From the NCBI GenBank assembly GCA_030407315.1, contig JALQPE010001992.1, forward strand, positions 1 through 64,000: 64,000 nt of DNA, read 5' to 3'. Below, piece by piece: positions 1-64,000 of this stretch; position 1 is the first letter of the stretch; each line of letters starts with the position of its first letter. The notes beneath the pieces were generated by a model. The model saw only the letters and a program-made list of their open reading frames with translations. It had not been told where the DNA came from and searched no databases. Both the position numbers and the translations under genes were made by a program. This DNA comes from Asparagopsis taxiformis (lineage: Eukaryota > Rhodophyta > Florideophyceae > Bonnemaisoniales > Bonnemaisoniaceae).

Positions 1-230
1 CGAAACTCCCAACCGCTTACAGCCGAAGCCGTTTACCCGGGATGCTTACAGCAAAGTCATCGTTACGATGACTTTGCTGTAGGAAAGGTTTGATTACAGT
101 GGTGAGAAAATTTTACCGGGTAAAAAAATCAGCAAGAATTTTTTACCCGGTAAAAAATTGTGGCCGCTGTAAATGATTTGATTTCTTACAGCAAAGTCAT
201 CGTAACGATGACTTTGCTGTCAGCACCCAG
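1..230. repeat. Array of perfect palindromes, left copy
   Basis: Two copies of a 36-bp palindrome (half-site TTACAGCAAAGTCATCGT, near 50-86 and 186-221) alternate with A/T-rich mini-palindromes built on TTTTTACCCGGTAAAAA. The same units occur, in partly inverted order, at 4400-4680. The two arrays therefore bracket the ParB/dioxygenase gene and look like subterminal repeats of a mobile element. The left boundary of the element is not visible in the window. Confidence 0.75.
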
Positions 231-411
231 CGAAACTGCATCATCTGTAAGCCTTCCTCACCTCAATGTTGTAACCAAAGACGACTGCGATATTACCTTG
301 TTCTATTCTAGTAGTGCCCACCATAGTTTCCTCCCCTTCTCATATTAAATTGAGTATTGTATATCTCCTGACCCGTCTACATACGCAAAACGTCATGTAC
401 TAGCCTAACTT

Positions 412-1353
412 TCATCGTTTACTTGAAGGCGGCCTTGATGCCTGCCATAGAATGCTATTAAGAACTAATTTCATCAGATATCTAAACGCTCCCCAGTAGT
501 TGACATTGAAGGGAGGCTGTAGCAACTTCTCCCTGGAAGTTCGCAGTGATAGATGGGACCGGATAGGATGCTGGTACCTCACCGAAGAACGACCCTCCGC
601 GAATCCATTCCTCCGTGATACACGTCCGTTCGGCATACAAGCAGGGAATACGGTGGGATGCGCACGTTCGTCACTGGCACGCGGTACTTGTCTTTCGCTG
701 GATGACTTAGGCACACATGGCTGAACTTGGCGATACGAATGATGAACCCATCCGCACCAGCAGCCATCATGAAATATGATGGCGAGTTGAGAGGACCAGT
801 TCCAGTTCCCTCACGGACGGGAACATCGGTATGCATAAGTTGCTCCTGACTACCTTCTGCGGTCAAAATCAGACGAAGACCCGTTTCTGGAAAGACCACC
901 GCTTCTTCTCTTCCAAACCCGAGCTTCAGGTTCTCCGCACAAATCGCCTTACCTAGCTCCAGAATCAGCTTGTTCCTGTACTGCCGCGCGCTTTCTTGCT
1001 CAAGGTCATCGCAGATGCTTTTCCGGTCCGTCTTGAATACACCAGTGCTGTCTTTCGGTCGAAGTGGTTTCCACGGGTTCTTCTGACTTGCACTTGAGCC
1101 ACTTGTAGTACCTTGGAATGTGCTGGCCATCTGTGTGAATAACTCGTGCGTAGCTGCTCCCACTGTAGTAGAAGAGAAAAATGTCTTGCAACACCACGTA
1201 ACCAAGCTCGTCGATCATTCTTCTCTGGTAGCTGAAGTATTGTTGGCTTTCACAAGAACCGAGGGGACATACCAAAGTAGAGTAGCCTGCAGCTGCTTCC
1301 ATTATCTCCGTCCGGATTGTATCAATGTCTTCTTCTGTGATATAATACTTCAT
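412..1353 (-). pseudogene. 2OG-Fe(II) dioxygenase-like C-terminal part of a frame-broken gene
   Basis: Two overlapping minus-strand reading frames (1353-1006 and 1205-579), then a third ending at 412, read as one protein if two frameshifts are allowed (near 1010-1200 and near 590). The 1205-579 frame shows QLMHTDVP (the HxD iron-ligand motif) and about 57 residues later VYHGGMD (candidate distal His), followed by basic residues that could bind the 2-oxoglutarate carboxylate. This spacing suits the double-stranded beta-helix fold of 2OG-Fe(II) dioxygenases, a superfamily that includes phytanoyl-CoA hydroxylases and the TET/JBP nucleic-acid oxidases. I cannot tell which branch this is. It continues, again via a frameshift near 1440, from the acidic segment at 1437-2357, so it is the C-terminus of the ParB-like gene starting near 3671. 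Confidence 0.45.
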
Positions 1354-1436
1354 TCTCGAGTTGGAAGGAACGCATAAAGGCAGCTTCTCAGGTATCCTCT
1401 GCGAATGTGCGGTCTGGAAGGGAGTTTTCTTGCTCG

Positions 1437-2357
1437 TCAGTGAAGAGTGGTGCTTCTTCTCCAGTCGTTCGTTTTCTGCATTGACTCTACTCTTCTTTTC
1501 CCGGGGAGGCCCAATCTCAATGTTGTCATCCGGCGTATTGGGCTCAGAAAACTTCGCGCTAGTATCTTCCCTTCTCGCTTCTTATGCAACCTGGACTCGT
1601 TTTCATCGCCGCTTCCACCAGAACTCCTGCTTCTTCCCGAATTCTCCTTGTCCACTTCGGCCGGGCTAGTGCTGTAAGTTTCTGGTGTCCTGATTCGAAG
1701 TTTCAATATCACAGAGCGGTTCTGCGCATCTCCAGCTTGTTGTCCAGGCGTGTCTATGTCCATGCGACCACTATTGTCCAAGTTGATATCCAGACTTTGC
1801 GTATCGCCGCTTTGTTTCCTTCCCTGAGGAAGATCTTCTCTGACAATCCTTCCCGGCGAATTATCCCTGGCACGACTTTCCCGCTCTGCCCTTGAAGCTG
1901 AAAGACGTTCCTGTTCTTTTTGGAGAACAGCAAGACGTTCTGCTTCCCTCTTCTCAGCTGCTGCAAGACGCGTGGCAGGACGTTCCTGTCCTCCCTCTTT
2001 TGCTGCGGCAGGACGGTCTTCTGCTTCTTTCGGGGTGCTCAGAGGTGCCTCTTCTATTGCTTTCGTCGCGACAGCAGGAATCACTTCTTCAGCCACCACA
2101 TTTGGAGTAATTTCCTGTTCTTCCTCCACAACAGCAGAAACTTCCTGCTCTGCTTGGGCTTCGGCAGATACTCCTTCTTCTGCTTGAACAGGACCAGAAG
2201 TTTCCACAGTTTCCTTCTCTGTAGAATTATTTCCCTGTTCTGCGGCAGTAGGTGCTTCTTCGTCTTCTGCTTTGGCGCCATCAACAAGTGCTTTTTCTAT
2301 TTCTCCGGGGGTCATGCGATTCCGTTCCCTCTCCTCCTCCGCTTTCGTCTCCTGCAT
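1437..2357 (-). pseudogene. Acidic, low-complexity middle segment of the ParB/dioxygenase gene
   Basis: This open frame of about 300 codons is rich in Glu, Ala and Val in its first half and in Arg, Ser and Asp in its second half, with a highly charged stretch around the middle that may form a helix. It contains no recognisable fold. The frame is joined upstream to the 2281-2826 frame through a six-T run near 2394, and downstream to the dioxygenase-like frame near 1440. Both junctions look like one-base indels, since the neighbouring frames stay open and compositionally continuous across them. It probably serves as a flexible linker between the two domains. Confidence 0.4.
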
Positions 2358-3671
2358 TGCCTTTGTCCCGGTAGCATATTCCAGTTTGTCGTAAAAAACT
2401 GTTTGTAAACATCCCGTTCTTGGTTCTCAGACTGCTACTGTCTACCACGTCGTCATGAAAGTCGACAAGGACGAATACAATGCGCTCTCCAATGCGATGA
2501 TCATTATCCCCGACCTCCTTCGCGTTTTCTGCTGCCAAATCCGTTCGCACGAATTCCTCCATCGTTGCAGAGTTCAACCACTTGCGGACGACCTCTGCCA
2601 TATCATAGATGGCCAACAGAGCCAGTAGCCAAGTGCGCATCGTGAACGGACTTCCGCTTCCGATATTTCTGACAAGTCCTCTCTTCCTCCTCATCCTTGT
2701 CCACGACGCTGTCATCTCGAGCACAAACCACTGGAACCACTCCTTATCGCGCGTCCCGCGTCCGTCCGTGCCATTGCGGAATATTGCGTTATTGACAAGA
2801 TCGAGCACGCACCCGCACCCGTACATATCGCAGAGTCAATTCGAGAAAAGTCCGGATCTCTTCCCTCGGTTCTTGCATCCTCGATTTCTCTGTTCCTATC
2901 CAAAGCATTGTAAACGCTAGGGATAGAGCTCCAGTACACGAAAGCAACGCTGTCTGTGCGATTGAACCCCTTCGCAATGTTGATGTACTGCCTATACGAG
3001 TTCTCCGAACGGTTCCTGTCGGACGGCAGAATATAGCTCACTTCTTTCAGAATAGGAATAAGCCGGACAACAGGAAGATCCATCTGGTTGGAAAACCTGA
3101 GAAACTCTATGACCGCACACACATTGTCGGCAATGCTCACAGAAGCGACATCGTGAGTTTGTATATTGGCTTCGAGAGACAGTTTCAGAACCTCCAGCGC
3201 ATCGAAAATTAGACGCCCGTTCGGCGCAATCAACTGTTGTACCCAAACCAATTCCAAGGAATCCCTGTTCTTTCCTGAGTACTTCTCCAGGCATAGTTGC
3301 AGAGCAGCTATGCGATGAGAGCCATCGATGCAGTAAAACTCGTCTCCTTCGTTATCTTCCATTTTGCAGACTGTAATCATAGTTCCAGTGGTAGAGAAAC
3401 CTCTATCCATGAAAATGCTGGCCAGTTCGTTTACACGACCCGGTCGCACCAAACGGGAGGTCACTGTCGGAAATTTCACTTTGCGAGGATCAACTTGCAC
3501 TTTAGAAGAGCTGTACTGAGCAATAGTGATGCTTTTCTCTTCAGCAGAAGGAGAATTGCTCTTCTCCGCTGTAGTATTCATGATACTATTGTCTCCCATT
3601 GTAATCCCTGCAATCTCAGTTCGTTCAATCGGTTCTCTGTTCAAATGTTGTGTAGACGATGAAATCCACAA
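2281..3671 (-). pseudogene. ParB-like N-terminal domain protein (start of the ParB/dioxygenase gene)
   Basis: The first frame (3671-2712; a good start is also the Met at 3599) contains a ParB/Srx-like domain over roughly residues 50-130. It has an RLVRPGRVNELASIF helix and the diagnostic loop CIDGSHRIAAL, which matches the family pattern GxHRxxA at the nucleotide-binding site. ParB-like domains bind or hydrolyse nucleotides and often act on DNA. A helical region of about 200 residues follows. Near 2815 the coding frame shifts into 2826-2281, where the sequence continues as a helical segment. At least four frameshifts separate this start from the C-terminal dioxygenase-like part at 412, so the copy is decayed or the assembly has indel errors. 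The gene is bracketed by palindrome arrays and lies beside a KDZ transposase on the same strand. Confidence 0.55.
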
Positions 3672-4399
3672 TTGTGGTACCTCCGAGTGCGCTTCCCGTC
3701 TCTCAGCTTCCTCTCATATACTGTCCGGACAAGACATTCCCTACCTACCTTCAGTCCTGATGAACCTTACGCTGCACCCGCTCAGCACCTCTGACTCTAC
3801 CTGATCCTGATACCTCCACAAAGCGTTTAGCCCTTTCCATCAATCTACACCTAATAGTATGTACCTCTAGCGCATATAATGCAATCGAACCCGTTTACCT
3901 CACCACGTCAATTATCATTCATATTCCAACAACCTATTTCATCCACACTCTCCACCTCGCTTCTTCTTCCGTACCATTGATTCCTATCAATCGATTCTAC
4001 GTGAGTTTTATACATTTACTACGATCCACCTCTCCTACAAGTCTGAAAAATTCATTTCTACACTAACTTTTGCTACTCACAAATAAACGGTTCCCGTGCA
4101 GGCCACTGCTTGAATTTCTTCCTATTGGCGTACTCGGCTGCAAAGGATTCATAGACTATTTAAACGGTGATCATATAAATGGTTTTCAATGTGCTCCAAT
4201 GGACAATACACCAAAGAACATCAATATGAATTCATTTCAACTACCTATTCACTACTGCGATTCAGTTTTCTTGCATACCAAATCTCATTGCCTTCCTACC
4301 CTAGTCGATTCAAATGCTTCCTCCTCGTCAGTTGATCAATATTCCTTACAACGAGCAGGTCCTCTGGACATCCTAAAGTTGGTTACTTAACCTTAACGA
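3672..4399. other. Non-coding spacer upstream of the ParB-like gene
   Basis: A C/T-rich, AT-moderate stretch with no credible reading frame on either strand and no clear repeat. It presumably holds the promoter of the ParB/dioxygenase gene, but I see no convincing TATA or initiator. Confidence 0.4.
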
Positions 4400-4680
4400 T
4401 CGATTACTTTGCTGGTAAGAAACAAATCATTACAGCAGCCACAATTTTTTTACCGGTAAAAAATTCTTGCTGATTTTTTTACCCGGTAAAAAAATTCTTC
4501 GGCCACTGCAAGGAAACGGTTCCTTACAGCAAAGTCATCGTAACGATGACTTTGCTGTAAGAAAGCAAATCATTACAGCTGCCACGATTTTTTTACCCGG
4601 TAAAAAATTCTTGGCCACTGTAATGGAAACGTTTTCTTACAGCAAAGTCATCGTAACGATGACTTTGCTGTAAGCATACC
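4400..4680. repeat. Array of perfect palindromes, right copy
   Basis: Two copies of the same 36-bp palindrome as at 1-230 (about 4523-4560 and 4636-4673, 113 bp apart), each preceded by A/T-rich TTTTTACCCGGTAAAAA mini-palindromes and by ATTACAGC(A/T)GCCAC. A segment of the left array (about 155-200), read in reverse complement, matches the right array, so the two arrays are related as inverted repeats. Confidence 0.75.
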
Positions 4681-4793
4681 TCCCTCCATCCTCTCAGATC
4701 CTCTCCCCACTACTTTGCACCACCACCAACGCCCTAGAGTGTACAATTCATATGTGATGCATCTGGTTATTTCATTTTATTCTTCCCTAAAAA

Positions 4794-7700
4794 TCATGCA
4801 GCCCTCGGTGGAAATCCGTCTCGCCTACATAGTGCATATATCTCTCCACCCTCCAGCAGTCCGGGTCCGTGCCTTACCTCCCTCATGTTCTCATCATATT
4901 CGCATACACTCCCATTGCAATAGTGCATACCAAACACCTCAGTGACTCCCTCACTCATCTCCACAATTACTGTTCGTCGCCTCTCTTCGACCTTGAACAC
5001 TCCTTCATCAGTTTTTTGCAAACCCAGGCAAACTCCATAAGCTGTACCTTGCTCATCTCTCGCACTCTCGTTCCTCAGGATAAAGAACGCTAGAACAATA
5101 AAAAACCGCGGTTCATAATTAATTCTTCCCCGCATTATCTCTGATGTGAGACGAGACGCCGGGTACAGAATCGCTTGTGAAGTTGCACCATCCTCACATT
5201 TCATCTGTTCAGGGCAAACAGCATGGATGATAGCTCCTGATTCTAGAGAGCCAGACCTCTGCACTGTTTTCCTTCCCCACTCTGTCGTAGTGCTTCTAGA
5301 AACTCTTCTCACCCATTCGGCATACTTTCCACACCCGCTTGTTCCGCTTCCGTACCTTTCGGTAAAGAACCGTTTGAAAACACCTACAGCACCCTCTGCC
5401 ATATCACATTTTCCATTCATGTACTCCTTGACCTCGTCAATAGATATACCTCCATGCCCTCTCCACGTCACAATTTCACCATCCGCCGACAATATCTTTC
5501 CTCGACGCTGGGAGAGAAGCTGGAGAACCGGTTCCTGGAAGCAGTTTTTCACTACCTCGTCTTCCACATCTATTTCTCTCCCTAGCTCCTGTGAAAGAAC
5601 GTTGACCATTTGAGAGCATTCGGACGAGGACCAATGTTGTGGCTCCATGCCGATTTCGCGCAAAACAATGGCCACTCTCGTCTGCCAGTCATCCGCAAGA
5701 ACTAATTCCAGCGCTGAAAGCTGTTCGCTTTGGTGATTGGACATTCTCACACCTTTCTTCAGCGGCTGATGCATCCGTTCGAATATAAGCTCCTGCACGT
5801 GCTTCACAGAGCCGTAGGCAGGAAGCGTATGAACACAAAACTCGACAAGACGATGAACATTAGGCTTGTCCAAATGTGCTCCTGCTCCCTTCACTTTCCG
5901 ACAATACTCATTCAACGTCTCCACGTAGTCTACAGTTCTTCCCAGAATGTATTCATTCCTGCCACCTTCTCCGTCAGCCGTCTCTACTTCATGTGGACCG
6001 TCTTTCCACCATACGGGCATGAAACTAATACACGAAACCAGCTTCTGAAACATCACTACTAGTTTGACGGCCCCATCAAATTTTTCACGATGACCTTCCC
6101 TTTCCCATCCATCATTCGAGCTGCGTTTTCGAATGCCATAGGTGCTATCAGCAGCACACTGAATATGTCACTCATGTTCATGGAAAGCAGATTGTTGGTT
6201 CCAAATAAACGGTTCTGCCTTCCCATCCTGAACTTCTTCAGAGCGCCCAGAATTTGCAATTCAGCTACCTCTCGAATTCGTGGGCTGGCAGCTGAAATAC
6301 AAGCGTTCAGTACATCTTGTGCCAGTCCAGACAATAGATGGTCAGGTGCTATCACTGCGGAACGGTACGGGTCAAAAATTGCTGGGACAACTGAAACTCC
6401 GTTTTCCGTCTTCGGTACTTCTTCCTGCACTGCTTCCAAGGAAGTGCTCAGGACATGAAATGGTAAATCTTCCCTTCTTCTGCAGCCAGTCCGAGAGTGC
6501 GAAGCTGGGTTTCTGTGGCATCCTTACGTGTCGATGCATTCCGATACTTGCTCCTGGCATGCGTCGATGTTTGCCCGTTCACTACCGAAGTGTATGCATT
6601 CTTCGTGCCACCAGTACTGCTCAGGTCATATTTGCGGAAACTGCAGATGTGGCACGGAGAGTTTGATGTGTGTCCAAGAACATCCAGGGTATGTGAAACT
6701 GCAGGATAGTCTCCAATGCTCCCCACTGGGTCTAGAAATACCACAACATCTTCTCCCTCTGCATTTTTCGTTGGGAAACCCTCTGTGCTTCCTCGCACTA
6801 TATCTTGAACGATATATCGCAATACACAATTTGTGGACACTCCCGGAGGTGGCAAACCAATCACTCGAACCGCTTGGTAGCTTCCCTTTTCCGAGGCGGT
6901 AGATTGAGAGGTAACATATAGCATCCACCAAAACTTCCCTTCCTGCTTGTGAATGGTTCAAAGTCATCCGTGTAAAGGAGAAATCGGTAAACAAAGTAGT
7001 TTCGACCATCCTCCAGCTTTCCCCAACATGGTGCATCTTCTCGCGGAGACGCTGGGTGCCATTGCGACCTGTGGTCTCCGAAACCATCCGAGAAACACCT
7101 GAAACACGAATTTCTTCATAGTTGGGCTTCCTAGTCTATCGGGCGGTTTTCTGGCTTCAGCAAAGCTCGCGCCCGGTGAAAAGCAAAGTAACATGGTGGA
7201 TGCTTCTCCGACCTGCTCTTTCAAATACCTGTTCACCAATACGACGTGTGGAACAATATCACCCTCTTCCATTCCAATTGGTAATAGAACGGTTATCACG
7301 TCCCCAGCTCGTGTTCCTTTTCCCTTGGCTCCTGCTCCGATTACACATTGCGATATCGCTCGCAGAGCATGCTGCCTCTCCCATTCCAATAGATGTGACA
7401 TTCGCGGCTGCAGATATTTTTCGACATGCACATCATGCTCACCGTCGTGTCGAGCCTCATAGGTAACTATGGTCCTAGCATGAAGTTCCCACAACGACGT
7501 AACCGCCACTCTTCCACTCTTCTCCTCTTCGGTTTCCCACCATCTCTGTCATTCTTCCTGAACCCTTTTGCTCTTTCGATGACGGCAACCTGACGAGCTC
7601 CTGGATGACATCGGATTCGAATTGCTGTTCCATCAGGTACATAAATGTGCTTCAAACCCTTTTTCCCATCGCTGTCAATGGGAACAACTGCTGTGCGAAC

Positions 7701-8601
7701 GAATGGGTCGCTCAAAACACCCCTCCTGCACTTTGCAATGAACGAATCTTCAATGCTGCACTCTGCGGGTTGATTTTTCTCCTTCCGAGCTTCGATTGTT
7801 CGCATCACTGCGGAATGCTTTAAAGATTGGTCGAGTCTGGACATCTTTCAGAGCCCATGTGCTTGGGAGTACAATACGAACTTTCGCCATTCCTCCACAA
7901 TTGTCTCTGTCATCTGTTGTTCCACGGGTTCCTACTGCACCTCGATGCTGTGCAGCTCTTGCTCCGCTCTTTCGAAGGTCTATCGGAAACTCGATGTCAC
8001 AGCTCTTTGCATAGCAGTGTTTCCTCAAGAATGGTAGTATCTTCTGTCGCATCACAGAGTCCGACGGGACGTGCTCACTTGGATCTCTGCGGAAATTCAT
8101 TCCGAACAGGGTACCTTCATAGTGGGCTCTTGTCATTCTTTGAGTTCCACTCAGCTGAAGAGCCCCATACATCGCAGGCCATTGTAGTAATGCCTTGAAA
8201 TCACCACATGCTTCATCCCCAGCATTTCGGTCTATCGGGCCTCCAGTTGAAATGGAATCAGAACCTCGTCCGGTTGCTTCTTCCGATTCCATTAGCGTGC
8301 TCGATGCTACGTAGATGTCACTTCCAGCTTCATCGTTGTTGCTGTACACATCAATACAACCTTCTATTGTGTCACCCATAGGGATTGGGGACTCCAATAG
8401 GTCATCTGTGGTACACTCACGTCGTAGCTCATTACCTCTCGGGATTTCTTTGTTCATGCAGGCTGCATCACTGCTGCGGATTTCTCCCTGCAGTTTCCCA
8501 GGAAGCTGTTTACTGGGACTGGCCACATTGAGTGAATCGAATCTCGCCTTTGTCCTACGACTTGTGGTTTTCTTTCGAATAGGAGTCCGTCTCGGAGCCA
8601 T
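4794..8601 (-). pseudogene. KDZ-superfamily transposase, frame-broken
   Basis: Successive minus-strand frames (8601-7750, 7844-7467, 7509-6964, 6924-6448, 6439-6059, 6056-4794) read as one protein of about 1200 residues interrupted by several frameshifts. The N-terminal 280 residues are basic then acidic, with no clear fold. The 6924-6448 frame has the KDZ-type block LDVLGHTSNSPCHICSFR (Cys-x2-Cys). The 6439-6059 frame has DHLLSGLAQDVL. The 6056-4794 frame has NVHRLVEFCVHTLPAYGSV and ERMHQPLKKGVRMSNHQ, which resemble the catalytic-core region of Kyakuja-Dileera-Zisupton transposases. These belong to the RNase H-fold DDE class and cut at element ends. Breaks at short homopolymers (for example near 6100) suggest small indels. 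A second copy of the N-terminal third lies at 26306-27372 in element Y. Confidence 0.65.
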
Positions 8602-9561
8602 CTTGATGTTTTTGTTCTTTTCTTCTTCGCTCAGTTTTGTTGCATAGAATACAACTCTAAACTTCTATGACATGACTACTATCTCAATACAGTACTACTA
8701 CTTTTAACCGTTACGAAACCTTTCCAGGCTTTCATTCGATCCAATGAACTGGTTCACCACAATGCTTTGCCCTATGCTCATTGCTTTATGCACATTGATT
8801 GCTATTTCATCCGGACTCAACATCGTTTTGCTATCTTGTATCGCATCCCCTAACCACAAACCCAGCCAAGATGTATCCATTTCCGGAAAACGGCCGTTTA
8901 TTTCGCAGTGATGCTCTAGGCACTAATACTGAATCTGATTTTCTCATACACGTACTTCCTACTCGTATACTCTACCATTTTCGGCCCTATTTACAAGTTG
9001 AAAGCACAATCTCTCGTTGAATCGTACTCGGTGTGATATCTTAAATTAGCATAAATTTATATATTGCAATGCAGATTCACTGCTCGCTTGCAACATGAAA
9101 ATTATAAAATTTCTCCCACACTGCTGTTTCCTAGCCGCCCACATCCACGTGGCCCGCTTTGACTGCCTGCCAAGTGTGCTCAGAGCATGCAATGACGTCA
9201 TCGATATATACCGTCCAAATCATCACTGGAAGCGCGGACTCCTCGTCCAGGAAAGTGCGCCATTTTTCCTACTCCTCGCCTCCCCCTTTCCAGTAGGCCC
9301 GATATGCTAGTGTTTTTCCTATATTTCTGTAGTGATGACGTCATTATAGACTAGAGAAGGCGGTAGAAGATACAATAATTTTGCGCCTGTTCTGCCAGGT
9401 CATGTGCTTCAAAGCGTAATTCGCACCCTAGGTATCGTTTTTCTGGGCCTCCCATCGCACCGCTCCGTTTCAAATTCATCCCTCTATTGTTAGAGTACAC
9501 GTCATTTCCGCCCGCAGAGTGCTACTTAAACAACAGATTCTGGAGATCCCTGTTTCCATCT
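8602..9561. other. 5' flank of the KDZ transposase, non-coding
   Basis: No credible gene. The stretch is conserved at nucleotide level in element Y (27373-28337), so it belongs to the element. It lies between the divergent minus-strand transposase and the plus-strand hairpin transcript unit, and probably contains promoters for both. A CRE-like TGACGTCA occurs twice (near 9194 and 9336), and GTCATTATAGACTAGAG near 9340 could serve a plus-strand start, but this is not decisive. Confidence 0.35.
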
Positions 9562-9699
9562 TCATATCCGTCGGAAGCAAAGCAACAACCTGGCCGTGGA
9601 AGCCGTATAGATCATCTAAACTGCTTCCAAAGCGTAAGTTTTAGATCATCAATACGGCTCCCAAGGCCAAAGTTGTTGCTTTGTCTCCGACGGATATGA
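9562..9699 (+). ncRNA. Long hairpin (pri-miRNA-like), copy in element X
   Basis: Positions 9562-9616 pair with 9645-9699 to give a stem of about 55 bp with a few mismatches, closed by a loop of about 28 nt. The first strand begins TCATATCCGTCGGA, and its complement ends TCCGACGGATATGA. The homologous hairpin in Y (28338-28475) is the same length. At one stem position X has GCCGTA/TACGGC where Y has GCAGTA/TACTGC, so both arms changed together and pairing was kept. The hairpin lies just upstream of a chain of good plus-strand splice sites and a downstream AATAAA, as in an exon of a spliced transcript. A miRNA or siRNA precursor is an inference. A small foldback insertion that predates the X/Y split is the alternative. 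Confidence 0.55.
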
Positions 9700-10134
9700 A
9701 CCATGATGGTACGTTTCCACAACTCACGCCACTAACCCAGTTTTCTATTCGTTTTCTCTTTCTCAGGTTTCCAGTCGGTGAGTGTTCCAATTCTACTTTC
9801 ATTTATCTTTCTCTCTTACCACTTCTCCACTAATTTTCTTTTCTGCCTGTGAGTACATATCTCAATTTGGGATGCAATGGTATTTGTTAAGGTACGTTAG
9901 TCTCCTAATCACCATCAATTTCCCTCTCCAATTCAACGTCACTAACTTGTTTCCTTTCTCTACATCATTTTTTCTTCTTCTCTTCATTTCCTAGCTTATT
10001 CATGCAGCTCAATCAGTTGATAGATTTCTAGACTTTTCTAGTAGTTTTAGTTTTACTCGTCGGAATAGTGTTAGTTGTAGTAGCATTTTTAACATAGGGA
10101 TTGTTTATTCTCAATGTAGCCTGCGCAAATAAAC
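9562..10134 (+). ncRNA. Putative spliced non-coding transcript containing the hairpin
   Basis: Downstream of the hairpin the plus strand shows three intron-like segments. The first is 9709-9766 (GTACGT donor, CACTAAC branch site, TTTCTCAG acceptor). The second starts at 9778 (GTGAGT). The third is 9892-9994 (GTACGT donor, CACTAAC branch site, CATTTCCTAG acceptor). They leave an 11-nt exon at 9767-9777 and a short exon ending at 9891. AATAAA occurs at about 10129. No frame of useful length survives splicing, so the product would be non-coding. The same signals are conserved in Y (28476-28915). The transcript start is not identified. Confidence 0.35.
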
Positions 10135-10389
10135 AAATCCAGAGTGAAGCTTCCCATATCGCACCCTCTTAGATTGCTACCTATCCTACCGCGTATACCT
10201 CTCGCTAGCTCATAGTCACTACGAAATAAAAATTCCTAGCCGTACTATTCTGTCCATTCCCATATGAATACCGTCCATGCCCCATCCTCATAGCGCTAGA
10301 ACTGCCTTCCTCTACCCCAGAAAGATGCCCACGACAGCGTGACGCTCCATCTCATCCACCACTCCCAGACACCGAATTTTACTATATCA
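10135..10389. other. Spacer before the X-end repeat array
   Basis: No gene or distinct repeat seen. The stretch is conserved in Y (about 28915-29180) and so is part of the element. Confidence 0.35.
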
Positions 10390-10399
10390 GGACACTACT

Positions 10400-10835
10400 T
10401 TTACTGTCTCCAGGTGCTGCCCAGGGCAGCACGAAATACTGTCTCCAGGTGCTGCCCAGGGCAGCACGAAATACTGTCTCCAGGTGCCAGTAAGCCCAGG
10501 TGCTGCCCAGGGCAGCACGAAATACTGTCTACAGGTGCTGCCCAGGGCAGCACGAAATACTGTCTACAGGTGCTGCCCAGGGCAGCACGAAATACTGTCT
10601 ACAGGTGCTGCCCAGGGCAGCACAAAGTACTGTCTACAGGTACTGCCAGGACAGTGAAAATCACTGTCTCCAGTACTGCCCAGGACAGTGAAAATCACTG
10701 TCTCCAGGTACTGCCCAGGACAGTGAAAATCACTGTCTCCAGGTACTGCCCAGGACAGTGAAAATCACTGTCTCCAGGTACTGCCCAGGACAGTGAAAAT
10801 CACTGTCTCCAGGTACTGCCCAGGACAGTGCACCG
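10400..10835. repeat. 35-bp tandem units, each a small palindrome (X end)
   Basis: About twelve tandem units of 35 bp. The first set contains the palindrome GTGCTGCCCAGGGCAGCAC. The second set contains TACTGCCCAGGACAGT and GACAGTGAAAATCACTGTC. From 10980 to 11160 further ACTGTC/GACAGT inverted pairs continue to the element terminus. Subterminal palindromic repeats of this kind are commonly transposase-binding sites, which is an inference here. Reading frames across the array only reflect the unit length. Confidence 0.75.
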
Positions 10836-11164
10836 TGTTGGTTCCATCTATTGTCCCAGGCAGCGTATTTCACTATCCGGCCATGTTGCCTTGGCCAATA
10901 CAAAACACTATCCGCCAACACTGCCCAGTACAGTAAATTACATCATATCCAACTATTGAATAAATCATTAATTTTTACTGTCTCCATTCACTGCCTCAGA
11001 CAGTACTGTGAGACAGTGTTTTTTACTGTCTGCAGACAGTGTTCCGTACTGTCTGCCAGACAGTGCAAATCACTGTCTCCAAGTGTGGCATTAATTTTCA
11101 TTTGCCGCATAGTGATTTTTACTGTCTCAGACAGTAAAAATCACTGTCTCGCAGTACTGTCTGA

Positions 11165-11188
11165 GGCCCCCTTTTCAACACCGTAGTG
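11165..11188. repeat. Right terminus of element X
   Basis: The terminal sequence is shared by X and Y (30029-30052). Read inward it is CACTACGGTGTTGAAAAGGG. Both copies diverge immediately outside it, which fixes the boundary. The opposite terminus is outside the window, so the target duplication cannot be checked. Confidence 0.65.
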
Positions 11189-11371
11189 AATATTGCGTAT
11201 CGCTCGCAGAGCATGGCTGCCTCTTGCTCCCAGTCCAATAGATGTTGACATTCGCGGCTGCAGATATTTTTCGCATGCACCTCATGCCACCGTCGTGTTG
11301 AGCTCAAAGGTAACTATGGTCCGAGCATGAAGTTCCCACACGACGTAACCGCCACTCTTCTCCTTTTCGTT
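11189..11371 (-). mobile_element. Element Y, fragment between insertions X and Z (KDZ gene piece)
   Basis: This segment of about 183 bp is homologous to 7346-7532 of X, with several small indels (for example in the GTATCGCTCGCAGAG stretch). It is a piece of the KDZ transposase coding region of Y, stranded between the end of X and the start of Z. The Y gene resumes at 26306 at the matching position, which proves the order of insertion: Y first, then X and Z into it. Confidence 0.75.
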
Positions 11372-11404
11372 CGTCTGTGTTCTCGGAAATGGACGCGGAC
11401 GTCC
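11372..11404 (+). repeat. Left terminal inverted repeat of Z
   Basis: This 33-bp end matches the reverse complement of 26273-26305 with two mismatches and finishes in GGACGCGGACGTCC. The match resumes briefly at CTCTAGTAC just inside. Further GGACGTCC and CTAGTATTACTAG palindromes follow to about 11540. Confidence 0.8.
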
Positions 11405-11699
11405 ACAACCTCTAGTACACCTAGTATTACTAGGCGGACGTCCATGTTCTCCAGTATTTTTGGATGTCCGCCTAGAACTGGACGTCCATGCGGTCTAGTA
11501 CGTCTAGTATTACTAGGGCGACATTCAATGTTTCTAGTACCACGGATGTCCCCTCGGGATGGACTTCCGCCATGTCTATGTCCACCTAGGACGGGCGCCG
11601 GTTCAGAAATTCAAAAATTTCGACCCCAGAAATTTCTGCCGCCGTGCTCGACATGGATGTCCGCATCCATCACGGCGACCACTCTATTTTTCCTTGTCG

Positions 11700-12831
11700 G
11701 TCGACTCCAATTTCGTCTTTAATTTTTTCATCCTCTCGCTCACACCCCCTTCCTGTTGGTGCTCACCTCCCCGTACTGTACCTCAAACACCCCAATACCA
11801 CTCTAGCACGCATTTTCAGATACCTATCCCCGCTTCCACGGTGCACACCTCCATTCCATACCTACTTTTCTGCTCTACCGTACAGATTTCGTATAACCAG
11901 TCCTCATACTACCTCAGAATAGGGCAAAACCCCCCTATCTCCTCGACCATGCTCTCCCCCATCACCTTTGAAACGTATTGTTCTTCAGTACCCTCTCTCC
12001 TCTACCCTCAACCCCTCTCCTTCGCCCTCTACACAAACTTCCCCTGCAGCTTACTCTTCCAAAACCTCTCACTCCCCATCCCGTACCCGACCTGCTCCAC
12101 CCCTCCCTCCCTCAGCTGCTCCATGCCCCCACGCCATCCGCATCTTCGATACCGTATACACCACCACCACCGGCCCACGCTCCCGCACTGCGGGGTGGCT
12201 CCCCCGCCGTATCCCCAGAAACCTCCCGCTCTGAAACACATATCAACCCCCCACTTCGCACCCTTCCTCCCACTCCCCTCCCTCCCCAAATACAATAAAC
12301 CCCTTCTTCTCCATCACATCCCCACTCACCACAGCCAGAACAGACGCCACCCCCTCCCCTTCTTTCTCCTCACTTTCCTAAAAACCCCTCCTCTCGGCGC
12401 CTTCAACCGCACCCTCCTACGGTCCCACCTAAACACCTCCTCCGCCCTCACTACCCCAACACCCCGCAGCGTCTCCCCAATCCCCATAATATGCTTGTCG
12501 GCACTCCTCTCCGAATCACAATCCATTCTAAACCCGCACTCCGTACATTTCCACCTCCCCCTGTACCATCCCAAGATTCCATCCCCCCACAGAACACATC
12601 CTCATACCACAGAAGAATTTTCTTCCTCTCATACCTCATCCTTAAAACCTCCATCAGCTCCATGTAATTTCGATGAAAATATTTTCTCTACTATGCAATC
12701 TCAAACATGTATGAGCCTATGCCTTTCCGCTTTGTCAACCCTGAATATTGGTACTCATGTATTCATAAAATAGGGCCACCCACATCCCTATCCCGTTCTG
12801 CAAGCTTTACAACCACTAGACGCATACTCCA
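11700..12831. other. C-rich unique stretch of Z, no gene recognised
   Basis: The plus strand is strongly C-rich and G-poor, which keeps a frame of 404 codons open (11559-12773), but its Pro/Ser/His/Leu composition follows the base skew. A minus-strand frame near 12326-12574 has one KCTECGF zinc-knuckle-like match and nothing else. I assign no function. Confidence 0.4.
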
Positions 12832-15800
12832 CAACTATACAACAAACACTACTCGCTATTTCAGACGACGCGGTACACAAGTAGCGTAGTGTCAACCTTC
12901 CGTGACGCCTTCCCTGATGCGTACAAGTGGGAAACAAGTCTAGACGTATATCAGAAGTGAGTGCGGGAATTTTCGGCACAGGAGATGCTGGGCCACCAAA
13001 TTGATTTTTCGGAAATTTTAGAATTTCTGGGCTGGCCAGCAATGCAATCGAGCTGGACATCCACCGGACGTCCATTTCAGGTTGGTCGCGAGAGGGTGGG
13101 GCGGGACCATGATGAAACAAGGACCAAGACCTTTCCCTGACGTGTTGAGCCTGAAATCGACCCTTCGTGAGACGCGATTTTGGCTTACAGTTGGTGCTAA
13201 TAGAAGCCAGTGATAGCCCCGATCGGGGCGGCAGCCGGCTCCGGCTTACAGTTGGTGCTTACAGACGCCAGTGATAGCCCCCGATCGGGGCCGGCGGTCG
13301 GTTCCTGGGGCCGTTGTGGCCAAATTAGACACCCTGATTTGAATTAAAATTTGGGCTATTCTCAAAAACATGCACATGTGAACATGTTTTTGAGATGGGG
13401 GTGTGCCGTACGGCACAATCGACCGCCCAAATCGTTGATTTTTGCAAGATTTTTTGTGCCCGAAATTTTAGAATTTCTGGGCTGGCCAGCAGTGCATCTG
13501 AGCTGGACATCCACCGGACGTCCATTTCAGGTTGGTCGTGTGCTGCCTACATCCACGCATTGCAGAAACTAAGCCAGCGGGTTCACTACTAATACAAAGT
13601 ACACGGAATATGAGTAACGTGATAGGTGAGTAGTGTTTGTGTTGAGGGAGTAAGGCGGGACCATGATGAAACAGGGAAAAAGATGTCACCCAAGCATAAC
13701 TTAGGCTTCAAGCCTGGAATCGAACCTTCGTAAGACGCGATTTTGGCTTACAGTTAGTGCTTACAGAAGCCAGTGATGGCCCCGCTCGGGGCGGCGGCCG
13801 GTTCCTGGGGCCGTTGTGGCCAAATTAGACACCCTGATTTGAATTAAAATTTGGGCTATTCTCAAAAACATGCAGATGTGAACATGTTTTTGAGATGGGG
13901 GTGTGCCGTACGGCACAATCGACCTGCCCAAATCGTTGATTTTTTACAATTTTTTGTGCCCGAAATTTTAGAATTTCTGGGCTGGCCAGCAGTGCAATCG
14001 AGCTGGACATCCACCGGACGTCCATTTCAGGTTGGTCGTGAGAGAGTGAGGCGGGACCATGATGGAACAAGGACCAAGACCTGTCCCTGGCGTATTGAGC
14101 CTGAAATTGACCCTTCGTAAGACGCGATTTTGGCTTACAGTTAGTGCTTACAGAAGCCAGTGATGGCCCCACTCGGGGCGGCGGCCGGTTCCTGGGGCCG
14201 TTGTGGCCAAATTAGACACCCTGATTTGAATTAAAATTTGGGCTATTCTCAAAAACATGCACATGTGAACATGTTTTTGAGATGGGGGTGTGCCGTACGG
14301 CACAATCGACCCGCCCAAATCGTTGATTTTTCACAATTTTTTCTGCCCGAAATTTTAGAATTTCTGGGCTAGCCAGCAATGTAATTAAGCCGGACATCCA
14401 CCGGACGTCCATTCTGGGTTGTTCGTGTGCTGCTCACATCCACGCATTACAGCAACCACGCAGGCGGGCCCACTGCTCATACGAAGTGCACGTAGTATGT
14501 GCAGCACGATGGATGAGTAGTGTTTGTCGTGAGAAAGTGGGGTGGGAGCATGTCGAAACAAGGACCAAAACTTTGCCCTGGCGTATTGAGCCTGAGCCTG
14601 GAATCGATCCTTCGTGAGATGTGGCTTTGCTTACAGTTGATGCTTACAGAAGCCAGCGATGGCCCCGCTCGGGGCGTCGGATGGCTTCTTCTGGGGCCGT
14701 TGTGGCCAGATTAGACACCTTGATTTGAGTTGAATTTTGAGCCATTCTCAAAAACATGCACATGTGAACATGTTTTTGAGATGGGGGTGTGCCGTACGGC
14801 ACTTTCGACCGCCCAAATCGATGTATTTTTGCATTTTTTTTCTGACTGAAATTTTAGAATTTCTGGGCTCGCCAGCAATGCAATTGAGCTGGACATTCAC
14901 CGGACGTCCATTTCAGGTTGGTCGAGTATTGCACATGGATACAGTTTTGCAGCTATTTCTCAGCCCAACATTTTAGAATTTCAGGGCTGACCAGCAATGT
15001 AACCGAGCCGGACTTCCACTGGACGTCCATTTCAAGCTAGGCGAGTGCTGCACATTTGCTCGCATCGCAGCAACTAAGCAAGTGTTGAGAGCACCGAGAT
15101 GCCATGCAGACAAGAGGGAATCGGCTGCAAACGGCTTCCCTGGTCGGCGGCTGGATGTCTGGATGTGAATGGCTGCAAGCATGGAATCTTGCTACCGCAC
15201 GGCGCATACACACTGCAGCAGCACATCACTGACGCATGCGAAAGTTGGGTGCTGCAGTGCGTGGTTGTTTGTGTGTTTGTGTGTGTATGACGAACCTTGT
15301 GGTATCCCTAGGCGTGCACTGGTGCAAAAAGTTTGGACTGCCCCATCGGTCGTACTTTGACGCATTTACATGCATCGGAGAACGACCAAGGAGGTAGAGC
15401 AGCAATCGCTGTTGGCTGAGCGTCCAAACTAGAGGGCTTTGGGCAATGGTTCTATAGCAGTCATTTAAAGGACGCCCACCGTTGATGACTGAGATCCACG
15501 GTGTGTTTAGTATTCATGGTGTTGTCCTGCATTGGCGGACGTCGAAGACGAGTACTTCCAGTGAGCGTCCAAGGTGAACAGCTCAGCAGAGGATTATGAT
15601 GTGGATGTGAAGGCATGGATGAGGCCAGCAGGAACGTTTCTGCAAGATGGGCGTGAGTGGGTAAGTGAGCGGGGAGGGGCCGCTCGGGGCGCTTGGTAGC
15701 CTCTGGGGCCGTTGTGGCCAAATTAGAATCAAGCCTATGTCCGGCGGACGTCCTGAATTGCTTTATTTTTTGGGCTATTCTCAAAAACATGCACATGTGA

Positions 15801-18733
15801 ACATGTTTTTGAGATGGGGGTGTGCCGTACGGCACTTTTGACCGCCCAAATCGATGTATTTTTGCATTTTTTTTCTGACTGAAATTTTAGAATTTCTGGG
15901 CTCGCCAGCAATGCAATTGCGCTGGTCATTCATCGGACGTCTATATGTGCTCAAGCGATTGCTGTCTGCTTCAAATACTTGAGACATTATTGCCCCACAC
16001 GACATAAAGTCCCCTAACATGCGACGCCCATCAAACATAAACAATTTCATCCTCTTACTACATTCTAGTCGCACACATACATCCATCTCCAAACAAAAAA
16101 TGTCATTTAAACACCACCAGTTCCGCTTCATCGTACGCCAATACCGCCCAGTCGCCCAGCAGACAAGCTAGCCGTGCAGAAAATAAGCACCGCCATCTAC
16201 GACGGAAACGACTGGATCTCATCATCGCTCTCAGCATTTCCAACAAGCCCAACATGTTTCCCCTACGTCACCCTCCAAAACGATACCATTGTATACTTCT
16301 GCATTCTCCGTCAATTGCATTCATTCAATCTGCGCAATGAATTCTTCAATCTCGAAGCCGGCCGGGTTTTCTGCCTATCCTGCAATAATGGCATTGGAGA
16401 AAGTTCTCTAGCAATGGCCACTAAAGCCTTGATGCAACTACACGGTGCTGATTGCTTCTATCGCTTCCTCAAATCTGTCGACATTTACAACATACCATCC
16501 ATCCGACACATTTCCAAACTAAACTAGACTGTTCATTGACAAACTCGTGTGTAGCCCCATTTAGACCACTCACCACTGGTATCTGCTGAGTCACCGCGCA
16601 CTGCCCTGGTGCTCCCTCCTGAATTCGCTTGGGCTGTCTCAATACATTCCGTACTATGCCTATGAAGCAGTCCCGTTATGGATCAGCGTTCTGCGTGTTC
16701 AGCACATCATCCCCACGTTACCAGAGCTGCAATTTCTCAGCGGTACGGGTATCATCAATCCTTAGCACAGATGTGATACAGCAGCCGATGCAGGTCAATT
16801 TCTAGACTCATAATTTTGCACTCAAGAAGGGAGATCGGTATGGAAATTGTCCAGGCATAACAAACCGCCTGTCCTGCTCTCCTGCAGAGCAAGCTCCATC
16901 GATCCAGTTGATCAGGAACCTGACGACATGTACTCGGCGTTCGTTCCGGACGCGGAAAGGGCAAATTGTTGTGTGGCGTTTGCAGATTCAGTCGCAACGG
17001 GAAGCGATGAAACTTTCCGCATGGCGTTTGACGGCGGTTTATCTGAGACAGACATCGCGCGATCGGTGTTTCTGTCCAGATGAAGCTGGAGATCAATGCC
17101 GTATTTGAGCTGATAATTGGAGCAAAGATTTGAAACAAATTTTCTGTGCAAATTTACGACGCGACACGGCAGAGGGTGGATAACTCAACGTTAGATGTTA
17201 TTGGTTGAGCCAACATTACAAGACCGTACCGACGACACGCGCAATCATTGATTTTTCGCTCATTGCTTAGAGAGCAAAACTGTCCAATGGTCGTATCAAG
17301 TTAGACCAGCACATATTTCCGCAACATCTTGGTGGAACGAAGTCGGTGCTCACGAAAGCCTGAGAGCTGCCTTGAGTCGAGGCTTTTGTACGCCGCCTTA
17401 TCTGTGGTAGTTTCATACTGCGTTGTTTCACCATTGGACTTGTGCCACGCACACTTGGATCTCTCTCCATACGTACGTGTAGATAAGATGTGAATTGAGC
17501 TACAATAGCATACCAAACTGGAAACCAGTATCTACATGCTTTGTGAGAATATAATGCCTCTTCCTCGAGAAAAGGCCTCCTTCGGAGTACTAGATTTCAT
17601 CCAACCATATCCATCCATCTCCCATCGCTTCAGCATGAAATCATCACCTTCCATCCATCGCAACGTGCGTCTCTATCCAAACACCACTCTCCACACATCT
17701 CCCCGATCTTTCAGTCCGACCGTACCCGGCGGCGGCCGAGAGTAACGTACTGGCCATTGTTAAAAGCATCTACGACGGCAATGAGCGCATATATTAAATC
17801 CTTCTCTATGTGAACAGAGACCCTGATTGCCTCTCGTTTGTGGCAGAAATCAAACAAACACAAAGTGGGAGGATTTGTCTTGTTCCGACACCTGTCAAAC
17901 CCCGATGCGCAGCACCAGGTAATCTGAATTGAAGGCGGTCGTATGCGGCCTGGAGCTCGGAGCCACGGTGCAAAATATGAAACAATACGTTTTGTAACCC
18001 CCCTACTGCAACTCGTCCATGCGAGAAGCAAAAGCTGCAGATTTTTAGCAAGTATCGATAGCTACAAAAAACCACTGCAACGTTTATTCCAGACTTGTAT
18101 AAATTTTCATTAGCAATTACATTACCAAACACGAATAGTATTGCATTAAGATTTTTATGAGAATGACAGGGGTCAGCGGCCGGGTTCCCTCCAGCTCAGC
18201 TTAGCTCAGCTCCGGATGCAGATGTGGTGAAGGGAAGAGAGAACAGTCAGATATTCTACCATAATCTGATTTGATTTGCAATCCGAGAACTTCTTGACTC
18301 CCAAATGGTGTAAACAGTATCCCTGCATATTGGCATCGACCAAAGAACTGCAGCACTAACTCAATTTTCATTGCAGAGATCAGCACAACGTATTCGTCTT
18401 GAGTGTCACAAGTTGCTCTTAGATGGCGCTAGCTCGAAGCTAGGAGAGTTGGTAGTTGTGCCGAGTCGGCGTCTTCGGTTTGATCGCTCGTGTGAATCAT
18501 TTATGATATGATATGATATCCAAGCAAAATGGCAGGCAAGGAGATACAAAGCCACGCAACAATCAAGCTTACCACATTCCCCAGCCAGAATCACCATAGC
18601 AATCCTTGCAGTCTGCATCCCACAGATCATCTTACGCAGTGCGTGCTGCCCAGGTCGTTATTCGGCCCTATCCAGAAACACTTTCAGGCCTAGTGCAACC
18701 AGTAGATCTGAAATGGAAATGGACGTCCGGTGA
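12832..18733 (+). repeat. Left arm of the giant inverted repeat in Z
   Basis: This arm pairs with 18827-23382. From 14356 to 18733 the two arms are almost identical, each position i pairing with 37560-i with occasional offsets of one or two (for example a one-base indel near 16960/20605). The outermost part (12832-13015) pairs with 23206-23382. The stretch 13016-14355 is extra in the left arm and consists of satellite units. Frames inside the arms (such as 16174-16527, repeated at 21033-21386) are not recognised. Confidence 0.85.
13016..14355 (+). repeat. Satellite-like tandem units (390-500 bp) in the left arm
   Basis: The landmark CCGTTGTGGCCAAATTAGAC recurs at about 13313, 13813, 14202 and, in variant form, 14699 and 15711. 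Each unit carries AAAACATGCACATGTGAACA within a palindrome on CATGTTTTTGAG, then GTGCCGTACGGCAC, then ATTTTAGAATTTCTGGGCT and a GGACATCCACCGGACGTCC block. Right-arm copies are fewer, which shows expansion or loss after the palindrome formed. Confidence 0.8.
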
Positions 18734-18826
18734 TTTTGACCGCCCAAATCGATGTATTTTTGCATTTTTTTCTGACTGAAATTTTAGAATTTCTGGGCTC
18801 GCCAGCAATGCAATTGCGCTGGTCAT
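18734..18826. other. 93-bp loop at the axis of the Z palindrome
   Basis: This is the only unpaired sequence between the arms, which meet at GGACGTCCGGTGA / TCACCGGACGTCC. The loop is itself a half unit of the satellite (CGCCCAAATCGATG to GCCAGCAATGCAATTG), so the axis lies in a satellite unit. Confidence 0.85.
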
Positions 18827-21800
18827 TCACCGGACGTCCATTTCCATTTCAGATCTACTGGTTGCACTAGGCCTGAAAGTGTTTCTGGATAGGGCCGAAT
18901 AACGACCTGGGCAGCACGCACTGCGTAAGATGATCTGTGGGATGCAGACTGCAAGGATTGCTATGGTGATTCTGGCTGGGGAATGTGGTAAGCTTGATTG
19001 TTGCGTGGCTTTGTATCTCCTTGCCTGCCATTTTGCTTGGATATCATATCATATCATAAATGATTCACACGAGCGATCAAACCGAAGACGCCGACTCGGC
19101 ACAACTACCAACTCTCCTAGCTTCGAGCTAGCGCCATCTAAGAGCAACTTGTGACACTCAAGACGAATACGTTGTGCTGATCTCTGCAATGAAAATTGAG
19201 TTAGTGCTGCAGTTCTTTTGGTCGATGCCAATATGCAGGGATACTGTTTACACCATTTGGGAGTCAAGAAGTTCTCGGATTGCAAATCAAATCAGATTAT
19301 GGTAGAATATCTGACTGTTCTCTCTTCCCTTCACCACATCTGCATCCGGAGCTGAGCTAAGCTGAGCTGGAGGAACCCGGCCGCTGACCCCTGTCATTCT
19401 CATAAAATCTTAATGCAATACTATTCGTGTTTGGTAATGTAATTGCTAATGAAAATTTATACAAGTCTGGAATAAACGTTGCAGTGGTTTTTTGTAGCTA
19501 TCGATACTTGCTAAAAATCTGCAGCTTTTGCTTCTCGCATGGACGAGTTGCAGTAGGGGGGTTACAAAACGTATTGTTTCATATTTTGCACCGTGGCTCC
19601 GAGCTCCAGGCCGCATACGACCGCCTTCAATTCAGATTACCTGGTGCTGCGCATCGGGGTTTGACAGGTGTCGGAACAAGACAAATCCTCCCACTTTGTG
19701 TTTGTTTGATTTCTGCCACAAACGAGAGGCAATCAGGGTCTCTGTTCACATAGAGAAGGATTTAATATATGCGCTCATTGCCGTCGTAGATGCTTTTAAC
19801 AATGGCCAGTACGTTACTCTCGGCCGCCGCCGGGTACGGTCGGACTGAAAGATCGGGGAGATGTGTGGAGAGTGGTGTTTGGATAGAGACGCACGTTGCG
19901 ATGGATGGAAGGTGATGATTTCATGCTGAAGCGATGGGAGATGGATGGATATGGTTGGATGAAATCTAGTACTCCGAAGGAGGCCTTTTCTCGAGGAAGA
20001 GGCATTATATTCTCACAAAGCATGTAGATACTGGTTTCCAGTTTGGTATGCTATTGTAGCTCAATTCACATCTTATCTACACGTACGTATGGAGAGAGAT
20101 CCAAGTGTGCGTGGCACAAGTCCAATGGTGAAACAACGCAGTATGAAACTACCACAGATAAGGCGGCGTACAAAAGCCTCGACTCAAGGCAGCTCTCAGG
20201 CTTTCGTGAGCACCGACTTCGTTCCACCAAGATGTTGCGGAAATATGTGCTGGTCTAACTTGATACGACCATTGGACAGTTTTGCTCTCTAAGCAATGAG
20301 CGAAAAATCAATGATTGCGCGTGTCGTCGGTACGGTCTTGTAATGTTGGCTCAACCAATAACATCTAACGTTGAGTTATCCACCCTCTGCCGTGTCGCGT
20401 CGTAAATTTGCACAGAAAATTTGTTTCAAATCTTTGCTCCAATTATCAGCTCAAATACGGCATTGATCTCCAGCTTCATCTGGACAGAAACACCGATCGC
20501 GCGATGTCTGTCTCAGATAAACCGCCGTCAAACGCCATGCGGAAAGTTTCATCGCTTCCCGTTGCGACTGAATCTGCAAACGCCACACAACAATTTGCCC
20601 TTTCCCGCGTCCGGAACGAACGCCGAGTACATGTCGTCAGGTTCCTGATCAACTGGATCGATGGAGCTTGCTCTGCAGGAGAGCAGGACAGGCGGTTTGT
20701 TATGCCTGGACAATTTCCATACCGATCTCCCTTCTTGAGTGCAAAATTATGAGTCTAGAAATTGACCTGCATCGGCTGCTGTATCACATCTGTGCTAAGG
20801 ATTGATGATACCCGTACCGCTGAGAAATTGCAGCTCTGGTAACGTGGGGATGATGTGCTGAACACGCAGAACGCTGATCCATAACAGGACTGCTTCATAG
20901 GCATAGTACGGAATGTATTGAGACAGCCCAAGCGAATTCAGGAGGGAGCACCAGGGCAGTGCGCGGTGACTCAGCAGATACCAGTGGTGAGTGGTCTAAA
21001 TGGGGCTACACACGAGTTTGTCAATGAACAGTCTATTTTAGTTTGGAAATGTGTCGGATGGATGGTATGTTGTAAATGTCGACAGATTTGAGGAAGCGAT
21101 AGAAGCAATCAGCACCGTGTAGTTGCATCAAGGCTTTAGTGGCCATTGCTAGAGAACTTTCTCCAATGCCATTATTGCAGGATAGGCAGAAAACCCGGCC
21201 GGCTTCGAGATTGAAGAATTCATTGCGCAGATTGAATGAATGCAATTGACGGAGAATGCAGAAGTATACAATGGTATCGTTTTGGAGGGTGACGTAGGGG
21301 AAACATGTTGGGCTTGTTGGAAATGCTGAGAGCGATGATGAGATCCAGTCGTTTCCGTCGTAGATGGCGGTGCTTATTTTCTGCACGGCTAGCTTGTCTG
21401 CTGGGCGACTGGGCGGTATTGGCGTACGATGAAGCGGAACTGGTGGTGTTTAAATGACATTTTTTGTTTGGAGATGGATGTATGTGTGCGACTAGAATGT
21501 AGTAAGAGGATGAAATTGTTTATGTTTGATGGGCGTCGCATGTTAGGGGACTTTATGTCGTGTGGGGCAATAATGTCTCAAGTATTTGAAGCAGACAGCA
21601 ATCGCTTGAGCACATATAGACGTCCGATGAATGACCAGCGCAATTGCATTGCTGGCGAGCCCAGAAATTCTAAAATTTCAGTCAGAAAAAAATGCAAAAA
21701 TACATCGATTTGGGCGGTCAAAAGTGCCGTACGGCACACCCCCATCTCAAAAACATGTTCACATGTGCATGTTTTTGAAATAGCCCAAAAAATAAAGCAA

Positions 21801-23382
21801 TTCAGGACGTCCGCCGGACATAGGCTTGATTCTAATTTGGCCACAACGGCCCCAGAGGCTACCAAGCGCCCCGAGCGGCCCCTCCCCGCTCACTTACCCA
21901 CTCACGCCCATCTTGCAGAAACGTTCCTGCTGGCCTCATCCATGCCTTCACATCCACATCATAATCCTCTGCTGAGCTGTTCACCTTGGACGCTCACTGG
22001 AAGTACTCGTCTTCGACGTCCGCCAATGCAGGACAACACCATGAATACTAAACACACCGTGGATCTCAGTCATCAACGGTGGGCGTCCTTTAAATGACTG
22101 CTATAGAACCATTGCCCAAAGCCCTCTAGTTTGGACGCTCAGCCAACAGCGATTGCTGCTCTACCTCCTTGGTCGTTCTCCGATGCATGTAAATGCGTCA
22201 AAGTACGACCGATGGGGCAGTCCAAACTTTTTGCACCAGTGCACGCCTAGGGATACCACAAGGTTCGTCATACACACACAAACACACAAACAACCACGCA
22301 CTGCAGCACCAAACTTTCGCATGCGTCAGTGATGTGCTGCTGCAGTGTGTATGCGCCGTGCGGTAGCAAGATTTCCATGCTTGCAGCCATTCACATCCAG
22401 ACATCCAGCCGCCGACCAGGGAAGCCGTTTGCAGCCGATTCCCTCTTGTCTGCATGGCATCTCGGTGCTCTCAACACTTGCTTAGTTGCTGCGATGCGAG
22501 CAAATGTGCAGCACTCGCCTAGCTTGAAATGGACGTCCAGTGGAAGTCCGGCTCGGTTACATTGCTGGTCAGCCCTGAAATTCTAAAATGTTGGGCTGAG
22601 AAATAGCTGCAAAACTGTATCCATGTGCAATACTCGACCAACCTGAAATGGACGTCCGGTGAATGTCCAGCTCAATTGCATTGCTGGCGAGCCCAGAAAT
22701 TCTAAAATTTCAGTCAGAAAAAAAATGCAAAAATACATCGATTTGGGCGGTCGAAAGTGCCGTACGGCACACCCCCATCTCAAAAACATGTTCACATGTG
22801 CATGTTTTTGAGAATGGCTCAAAATTCAACTCAAATCAAGGTGTCTAATCTGGCCACAACGGCCCCAGAAGAAGCCATCCGACGCCCCGAGCGGGGCCAT
22901 CGCTGGCTTCTGTAAGCATCAACTGTAAGCAAAGCCACATCTCACGAAGGATCGATTCCAGGCTCAGGCTCAATACGCCAGGGCAAAGTTTTGGTCCTTG
23001 TTTCGACATGCTCCCACCCCACTTTCTCACGACAAACACTACTCATCCATCGTGCTGCACATACTACGTGCACTTCGTATGAGCAGTGGGCCCGCCTGCG
23101 TGGTTGCTGTAATGCGTGGATGTGAGCAGCACACGAACAACCCAGAATGGACGTCTGGTGGATGTCCGGCTCAATTGCATTGCTGGCCAGCCCAGAAATT
23201 CTAAAATTTCCAAAAGTCAATTTGGTGGCCCATCATCTCCCGTGCAGAAAACTTTCGCACTCATTTCTGATATACGTTTTGACATGTTTCTTACTTTTAA
23301 GCATCAGGAAAGGCGTTACGGAAATTGGGACTACGCCACTTGTGAGCCGCGTCGTCTGAGATAGCGAGTAGAGTTTGTTGTA
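18827..23382 (-). repeat. Right arm of the giant inverted repeat in Z
   Basis: Reverse complement of the left arm, 1.35 kb shorter because it lacks the extra satellite units at 13016-14355. The near identity over about 4.4 kb implies a recent origin, arm-to-arm gene conversion, or an assembly fold-back. Confidence 0.85.
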
Positions 23383-24160
23383 TAGTATTTATATTGTATT
23401 CTAAATGTGCGTTCGAGACCTCGTTTGTAATGTTCTCGTGGTTTTGTGGGTATCAGTTTTGTGCTCACTTCTGGCAGCCCAATGGTGGAATGTGCCTGAG
23501 CGATCATCATCACCTACTGCTAGGTCATACATTTTGCTGGAAACGTTTGCTTGGAAGGACGAATGACCGCCGTGGGAGATGGATTTTCAATTAATTCATT
23601 TGAAATAATAAAATTATATTAATTGCGAACTTCATGGAATAAGTTTGTGCTTTACAGTAGATATTACAGGGATCATTTAAGGGAAGCAAATGGATTGTGA
23701 TATATATGATTATACCATTTCGATGTTTCTCGATCCGGATCTCATCATTCGGGAGTTCAGAGACCATGGCTTGGGCCATTATTAATCTCAATACCGGCGA
23801 TGATATGGAGTATGCACAGCAGGACTTAAGCTGACGTTGAAAGCTGTCCAGTCGACGCCGCAGGTTAACCTGTGGAATTCCACTTCTCCGCCGTCACTGG
23901 CTGAGGTTCTTTGGCCGTGTTTCCTTTCTTTGGTGTAGAGGATAGAACGACGGTGAGTATGGCAGTTTGGAGAGTATGCAGCGAGGGAAGGGTGTGTTTT
24001 GAGTCGTACTGTTGTCGTTGATGCGATATAGATTCAATAGAAGCTTCGTGAGTCATGGTTTGCATGTTGTGAACGATGGGAGGCAGGTAAGTAAGTGAGT
24101 CTCGCGGTGTGCAATAAGGGATGCATGGGTTTTTAGTCTGACTGTTCTGGTTCATTTTGA
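23383..24160. other. Z interior between right arm and micro-exon array
   Basis: No gene recognised. From about 23900 the sequence takes on the G/T-rich character and the unit structure of the following array, in degenerate form. Confidence 0.4.
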
Positions 24161-25380
24161 TGTTGTATAGGTGGTGCAGGAATAGTGATGAAGTAAGGTA
24201 AGTTTCATTGAGGTTAAAGACGGGTTTCGCGATGAAATGGAATGCTGACTACATTTTTTCGTTGCACGATTTGTGACTTATTGGTTGTATTGTTTGTATG
24301 ATGTAACGAGATGAAGAGGTTAAGTGCGTCCTGACTCAGGATTCACCCTCGGAGGTACGAAGCGAGGGAAGTGTTTGTTTTGAATTTGACTGTCGTCTTT
24401 TATGCAATATTTATTTATTGGGAGCTTAGTGATTCATGGTGCATATTTGCTGAAGGGTGGAAGGGAGGTAGGCGAGCATTTGAGGGGTGCAGTGAGTGGA
24501 ATGTGGTGCAGTGAGTGGAATGTGGGTTTTGAGTCTGACTGCTGTGGTTGATGCTGATTTTGTGTAGGTGATTCTGGAATGGTGATGACGGAAGGTAAGT
24601 TACATTGAGCGCCTAGTTAAGTTGCGCGAAGATATGGAATGCTGACTACATTTTTTTGTACAACTTTTGACTTATGGTTTCTATTGTGTGCAGGATACAA
24701 CGAGGGTAAGTGAGTTCTGAGGGTATGCAGCGAGGGAAGCATGGGTTTTCAGTCCGACTGTTGTTGTTGATTTCGATTTTTTGTAGGTGATGCAGGAATG
24801 GTGATGACGGAAGGTAAGTTGCATTTAGCGCGCAGTCCGGTGGTGCGAAGATGCGGAATGTTGACTTCATTTGTTGGTTGTGAGATTTTTGACTTTTGGT
24901 CTGTATTTTGTGTAGAATGAAACGAGGGTAAGTGAGTTCTGAGGGTATGCATCGAGGAAGTGTTTGTTTCGAATCTGACTATTGCAGTTGATGCGATATT
25001 TATTCATTGGAAGCTTATCAAGTCATGGTGCGTATTGTGTCGAGCGAAGGAAAGTGCGGAAGTTTTGAGAGTATGCTGAGAGGGACATGTGGGTTTTGAG
25101 TCCGACTGTTGTTGTTGATTTCGATTTTGTGCAGGTGATGCAGGAATGGTGATGACAGAAGGTAAGTTTCATTGAGCGCCAGGATGTGTTTTGCGAAGAT
25201 ATGGACTGCTGACTATGATTATTCATTGCAAGGTTTTGGATCATGGTTTGTATTTTGTGTAGGATGGATGAGAGGTAAGTGAGGAAGTTTCTAGGATATC
25301 TGTCGTGGTAAGCGTTGCTTTTGAGTCTGACTGTTGTGGTTGATTCTGATGTTGTGTATGTGATGCAGGAGTGGTGAAGC
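24161..25380 (+). repeat. Tandem units resembling alternating 27-nt and 12-nt exons
   Basis: Segments of 27 nt lie at 24171-24197, 24568-24594, 24787-24813 and 25135-25161. Each is preceded by TAG or CAG after a T-rich tract and followed by GTAAGT. Segments of 12 nt lie at 24694-24705, 24916-24927 and 25263-25274, with the same flanking signals. The intervening 81-102 nt contain GCTGACTA- or TCTGACTG-type branch sites. Joined, a 27+12 pair is 39 nt and open in one frame, reading DAGMVMTEGYNEG. Some units have lost a splice site or gained a stop. This is either a multi-exon repeat gene or a satellite that mimics one. Confidence 0.5.
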
Positions 25381-25719
25381 AGGAACGGCAGGACTGAAGG
25401 AGAGTGAAGAAGGGATGTAGGAAGATGGGGAATGAAGCTGTGAGGTGTTTCTGGTATGTGTATATTTTGGGGCATACGATAGAAGTGAGAGTGGGTTTCA
25501 AGTGGTGTAAGATTTTGCTGACCATGTTCGTGTTTGATGTCTTGATGATGTAATGGGCTGGGGTGGTGTCGAGGAAAGCGGGGATGGAATTGGGAAGGAG
25601 CGGATTTTGTAATCTAGGTCGTGAGGGTTCTTGCAGTATGTGCGGATGGTGGTGCATGGCGTTCGGATGGTAGGGAGAACGTGATAGTGAGGGAGATGGG
25701 TGATCGACGATATGCTGAC

Positions 25720-25880
25720 AGGTATTTTGTATTCTGGCTGGATACGTATTTCGTATTCTGGCTGGATACGTATTTCGTATTCTGGCTGGATACGTATTTC
25801 CTTTCTGGCTGGATACGTATTTCCTATTCTAACCGGTATTTATTTCCTATTCTGACCAGATATGTATTCCCTATTCTAGA
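25720..25880 (+). repeat. 20-22-bp tandem repeat near the right end of Z
   Basis: Five to seven units of GTATTCTGGCTGGATACGTATT, decaying to TATTCTGACCAGATATG. The array is shared with the second Z copy (30925-31080), where unit number and sequence differ. Confidence 0.8.
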
Positions 25881-26002
25881 GAGACGTATTGTATACGAGC
25901 AGTTTCCTAAATGAGAGAATAAAATACGGTCCGATATGGGACCTGAATTTACCATCCGCTGTAATTTCTTCCCTCCCGGTTTTCGCTGATATATTGTATA
26001 CT

Positions 26003-26174
26003 GGATGTCGGGTCCTAGTATTCCGCCAAACGTACTAGAGAAAGTGGATGTCGGGTCCTAGTATTCCGCCATATGTTCTAGGGAAAGTGGATGTCGGGTC
26101 CTAGTATTCCGCCAAACGTACTAGAGAAAGTGGATGTCGGGTCCTAGTATTCCGCCATATGTACTAGAGAAAGT
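26003..26174 (+). repeat. Four 43-bp subterminal units of Z
   Basis: Units start at 26003, 26046, 26089 and 26132 with GGATGTCGGGTCCTAGTATT and alternate between CCAAACGTACTAGAG and CCATATGTNCTAG forms. The second Z copy has only two. Probable transposase-binding sites, by analogy. Confidence 0.8.
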
Positions 26175-26272
26175 GGACGTCCGCATCCAAAAAATTTTTA
26201 TTTTTTTTTGGACGCGGACGTTCATTTGTTCTAGTAAATCTCGGGCCGACTAGGACCCGTACTAGAGAGACT

Positions 26273-26305
26273 GGACGTCCGCGTCCACTTCCGAAAACAC
26301 AGACG
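26273..26305 (-). repeat. Right terminal inverted repeat of Z
   Basis: Ends in CCGAAAACACAGACG and is directly followed by resumed KDZ coding sequence of Y. An identical end occurs at 31393-31425 with a different flank, confirming the boundary. Confidence 0.8.
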
Positions 26306-27372
26306 TTTCCCACCATCTCTGTCATTCTTCCTGAACCCTTTTGCTCTTTCGATGACGGCAACCTGACGAGCTCCTGGATGACATCGGATTCGAATTGCTG
26401 TTCCATCAGGTACATAAATGTGCTTCAAACCCTTTTTCCCATCGCTGTCAATGGGAACAACTGCTGTGCGAACGAATGGGTCGCTCAAAACACCCCTCCT
26501 GCACTTTGCAATGAACGAATCTTCAATGCTGCACTCTGCGGTTGATTTTTCTCCTTCCGAGCTTCGATTGTTCGCATCACTGCGGAATGCTTTAAAGATT
26601 GGTCGAGTCTGGACATCTTTCAGAGCCCATGTGCTTGGAGTACAATACGAACTTTCGCCATTCCTCCACAATTTTCTCTGTTATCTGTTGTTCCACGGGT
26701 TCCTACTGCACCTCGATGCTGTGCAGCTCTTGCTCCGCTCTTTCGAAGGTCTATCGGAAACTCGATGTCACAGCTCTTTGCATAGCAGTGTTTCCTCAAG
26801 AATGGTAGTATCTTCTGTCGCATCACAGAGTCCGACGGGACATGCTCACTTGGATCTCTGCGGAAATTCATTCCGAACAGGGTACCTTCATAGTGGGCTC
26901 TTGTCATTCTTTGAGTTCCACTCAGCTGAAGAGCCCCATACATCGCAGGCCATTGTAGTAATGCCTTGAAATCACCACATGCTTCATCCCCAGCATTTCG
27001 GTCTATCGGGCCTCCAGTTGAAATGGAATCAGAACCTCGTCCGGTTGCTTCTTCCGATTCCATTAGCGTGCTCGATGCTACGTAGATGTCACTTCCAGCT
27101 TCATCGTTGTTGCTGTACACATCAATACAACCTTCTATTGTGTCACCCATAGGGATTGGGGACTCCAATAGGTCATCTGTGGTACACTCACGTCGTAGCT
27201 CATTACCTCTCGGGATTTCTTTGTTCATGCAGGCTGCATCACTGCTGCGGATTTCTCCCTGCAGTTTCCCAGGAAGCTGTTTACTGGGACTGGCCACATT
27301 GAGTGAATCGAATCTCGCCTTTGTCCTACGACTTGTGGTTTTTCTTTCGAATAGGAGTCCGTCTCGGAGCCA
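26306..27372 (-). pseudogene. KDZ transposase N-terminal part in Y, split by Z
   Basis: Homologous to 7533-8601. Relative to X it has an extra T near 27340, which breaks the frame just after the start, a missing base near 26541, and small changes near 26635. The gene is interrupted at 26306 by Z, and beyond the 11189-11371 piece by X. It cannot make a full transposase. Confidence 0.65.
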
Positions 27373-28337
27373 TCTTGATGTTTTTGTTCTTTTCTTCTTC
27401 GCTCAGTTTTGTTGCATAGAATACAACTCTAAACTTCTACGACATGACTACTATCTCAATACAGTACTACTACTTTTAACCGTTACGAAACCTTTCCAGG
27501 CTTTCATTCGATCCAATGAACTGGTTCACCACAATGCTTTGCCCTATGCTCATTGCTTTATGCACATTGATTGCTATTTCATCCGGACTCAACATCGTTT
27601 TGCTATCTTGTATCGCATTCCCTAACCACAAACCCAGCCAAGATGTATCCATTTCCGGAAAACGGCCGTTTATTTTGCAGTGATGCTCTAGGCACTAATA
27701 CTGAATCTGATTTTCTCATACACGTACTTCCTACTCGTATACTCTACCACATTTTCGGCCCTATTTACAAGTGAAAGCACAATCTCTCGTTGAATCGTAC
27801 TCGGTGTGATATCTTAAATTAGCATAAATTATATATTGCAATGCAGATTCACTGCTCGCTTGCAACATAAAAATTATAAAATTTCTCCCACACTGCTGTT
27901 TCCTAGCCGCCCACATCCACGTGGCCCGCTTTGACTGCCTGCCAAGTGTGCTCAGAGCATGCAATGACGTCATCGATATATACCGTCCAAATCATCACTG
28001 GAAGCGCGGACTCCTCGTCCAGGAAAGTGCGCCATTTTTCCTACTCTTCACCTCCCCCCTTTCCAGTAGGCCCCATATGCTAGTGTTTTTCCTATATTTC
28101 TGTAGTGATGACGTCATTATAGACTAGAGAAGGCGGTAGAAGATACAATAATTTTGCGCCTGTTCTGCCAGGTCATGTGCTTCAAAGCGTAATTCGCACC
28201 CTAGGTATCGTTTTTCTGGGCCTCCCATCGCACCGCTCCGTTTCAATTCATCCCTCTATTGTTCCTCCTACTACACGTCATTTCCGCCCGCAGAGTGCTA
28301 CTTAAACGACAGATTCTGGAAATCCCTGTTTCCATCT

Positions 28338-28475
28338 TCATATCCGTCGGAACAAAGCAACAACTTTGGCTGTGGAAGCAGTATAGATCATCTATACTGC
28401 TTCCAAAGCGTAAGTTGTAGATCATCAATACTGCTTCCAAAGCCAAAGTTGTTGCTTTGTCTCCGACTGATATGA
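28338..28475 (+). ncRNA. Long hairpin (pri-miRNA-like), copy in element Y
   Basis: Same 138-nt hairpin as in X. Here the two arms match even better: from AAAGCAACAACTTTGGCT to GGAAGCAGTAT nearly every base pairs. Compared with X, the changes in GCAGTA and TACTGC compensate each other. The downstream splice-like signals (GTACGT, CACTAAC, TTTCTCAG) are retained. Confidence 0.55.
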
Positions 28476-29184
28476 ACCATGATGGTACGTTTCCACAACT
28501 CACGCCACTAACCCAGTTTTCTATTCGTTTTCTCTTTCTCAGGTTTCCAGTCGGTGAGTGTTCCACTTCTACTTTCATTTATCTTTCTCTCTTACCACTT
28601 CTCCAATACTTTTCTTTTCTGCTCTGCCTGTGAGTACATATCTCAATTTGGGATGCAATGGTATTTGTTAAGGTACGTTAGTCTCCTAATCACCATCAAT
28701 TTCCCTCTCCAATTCAACGTCACTAACTTGTTTCCTTTCTCTACATCATTTTTTCTTCTTCTCTTCATTTCCTAGCTTATTCATGCAGCTCAATCAGTTG
28801 ATAGATTTCTAGACTTTTCTAGTAGTTTTAGTTTTACTCGTCGGAAAAGTGTTCGTTGTAGTAGCATTTTTAACATAGGGATTGTTTATTCTCAATGTAG
28901 CCTGCGCAAATAAACAAATCCAGAGTGAAGCTTCCCATATCGCACCCTCTTAGATTGCTACCTATCATACCGCGTATACCTCTCGCTAGCTCATAGTCAC
29001 TACGAAATAAAAATTCCTAGCCGTACTATTCTGTCCATTCCCATATGAATACCGTCCATGCCCATCCTCATAGCGCTAGAACTGCCTCCCTCTACCCAAA
29101 AGATGCCCACGACAGCGTGACGCTCCATCTCATCCACCACTCCCAGACACCGAATTTTACTATATCAGGACACTACTTTTACTG

Positions 29185-29700
29185 TCTCCAGGTGCTGCCC
29201 AGGGCAGCACGAAATACTGTCTCCAGATGCTGCCCAGGGCAGCACAAAATACTATTTTGTAGTAGTAGTAGTAGTAGTAGTAGTAGTGACAGTAGTACTG
29301 TCTACAGGTGCTGCCCAGGGCAGCACAAAGTACTGTCTACAGGTGCTGCCCAGGGCAGCACAAAGTACTGTCTACAGGTGCTGCCCATGGGTAGCAGGGC
29401 CCTGCAGGGCAGCACGAAATACTGTCTACAGGTACTGCCCAGGGCAGCACAAAGTACTGTCTACAAGTGCTGCCAAGGGCAGCACGAAATACTGTCTACA
29501 GGTACTGCCCAGGGCAGCACAAAGTACTGTCTACAAGTGCTGCCCAGGGCAGCACGAAATACTGTCTACAGGTACTGCCCAGGGCAGCACAAAGTACTGT
29601 CTACAAGTGCTGCCCAGGGCAGCACAAAGTACTGTCTACAGGTACTGCCCAGGACAGTGAAAATCACTGTCTCCAGGTACTGCCCAGGACAGTGCACCGT
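29185..29700. repeat. 35-bp palindromic tandem units (Y end)
   Basis: Counterpart of 10400-10835 with a different order and number of units, a TAG-trinucleotide run (about 29262-29285) inserted between units, and a rearranged unit near 29385-29410. The array evolves faster than the rest of the element. Confidence 0.75.
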
Positions 29701-30058
29701 GTTGGTTCCATCTATTGTCCCAGGCAGCGTATTTCACTATCCGGCCATGTTGCCTTGGCCAATACAAAACACTATCCACCAACACTGCCCAGTACAGTAA
29801 ATTACATCATATCCAACTATTGAATAAATCATTAATTTTTACTGTCTCCATTCACTGCCTCAGACAGTACTGTGCGACAGTGTTCTTTACTGTCTGCAGA
29901 CAGTGTTCCGTACTGTCTGCTAGACAGTGCAAATCACTGTCTCCAGGTGTGGCATTAATTTTCATTTGCCGCATAGTGATTTTTACTGTCTCAGACAGTA
30001 AAAATCACTGTCTCACCGTACTGTCTGAGGCCCCCTTTTCAACACCGTAGTGCTACTT

Positions 30059-30275
30059 GTAACGTCCCCGAATGGGAAAGGACCTTGTGGGTCGCACGTA
30101 AGGACCCGTTGGTCCGTTGGTCGTTGCCAGTACGTTCGTTGCACACGTGTGCCGGTTGCGCGCGCGCATGCGCCAGCAATGTTCGTGCATTGCTGTCGCC
30201 GGTCGTGTTCGCCGAAATTCGAATTCCGCGGAAATCGTAAATATTTGCAATTTCGGAATTGCCACGTATACTACA
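30059..30275 (+). mobile_element. LTR fragment (3' part)
   Basis: Closely matches 62923-63140, the last 218 bp of the LTR that starts at 62481, and ends like it in ACGTATACTACA. The left 440 bp of the LTR are missing because Y abuts at 30052. It is probably the disrupted target of Y. Confidence 0.7.
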
Positions 30276-30282
30276 AAAAAAA

Positions 30283-31425
30283 GCAGCGAGGGAAGGTTGG
30301 TTTTGGGTCTGACTGTTGTGGTTGATTCCGATATTGTGTAGGTGATGCAGGAATGGTGATGACGGAAGGTAAGTTTCATTGAGCGCCAGGATGTGTTTTG
30401 CGAAGATATGGACTGCTGACTTTGATTATTCATTGCAAGGTTTTTGGATCATGGTTTGTATTGTGTGTAGGATGGATGAGAGGTAAGTAAGGGAGTTTCT
30501 AGGATATCTGTCGTGGTAAGCGTTGCTTTTGAATCTGACTGTTGGGGTTGATGTTTTGTATGTGATGCAGGAGTGGTGAAGCAGGAACGGCAGGACTCAA
30601 GGAGAGTGAAGAACGGATCTAGGAAGATGGGGAATGAAGCTGTGAGGTGTTTCTGGTATGTGTATATTTTCGGGCATACGATAGAAGTGAGAGTGGGTTT
30701 CAAGTGGTGTAAGATTTTGTTGACCATGTTCGTGTTTGATGTCTTGATGATTTAATGGGCTGGGGTGGTGTCGAGGAAAGCGGGGATGGAATTGGGAAGG
30801 AGCGGATTTTTTGTAATCTAGGTCGTGAGGGTTCTTGAAGTATGTGCGGATGGTGGTGCATGGCGTTCGGATGGTAGGGAGAAGGCGATAGTGAGGGAAA
30901 TGGGTGATCGACGATATGCTGACAGGTATTTTGTATTCTGGCTGGATACGTATTTCGTATTCTGGCTGGATACATATTCCGTATTCTGACTGGATACATA
31001 TTCCGTATTCTGGCTGGATACGTATTTCCTATTCTAACCGGGTATTTATTTCCTATTCTGACCAGATATGTATTCCCTATTCTAGAGAGACGTATTGTAT
31101 ACGAGCATTTTCGTAAATGAGAGAATAAAATACGGTCCGATATGGGCCCTGAATTTACCATCCGCTGTAATTTCTTCCCTCCCGTTTTTCGCTGATATAT
31201 TGTATACTGGATGTCGGGTCCTAGTATCCCGCCATATGTACTAGAGAAAGTGGATGTCGGGTCCTAGTATTCCACCATATGTACTAGAGAAAGTGGACGT
31301 CCGCATGCAAAAATTTTTTATTTTTTTTGGACGAGGACGTTCATTTGTTCTAGTAAATCTCGGGGCCGACTAGGACCCGTACTAGAGAGACTGGACGTCC
31401 GCGTCCACTTCCGAAAACACAGACG
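30283..31425. mobile_element. Second copy of Z, right-end fragment
   Basis: Closely similar to the right end of Z, covering one 27-nt unit (30342-30368), one 12-nt unit (30471-30482), the GGCTGGATACG repeats, two 43-bp units and the right TIR ending at 31425. The left part is lost at the LTR junction. On its right flank it interrupts a minus-strand reading frame (31426-31611). Confidence 0.75.
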
Positions 31426-31611
31426 CTCCCAAGGAGCTCGCAAATACCTTGCAAAAGGCAACTCGTGTGAGTCGAAGACCATGAGTTCCGAAGCATTCGA
31501 AGGGTAAAATTCGCCTTCGCGACGCCAGTCGGCGGAAGGAGCCGGTACCCTCTTTGGGGAATAGTAAGTCGGTGCCGCCGAACTCCCCACAGGGGCGGAA
31601 GATTGATATGG
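31426..31611 (-). pseudogene. Truncated reading frame interrupted by the second Z copy
   Basis: From a Met at 31611 the minus strand reads Pro/Ser/Tyr-rich protein of about 62 codons, then runs into the Z terminus at 31425. The composition is coding-like, but no family is recognised. It could be part of the same GC-rich retroelement as the 32372-33217 frame. Confidence 0.25.
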
Positions 31612-32371
31612 ATCCACAAGAGTGTAGGACCAGCCGGGGTGGCGATCGCTAAGGGAGTTCTAGAATTGCAACCGTGTCAGGGCGAGATGAACCGTAACGC
31701 GCTGGTTGAACTTGCGTTTCGCGCGTCGCTCGGTCGCGCTGGCGAACGGGTGGTACAATGGCGGAACGCGTAGGGAACGATCGCAACACGGGATTCGCGG
31801 GCCGGCGCAAGCCGTGATCTCAGGGTGAGATCACCGAGTAAACTCGAGCACAACGCGATCCACACAGGGGTCGTAAATCCCTGGCCTAGTGGCGTGCGAC
31901 GCAACGCGCGCTATCGCGGTGCGACGCGGTTCGACGATCGGTTTATGCGCAGCGCGCACGCGAACGTCGGCGATCGTGAGCAACCCGCACGCAACGTTGT
32001 AACGCAATCGGTCATCGCGATTCGCTAAACGCTTAACTCGTAGCTGCGAAGATGCTGGCTGTTTATTGGTATGGTGCGAAGCAGAACGACCATTAGTAGC
32101 TAACTACTCAGGACAGGTTGTCCTTACGCGGCCGGCCGGCGGCCGCTCGCTCGCACGCAAAAGGGAAATATTTGGGAAAAAGACTTTCCTCATAAAAAAC
32201 CCAAAAACGGAAATAAAAGGGAAATTCGTAAAAAGCGCTACACGTGGCGCCGGGCTCGCGGTTTCGTGGCAACGTACGCGCGCACGCGCTCGCATCAACG
32301 CTCCGTGACACGTAATCAAAACGCCACGCGTACGCTCGCTTACTAACTAACTAAGATAGATGCACGCGAAT
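31612..32371. other. GC-rich stretch, nothing assigned
   Basis: Rich in CGCG and CGAT, unlike the flanking DNA. Only short frames on both strands. Probably retroelement internal sequence, judging by the LTR to the right and by similar-looking DNA after 63141. Confidence 0.3.
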
Positions 32372-33217
32372 TCATCCCGACGCAATCGCAGCGAACGCGC
32401 GCGCGTCGACGAAATAAATTGCGGCACAAAGAGGACCTCGACCCAGGCTTGTATCTTGCGGCAGTGCCGTCCCGCTTCCACCATAAGCATACGCCGCTAG
32501 CGTTGAGTTGCAGGCCACAGCCCCGCGATTAACTTCTTCGGCCGCTTGGCGATTTCGAGCATCGATCACAAACTGCCGATTACAGCTGTACAAGTCCTCG
32601 TAGGGGTTCCTAGACGCGACCGGCTCAGCCGTAGCGGGATTCCGCGCATAGGGATCCGGATACTCCGAGGGTCGGGGAACGATGGTACGACCTGTGGTGA
32701 CAGGAGCGACGGCAGTCGCGGGAGTCGGAATAGACTGCGAAGCAACAGGAGCGTCAACAACAATCTCTTCCGGTTCCGGTGTCTGGCGAGGCGAACGGGG
32801 GGAACCCTGCTTGTCGGTTGGCGGTGAACGCGGAGTGTTCCGTTGGATTTCTACTTCTTCTACCTCGGGACGAGGACCGCTGGCAGACACAATTTCCCTT
32901 GACGGCGCCGCCGGTTGACTTGACTTGGCCTTGAGAGGCGTCCCCTTCGGCGAGGGTTCCGTGGAACGGCGAGTGGATGAAGACGACTTAGCCTGTTCTT
33001 GAACATTCCCTGAAGAGGGTGGGACTTGAGAACCGGTAGCCGGCGGCTGCGCAGATGATGCAGGGGCTGCAGCGGCGGATGCCGAAGGGTTTGCTGACGG
33101 CGTGGCCGGAGTCGCAGTCGCACGAGACGCTTGATGGCGTGTTGTTGGTCGGCGAGAAGACGCCCGGGTTGAACGAGGAGGCATGTTGCCTTGTGGGCTA
33201 TTACCGTGTGCAGCCAT
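32372..33217 (-). CDS. Pro/Ala/Ser-rich protein, possibly gag-like, function unknown
   Basis: Open frame of 281 codons starting with a Met at 33217. A TATATAA lies about 20-25 bp upstream on the same strand (near 33237). Residues 1-180 are low-complexity Pro, Ala, Ser, Thr and Arg. The last 70 residues are more ordered (PYEDLYSCNRQFVIDARN). No catalytic motif is visible. It lies in GC-rich DNA directly left of a 3' LTR, but on the opposite strand to that LTR's expected coding direction. It may be gag of another retroelement, an antisense frame, or chance in GC-rich sequence. Confidence 0.35.
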   Translation of the reverse strand: MAAHGNSPQGNMPPRSTRASSRRPTTRHQASRATATPATPSANPSASAAAAPASSAQPPATGSQVPPSSGNVQEQAKSSSSTRRSTEPSPKGTPLKAKSSQPAAPSREIVSASGPRPEVEEVEIQRNTPRSPPTDKQGSPRSPRQTPEPEEIVVDAPVASQSIPTPATAVAPVTTGRTIVPRPSEYPDPYARNPATAEPVASRNPYEDLYSCNRQFVIDARNRQAAEEVNRGAVACNSTLAAYAYGGSGTALPQDTSLGRGPLCAAIYFVDARAFAAIASG

Positions 33218-33715
33218 GCTGATTATCTTCCGTCCTTATATACACTCCACTGGAGTTAGTGATCGCCACTGAAGAAAACAACGGACAAGCCGTACGGTCG
33301 CCGCAGGCGTACGCCTTTTTCTTGGAAACCGAAGGGACGTCGCAGGAGCGCGCAAAACGGGTGTTACCCTTAACGCAAGAAAGGTCGCGTATCAAGCGCG
33401 CAGACCTCCGCGAGGTGCAAAATTCAAATCGCCTGGCGCGGGATCGCTTCGCAAACCGGAACGCCAGCTAGAATCCGATATTGGAAAGGACGGCAAAGCC
33501 GATGAACGGATGGAACCCGAAGGGTCGTGAGTCAGATGGATGAGCGATGCTCGGGGTGGAACCGTGTGCACGGGTAAATATATTAGCCAATTTTTGGCGC
33601 GCAAAATTTTTACCCGGCTGGCCGGCCACGGCGGTGGAAATTATTTGGGAATTTAAAATCAACGGATTTTTGGAATTTTAATTGTCGGGACGACAATTGG
33701 CTTAGGAGGGGGCGA
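33218..33715. other. Retroelement internal end with polypurine tract
   Basis: No gene seen. AGGAGGGGGCGA at about 33704-33715 directly abuts the TG of the LTR at 33716. This is the usual place and composition of the polypurine tract that primes plus-strand synthesis, so 33716-34373 is a 3' LTR of an element lying to the left. Confidence 0.5.
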
Positions 33716-34373
33716 TGTCATACCACGGAGTGGTCTGCCCTGGTGGGGTCGTGTCGACATCCTATTGGACGACCCCGGTTCGGGAATAACCAATGGAAAC
33801 AGCCTCTCTGTACCTCAGACCAGTGAGGGAGAGGGACCCATTGGGACAACTAAAGACCCCACAAGGGGCAAATTTTAACTAAGCTGACTCAGCTAACTGT
33901 ACACTGTAACACTAACAGTCGGTGATCTCGCGGGCTCCCGCAGTCGCCATAATCAGGGATCTGATTGGTGCACATAAGGATATTTATTCCTAACTGTATA
34001 CCTACCCTAACTGTTTACAGTGACTTAGTTTAGTATAAAATGCCTCTGGATTAGCCAGAGTGCTTAACCTTTAGAGGTAACGTAAACTCAGGTGGAATTT
34101 ACGACTCCACTGAACAGTGTTTGCATTGCTCTATTCCATCCTTCCAGGACGAATTAGCTTTAGCTATACAGCTCGACGGGTTACGTCTTTCGCTCCATCA
34201 ATACGCACTTCGTGCGTGAGCACCCCCAACCTTCACCCGGCATTACCGGAAGAGCTTTCGTGGTATACTCGCTAGTGGCGGTTGACGCAAGATTCGCTTG
34301 CTCTACCACACTACCGAGGCTCGGGACACCTGTAGGGTGGTTTTGCCGCTTTGCGGATTTTCTACCTACTACA
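33716..34373 (+). mobile_element. LTR (3' copy) of an LTR retrotransposon
   Basis: 658 bp from TGTCATACCACG to TACCTACTACA, highly similar to the LTR at 60659-61317. It contains a TATAAAA at 34034-34040 followed by a small hairpin (CCTCTGG ATTAG CCAGAG). The flanks differ from those of the other LTR, which fixes both ends. Confidence 0.85.
34034..34040 (+). promoter_or_regulatory. TATA box in LTR
   Basis: TATAAAA conserved in both LTR copies (also 60977-60983), suitably placed for the U3/R boundary. Confidence 0.5.
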
Positions 34374-34732
34374 GACTGGACGAGTAATCGTTGTAAAGAT
34401 ATTTTGACCGGCAGAGGGTCCGCTGCTAGACACCACGCTGCGATCGAGATTTCTCAATTTTCTTAGCAGCGATCACTGTTGCTCGCCAAGGGGGCGTGAA
34501 TGAATCTAAGGACTCTGCCTTCGTCAACATCCTATTTCTACAATAGAGAAGTAAATAACTATCTTATAGGGAAGGAAAACGCGCACTGCAATGTTAGGCT
34601 TTAGGCTGATGACGCATGGTAATAATGTGATTACAGTAACTCAAATTTCTATACAATACGAATAGCAGCTTGACATTATGGAGCGAATGATGCATTGCTG
34701 TCCAGAAATGGACAGATGGTCAGGTCCACCCA

Positions 34733-34940
34733 ACAAGCTCAACGGGTTACGTCTTTTTGCTCCATCAACACACACTCCGTGCTTAAGCATCCCCAACCTT
34801 CACCCGGCACCACCGGAAGACCATCCGTGGAAACCTCGCCATTGGCGGATGACGCATGATTCGCTTGCTCTATCACACCACCGAGGCTCGGGACACCTGT
34901 AGGGTGGTTTTGCCGCTGTGCGGATTTTCTACCTACTACA
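34733..34940 (+). mobile_element. Truncated, diverged LTR 3' end
   Basis: Matches the last 205 bp or so of the LTR at 33716-34373 with many substitutions, ending in TTTTCTACCTACTACA. Flanking DNA 34374-34732 and 34941-35289 holds nothing I recognise. Confidence 0.7.
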
Positions 34941-35289
34941 CGTACCACTCTGTCAACCTCCCTTTTCTTCGCTCACGCAATTCTGCAGTACAATATATCA
35001 TCCGTGTTGCTAATAGTGGGTCAAAACTGAAATTTAAAGAAAAAACAAAGATTCAAGCCTCGCTCGACCTCGTGCTTCCAGGATGCAGTTCACCATACGA
35101 TCGCCCGTCGTTTGCAACCCTTTTTCCTGAAAGAGAAGCTTGGGAACTGGCTCAGTTCCACCAAATAAGTTGGCATCCAGTATCCCCTTAGTGATCATCA
35201 GTGGAGCAAATACTGGTTCATAGTTGATGCGTGCAATTCAAGAAATCTTTATTTTCTACTAATTCTGAAGAGAGCTCATTACTAGCCGT

Positions 35290-36962
35290 TCAATGTACGT
35301 TGGATTTTAGCCGTGCCCGCATCTGACGCAATCCCCTCGTCTCGTTCAGTAACCGGAGACGTGAATGTCTTAGAGCTAGCCACTTCGCATGTCTCTCTTT
35401 ATCCTCTTCCTCCCTTTCCCTGCACATCCTACGGTAGTTGGCTTGTTCTGATCTCTTCCCACGACGCAACACGACCTCCTTCGCCCGCGCCACTCGTGCT
35501 TCAAATGTTATCGCCCTCTGCCGTTCACGATCTCGAAGTTAATTCATCACATCAATGTCAGTAAGCAAGACACCGCTTGCACTGTTTATTGTGCCGCTAT
35601 GAAGTACCTCTCCATCCGATCGGAGTAAATTGCGACTGCTTTTCATCTTCTCAACCAAAGATTTGAATGAAATAAACGCATCTTATTGATCACTGTATCC
35701 GTCATAGTTAGATATGCCTGAACAAGAAATTACCTCATGAATAACATCTTTCCTTTGCTGACACCACAAACCGATACCACGAAAACCGTTCACTATGTTA
35801 TTGTACGTGACAGACTTCTTGTAAGCCTCATGAACAATCTCACAGAGCGTGTACACGTCGTTTCTCTGCTCTTTAGAGGTAGATAGTGACCTTTTGTTGA
35901 ACTCATTCCCAACAAAAGTTTTGAATGGCGAAAAGACGGCATAATCTAGTACTTGCGTACGATTACTTGTGTGGGATGGCATTCCAACTACCACAATTCT
36001 ATTCTGATGCAATATTTGTAGCTCTTTGTAACATACGTGAGCCCCATAACCGTCCAGTGTCAGCACAATATTGCGGTACCGGCGTCGTAGTGCTTTTGTT
36101 TCGTCAACAAAGTGCATTGCCCATTGGAAAAATATGTTGGAATCCATTCCAGCAGGATCCCGGTAGCACACCATAGCATTGAGTGGAAGGAAGTCTGCTG
36201 GTGTTTGTTTTGTACCGTCTGGCAGGACACGAAACTTTGCCCTCTTTCCTTGCAGAATGACGACTGGGCTCCATGACTTTCCATCTGCAGAAACAACCGG
36301 CATGATAGTGACATGTTGTGCGTTTGCAGCCCACTGAAGCTCCATTGAATTGCTTCTTGAACCTTTCGTATGTTCAAAAATAGCCTTTGCCCTTCCCCTT
36401 CTCCGATTCTGGGTACTAATCCCACTCTCATCTAGGTTGAATATCTGCTCTGCACTACAAATATGATATTCCTTGTAGATTTGATGCATCCGAGCGAAAT
36501 GTTGCGCAATGTTCTGTGGTGACATTGCACGTGCTCTGAGGCACTCTAGATTTTCTCTTCGTTTCAACGTCAAGCATTCATGACGCTTGAGAAAATTACG
36601 TACAAACACATCACCTGGAACCCCGTTTTTCCAACCAATACGCTCACGCCTTGATGAAGGTAGGTTGCGTACAAATACACCGACCATCTCCTTGTAACAC
36701 TGTCTTGATAATGGAGTACTTTTCCTGGAGAACTCCCTCACAGCGCGTGATATCTCCGCCTCCTCATCCTCTCGAAGAATCGGCTTCCGCCCTCGCTGCT
36801 CCCTGTCCAAACAAAGTTCTCCCCGCAAATACCTTTGAAGCTGCGAGTTCGACACACCGAATGAAAGAGCTGCTTTTCGAATCGAGTAGTTTTGCTCGCA
36901 GATTGCACGCGCTGCTGCACGAAATAATGGCGCTTGAGATGCTGCAGATTTTTTTGAGCCAT
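35290..36962 (-). pseudogene. Pogo/DDE_1-type transposase, inactivated
   Basis: One frame shows an N-terminal Psq-type helix-turn-helix (IRKAALSFGVSNSQLQRYL) and a DDE_1 catalytic core with FNLDESGI, then LTLDGYGAH and LDYAVFSPFK, the three expected acidic positions. The frame from the only sensible ATG (36962) does not match the domain frame: a run of seven A (36951-36957) must differ by one base. Downstream, the same frame passes through TAA at 35683-35685 and TAA at 35539-35541, yet continues to encode a coherent Arg/Glu-rich C-terminal tail to 35290. Two in-frame stops and the start-proximal shift make it a pseudogene. No terminal inverted repeats found. Confidence 0.7.
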
Positions 36963-37039
36963 TCAGTAACCGTTAATTTATCCGAGGCAACCGAAACGAA
37001 AGAATGGGATGTTTGGTAAGGACGGGAGGGATATTCCAC

Positions 37040-37490
37040 CTACCCTGCAGTGTTCCATCATGAATGGGGTGAGTGTATGTGAAAGAAGGGCCGTTGGAAC
37101 GATTGGCGAGCTCAAAAACCATCTATCTATTACCGTTTCAGCGATATACGGTGATTCTCATGTTTCGCGGGAAAGTTTAGAGCAAAGCGCTCAAAATATA
37201 ATGAAAAAGATGACCCATATTAGGTCGCTGACCCAAAATAACACGCCAGGTGATATGTGTAGCGCCGGATACGGTGTGGCGCCCCTCAATGAGGTGCTAC
37301 TTGTACACAATCCATAACCTGGCAGCGCCGTACCGGAACCAATTCCCAAGGCCACGTGTAGCTTACAATAGGTACGGAACGTTTCGAGAATCCCGTGCCC
37401 CTTGAATAACGATCCATGGATGATACACTCCAGCCCGCATGATGCAGTCTGGTACCGGTAGATATATTTTTTCTTTGCTACAGGCGGTGG
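37040..37490. other. Spacer between the two DNA transposons
   Basis: No gene or repeat recognised. Confidence 0.35.
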
Positions 37491-37492
37491 TA

Positions 37493-37702
37493 CAGTGCGC
37501 GAAATTTTAATGTCACACCACTCATGACCATGGCAATTGCACTGATTCGTTCCGCTTCAACAAAGCACAGTACATGGTTCCCTTCCCCATAACGGTCAGA
37601 ATACAATGCATGCAACGGATTCATTGCGGCGCCCCTCATTATCCATCTATGTGCCAATATTGGTGCGAAATTTTATTGTCGGCGCGAAATCTTATACAGA
37701 CA
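37493..37702 (+). repeat. Left 210-bp terminal inverted repeat
   Basis: Pairs with 38852-39061 end to end. It contains two GCGCGAAAT(T/C)TTA-like boxes, one at each end of the repeat, as in elements with two transposase-binding sites per TIR. Confidence 0.85.
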
Positions 37703-37826
37703 CAAACTATTGTGGATCCTAAAGCTCACCAAAATGTCAGCTTCAACCTCCCAAACTTTGCACATATAATGCTTGCACTGTTTCCTATGGAATCCAACTG
37801 TTGCAATAGCATTACGAAAACCCCAA

Positions 37827-38822
37827 ATGCCACGTGGGCGTCAACTGAATGATGCTGAGAAGGCTGCAATAGTGGCTCACCATCACCACGGAATGAGTCA
37901 TGGTGAGATTGCATCTGAGATTGGACGCTGCAGGACTACCGTGCAAAAGTTTTTAGCCCGTCCGAAAGTATCTCAACAACGCAAATGGGTGGCTAGGAAC
38001 AAAAAGGTGACCGATGCTGCTAAAAGAGCTTTATTACGTGAAGCTTGTAAGGGTGAAATGAGTGCTGCCGAACTGAAAAAACATTTCAAACTGGACATAG
38101 GCGTGCGAGGAGTCCAGCAGATACTAAGCGCGGTACCATACTTGAGGTACGAGAGAATGAAAAAGGCCTGCTTCATGCTTAAAAGACATAAAGAAATGAG
38201 GCTAGAATGGGCAAGGCATCATTTGGAGTCGGGTACAGTTTGGCGTCGACACATCTTCACAGATGAAAAAAAGTTTAATGTTGACGGCCCTGATGGCCTA
38301 GCATGCTACTGGCATGACTTGAGGAAGGAGCCTGCGATATTTTCGAAGCGACAGCAGGGAGGGAAATCTCTGATGATTTGGGGAGCAGTTTCTTACAAAG
38401 ATTTGTCTGACCTTGACATTTTAGACGGTAATGTAGACTCTGCACGGTATTGCCAAACACTTAATGAAACTCTCCTACCGTTAACACGGAAGCATCATCA
38501 AAATAATTGGAAGTTGGTTCATGATGGTGCTAGTGTCCACAGGTCAAATGAGACAAAACGTTGGCTTTCAGATAATGATGTGGATGTATTGGAGTGGCCA
38601 GCAAAAAGTCCAGACCTCAATATCATTGAAAATGTTTGGGGTATTCTTGTAAGGAAGGTTTACGCCGGATGCAGGCAGTTCAATGGGCTTCGCGAGCTCG
38701 CAGATGCAATCTTAGAGGCATGGAATGAGATAGAAGTATCAACGGTAAGAAAACTATACGATTCTATTCCCAAACGTCTTCTTGGTGTGATAGAAAACAA
38801 GGGTGGGCCTACAAAGTACTAG
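37827..38822 (+). CDS. Tc1/mariner transposase (DD34E)
   Basis: 331 residues from the Met at 37827. A longer frame starts at 37773, but MPRGRQLNDAEKAAIVAHH is the typical start. N-terminal half: two helix-turn-helix units (MSHGEIASEIGRCRTTVQKF is the first). Catalytic core: FTDEKKFNVDGPDG (first Asp), VHDGASVHRS (second Asp) and SPDLNIIENVWG (Glu, 34 residues after the second Asp). Length and motif order are those of a full Tc1-like enzyme, which excises and inserts the element at TA. No internal stop or frameshift is present, so it may be active. Confidence 0.9.
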   Translation: MPRGRQLNDAEKAAIVAHHHHGMSHGEIASEIGRCRTTVQKFLARPKVSQQRKWVARNKKVTDAAKRALLREACKGEMSAAELKKHFKLDIGVRGVQQILSAVPYLRYERMKKACFMLKRHKEMRLEWARHHLESGTVWRRHIFTDEKKFNVDGPDGLACYWHDLRKEPAIFSKRQQGGKSLMIWGAVSYKDLSDLDILDGNVDSARYCQTLNETLLPLTRKHHQNNWKLVHDGASVHRSNETKRWLSDNDVDVLEWPAKSPDLNIIENVWGILVRKVYAGCRQFNGLRELADAILEAWNEIEVSTVRKLYDSIPKRLLGVIENKGGPTKY

Positions 38823-38851
38823 TCACACTATAAACATTCTTTGAAATATGC

Positions 38852-39061
38852 TGTCTGTATAAGATTTCGCGCCGACAATAAAATTTCGCACCAATATTGG
38901 CACATAGATGGATAATGAGGGGCGCCGCAATGAATCCGTTGCATGCATTGTATTCTGACCGTTATGGGGAAGGGAACCATGCACTGTGCTTTGTTGAAGC
39001 GGAACGAAGCAGTGCAATTGCCATGGTCATGAGTGGTGTGACATTAAAATTTCGCGCACTG
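38852..39061 (-). repeat. Right 210-bp terminal inverted repeat
   Basis: Reverse complement of 37493-37702. Confidence 0.85.
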
Positions 39062-39359
39062 TACCTCGTTCTTCCAAGTTCTTCTGAAGGTGCAGCGAGA
39101 CAAGTATGAACAATTCTTTTTTAAAAATGTTCAAACCTGTCTCTTGGTCTCATACAAACCATCCATTCTGCTTGGAAGATGGCGGAGTTAGTTTGCTCTA
39201 GGGCCCATTTTGTACACCAATGTACATCAACTTTCCAGCAATTTCACGTCCTTGTTGACTGTGAACAGCTCCATACATGTATGTTAAGTCAGCTTTCCCT
39301 TTAGTCTGTTCACCTCGTGATCAGACAACTTGACTTACTTGCCAATCAAGCACTTCACC

Positions 39360-40907
39360 ATGAAGATCGATTTTCTCACTACCTTTCTGCTCACCTCCCT
39401 CGCACTTTGCGCCTTCTCCCAGCCACCACCTTCCAATGGCACACAGTCAGCGCAATTTCCACCAGAACTGGCTTCCGTCCTTCTTCCAGACTTCAACACA
39501 TTAGGCCAAGCTAATGATGCTGCCGCTGCCCTTTTTTCTAATGTGATATTTCGCGTTCAGACTCCAATAGCCGTTCGTTACGCTCTCATTGTAGCCGTGG
39601 CTACTTATCAAGTGCGTGCCGGATGTCATCCAGTCGCTCTCTCATTCTTCGGCAAAAAGGATAACATTCCCCCCGCCCTTTGTGAGGTTGGTCCAATGGC
39701 AGCTACTACCGCCTATGCTTATTACAGGTCTGTTCTCCTCGAATTCCCTCAAGAGGCTTCTGCTTATGCGCAAGTTCTTGTAGAGAATGGCCTCAACCCT
39801 TTCGATGACTCTACAGACCTTACCTCACCACTAGGGTGGGGTAACGTTCTGGGATCCGCCGTTGCAAACTTCTTCGCACAAGATGGATGGAACTCTCTCG
39901 GCGATGCTACCCGCACCAACAACCGCCGTCAGTTTGAAGATTCAACAGATTACACTCCAGTGAACCATGCCGATTTAGAACCATTCGAGCTCATCAAGCC
40001 CCTGCGATGGCAACCACTGACACAATCGATTGATTCGCGCGGGCTGTTTGGATCTCAGAAGCATGTTACGCCGCATATTGGATTGACATCTACTCCGCTG
40101 GTGTTATCGAAGGAGGATTTTGAGGCTAGGGAAGTAGAAGGGCCGTATAAGAGTCCGAACAAGTTGAAGCAGCTCACGGCAGAAGATAGGAAGAAGGTGA
40201 TGGGGTATATTGATGAGCTATTTGAGATATCTCGGAATTTGACTCCACTTCAGATTGGAAGAGCATTCTATTGGGACAATAAGTTCCTATCTTTAGGAAC
40301 TTTCATTGGGTTCTATGCCAATGCGATTGGCTTCGACAGCTTCACTGTCGATAGACTGGCGGTGGGAGAAATGCTAGCACAGTATGACGCAGTATTGATA
40401 GCATGGAAGGAGAAGAGACGTCATGATCTTGTGCGGCCGTCAACCATGATCCGGCGACTACGCAATGGTACCCGAATCAATGTGCTGGTCAACGCGTTTC
40501 GAGGGGTTGGAAATATTGATGCGTCAGAATGGGAGCCATTGGTCACTACACAGCCGCATTCTGAATTTCCGTCTGCATCAGCAACAATATGCACAGCATC
40601 ACTAGAGCATCTGGAAGTTGCGCTGAGGGATATTGTAGGGCCAAATGGAACTATACCACCGTACCAGTTCACTTTCACACCTTTATTTTTCCCGTTCTTC
40701 AACGAGCCAATTGTTAGTACTTTCCCCAATTTGAGGGCAGCTGCTAAGAACTGTGGACAATCTCGTTTGTTCGCAGGGGTACACTTCCCGCCATCAGTGC
40801 CTGCTGGAAACAAGTTGGGAAGTGGCATTGGCAGGGCGGCGTTTGAGCACGTGTCAGATCTGGTGGCAGGTCGTGTACCAAAGAATTGTGTGAGATGCCA
40901 GTCGTAA
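39360..40907 (+). CDS. Secreted vanadium-haloperoxidase-like protein, catalytic His missing
   Basis: 515 residues from the Met at 39360, starting with a signal peptide (MKIDFLTTFLLTSLALCAFS). It resembles the vanadium haloperoxidase/PAP2 family, which binds vanadate or phosphate and, as haloperoxidase, oxidises halides with hydrogen peroxide. Motif 1 is present as K352-x6-R359-P360. Motif 3 is present as SRLFAGVHF with R469 and H475, the spacing of the vanadate-ligating His in known enzymes. Motif 2, normally PSGH, reads P404-S-A-S, so the acid-base His is lacking. The protein may be catalytically altered, or a ligand-binding paralogue. Six Cys residues suit a secreted protein. No intron. The gene follows the Tc1 element by 300 bp. 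Confidence 0.7.
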   Translation: MKIDFLTTFLLTSLALCAFSQPPPSNGTQSAQFPPELASVLLPDFNTLGQANDAAAALFSNVIFRVQTPIAVRYALIVAVATYQVRAGCHPVALSFFGKKDNIPPALCEVGPMAATTAYAYYRSVLLEFPQEASAYAQVLVENGLNPFDDSTDLTSPLGWGNVLGSAVANFFAQDGWNSLGDATRTNNRRQFEDSTDYTPVNHADLEPFELIKPLRWQPLTQSIDSRGLFGSQKHVTPHIGLTSTPLVLSKEDFEAREVEGPYKSPNKLKQLTAEDRKKVMGYIDELFEISRNLTPLQIGRAFYWDNKFLSLGTFIGFYANAIGFDSFTVDRLAVGEMLAQYDAVLIAWKEKRRHDLVRPSTMIRRLRNGTRINVLVNAFRGVGNIDASEWEPLVTTQPHSEFPSASATICTASLEHLEVALRDIVGPNGTIPPYQFTFTPLFFPFFNEPIVSTFPNLRAAAKNCGQSRLFAGVHFPPSVPAGNKLGSGIGRAAFEHVSDLVAGRVPKNCVRCQS

Positions 40908-41114
40908 AATGAATTAAAAATTGCGTAGACCTTTGATTGGTAGTCTCGAAAGATCTGGACGAAACGCATCATGGTCCATATAGGAACCAGCAATGATGTT
41001 CGGATATGACAATGTCCATCATCGCGCGAACAAAAAAAACGACGACCGTCACAACTCTTCATCACAACCGTGCCGTCCCAGTGGTAGCATATCAATTCAA
41101 GATCACCCGACACT

Positions 41115-42203
41115 ATGGACAAAGCCACCTTGCCAGACATTGCCGATCTGTTGAGTGCCACTATCGGGCCTTCAACGCGTAATGCCACATGTGCAGCCAT
41201 TGCAGGCTGTTCCGGAGGTGAAGCTGGCGCTGACTTACGCCACCTTCTCGGAACAACCAAGTCAGGGGAAACAATTATTCGAAGGCTTCTGATTCTATGT
41301 GGAGACTCTAATTGCGCCAGATTGGCCTTATCTGCATTAGTCAATATATCTGAAGGTGAACATGCAGCGGAAACAATGACCAGAGCTGGTGCCGTGGAGC
41401 GTTGCACCGAAGCACTTCTGGACCCAGAGCAGCGTCATTTTGCTCATTTCTACTCGGGTCTCCTCTCGAACATAACTCGTTTCCCATTTGGTGTTGATGC
41501 GCTCGTGAGCAAGGGGAAAGGAACAGCCGCCGCGCAAGTATCCATCAACACTTTGTTTCGTTTGGTTACTATTATCGACCGAATTCCAAACGTACTGTGG
41601 ATGTCCAATGCATGTTCGACCCCTGAAGGCAGAGCTGCTCTTTTGCTTAAGGGAAACAGATCCTCAGCGTCAGTAGAGAGCCAGTCAAATCACCGGGATC
41701 CATCACAGCAACCATTAACATGGTTACTTCGTTTATTGGCAAATGAGGATGATTCCACACGTCTGGCAGCCGCGTCAGCACTCCGCAATTGCGCAATGGC
41801 CACAGATTGCCATGATGTTCTTATAAATAGTACAAATGCTATTGGCACATGTCTGGCTCAACTGATGACGCCATCCCGACCGATACCATTTGAAGAAGTG
41901 AAGGATGCCCCCTTCGAAGTGAAGAACATTGCTCTCAATCCAACAAACGCGAAACCGGAGAAATTTGTTGAAATTCGTCTGTTACTGGTGGAGTCACTTC
42001 TTCTGATGTGCAAAACATTGATTGGTAGAGAGGCTTTACGAAACATGGCCGCTACTCCTGTACTTAGAGAGCGACTAGACATTGAAGAAAACCAACAAGT
42101 ACGTGACGTGATAGAAAATCTCATGGGCAGGATTGCCGCGATAGAAGATGGTGAAGCTCCCGAAGGCATTCTTGGAGAAAACATATCCATTATTCAAACT
42201 TGA
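41115..42203 (+). CDS. HGH1: HGH1-like protein (armadillo-type eEF2 folding factor)
   Basis: 362 residues, all-helical with armadillo-like repeats (CARLALSALVNISEG, TRLAAASALRNCAM). The C-terminal block EIRLLLVESLLLMCKTLIG with REALRNMAATPVLRE is the signature of the HGH1/FAM203 family. HGH1 is a cytosolic chaperone cofactor that helps fold elongation factor 2 with the TRiC chaperonin, and its length matches the family. Single exon. It ends 36 bp from the stop of the convergent EAF6 gene, so the 3' ends must overlap at RNA level. Confidence 0.75.
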   Translation: MDKATLPDIADLLSATIGPSTRNATCAAIAGCSGGEAGADLRHLLGTTKSGETIIRRLLILCGDSNCARLALSALVNISEGEHAAETMTRAGAVERCTEALLDPEQRHFAHFYSGLLSNITRFPFGVDALVSKGKGTAAAQVSINTLFRLVTIIDRIPNVLWMSNACSTPEGRAALLLKGNRSSASVESQSNHRDPSQQPLTWLLRLLANEDDSTRLAAASALRNCAMATDCHDVLINSTNAIGTCLAQLMTPSRPIPFEEVKDAPFEVKNIALNPTNAKPEKFVEIRLLLVESLLLMCKTLIGREALRNMAATPVLRERLDIEENQQVRDVIENLMGRIAAIEDGEAPEGILGENISIIQT

Positions 42204-42239
42204 CGGAAATTGTTCTCTCATGTATTTTCTGTGTAACCA

Positions 42240-43073
42240 TTACCTCTTTTTTTTCTTCTTCAACGCACTCGGTCGTTTAACGTTAATAGCATCTGGGTTC
42301 TCGCGGCGAAAGTTAGAAGTAGACGAGCTCAAGCTAAATATTCTGTCACTAGGGCGCGATTTGCGATGCTTCGGGCCCCCTGTGGCCGTACCGCTTCCGT
42401 TACCTGTTGCAGTTTTTTCCGACTTGTCGACACGCCTGACAAAGCCGTCCCATCCGCGCATGACATTGCCATGGGCCCATGTCTGCGCTATGTACTCCTC
42501 TTCCTGTTTTTCAATATCGGCTTCCAGTGATTGCAGTTTCTTTGCTAGTGATGTAGCAATATTTTCAAGATTGTGCTCCAAGGCGAGACGCTCGTTCGCT
42601 AATGCGTTCACTTCAGCAGCCTTCAACGCAACAAGTTTAGCAGTAGCTTTAGGATCAGTCAAGGGCTTCTTGGTCTGCAATGAGTGAGATCTTTCCCCCT
42701 CTTTTTCTACTGACGTTGTGTCTGCAGTAAGGACGTCTTTGGGCTTTTCGTTACTGGTCTTCACAAAAGTTGCGTGGGGCATTTTGGGTTTAGACGCAGC
42801 CTTTGTTTGTACTACGGGTTGTTGTTTGTCCGCTAGGTTGGCGGATAGAGCATTGCTGAGTTCTTTGTTTGTACCTTGGTGTGGTTTGGCAAGTACAGTA
42901 GGTTGCCTAATTGTAGCTGGTGTCGCGTTCTTGGGGACGGCTTTATCCTGATCAAGTTGCGTCTCTGGTGTTACGACATGAGTTTTGCTTTTTTCCACGT
43001 CTGCTGAAGTTTTCTGCCTTTTCTTATCGGGTTCGCTGGCTGCTGTCAGATCGGGAGTTAGTTCATTTTCCAT
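42240..43073 (-). CDS. EAF6: EAF6/MEAF6-like subunit of histone acetyltransferase complexes
   Basis: 277 residues. The C-terminal half holds the whole Eaf6 domain: a coiled coil (LALEHNLENIATSLAKKLQS), then EEEYIAQTWAHGNVMRGWDG, then a linker and PSDRIFSLSS, which match the conserved order in yeast Eaf6 and animal MEAF6. These small subunits sit in NuA4 and other MYST acetyltransferase complexes in the nucleus. The first 140 residues are a Lys/Thr-rich, disordered extension with KKRQK-type basic clusters that may be nuclear signals. The protein ends in a poly-Lys tail. Single exon. Confidence 0.75.
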   Translation of the reverse strand: MENELTPDLTAASEPDKKRQKTSADVEKSKTHVVTPETQLDQDKAVPKNATPATIRQPTVLAKPHQGTNKELSNALSANLADKQQPVVQTKAASKPKMPHATFVKTSNEKPKDVLTADTTSVEKEGERSHSLQTKKPLTDPKATAKLVALKAAEVNALANERLALEHNLENIATSLAKKLQSLEADIEKQEEEYIAQTWAHGNVMRGWDGFVRRVDKSEKTATGNGSGTATGGPKHRKSRPSDRIFSLSSSTSNFRRENPDAINVKRPSALKKKKKR

Positions 43074-43467
43074 TTCGAGGAATGGTGTTCATTAGTATAT
43101 TGAGAATTTTGTCAACGACCAAGTCTGGCGGTGTTTCTGAATCAAGGAAGCACAACTAGCGTTTGCAAACGACAATTGTAGAGCACAATCACGGTGCAGA
43201 TGCCGAGGACGACTCTGCAGAGTCGAGTTGATTGTCAGAGTATGCGAACACGGCTGTCAGAAAGTCGAATTTAAGTGCCAACAGTTGTTTCAAAATGAAT
43301 GGTGACAAGAGAAATTTCAAGGGATTTTGTTCAATGGCAGCCGCAGAATTTCGAACTACATCATCATTCACACATTTTTCTGCAGCTCGTCTTTATCATC
43401 CGGCGATAGATGAAGTCGTCGAGATTTGCATTTTCTCAGTGAGCGAAACTAACAAACTTGTTTCAAC

Positions 43468-44073
43468 ATGGCCTTTGTTTCATCTTCCGCTACAATTTTC
43501 AATTCCCCACTCACGCTAGGTTCCACAACATCCGTCTGTCGGCGTCGACCTCAGCGCTCCGCTTCACAACGTTTTCCAGTATGTGTGCCGACGATGACCA
43601 GCGATTCTACAGACGAGGAGGTGTCTGTTCCAATTTCATCTTTGAAGGACTTTAAAGAACAGGCAACGAATTCAGAACCAGCTGCTCCTACTGAACCGGA
43701 AGTCGATGACCGAACAGAGGCACAAAAAGAAATAGATCGTTTGCGTGCTGCTGAAAAGTTTATTACTATTGATGAAGGCAACCATGAATGTATGGCTTGC
43801 GGCTATCTTTATGAACCCGCCAAGGGAGAGAGGCAAAGCGGTATTGCTCCAGGTACTGCCTTCGAAGATCTACCAGATTCTTTTATATGCCCTGCCTGTA
43901 GGTCACCGAAGAAATCCTTTGTACCAAAGAAAAAAGTTATCGCTGGATTCGCAGACAACCAAAAGTATGGTTTCGGCAGCAATAGTTTAACTGGCGGGCA
44001 AAAAAATGCTCTCATATTTGGAGGATTAGCGTTCTTCTTCCTCCTCTTGCTCTCTGGTTATGCCCTCAATTAA
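43468..44073 (+). CDS. Plastid membrane-anchored rubredoxin (RBD1-like)
   Basis: 201 residues. Residues 1-40 are Ser/Thr/Arg-rich without acidic residues, like a plastid transit peptide. An acidic linker follows. The rubredoxin fold is at about 105-155 with the four iron ligands in CMACGYLYEP and CPACRSPKK, plus the usual GIAPGTAFEDLP loop. A C-terminal membrane helix (about 178-200) anchors it. Thylakoid rubredoxins of this layout (RBD1/RubA) are needed for photosystem II assembly, so this gene marks the organism as photosynthetic. It lies between EAF6 and MED15, with 118 bp to the latter's stop. Confidence 0.8.
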   Translation: MAFVSSSATIFNSPLTLGSTTSVCRRRPQRSASQRFPVCVPTMTSDSTDEEVSVPISSLKDFKEQATNSEPAAPTEPEVDDRTEAQKEIDRLRAAEKFITIDEGNHECMACGYLYEPAKGERQSGIAPGTAFEDLPDSFICPACRSPKKSFVPKKKVIAGFADNQKYGFGSNSLTGGQKNALIFGGLAFFFLLLLSGYALN

Positions 44074-44191
44074 TCTTAGTATCAGCTCTATTTTGACGAC
44101 TGAAATGCTGGTAGCAAGTTGCGACATGATAAAGCTACAAGACACACTACATTTACAAAACATTCAACTCATACAGGAAACAATTATTCTC

Positions 44192-47100
44192 TCAACGACT
44201 ATCTGTCAAGTGAGATCCGTTAATCACAGCATCTGCTTCCCGAGCCCATGCATCTAGAAAAGCTGCGACGCCAACAGAAGCTGCTGGTGCTGTTGCCAAC
44301 GCTCTCTTAAATCGCGTTCGGATTTCCTCCAAGACTCCAACCCATCCAATCGGTGGACGTTCAAAACCATATGTTGCGCCGCCCTTCCGAGGGTACCCTC
44401 TCTGTACACGAAGAACCAACTTGGGCAGCCTAATCTCTGCAATCAGAAGCAGACAGGTAACTACAGGCTGCCCAAACTCCTCCAATATTTCTATAGAAAG
44501 CAGGGGATTTCTTTGCTTGGCTGCCTCACAGTCTGCCTCAACTGCCTCTCGCAACGCTTTCAAGTCAGCAGCTTCATTTTTTGGTCTCTTTGCCAGTCGC
44601 AAACCAGCTTCACTGGAGCATTCGAATACTGTTTTGGATTTGATGACACTGTCTTTGCCACCAAAATTATCCACATCGACAAGTGAAGCTGGTCTCTTCT
44701 TATCGTTTCCACCAGCGCCGGATGCAGACACATTCGCGTTATTACGCAATGCAGCTAGCGTGTTCTGGATCCGTTCACTCCTTGCTCTCTTCATCTCCGA
44801 TTCCACAAATACTTCCAGACGATATGTTTGTTCCACAGCCTCTTTCACTGTCGTTTCCACTTGATGTACTCGCTGTTGAACAGTCAACTCATGACGTTTC
44901 GGCCGATTAACTGGTGGGGTAATGTTCTGTGGCATAACATTCATCGGAACATTTGTAGGCTGTTGTCCATTTCCCCAGGTCGGAAACGGTCCTCCTGGTT
45001 GTGGTTTTACTCCATTAGGCACACCTCCCACTCCCGCTACTCGCGCCTGTTGCGCTTGCTGCTGCCTCAATGATGGGTTTTGTACGACCCGTTGCTGACT
45101 CGCCCGCTGTGCAGCCTCATGTACGCGCAGCTGTTGTGCGCGCTGTTGGTGCAGACGAGATTGAGCTTGGGCAGCCTGAGCCTGTGCAAGCGCTTGAGCC
45201 TGTGCTTGAACTTGAGCGTGGGCCTGCGTTTGTGCCTGTACTTGTGCACGAGCTTGCGCTTGTGCATCAACCTGCGCCTGGACTTGGAGCTGAACTTGGG
45301 CTTGAGCGCGGGCCTGTTCATCAGTATGGGATTGGAGTACAGCAGCATGTTGAGCCTGAACTCTAGGGTTTTTTGGGTTGGTAGGACGCACCCTATTTAC
45401 AGCTTTTGGGATAGACGTCCTGTTAACACTTTTGGTACCTTCGCTTGCGGCATGCTGTGGAATGGGATTCGGACGTGGTTGCTGTTGCTTCTGCTGCGGA
45501 TGATGTATCTGCATCTGGTTCAGCAGTTGCATTTTGCGCTGGCTGTCCAACAACTGTTGTTCTTGCAACCGTGCATACTGCTGCTGTTGCTGTAAAGTCA
45601 AATGAGCTTGGCTGCCTGGCGGGATTGTTTGTTCAACTTTGTCTGAGGGGGTCAGCCCTGCTGGTGGAACACGCACAACTTGCTGCCCTTGCACACCAGA
45701 CCTGCTCTGCGTAGATTGCTGCCGGTTGCTTGCTTTCGTCACATGGTCAATTTGAGCGACAAGTTCCGCTCTTCTTGCAGGGTCAGCTGATGAATTATTG
45801 ACCATATTCTTCAGGTAGCTAGAATAAACAGAAACCACTTGGTCAAGGAATCTCTCAGCACGATCTAGAACCAGAATTGTCAGTCTAGGTGGGATCTTTG
45901 CAGACCTCTGCAAGTGAAGAATGTTATAACAATCTCTGAGGTGTTTCATGAAGAACTCCTGCTTCGGTGGAGGCTGTCGCTGTTGAAGCTTCTCAATGAT
46001 CGGGTAGAGCTTTTCCAAACTGAGCTTATACTTGTCCTGCATTTCATCTAGCTTCTGCCAGAACTCTTCATCCGTGCCACTGGGAGCCGGCTGTGTTCTT
46101 TGATTATTTCCAAGACCAGATGAAGACGAAGCAACGCCTGTATGTGAATTAGAGGGCTGGGGGAGGCCGTTAGATGATATTCCATGAGTCGTGCGAGAAT
46201 TATTCGATGTTTGTAAGACGTCGTTGATGGATGTTTTCTTATCTTGTGGCGCTGCCCCCGGCTTTTCCAACTTTGCCTTCTGTGCTGCCAATATTGCCGT
46301 CATTTGAGATGACGTGATACCTGCTGCGGCAGCGGTTTCAGCAGCGCTCATTGAATTTCGCTTGCCTTGTGGATTCGGCATAGGCTGGGAATTAGAAGAT
46401 TGCTGCAGTTGATGCTGTCGTGCTCGCTGTAATTGGCTCTGCTTGTCAAAGGCAACAGATTGACTTAGAGATTGGTTCTGACTCAGACTCATGTGCATTG
46501 GAGTACTAACATTCCTACCTGCGTTAACAGATTGATTCATCCAATTCGTCATATTTGCAGCAGATGAAACATTAGGGACAACTGGATTGTTGTTAGAGTT
46601 GAGCTGTTGCATGTTACCATTTTGTCGCTGGGTGATAAGAGTTATGAGACCCTGGAGCTGATGGGGATTGAGCTTTTCAATTTGCTCCGGGGAAACTTTT
46701 AGTCCTGTTGCAGTTGCATTTGCAGCTAATGCCGCCATGGTCGCGGCACGATGGGTTCCAGCGTTCATGTTGGAGGGATCGGATATCATGGCTTGCTGGT
46801 GTGTTTGTGCCGATGATTGCAATGGTTGCGGAGGACGCTGTTGTGCTTGTTGCGACGGCTGCTGGGATTGCTTGTGGGTCTGTTGATTCTGCTGTAGCTG
46901 AACGTGTTGGGCCTGCTGTTGCGCTTGCTGTTGATTAGGCTGCCCATTCGTCTGTTGAGATTGGTGTCTGCTCAATGCCATCAAATATTCGTTATTGCCA
47001 ACGGCGGCTTGCCCCGGGGAAAACATGTTCTGCTTGTTGGTGGGAAGATTTTTGGTGCGATATGGTTCAGAAACTGCTGCTTGAGGATGAGGTAAACTCT

Positions 47101-47427
47101 GTGGTTTGCCTCGAACGGCGGCTGCGGCTGCATTGGGTAAGGAGGCGACATTTGTTTTAGGACGATTTGCCATAACCTTCTTCTAGGAACGCCAAAACGA
47201 AAGGGGCGGTGGGTTAGTTACATCAGAATTACCCAAGCGGTGCACTGAAGAAAAATATATGAGCAACTAAAATGAAAGCGGTGGGACAACGAACCTTTGA
47301 GTCGGCGGCAGTGGTGGTGGGAGCACGCTTAACAGCAGGTTGGGGCTTGCGTGCGGGATCCTTCGAATTTGCTTGCTGCTGAAGGAGCATGTGCGCTTGC
47401 TGGAGATGAAATTGCTGTTGGTGTTGT

Positions 47428-47459
<32 letters not shown>

Positions 47460-47954
47460 GAACATTTGATTCTGTTGATTCTGTTGGAGACGAGCTTGGT
47501 GCTGGGCTTGACGCTGTTGCTGTATCTGCTGATGGAGCGTTGCTGCAGGGCCGTTTGGACCAGGGACTGCGGTACTGCGAGGTTGCTGCTGTTGCTGTTG
47601 ATGGTTGAGGGAAGCGATTGCAGCTTGGGAGCTGTTCTGCACCTGACTTTCAACCTTACTGAGACCCTCTGCGATTTTTTCGAGATAATCGCGTCGGCTG
47701 GTAGCGCGCGTGTATGCTTGAGACTCAAACGCCCTTGTTCGTTCCTTAAGGTCATGTTCGGGAACGGTTCGATAGTACGCTGTGCGGAGAGAGAGAAAGA
47801 GTGAGAGAGATGGTTAGAAAGGCGGATGGAATGGATATCGGAAAGCGTGGAGCGGGGGATACTTACTCGCAAGTTTACCCATGATGTGTTTGCAAACCTT
47901 GACGCGGTCATCTCGAGAGGTATTGGTCCTCCAATCAGCCTCGGGTTCAGCCAT
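44192..47954 (-). CDS. MED15: Mediator subunit 15 (MED15-like), three exons
   Basis: Model: exons 47867-47954, 47295-47779 and 44192-47182, total 3564 nt and 1187 residues. Introns are 87 nt (GTAAGT to CCGCACAG) and 112 nt (GTTCGT to TTCCTAG, with a TAACTAAC branch site), and all phases agree. Exon 1 and the start of exon 2 encode a KIX domain (EADWRTNTSRDDRVKVCKHI, then YYRTVPEHDLKERTRAFE). A long Gln-rich part follows, including a run of Gln near 47430, and later an Ala/Gln/Val repeat tract (about 45100-45350). The C-terminus (LPKLVLRVQRGYPRKGG) fits the MED15 association domain. MED15 sits in the Mediator tail and receives activation domains through KIX. Confidence 0.75.
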
Positions 47955-48436
47955 GGCGAGAGTTGGGTAGAGTAACCGGTTGAAGCACAGTGCAGGGGGA
48001 GGCAACAAACAGGCGCAGAGGAGGGGCGGGGTGGGAGATAGGTAGGTCGCAAAGAGAGGAGGGAGGCCGAAATTGTGGTAGCAGATGGAACATGCAGTCT
48101 TAGAATTGTGCGGAGTCGTGTCGGTGTGGGACGTTGATAACTGGAAAGATTTGGAAGAATGCGCTGTTGTGCATGAGCAGCAATATGAAGGCATTCGAAA
48201 AAAAATAATGACGTAAATGCAATTTTCACCAAGTGTAAGCTTTTTATTGGCTTTGAACAACGTCCCTGCGGTCCAATACTGGTCCCACAGTTAGTGCAAC
48301 AATTCAACTCGATTTTATTATACTGAAACAGGGCGGACCATTCTGTAAGTTGAAAATTTTCGTCCAACACACACACTAACTGGCCGCTTCGCGCTCGAGC
48401 CACAATCGTGCATCAACCGCAACTGCGATCTTCACC
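47955..48436. promoter_or_regulatory. Divergent intergenic promoter region, MED15 / NDUFB4-like
   Basis: 482 bp between two start codons pointing away from each other. No gene. It must hold both promoters, but I see no clear TATA box for either. Confidence 0.4.
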
Positions 48437-48764
48437 ATGGCGGGCGGCATGGGAGCGCGCAAGAACATTCACATTGAGAATTGGGCTGGCTTCCGAGAAA
48501 ATTGCGAGCACGTCTTCAAGTTCTCAAGGTCCAACTGGGCTAAACTCGCTGTTTTCGGCATCGCTGCGCCCGTTGGCGCTTATTTCCTCATTTGTTCAGA
48601 GCTCGTAAGTTGCTTCTTCCTGCGCGCCCCATCGTTCATTCATCGCACACTAACTATATACCCTGCACTGCGCTGCGCAGCTAACCGAAGGCCAATCACA
48701 TGGATTGGGACCAGAGCGATATGGAATGAAGCGCAAGTACATGGGCTTTGATCCTAAACAGTAG
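48437..48764 (+). CDS. NDUFB4: Mitochondrial complex I subunit, NDUFB4 (B15)-like, two exons
   Basis: Exons 48437-48604 and 48681-48764 (252 nt, 83 residues). The 76-nt intron has GTAAGT, a CACTAACT branch site and GCGCAG. The protein starts MAGGMGARKNIHIENW and continues with a RENCEHVF block, then a single membrane helix (about residues 36-55) and a short charged C-terminus. This layout matches the plant/algal B15-type accessory subunit of NADH:ubiquinone oxidoreductase. It would sit in the membrane arm in the inner mitochondrial membrane. The second exon (LLTEGQSHGLGPERYG) is less conserved from memory. Confidence 0.7.
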
Positions 48765-48780
48765 CTGTCAATTTTACATT

Positions 48781-51435
48781 TCATCTCTCGTCCGATATAA
48801 ACTTGGATGTCTTTATACCAACATCCATGATCTTATCCGTTTCGTCTAGCAAGCCACCAATCTCATCGCCGTCAATTCCGATAACCTCCCGTTCGTCGAG
48901 TGAATAGCGAAGTTGAACCGTAGACAGCAACTCTGTGGCCGCTTCCGCAATATTAGCTCGTATCGGTCGTAGTAGCACCGCACGAGAAGCAGCTTTCGAA
49001 ACGTAGATTTTCAGTCGATCCACAATTGGCGGCAATTCACTACCAATTGCTTTTTTCACCTTGTCCCATGTCTCACGCAACCTCTTCGGATGTGCAAATG
49101 ATCCAGAATTCGCTTTCAGCGTTTCAAATGGCGCCGTTGGTGGTGTCGGCGGCGCTTCTCCATCTGCAATGTCGGCAACATTACTGCCGTTCTTTGCAGA
49201 CGGCAATGCATTGCTCTTGGCAAGAAACGAAACTATCGGATCTAGCAGCAATCGTGTTGTCTTCAGAATGAATGACTCACACGCAATGCGAACGCGATGG
49301 TCCAGCTCTCGCTTCGAATCAAATACCTTCTCTCGCACAGCTGGCGGTGATGCTAGCGATCTTGCAGACAATTGTCCCCGAATTACCGATCCTAGTAGAG
49401 AGCGCAGTTCGAAAAAGTCCAATTCATGCTCGGTATAACTCATTTCAACATCGAACGGCGAAATCTGCTCTCGAGTCATCAATAACTGCCAGATTAGGAA
49501 TAACTGTGCATGGTCCTCTGCATGTGGCTTGTTCGTTGCTGCAATACGTGATGCTGCAGAGTCTACCGATTTCACACAGATTGCCACAACTTCCTGTGCA
49601 ACACCGGCAAACACACTTCCATCGACACAACGATACAGCATAGATAATAATCGTAGAGTGCGTTCCACTGGTGGATACCATGTGGCATAGATTCCGACAT
49701 TGCGAACATCACTTGGTGACTTGCCACTCGATCCAGACTTTTGCTTGCTGTCTCCTGCATGCTCACTTCCCGACGTCTTGTCAATAGTCATATTTCTGTG
49801 ATGTTGCAAAATCCTTTCGGGGTAGTCCAAATGTTCAGCTCTTGGCACAAAACTCCGAATTTCATCCCTCATGAACACTTCTGCTCGGTATATTATGCGC
49901 TCTTGTGCATCAGCAATAGCTCTTATTGCCGATGGAGCAAAGGCGGCGCCAGCATAGCCCCTCCTAGGAACCTCGTCTCCTAGGATTTCAGTTTTCAACA
50001 CTTCAATGAGATAAACAAGTTTATCTAGGTCGCTCTCTTGCAAAATCTGCGGACGCAACTCAGTGTAAACCACATCACATACTCCTCGCAGGGCTGCAGT
50101 GAGTGTCGGGCTGTCGTCGTTTTCCACTGCTTCTAGTGGAAAGAAGTGTTCATAAAGCTGCCGTTCCAATTGGCACACACGCAGGACGTATGCAGATCCT
50201 AACCGTGCTAGAGCTATCATATTTTTGACATCTGCCAGCGACTTGATATGGGCAGCAACTGATGGCTCCAAGAGGCGCTTCCTCTGCTCAAAGAAGCACT
50301 CTTCGCAATCTGAATATAAAGATAGTGCTGTTGATCGAGTAGAGAACGACGGGTTCGCACCCAGATTAGATAATGTATTTGACGCCGAATTGGCATAAGG
50401 ATCAGAGGTTGAAGATTTGCCATGAACGTATGGGGAACTAGGGCCCAAATCTGTGAGGCGTGCGTCATTTGCTTTTCTACCTGCTTTGAGATCAGCAGGT
50501 AAGCTAGCTCTCGAGTGCAATTCTGTCATGAGAGATTTGACTTTGGGTGCAATCGTTCGGAAGCGTAAATATTCTTTCGATGCATCGGTTAGGTCCGCAT
50601 GACGGAAGCCAGCACCGCTGACTCGATCTTGGCGAAGCTCTTTAGCTACTTGGGTTGTTGTGTCTCGCAACGCGGTGACAGTATAGTCCCTGATGGAGGT
50701 AAACGCACGGCGTTGGAGCTCAAGGAAACGGGCGAGATATCCGTCAGCGTCTGCTACAGCTCCTGTTGAACTGGAAGCATATGCAACACACTCATCAAGG
50801 CGATGCAAGAGCTTGACGAAATCTGGATGATTTGGATCAATAGCATTCTTACCACCTCCAAACTTTGTTTTCAAAGTTTCAAGTTCTTCAAAATAGGTCA
50901 ATCGCTTCCTCAATGCATCAGCAAGCTCGCCCATTATCTTGCGCTCTGAGAGCATGTTCTCGCAATCGGATTTGAACCTAGCGACGATATCGGAAACAAA
51001 CTGTCGGCCACTTTTGACGTCATCCAATGCAACTGCGGCCTTGTCGACGACGTCAAGAAGTTTGGAGCATATTTGGCGGTCGCTTTGGAGACCTTCGATC
51101 AAGATGCGATACTTGTGTTCATTGGCCTCTTCCAGTCTGCGTTCCATTTCATCATGCCACAAATGAAATTGTTCTGCTGTACTAACATTTGCCAACCCCT
51201 TCAATCCATCTACACCCTTGTACGCGAAAGCGAGCTGTTGAGGCGATGAGTCGGATAGATGTTGAGATTTGGGATGGGACGCATCGGCAGAGAGCGAAAT
51301 CGTGGACACATCTGCTTCAATGGCAGCGCAAAGACGAAGCTGACGATCGGTGAGTGGGGCACTGCTTTCCCAGACGCGGAGAAACTCACCATGTCCACGC
51401 GCGCGCACCGATGGTTCGAATGAATCAGCGGCCAT
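48781..51435 (-). CDS. COG3: Conserved oligomeric Golgi complex subunit 3 (COG3)
   Basis: 884 residues from the Met at 51435 (MAADSFEPSV). The frame is open further up to 51537, but that part is Cys/Leu-rich and unlike COG3. The N-terminal third is a long helical/coiled-coil region (about 90-240). The rest is the helical-rod tether domain, with blocks WYPPVERTLRLLSMLY and ISPFDVEMSYTEHELDFFE that are characteristic of COG3. COG3 belongs to lobe A (COG1-4) of the complex that tethers vesicles in retrograde traffic within the Golgi. No introns. It converges on the NDUFB4-like gene with only 16 bp between stops. A Golgi role next to two sulfotransferase genes is likely coincidence. Confidence 0.8.
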   Translation of the reverse strand: MAADSFEPSVRARGHGEFLRVWESSAPLTDRQLRLCAAIEADVSTISLSADASHPKSQHLSDSSPQQLAFAYKGVDGLKGLANVSTAEQFHLWHDEMERRLEEANEHKYRILIEGLQSDRQICSKLLDVVDKAAVALDDVKSGRQFVSDIVARFKSDCENMLSERKIMGELADALRKRLTYFEELETLKTKFGGGKNAIDPNHPDFVKLLHRLDECVAYASSSTGAVADADGYLARFLELQRRAFTSIRDYTVTALRDTTTQVAKELRQDRVSGAGFRHADLTDASKEYLRFRTIAPKVKSLMTELHSRASLPADLKAGRKANDARLTDLGPSSPYVHGKSSTSDPYANSASNTLSNLGANPSFSTRSTALSLYSDCEECFFEQRKRLLEPSVAAHIKSLADVKNMIALARLGSAYVLRVCQLERQLYEHFFPLEAVENDDSPTLTAALRGVCDVVYTELRPQILQESDLDKLVYLIEVLKTEILGDEVPRRGYAGAAFAPSAIRAIADAQERIIYRAEVFMRDEIRSFVPRAEHLDYPERILQHHRNMTIDKTSGSEHAGDSKQKSGSSGKSPSDVRNVGIYATWYPPVERTLRLLSMLYRCVDGSVFAGVAQEVVAICVKSVDSAASRIAATNKPHAEDHAQLFLIWQLLMTREQISPFDVEMSYTEHELDFFELRSLLGSVIRGQLSARSLASPPAVREKVFDSKRELDHRVRIACESFILKTTRLLLDPIVSFLAKSNALPSAKNGSNVADIADGEAPPTPPTAPFETLKANSGSFAHPKRLRETWDKVKKAIGSELPPIVDRLKIYVSKAASRAVLLRPIRANIAEAATELLSTVQLRYSLDEREVIGIDGDEIGGLLDETDKIMDVGIKTSKFISDER

Positions 51436-51678
51436 TGCAAAGAGACATAAGTCAGACGGAAGGCGGGAGAGACGAATTGCACATACAAGAACACGACAGA
51501 CTGACAGCGTGTGCGTTTTGGTAGACACGGTACACATGTACCACGTGTATTCCCCCTATTTTATTCGATCATATATGTTAAAATTGGATAGTTGGGAATG
51601 CTACAGGGCGGTGCTCCGATATGTATTACGGCATGGCACCACTTGCAGTCCAACTACCCAACCATTAGTTACAGTTGT
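51436..51678. other. Spacer between sulfotransferase and COG3
   Basis: No gene. Must hold the COG3 promoter, with no clear core element. Confidence 0.3.
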
Positions 51679-52584
51679 CTAATTACTGACGCCATCCTCG
51701 TCCGCAACGGCAAACAAGGGCCGCACTTGTCGCGCCTCTCTCACCTCGACAGCAACGTCGTAAAGTGTGGCGGCTCTGGCAACGGTTCTTTTGATATCGG
51801 CTGTGCGATACGAGTCGTAGGCGTTGCCACGATACATCTGCTCCTTACTGTCCGTGCACGGAAGTAAAGTCCACTTGGTCAATTGCTCCAGTTCAGCCAG
51901 ACCTTCATCCATTTTGGAATTGTCAATAATCAGATCGTACATCAGTAGCTTGCCCATAATTTGTGAGCGCGTCGCATTCAATGGCAAGCCCATGGTTCGG
52001 AACAACATCCCCTCAAATTCTTCATGTCGTCGACCTTGCAATGCCCAGTCAATTGCGGCCTTGAAGCCCTCCTCCGTTTTCATGGTTTCATACTCTGCAT
52101 TACCGCGCTGTCTGTAAAAGAAGCTAGCGGCCGATTTGAACCACGACAAGGGTTCCCTTACACTAGCCAAGTAAATAAAATTGTTGCCATGTGTTGTGCG
52201 CAAGTTGGTGACGAGAGCATGATTTGTTTCGCTGGCATGGCAGGTCATTGTGAGCCCGCCCTTGGTTCCGACATGAGTAGCGGTGCCGTTCATGAGTGAC
52301 ACCTGCATCTTACAGTCGGCATTCCGACACCCGTAGGCCTCGGAGGTACGAAAGAGTATGTTGGAAATGACGGTGCTGCCAGTCTTGAACTGCTTGTTGT
52401 ACAGAATGACGGGGCATTGATTGGGTTGCACCTCGCCGAATGTGTTATTCGCTGTCAAGCTAACGGAAGTTGAAACATTGGATGAGAAGAGGACAAACAC
52501 GGCCACGGCGGCGAAAAAGAGTACAACTGGGACAACACGATTGCTAGCTCTTCGTTCACTTCGGAATGCCATGGTGTCGTTCAA
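51679..52584 (-). CDS. Golgi carbohydrate sulfotransferase, type II membrane protein (copy 1)
   Basis: 301 residues (or from the Met at 52572). A short cytoplasmic tail and one membrane helix (about 17-37) are followed by the luminal domain. YNKQFKTGSTVISNILF is the 5'-phosphosulfate-binding loop, with the Lys expected to contact PAPS. NFIYLASVREPLSWFKS is the 3'-phosphate-binding motif with Arg and Ser. The Cys pair around RNADCKMQ and CHASE may form disulfides. The family resembles galactose-3-O-sulfotransferases. In red algae such enzymes are candidates for sulfating galactans such as carrageenan or agar, but the acceptor cannot be read from sequence. It is a tandem paralogue of the next gene. 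Confidence 0.75.
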   Translation of the reverse strand: MNDTMAFRSERRASNRVVPVVLFFAAVAVFVLFSSNVSTSVSLTANNTFGEVQPNQCPVILYNKQFKTGSTVISNILFRTSEAYGCRNADCKMQVSLMNGTATHVGTKGGLTMTCHASETNHALVTNLRTTHGNNFIYLASVREPLSWFKSAASFFYRQRGNAEYETMKTEEGFKAAIDWALQGRRHEEFEGMLFRTMGLPLNATRSQIMGKLLMYDLIIDNSKMDEGLAELEQLTKWTLLPCTDSKEQMYRGNAYDSYRTADIKRTVARAATLYDVAVEVREARQVRPLFAVADEDGVSN

Positions 52585-52865
52585 GTTTGTGTGTTATCGT
52601 CGCGGCTGAAGATTTTGTACGCCGATTCGACATCGAGCGCAAGGCGGAGCTATGCGGGCGGCGCTATTTACTGGAGTCCACAACGAGTTGTGCATTGACT
52701 GAGGCCGTACAGTACTGTACGCTTTCGTCAAACATTGTCATAAGCAATCACTGAAATTGGTTTCGGCTGCAGCCGCGCAGTCCACAAGTTTGGATGCAAA
52801 TTGCTGCTAATCGCAGGCGGGGCGTGTGTGGCCGATTTTACTGCTGCTGTAAAACTACTGTCAGA

Positions 52866-53756
52866 TTATTCCTTTGGAGCGAATAGCGGTCGAACGTTCC
52901 TGTCTTCAATAATTGAGGAGGCAATTTTGTAGAGCGCGCCAACCCTCTTTGTGGCTTCCTTGATGTCATCGGCGCGGTAGCTGTCGTACAATGGACCGCG
53001 ATATGTCTTGCGTTTACTGTTCGTACACGGCAACAAATGCCATTTAGTCACTTGTTCCAACTGCTTGAGGCCGTCGTCCATGTTAGCATGATCCACAATT
53101 ACATCGTACATGAGCAGTTTATCGCGAATCTGCAGATCGGTTGCTGTTCGGTTCAAGCCCAATGTGCGGAACAACATGGCTTCAAAACTGCCATACGCAT
53201 GCTTGCTCAACCCCCAGTCAATAGCTGCTTTGAAGCCCTCTTCTGTCCAAATGTCTAGAGGCCCCGCACCGCGTTGTCGGTAGAAAAAGGTCGCCGCCGA
53301 TTTGAACCATGAAATAGGTTCTCTGACACTGGCTAAATAGATAAAATTGTTGCCGTGCGTCGCACGCAGGTTGGCAACCAATTGCTGGTTGTGCTCTCTT
53401 GCATGGCACGCCATGGTGAGGCCGCCATGAGCACCCACATGAGTGGCTGAGCCATTCATCAGTGCGACTTGCATGCTGCAATCGGCATTTCGACAGCCGT
53501 ACGACTCGGACGTTCTGAACAGAACGTTGGACAGCACGGTGCTGCCAGTCTTGAACTGCTTGTTGTAGAGTATAACGGGACAGCTGGGTTTTTGGTTGTT
53601 GAGTGTGTTGTGAGCAATGGTGCGGAATGAAGTTGTAGAGTTGGATGAGAGAAAGAAGATGAAAGCAGCGCACGCGGAGAACAAAACCAGTGTAGTTGAT
53701 CGCACTGCGAACATTCTTTCCCTGAACATGGCGAAAGGGGAGGAGAGCGATTGCAT
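52866..53756 (-). CDS. Golgi carbohydrate sulfotransferase, type II membrane protein (copy 2)
   Basis: 296 residues. Same layout as copy 1 and clearly its paralogue: membrane helix at about 22-40, LYNKQFKTGSTVLSNVLFR, and IYLASVREPISWFKSAATF. The divergence is greatest in the N-terminal tail and stem, while the PAPS-binding parts are nearly the same. An alternative start is the Met at 53729. The two genes lie head to tail 281 bp apart, as after a local duplication. No introns. Confidence 0.75.
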   Translation of the reverse strand: MQSLSSPFAMFRERMFAVRSTTLVLFSACAAFIFFLSSNSTTSFRTIAHNTLNNQKPSCPVILYNKQFKTGSTVLSNVLFRTSESYGCRNADCSMQVALMNGSATHVGAHGGLTMACHAREHNQQLVANLRATHGNNFIYLASVREPISWFKSAATFFYRQRGAGPLDIWTEEGFKAAIDWGLSKHAYGSFEAMLFRTLGLNRTATDLQIRDKLLMYDVIVDHANMDDGLKQLEQVTKWHLLPCTNSKRKTYRGPLYDSYRADDIKEATKRVGALYKIASSIIEDRNVRPLFAPKE

Positions 53757-53997
53757 GCGGCGTCGGACGATGGGGCGGCGAGGCGAGGCGAGGCGGATAA
53801 TAAGCGAGCGGGTGATTGATCGCGAGCCTGCTGGATGGCAACGTGTTAGGCAACAGGATAAGATGTCGCCGAGGAGGACACCGACACTACAAATTGTAGC
53901 AACGAATCGTACCGTGTAATGTCATTATTTTTCGGACGAGACAGTGCGGCAGCACAACTCGTACACAAATACGATCATTTGTTGGCACTACACAATT
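53757..53997. other. Spacer between bestrophin gene and sulfotransferase
   Basis: No gene. It holds the 3' region of the bestrophin-like gene and the promoter of sulfotransferase copy 2. Confidence 0.3.
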
Positions 53998-56900
53998 TTA
54001 CACGTATGACTCGACATGTACGTCAGCGCGCGATGTTTGTTTTTCTAAATTACAATTAATTGGGAAAGCTCCTCGATTCGCTTTGACCACGCTGCCGTTG
54101 CCGTGTTGCGAGCAACGCAAATTGGTCCGGATCGCCTCAACAGCGTCAACTCGAAACTTTCCCAGCGGCACATCCGATACGTCAGTACCGAAAGGATCCG
54201 CGAGCTCCGCACTCCATCTCTCGATACCAATCACTCCGTAAGCAATGATAACCACCCATCCAATCGTCCACCATCCACTACTTTCCACAAGCCCCAATGG
54301 CAATGTCGAAAGCCATATCACCATCAATATGCGAATGTGCGCAACATATCCAAAAGGCAGAGCAATCCCAATAATTCGTTCGCATTGCGCCCCATACTTC
54401 TTCAGATTACTAATCTCAAATAACAACGTCCACACAATCAACGAACTTATACCCTTGCCAACATTCTTATCCGCCTCCGTCAGATACGCCCGAATCACAT
54501 CAATGCAATAGTCACCGCGTTCCGTCACTCGCTCGATTCGAGCAATATCTTCACCATTCATCACATCCTTCAGCTCCTCCGCACACGACCGCTCCCGCCG
54601 AAGCCGAGCCGCCGTCACAATGGAGAATCCCGCCAGATGAGCCCCAATTCTTTCCAAGTCCCCTCTGTGAATCATACCAGCCGCAAACACCTCAAAGATT
54701 CGATTGCTCAAAAGTATCGTATCACTCAGAATCTTATCCCTCCACGCCTCCACAGCACTCACATACCTCCCATGACTGTCATATAAACGAAATCCTAGCA
54801 GAACGAACAGTGCAAACCCAACATACTCCTTCACGACTCCATCAATCGCAATGGGAGAGCAGAAAGCTGGGCTACACGACTCATTCAATGGCCACTTCTG
54901 ACTCAGACCCCACGCCAGAAGCACCAAAACAGCACAGTATACGCCAACTCCAATCACCATCCATAGAGGCACAGCGTGTGCAATCATTGACAGAAAAGAC
55001 AGTACAGAGCGCGGTTCAATTGCCTTTCTTCCATCATCACCAAGAGTCGCATATATCGACTCACAATCTTCTTCCAACTTTTCCCAAGCCTTCCCAGAAT
55101 ACTCTACGCTTTTTACGACAAGAGTTTCACATCCACGACGGTAATTCTGCCTCACAAACAGAATTTCAGAAACAATTATATTCGCCATCTTGTCCAAGTC
55201 AAAGTCATTCAAATCCCTTCCGAATGGCTGTTGAATTTCTTCTGCAACAGAATACATTCTGTGGCATGTTAAAAGTTCACATAAAGTCAGCGCTCCTCTT
55301 ATACAAGTTTCAAACATCTCCGCTATGCAGTTAGCTTACCCAAGAAGTCCATATCCGATCAGAGGAACCCATAGAATTGAAAACCACCCTACACAGAACA
55401 CAGCGTTAATGGAAAACAGATTGACAAAGTTAAAATCTCTGTCAAGTTGTCATTTTGCGCGCCCAGTTCAATTAAGTTCAGAGAACATACCGTTTGATTC
55501 AGTCAGTACGAAGGGAACGAAGATGAACCATAAGCCTATCAATGCGCGGAGTAAAATCATGAAACCACGAGCAATGGGAAATGATTTCAGGAATTTGCTC
55601 TGTCGTACCGATTCCTGAAGGTTTTCAATCTCGAACTTCACGTGCGCTGATCTATTGCCAGAAATCTTCGCAGAAGGACTAGAAAAATGCTCCGGACGAC
55701 AGATTCCAGATATGTAGTAAGCTCTGATCACATCAATACAATAGTCGGACATACTGTTTGCGGTCAAAATTCGGCCAATATCGTCTTCGGACAACAAACC
55801 CTTTAGCTCTCTTAGATCCCTCTCATTTCTCAGCTCCATCTTCAGAGCAATGGGAAAACTCGCAAGATGCGCAAGCACACGATCAGTGTCTCCTTCATGC
55901 CAGCTTCCTGACCTTTCCAAAAGTATCCACTGTACAGCTAGTGAGTGGCATGCTGCTCGTATATCATCGCCCCATACATTTCCAGCTTCAGAATACCTGT
56001 CGAATGCGGCTTGCACGTAAAAGCCGAGAAGCAAAAAGGCTGAGTACAAAATTCAATGGAACGCCAAGTAAACTTCGTGGTTAGCCAAAATGTGGTAAAT
56101 GCAACTCACGATAAAAGGTGCTAACAAATAATTCCTACCTGGAAACCCGACGTATGTCACAAAGACACCATCAATTGATAGGCTTGACTCCCACCATCTT
56201 ACGTTTTCCGTTTCCGTTCTTGACAAATACGAAATCACGACACCCACAGCTGCCCATACAGAAATAAACAAAAGAGCCCACCACGGGACACTGCGTGCCA
56301 TGTGAGCAAAAAGGGACGGCTTGATCATCCCCTTTTTCGGGCCATTGAAATTCGCGATAGGTTTCTCAGCAAAGTTACTCGCGTCGACTTCATCTTCAGT
56401 AAACGATGGTAAGCTATATTGGTCTCTGATTCCCATCCCATCCAAGCAAGTCCCGATGCGAGCTTCACTATCAACTGGTGATTCCTTAATATGATGTTTG
56501 TAATCCCATTTCGTAGACCTCACGGCCTCGATTAATCTTTCAACCATCCCTGTCAAAATTTTGTTGACCGGTATATCGAGCTCGTCGTCGCCTAACGGAT
56601 CTACCAATGTTGTAGCAAGAAACTCCAGAGCAAGAATTCCGTATGAAATCAGAGGTGCCCATAATATAGTGAAGAACCCGGTGCGGGCAGTCATTCCAAG
56701 GGGCAGAAGAATCAACCAAAGAATTGTGAAAAGCTTCTGATGATTAGTGTAACTTCTTATGACCGGACACTTTTTTATAAACCGCAACTGGCTCACAATG
56801 TTTCCAACGTTGTAGCACTGATTAAACAATTGGAAGATCACCACACCTCCTGGGATATGTTTTTTCTTCATCATTTCTAGGCCTGACTCTTTCTTCGGCA

Positions 56901-59718
56901 CATCGACTGTCAGCAGATAAGCCTCCCAAGTCTGAATACAATATCGTATGGGATCTGGACTTTTAACACATTTTTCGTAGTCCTCGTCTGAAAGAAGTCG
57001 CTCGTCATCGCATTGATTGGTACCCAAAAGCTCATCCCTTAACAAAAGAGGAATTTGCATCAAGTGGGAAATAAACCTGGGTTTGTCACCTTTATGCCAT
57101 ACTCCATCTTGATATCCATTTGTAATTTCCATGATGCTCGCCCGCAGTTCCATTTCGAGCTTTGAGATCAACGACCCTGAATTCTGATACCTCCTCATAG
57201 CATCTGAAGCTCGGAAAGACAGAATCAGGAATAGTGCAAATCCTGTCTCTAGCAGAATATTCTGGTCGACATCAATCGGACTGCACCACTTACGACATCC
57301 TGTATTCCTGCGTTCGTCATCCCATGTGAAAGAAAGGCCGTAGGATATGAATACTTCAGAAACTATCCATGTTGTTACCACAATCTGGCTAATCCATGGA
57401 ACTGGTGGCAGGTGTGAGAGGATTTTCTCGATAAATTGTTTCAATGTCATATGCGATGTATGAGATTCCTCTTTTTGTTGGCGTCGAGAAAAGGATATAT
57501 TAAACCGTTCTTCATAGCCAATGGATTCATGGAGGAATCCTATTGGCCCATTACGTGTATCTTTGTAGATTTCGTGCACCAAGACCTTGATCTCAGCACA
57601 AAACTTATCCAGACGAATATCATTTGGATCAGTGCCGAATGGGTCCGACAAGTCTTGACCCATTACAAGAAGCTTCACAATGGAATATGCAATCGGAGGT
57701 AGGTAGAGGTATGAAAAAAAACCGTTTTGCTGTACGAACGCCAATGGTAGTAATGCAAGCCATATTACAGAGAATACCTGGAGATGGAGGGTAAATGATG
57801 GTGAGATCGGAACCTCTTGCATTGTGATGCATTCATTAATTGCGTTCTCAATACGATAAAAGTGGAAAAACATGAAGAGGAGAGAATTATCAAGAGGACG
57901 TTTTCCTGATAAGACGACGTCCTTATCCCGTCGGTCCATACTTGAAATGTATCCATACAAGACACGGAAACAGTAGTCTAGAAGGTGTTTCGACTCCGAC
58001 ATGGCCTGGATGTCATCAGGGGCCAGAATAGCTTCAAACTCTGAGAGATCACGTTGTTCTTGAAGTTTCTGTTTGCCTGCATACGCCATCGCCACAATGT
58101 GCGAAAAGAGACGCTCAATATCTCTATTGTGCCATGTTCCGTTCTTACACATGATGCCTATTCGAGTAGATACCGTTGTTATAACGGATTTCAAAGTTGA
58201 TTCCCATATTTCCAAACCCGTAGAATATCGAGTGTAGGCATCATTGAACCAGAAGCCCATAAGGAGGAACACTCCAAGTCCAACATACGATGTTGTTGAA
58301 ACGCTCAAGGGCACGTAGAGACACCACCAGCGACAGCCTGGCTCGGGGCTTGCCTCTGATATTCCACGAGTTAGAAATACAATGAAAGATAACCACACAA
58401 GGAACACAAGCAAAGGCAACAAAATCTTGTTCTTGAAGGAAATGAATAGACTTCTTTTGAAATATGTGATACCTGATTCATCGTTGAGTTGCTCTTTATA
58501 CCGTAGTTCGTTTTCCAACCAGTGAGGCGTGTCATGGTCAATCTTGACAACATCAGGAAGCAATCGTTCTTCATGATACATGTCCAGGAAGCGTAGGGAA
58601 TCTATACTGGCCAGTCTATTCAACTTGATATCTTGTATATCGAAACCAAAGGGCTCATTGAGAGCGTTAGCAACTTCGAAAAGCATACCGACTCCATAGG
58701 AAATGAGAATGGCCCACATAGGAGTGAACCTGGAGAACAGGAATTCATAATGAGCACACAATAATGTGTCAGATGATGAACGACAAAAAGAGCATCGAAA
58801 ATAATGAACGACTTACCATCCACTAGTTTCGACTAAGGCAAGTGGTAAGAAGACGAGCCAAATGTAAAGGAAAATACGAAGGTGATTGACATAACCTAGA
58901 GCGGGTTGGAATTCTGCGATGCGAGTAATGGTAGCCGTTATATTGTCAATGGCATCGACGGTAATGACTTGGGAACACTTTGAGCAAGGACCTGCTGTAG
59001 AGGGACAAGCAGGCTGAAATCCTGTCTTGACCTCGTTTTCTGCACACGAAAAGTAACCTCTGATAACACGAATACAATGAATATGCATCTGTTGTGATTG
59101 AATAACATCGTCAACATCAAGCGGATCTAGTATAGTACTAAGTTGCTCTGGTTCTCTCTCGTGGCGAATCATCATTTTCAAGGCGATAGGATAGGCCATA
59201 AAGTGTGCAATAATCCTATCTTGATCATTTTGATGCCAAAGCCCCCTAGTAAACACCTGAACCAACACGCGGATAGTTATCCTGGCTTGGGCCATTGACT
59301 GATTCCAAGCTGTATGAGCTGCACGATGACGACTGGAGGCCTCCCTAATGAAGAAACCTAGGAGTACGAACAAGGCCCAGCCGACTCCATAGACAACAGA
59401 TGAGGAAATGAGAAAGCTAGATGTCCAGAACGGGACGGAAAGCGAGGTGAAACTTCGATCAGCGAAAGCATATGCTATCATCATAACAGCGGAAGACCAG
59501 AAGGCTTCGACGACAAGCATGCACCACGGTATTGTCTTGAGTACGATGCGAAGCGGTGTCACTGCTGAAGGCGGCAGCTCGGCAGGGCCGGATCCCAGAA
59601 CGCCCGTTGTGGCGGCATTAGCCAAGAATTTGGCTGCGGATGCATAGCCGGGAGAGCGGTATAACGGGGCGGACTCTGCCGGAGCTTCAAGATCGAGGAT
59701 TGGGGTTGGAAGCGGCAT
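53998..59718 (-). CDS. Five-domain bestrophin-like anion channel, five exons
   Basis: Exons: 58817-59718, 56139-58729, 55491-56039, 55340-55388 and 53998-55258. Total 5352 nt, 1783 residues. The four introns (87, 99, 102 and 81 nt) all start GTA(A/G/T)G, end in AG, and keep frame with consistent phase. Five copies of a bestrophin-like unit follow one another. Each starts with a membrane helix after a Pro-Trp or similar (IPWCML, ILLPLL, VPWISQ, VPWWAL, VPLWMV), then a second helix of GF-L-x-L-x-F type ending in Arg-Tyr. Each ends with the family motif: NEPFGFDIQDIKL, SDPFGTDPNDIRL, VDPLGDDELDIPV, QQPFGRDLNDFDL, ADPFGTDVSDVPL. Bestrophins are pentameric Cl-/HCO3- channels of plasma or thylakoid membranes. 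A single chain with five units is unusual. No targeting peptide is obvious. Confidence 0.8.
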
Positions 59719-60658
59719 CTGGAAATTGTGGAGAGGATAAAGAGTTAGGTGGATAAATTGAAGGCACGAAGCATTAGATGTTGTATAAAAATGAAGGTGG
59801 AAGTTAATCTCCCGGGAACCGGCTCATTAAACAATTCCTTGCATATAAACTGGTGAGCTGAACTGGCGAAATGGTATGAGCTCTGTGCCGCACAGGTGTC
59901 TCGCGCCGTTCTACACGTCTTTCGCAACGCCCTGTGAATCTTTTTCACCTTGTTAATTTCAATACCTTCAGCCAATGGCAAATTCCAGAAGCTCGCATAC
60001 ACCGTGGACTATATTATCAGCCAGAGGAATTGCTCTACCCGTCGGTATATATGGAATCATATCGAGCCGTATACGACAATATAGAACAGACGTACGTAGG
60101 GGTAACTCTGGACGCCCACCCGAACACCTTGTCCGTTTTGCTTCGCCTCTCGTGAGGATGCCAATGCAGCATGCAGTGGCATAGCTCAAAAAAATTCGGT
60201 TTCCCAGGAAAGGTATCTGTGGTGCGTGAAAGGCGCGGAAAAACAGGGGGCGACAGCGGCGGGAGAGGAACCAATAAAAAACAAGCGGTAGCGTAGACTG
60301 TGCAAAGGAGCTATACAGAGATGATGTGAGACATTCCTGGTCACCCTCTGCTGGATAGCTTGGCGGACGTACATTTGCAGATTTCCAGACGTTCCAGTAA
60401 ACCTAAATCAAAAATATATATCGAAATTGTATTCAAAAAAATTTAACACAAACGCTACGAACGCTTCCTAACGCAAGATCGATTGAGTGGAACGGTGCGC
60501 GCGAATCGGTAGGTAGAGTAACAGAGAGTGAAATGGTAGAAAATCATCACTAAAATTTAGTTACCGGCAGGGTTGTGAACGCGTTTTGGAGCGGGTTGAC
60601 GAGACGAACCGGTGCGGGTGACAATGTGATAACGGAGATCAGAACGGCGGCGGTCGTG
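59719..60658. other. Intergenic region upstream of the bestrophin-like gene
   Basis: No credible gene. It holds the promoter of the bestrophin-like gene near 59720-59900, then unremarkable sequence up to the LTR. The five bases before the LTR are TCGTG (60654-60658), the expected target duplication partner of the unseen 3' end. Confidence 0.35.
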
Positions 60659-61317
60659 TGTCATACCACGCGGTGGTCTGCCCTGGTGGGGTCGTGTCAA
60701 CATCCTATTGGATGACCCCGGGTCGGGACTGACCAATAGAAACAGCCTCGCTGTATCTCGCCCAAGTCAAGGGAATGGACCCACTGGGACAATTAAAGAC
60801 CCCACAAGGGGCAAATTTTAACTAAGCTGACTCAGCTAACTTTACACTGTAACATTAACAGTTGGTGATCTCGCAGGCTTCCGCAGTCGCCATAATCAGG
60901 GATCTGATTGGTGCACATAAGGATATTTATTCCTAACTGTCTACCTACCCTAACTGTTTACAGTAACTTAGACTAGTATAAAACGCCTCTGGATTAGCCA
61001 GAGTGCTTAACCTTTTAGAGGTAACGTAAACTCACGTGGAATTTACGACTCCACTGAACAGTGTTTGCATTGCTCTATTCCATCCTTCCAGGACGAATTA
61101 GCTTTAGCTATACAGCTCGACGGGTTACGTCTTTCGCTCCATCAATACGCACTTCGTGCGTGAGCACCCCCAACCTTCACCCGGCATTACCGGAAGACCT
61201 TTCGTGGTATACACGCCATTGGCGGTTGACGCAAGATTCGCTTGCTCTACCACGCTACCGAAGCTCGGGACACCTGTAGGGTGGTTTTGCCGCTTTGCGG
61301 ATTTTCTACCTACTACA
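60659..61317 (+). mobile_element. 5' LTR of an LTR retrotransposon
   Basis: 659 bp from TGTCATACCACG to TACCTACTACA, with TATAAAA at 60977-60983. Highly similar to 33716-34373. The following primer-binding site and gag show that this is the 5' LTR of a plus-strand element, whose 3' part is beyond the window. Confidence 0.85.
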
Positions 61318-61318
61318 T

Positions 61319-61338
61319 TGGTCTCTCGACCTAGAATC
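61319..61338 (+). other. Retrotransposon primer-binding site
   Basis: TGGTCTCTCGACCTAGAATC begins one base after the LTR. Its complement ends in CCA and reads as a tRNA 3' end: loop end GATT, T-stem strand CTAGG, acceptor strand TCGAGAG, discriminator A, CCA. The match to tRNA architecture over 20 nt supports a tRNA primer. I cannot name the tRNA. Confidence 0.65.
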
Positions 61339-61430
61339 TTACCGACATCTTAGCCGACCGGCGACACACCGAAACCACTCAAGAAGAGTAAACTAGTCGT
61401 GAGACGTGAGCTCATTGAACAAGAGTAGAA

Positions 61431-62480
61431 GTGATGCCATCGGACAAGTCTCCGGAATATTCTGACTCCGAGTCAGGCCCTAACGGGGGAGGTTCAAACG
61501 AAGAATTCGTCACTGAGGAAGGAGTCTTCCGACTTATGCATGAACATGCAGACAAGATTCTCAATGATAAATTGAAAGAGATGCGCGACGAGATCAGCCA
61601 AGCTGTTGAGGACACCCTCGATGATAGACACGGCGATCTCGGCTCAACTCTCGTGGATCACACGATTGATTTGCTTGCACCCAAGCTGAAAGCCATTTGC
61701 CACGAAGTGGGAGATGAGAAAGAAGTAGAAGTCTTCTCGGGGACGTGGAAGTCTATCCGTGTGGATTTTCTACAACGGGTTATCCGGCTTGAGAAGAAGG
61801 TCACCGACCTACAAAGGAGAAGCTACGCTAGTTCTTCTTCCGATCATCAGCACCAAGGGCTGTGGAATCAACAAGACGGCACTGCCGAGAACAGCGTAGC
61901 TGTGGAAGCCGAGAAGCTCGACAAAGTCGTTGACGTCACCAGACGTTTGTCGGATCGAGTGGATTTACTCAGCGAGTCTCTCGCCCGTCCGGTACCAAGT
62001 CGAAATCCCAACGTGAGTGACCCAGTCTTTGGGTTTGGTGATACACCTTCGAATCCATTCGAAACAGAAGAAGGACCCTTGGAACCAGGCTTAACTCCTT
62101 TAAGAGCCCGCGAACCCGCGTTCGATCGTGTAGTATCCTACCGGTATTACCGGTTACAAGACAAGTCGTCATCGACAGAAGCTCCGAACGGAAAGAGTAG
62201 AAGTCTCTACAAGATAACGGAAAAGATCCGGAACTTCAATGCGTCCTTGACGCCGTTCAATGGAACGCAATCCATCGATATACTTCGATTCCTTGCGGAG
62301 TACCAAGATGCTTGTGACTCCTGCGGAGTATCAGAAGGAATAGCAACAAAGTTGCTACGTTATTTCCTTGAAGGAGATGCGCAACGATTCATCGCGTCCG
62401 AATCTCGGAAAAGGAAGTTGCTAAATCAACTGCACCAGCAGATAACGTGGCCACAGGCCGTCCATGCTTTACTTTCTCGT
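61431..62480 (+). CDS. Retrotransposon gag protein, C-terminus lost to an LTR insertion
   Basis: The frame opens at a Met-like start near 61435 and runs 350 codons to the insertion point at 62480. Beyond that it reads into a foreign LTR and stops at 62576. The N-terminal half is acidic with a coiled coil (about 25-70 and 115-135). The C-terminal part (LTPFNGTQSIDILRFLAEYQ, then LLRYFLEGDAQRF) matches the capsid domain of Ty3/gypsy-type gag. Gag packages the element RNA. No nucleocapsid zinc knuckle or pol is visible before the break. Confidence 0.65.
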
Positions 62481-63140
62481 TGTGGAACCACGTTAGTTCT
62501 AGAAGTAGCTGGTACGAGCCACGGACACGCTGTCCTTAACGAAACGAAACGAGCAGTCCACCCGCTGGTGTTTTGACTGTATTGTTAGGTAGGAAGGTAG
62601 AGTGGTTAGCGAGTAGACACGAGCGTCACGACGCAACAATCCACGCGAGGATTACGTTAGCACACGAGGTGGTACGTCACCGGAGGCGCTCTCGACCAAG
62701 CCCGGAGGCACTACACGCAATCAGCCTTACGTGCGGCGATGGGTAGGGAGTACGCAGCTCGACGGAGACGAAGCCTCGTTAGGCAAAACGTAAACGTAAA
62801 CGTAGAAGTCAGTCGTAGACTAGAGCCGTTGCTCGATCGTTGTCTTGTCCCCTTTCCCTCCCGGCACGATGCCAATACCTATATGGCCACGATGGCATCG
62901 CTTTACAGTGTAAACACTGTTCGTAACGTCCCCGAATGGGAAAGGACCTTGTGGGTCACACGTAGGGACCCGTTGGTCCGTTGGCCGTTGCCAATACGTT
63001 CGTTGCACACGTGTGCAGGTTGCGCGCGCGCATGCGCCAGCAATGTTCGTTCATTGCTGTCGCCGGTCGTATCCGCCGAGATTCGAATTCCGCGGAAAAA
63101 CGTAAATATTTGCAATTTCGGAATTGCCACGTATACTACA
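62481..63140 (+). mobile_element. LTR of a second retrotransposon inserted in gag
   Basis: 660 bp from TGTGGAACCACG to ACGTATACTACA, TG...CA at the ends. The first bases resemble the other LTR family (TGTCATACCACG). Its last 218 bp recur at 30059-30275. The target site ends in CTCGT (62476-62480). The same 5 bp are not found after 63140, so this is not a solo LTR but probably the 5' LTR of an element that continues to the right. Confidence 0.65.
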
Positions 63141-64000
63141 CAGCCCCACCCCCACACGTGGACGTCCCGGCCACGCGAGGCCCTTCAGGACGCGCCTGAG
63201 ACACGGGGCCGTGGCGCCTTTTCGGGTACAACTGCGGACGTGGCAGTTGTCCCGAAAAATCTCGTTTAAACGTACGCGGCCCGGTTGGCTGATCGAATCG
63301 CCACGGCGCCGGAGCGCGCGCGTGCGCTCCGGCTCTTTCGTAATCATCGCGGCCCGCCCGTTGGCATCGTTCCGTGGTTAGTCGTAGGCCTCGTAGGCTT
63401 TTAGCATCGAGCTGCTTCGTAAACCTTCGTTTGTTTCTTTGCGTAATCGCATGGCTCCGTTGAGCTTCGTAATACGTGTTGGCAGGTCGTCTGCAGCGGG
63501 GGAGGGGTTAGCGTTAAGCCCCTCCCCACAATTTTTTTGTTGTGGCGTCTACCCCGTCGGGTGTCGTAAGGCTTACGTAGCCCGTGCTTCGAGTTCGCGG
63601 CGGCGCGTGCCCGTTGGCAGGTTCGTAACACACGCGATTATTCGGCAAAGCGGCGGCGCGTAGCGGCGGCTTTTCACTGCGAGTGGTACGTTAACCTCGA
63701 CCGTAGAGCCCGTTGGCGTGCGTATCATTTAGTAACTAACTCGAAAATCGTTTCCACCGTCGTTTCTCGTTCGGATAACCCCGTCGGGTGTCGAATTTCG
63801 TTGAGCATTCGAGCTCCTTAGCGCGTAGCACATCGGTGCCAATTTTAATTTTGCTCCGATGAGCTTGGCGGAAAATTCGTCGAACATCAGACCGACGCGC
63901 ACGTGAGTCGGTTTGACGTTCTACGCCGTGGCGTGTACGCAGTAATTCGTCGCAGTACGTTGCGGTTTCGTTGACAACGTGGTGGCCGGCGGGCTTGGCT
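63141..64000. mobile_element. Internal sequence of the second retrotransposon (5' leader)
   Basis: GC-rich, with only short frames and none that I recognise. A primer-binding site directly after 63140 is not evident. TGGACGTCCCGGCC at about 63160 is a weak candidate. The style (CGTCGGGTGTCG, TAACTAACTCG) resembles the GC-rich stretch at 31.4-33.7 kb. Confidence 0.35.

Follow-up and report, generated by a model that had tools for sequence, protein, structure and literature searches.

A red algal gene encoding five consecutive bestrophin units in one chain, a candidate single-chain pseudo-fivefold channel

Introduction

Among the described systems closest to the gene considered here is the bacterial bestrophin KpBest (PDB 4wd7/4wd8 and variants), which carries one unit per chain and assembles from five identical chains. 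The listed KpBest entries and the bestrhodopsin entry 7pl9 each hold five copies of the chain. Bestrhodopsin is an algal bestrophin within a large fused protein in which the fusion partner is rhodopsin, with one bestrophin unit per chain, while VCCN1 and BST1-4 of plants and green algae (PDB 7ek1-7ek3) belong to the same superfamily and also have one unit per chain. In animal BEST1, an acidic cluster after the PFG motif forms the Ca2+ clasp. A different arrangement is found in the voltage-gated Na+/Ca2+ channels, in which, compared with the tetrameric K+ channels, the subunits were fused into one chain and were then free to diverge. To our knowledge, identical subunits have been fused in this way in fourfold channels and not in fivefold ones. 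A natural fivefold channel made of a single chain is not known to us; none was present among the literature matches listed, nor was a single-chain five-unit bestrophin among the matches listed in open-paper searches. One study describes BST4 as a pentamer in vivo (PMC11638005), and another reports that red algae possess bestrophin homologues, none of them an orthologue of the BST clade found in green algae and diatoms (PMC11142338).

Here we describe a gene from the red alga Asparagopsis taxiformis, located in a window of 64,000 nucleotides (contig JALQPE010001992.1, positions 1 to 64,000), which differs from all of these bestrophins in that five different units are encoded in one chain.

A five-exon gene with five Bestrophin_2 units

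Rebuilding the gene from the sequence yielded five exons separated by four introns, all GT-AG (87, 99, 102, and 81 nt), which splice into one frame of 1783 aa with a stop codon ending at position 53998 (Table 1). The same five-exon, 1783-residue single frame had been proposed in the initial annotation, and our rebuild arrived at exactly the same figures. An artefact of hand splicing can be ruled out, as paralogues have introns at the same places and the C1040 paralogue encodes D2-D5 without introns in a single open frame of 1562 aa. Assembly duplication of one unit was ruled out as well, since the identity of D5 to the rest of the units is just 25-34% and the units are orthologous by position.

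Table 1. Positions of the gene, its exons, its units, and its outer neck codons within the window
Feature	Position	Strand	Basis
Five-unit bestrophin gene	53998..59718	-	Spliced model, five exons, 1783 aa, Pfam PF25539 with 5 stretches
Exon 1 (902 nt)	58817..59718	-	Rebuilt gene model; intron 1 position common to paralogues
Exon 2 (2591 nt)	56139..58729	-	Intronless stretch: D1 end, whole D2 and D3, D4 start
Exon 3 (549 nt)	55491..56039	-	Gene model; flanking introns at same positions in most aligned loci
Exon 4 (49 nt)	55340..55388	-	Gene model; same exon in loci keeping introns 3 and 4
Exon 5	53998..55258	-	D4 end, D5, stop; gene model
Unit D1, residues 49-351, intron 1 inside	58579..59574	-	Pfam; D1 group in trees
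Unit D2, residues 392-688	57568..58458	-	Pfam; D2 group in trees; AF2 model
Unit D3, residues 734-1037	56521..57432	-	Pfam; D3 group in trees; AF2 model
Unit D4, residues 1104-1399, introns 2-4 inside	55153..56322	-	Pfam; D4 group in trees
Unit D5, residues 1446-1743	54121..55014	-	Pfam; D5 group in trees
Trp114 codon, D1 outer neck	59377..59379	-	W in 21/22 D1 units, 0/122 others
Leu452 codon, D2 outer neck	58276..58278	-	L in 34/35 D2 units
Phe798 codon, D3 outer neck	57238..57240	-	F in 33/36 D3 units
Phe1163 codon, D4 outer neck	56143..56145	-	F in 23/27 D4 units
Phe1512 codon, D5 outer neck	54814..54816	-	F in 21/24 D5 units

The Pfam family PF25539 (Bestrophin_2) spans the whole protein in five stretches (E 5.3e-154), a result far beyond chance. 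Scored singly against Pfam, units D1 to D5 gave E values of 1.5e-26, 5.7e-32, 3.5e-22, 7.7e-36, and 1.8e-36, and each unit alone exceeded the curated Bestrophin_2 cut-off (79.7-126.6 bits vs 27). Counting domains by HMM search, which the initial annotation had put forward as a check, thus returned five Bestrophin_2 units in one chain. Across the entire 1783 aa there was no match to the animal BEST1-like family PF01062, and the Pfam scan lists PF25539 only; the rhodopsin domain that distinguishes bestrhodopsin was likewise not found among Pfam matches at E up to 0.01. Against known structures, the profile matched the KpBest entry 5x87 (E 3e-28), the likeness lying in the unit fold, the hydrophobic neck, and the PFG motif, at about 20% identity. 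The best PDB match of D5 is bestrhodopsin (7pl9; phmmer, E 1.5e-14), and the VCCN1/BST group is matched weakly by D5 (E 2.2e-4) and by the profile at 1.9e-14. By profile over all five units, and by predicted fold over D2-D3 and D1-D3 of a homologue, the protein is a member of the Bestrophin superfamily (PF25539).

A PFG-type motif was found in each of the five units, as had been claimed. The pattern P[FL]G also occurs outside these five sites, with nine matches in the whole protein, so the motif count alone would be insufficient to reveal five units. The departure of D3, which has PLG instead of PFG, is real and is common among D3 units: the Phe is kept in only 14/36 D3 units and D3 departs in 22/36, compared with Phe in 22/22 D1, 34/35 D2, 22/25 D4 (two further rows gapped), and 23/24 D5 units. 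The suggestion that the units might have different Ca2+ sites found no support, as the motif reads PFGxDxxDxPL, similar to KpBest, and appears to lack an acidic cluster of the BEST1 type. In the alignment of units, the columns after PFG are xDxxDxPL-like and no acidic run is present, as judged by sequence comparison.

Predicted packing of the units and the pore neck

It had also been proposed that an AlphaFold model would reveal whether the units close into a ring. The packing of consecutive units was predicted in folds that covered three of the five units (D1-D3 of the homologue P0017, pTM 0.75) and two of the five (D2-D3 of the window protein, pTM 0.80). In both cases, the units were confidently placed relative to each other, the pTM expected for folded but unplaced units being about 0.31-0.43 for D1-D3 and 0.36-0.52 for D2-D3. 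The two folds were based on 17 and 23 aligned sequences. When compared to the PDB with Foldseek, a KpBest-type chain ranked first for both models, with TM-scores by target length of 0.86 (P0017) and 0.91 (window D2-D3); over the KpBest entries the scores reached 0.87 and 0.91. The models predict that neighbouring units of one chain pack against each other.

In KpBest numbering, the neck positions are I62 (outer), I66, and F70. The unit alignment has a hydrophobic neck of three rings in the second helix, and its outer residue, at the KpBest I62 position, is fixed by unit position as W-L-F-F-F. The inner residue, at the F70 position, is Phe in 136/144 units from all positions, while the I66 position is mostly V, L, or M, with T in 9/27 D4 units. 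Altogether, 57 columns are diagnostic of position among D1-D5. Other residues are shared across positions in 141-144 of the 144 units, namely R at KpBest 78, a His, D110, R113, and D146. The alignment is loose around the aperture residue (KpBest I180). The idea that fused units would be free to diverge and produce an asymmetric pore is consistent with this position-specific divergence of both the neck and the diagnostic columns.

These results point to a single-chain, pseudo-fivefold bestrophin-type anion channel with its five units in order round one pore, a reading to which we assign a probability of roughly 0.78. In such a channel, five consecutive bestrophin units connected by linkers of about 40-66 residues would fold and pack side by side as D1-D2-D3-D4-D5, so that one five-unit chain would take the place of the five identical chains from which ordinary bestrophins assemble. 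With the order of units fixed, each could diverge in its own way, which would yield a neck of non-identical residues: an outer ring of one Trp, one Leu, and three Phe and an inner ring with Phe contributed by nearly all units. The closed ring would presumably conduct anions (Cl-/HCO3-).

Number of units among homologues

A total of 29 long homologues were found outside this genome, and we take the named ones to be from Gracilariales. These named homologues, together with 13 matches to phycobilisome linkers, mark the genome itself as red algal. Eight of the long homologues contain all five units, and the other 21 are partial sequences that fit a count of five. The initial annotation had singled out homologues with four or six units as evidence that would speak against a single-chain pentamer. 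None of the 29 has six. Two proteins, P0008 and P0018, have four units, the last of which breaks off near the place of intron 3 in each case, so both are read as truncated. The P0008 transcript (GEZJ01002761.1) has a frame marked complete that carries D1-D4 and ends inside D4, and the tail beyond appears by eye to be out of frame with its relatives. Thus, with the eight intact five-unit genes of the A. taxiformis genome included, the count of five is, on comparison of the sequences, without change in anything complete that was found.

Two further proteins, P0027 (GFKZ01002204.1, a D5-only frame marked complete) and P0028, have a lone D5-like unit. Such units would fit a polyprotein, in which the whole chain is cut in the linkers to release five different subunits that then form an ordered hetero-pentamer. 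The linkers are also less conserved than the units (e.g., amino acid identity of 0.41-0.57 vs 0.68-0.72 between B5 and C1652A), and some algal proteins are suspected polyproteins, judging by a reference cited in PMC11453091. However, the linkers do contain conserved pieces, such as an HxTPxWLE-type motif after D1 in 28 of 52 scanned proteins (many of the others being fragments without that linker), and the D3-D4 linker has 56-79 residues in all scanned proteins with both units, except for P0039 (50). Furthermore, free subunits would have no need to share one gene, and the genome's single-unit gene C2147 falls outside the five position groups described below. We therefore consider a polyprotein improbable.

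Order, origin, and constraint of the units

In a tree of 144 units, each position from D1 to D5 forms its own group (SH-aLRT 94-100), and each was also grouped in 100% of 200 bootstrap trees from a 79-row tree. Such positional groups indicate that the order of units arose once, with no exchange of units seen. The 148-row tree was built without the frame-shifted or cut copies C2664, C649, C193, and C2169, the near-duplicate C1652B, the short proteins P0019-P0028, and units covering <220 profile positions. Bacterial outgroups were taken from plasmid records, and no prokaryotic relatives were confirmed in a scan of genome contigs. C2147 does not join any of the position groups; in the larger tree, its branch lies between D2 and the remaining positions D1, D3, D4, and D5 (SH-aLRT 93, not starred). 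From the trees, we can conclude that the five-unit genes all trace to one ancestor. The deep positional groups also reject the possibility that the order is kept merely through recent copies, although they do not reject a single origin.

The five-unit family has expanded in this genome, where eight intact genes were seen including that of the window; the other seven are without a stop or frameshift over their aligned parts. The position of intron 1 is common to 10 of 11 aligned loci, the eleventh (C193) ending before it, and among the five-unit genes some introns are conserved while others were lost separately. Compared with the paralogue C1915, dN/dS is 0.10-0.15 in each of D1-D5, and purifying selection is similar across all units in two pairs with finite dS. 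By this measure, purifying selection acts on each of the five units.

A single ancestor also means that the many genes represent only one event with respect to the count, and units as dissimilar as these would hardly be able to recombine and change it. Accordingly, a chance duplication could simply have been kept by descent, in which case the units would serve in ordinary multi-chain pentamers or in an array of channels, and their number would be without meaning. We regard this frozen accident as slightly less likely still than a polyprotein, because selection is similar across the units, because no unit has been lost from the eight intact genes or the eight complete proteins elsewhere, and because a neck fixed by position is expected of an ordered ring rather than of interchangeable units. 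The predicted packing within the chain likewise speaks against it. A pore lined by only some of the units, with the rest regulatory or structural as in another kind of repeat protein, would fit the frequent departure from PFG in D3 but is highly improbable given the inner neck Phe and the other residues shared over all positions.

Returning to the ordered single-chain ring, we further consider it probable that this is a natural covalent pentamer, a one-polypeptide ring in which the unit places have been fixed since the ancestor shared with the Gracilaria relatives and the units have specialised, converting a homopentamer into an obligate, ordered pseudo-heteropentamer. If true, it would parallel the four-repeat Na+/Ca2+ channels at fivefold symmetry, following the same logic of fusion and then divergence with another fold. 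That logic would be readable from the sequence as five units in one old order, each with its own pore-neck residues. As a natural concatemer, its units could be altered singly to learn how far a bestrophin pore and its gate depend on symmetry. Red algae, which are reported to be without the BST clade (PMC11142338), would gain a putative anion-channel family of their own, with carbon supply and osmotic or wall-related anion traffic as candidate roles.

Other bestrophin-like loci in the genome

C2147 (L062) also belongs to the bestrophin family and is the one single-unit gene of the genome modelled over most of a unit (335 aa), but it differs from the five-unit genes in having other introns. Also present are an interrupted copy (C2798), three fragments that are all frameshifted (C2452, C68, and C2727), and a divergent single-unit match (C2259).

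A single gene encodes five bestrophin units

Rebuilt from sequence, the gene comprises five minus-strand exons joined across four GT-AG introns, and encodes 1783 residues before a stop at 53998, which reproduces the gene model of the initial annotation to the base. The lengths of all four introns are divisible by three, which is probably due to chance, as many paralogue introns are not. In a Pfam scan, the sole family found in the protein was Bestrophin_2 (PF25539), which occurs in five stretches, in agreement with the five domains originally counted. Each fifth of the protein, excised and scanned separately, reached 79.7-126.6 bits, where the cut-off is 27. Identity to the last unit (D5) is 25-29% for D1, D2, and D3 and 34% for D4, indicating that the units are old duplicates. 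The same values rule out sequencing or assembly stutter as their source.

Five-unit genes form a family in the A. taxiformis genome

In the 141-Mb assembly that contains the window (3156 contigs), at least 87 matches to PF25539 were found, and at least 91 with D5 as the query, most of which fell into rows of five when sorted by contig. In intron-aware alignments of the window protein with 11 further loci, seven of these were free of stops and frameshifts across 97-99% of the query, intactness being judged over the aligned part. Residues identical to the window protein numbered 1365/1770 in C1915, 1183/1760 in C1652A, 1178/1760 in C1652B, 1147/1762 in C1678, 973/1737 in C2212, 962/1745 in C69, and 976/1750 in C1040. 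The remaining four loci are damaged or cut: C2664, which is perhaps an allele of the window gene (1753/1766 identical), has two frameshifts and one stop, C649 has 12 frameshifts, C2169 has four, and C193 has three together with a contig end. In C2798, another locus, long inserts break one copy into pieces. The four intron places are common to the window gene and the aligned paralogues, except for losses in C1678 (intron 2), C2212 (intron 4), and C1040 (introns 2-4). As a consequence, C1040 carries D2-D5 in a single open frame of 1562 residues, so the fusion is independent of the splicing model.

The two C1652 genes (matches L003, L006, L007, and L014) are both intact, lie in opposite orientation ~7-8 kb apart, and share ~95% protein identity. 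Single units also occur, in C2147 (L062), whose introns differ from those of the five-unit genes, and in the divergent match C2259. Six bestrophin fragments on different contigs (C967, C1718, C1719, C1727, C1728, and C2296) have equal scores and the same internal stops, as if one piece had spread with a repeat element.

Homologues in other algae

In a database of 5.8 billion proteins, a first search for long proteins found 17 among 6268 candidates scored, while an alignment-based search found 22, 12 of them new, among the 7995 candidates sharing most words, giving 29 long homologues among the candidates scored. Six have an organism name (Gracilariopsis chorda, Gracilaria domingensis, and four entries of Agarophyton chilense), and P0004 is named 'Bestrophin/UPF0187', so one family member was already machine-annotated. 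Using a profile built from the five window units, all five were detected in eight proteins (P0002-P0007, P0013, and P0029), with a unit split or short in P0003, P0005, P0006, and P0013. Ten others contain D2-D5 and start in the D1 tail, at the intron-1 place or beyond it. Three start within the final third of D1 and end shortly after entering D4. Seven extend from D1 to within D4: five stop where intron 2 lies, and two, P0008 and P0018, close to the site of intron 3. The remaining one ends after D3. Most breaks coincide with intron sites, the pattern expected had introns been overlooked in protein calling. Homologues with four or six units had been proposed as evidence against a pentameric chain. 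By the unit profile, none of the 29 has six. The transcript-derived P0008, which is labelled complete, is on paper a four-unit frame, but its fourth unit is cut and the tail that follows is by eye out of frame relative to its relatives.

A search for short proteins with the five units as profile returned at least 10 at E 1e-10 or better. Eight of the 10 listed are one unit plus the tail of the preceding unit, and two are one unit only. One-unit protein P0027 (322 residues) comes from a transcript record and is marked complete, making a D5-only transcript possible.

Among the matches listed from open-licence full texts, no paper on multi-unit bestrophins was found. This literature reports red algal bestrophin homologues but no BST-clade orthologues (PMC11142338), a pentameric green-algal BST4 (PMC11638005), VCCN-like candidates in red algae (PMC5948301), and a rhodopsin-bestrophin fusion (PMC11453091).

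Unit order is ancient and each position has diverged

We labelled 144 units solely by where they stand in their protein and placed them in one tree with C2147 and three bacterial proteins; each position forms one side of a branch (SH-aLRT 100, 94, 99, 100, and 100 for D1 to D5). The position labels require six changes, the minimum possible, versus 90 when shuffled. In a more careful tree (79 rows, 17 of the genes), every position received 100% bootstrap support and was recovered in 100% of 200 bootstrap trees, and no exchange of units between positions was seen. Therefore, the five-unit order predates the split of all these genes. Two features of the larger tree call for caution: long branches were flagged at its bacterial end, and C2147 joins it between D2 and the remaining four positions (support 93, not starred).

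Divergence of the units, including their neck residues, had been suggested initially and is evident at the outer neck ring. We matched the outer, middle, and inner rings to KpBest I62, I66, and F70. The outer position is W in 21/22 D1 units, L in 34/35 D2 units, and F in 33/36 D3, 23/27 D4, and 21/24 D5 units, with W in 0/122 units outside D1. The inner ring is F in 136/144 units, and the middle-ring residue is not constant within a position (V, L, M, T). A total of 57 residues are diagnostic (≥85% inside a position, ≤10% outside), with 16, 10, 13, 10, and 8 in D1 to D5. Different Ca2+ sites, also suggested, are unsupported: the clasp of animal bestrophins is an acidic run, and in the unit alignment columns after the PFG-type motif no such run is present, the residues instead being xDxxDxPL-like as in the bacterial channel.

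Pairwise Nei-Gojobori dN/dS per unit between the window gene and C1915 was 0.106, 0.098, 0.097, 0.118, and 0.145 for D1 to D5, with dS near 1. For C1652A versus C1678 it was 0.048-0.082 with dS of 1.3-2.3, near saturation, and the remaining pairs were saturated or very close. The close pair C1652A/B gave higher values (0.16-0.36). For the window gene and its near-twin C2664, the whole-gene ratio is 0.95 with a dS of 0.003, too few changes to interpret.

A single chain may close the ring

In ordinary bestrophins, five separate chains with one unit each form the ring. The best PDB sequence matches of the five-unit profile were KpBest, followed by bestrhodopsin (7pl9) and VCCN1; the KpBest entries listed and 7pl9 contain five copies of their chain, whereas the window protein has five units in one. 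Structure prediction gave pLDDT 72.4 and pTM 0.75 for the homologue P0017 (1173 residues spanning D1-D3 and the first part of D4; 17 aligned sequences), and 80.5 and 0.80 for window D2-D3 (681 residues, 23 aligned sequences). KpBest-type chains were the first Foldseek matches of both models. Folded but unplaced units would yield pTM of ~0.31-0.43 and ~0.36-0.52, respectively, by the usual formula; the predictions therefore give successive units a definite packing arrangement, in D1-D3 of P0017 and in window D2-D3. Besides a single-chain ring, the chief alternatives are a polyprotein cleaved into five distinct subunits and a frozen accident that leaves the number five without meaning. Most probably, a single chain forms the closed ring unaided: it would supply all five units, joined by linkers of ~40-66 residues, and enforce their order, leaving each free to diverge and giving every member of the family the same neck asymmetry. 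By analogy to the bestrophin family, such a channel might pass anions such as chloride or bicarbonate.

Other features of the window and genome

Coordinates of the introns and of neighboring features
Feature	Position	Strand	Detail
Intron 1	58816-58730	minus	87 nt
Intron 2	56138-56040	minus	99 nt
Intron 3	55490-55389	minus	102 nt
Intron 4	55339-55259	minus	81 nt
Protein adjoining the next	51679-52593	minus	weak PF06990 (galactose-3-O-sulfotransferase), E 6.2e-4
Similar adjoining protein	52866-53921	minus	weak PF06990, E 3.6e-4
Likely vanadium haloperoxidase	39330-40907	plus	PF22778 (vanadium chloroperoxidase-type second helical-bundle domain) and DUF6851
DDE-type transposase frame	37773-38822	plus
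DDE-type transposase frame	35683-36855	minus
Open frame of repeated motif	29045-29800	plus	resembles a tandem repeat more than a gene

Both PF06990 matches are below the curated cut-off; candidate galactose-3-O-sulfotransferases would fit an alga producing sulphated galactans. One transposase frame is Tc3/mariner-like (DDE_3) and one is DDE_1. Elsewhere in the assembly, C469:125699-127426 contains an 892-residue frame with three phycobilisome-linker domains.
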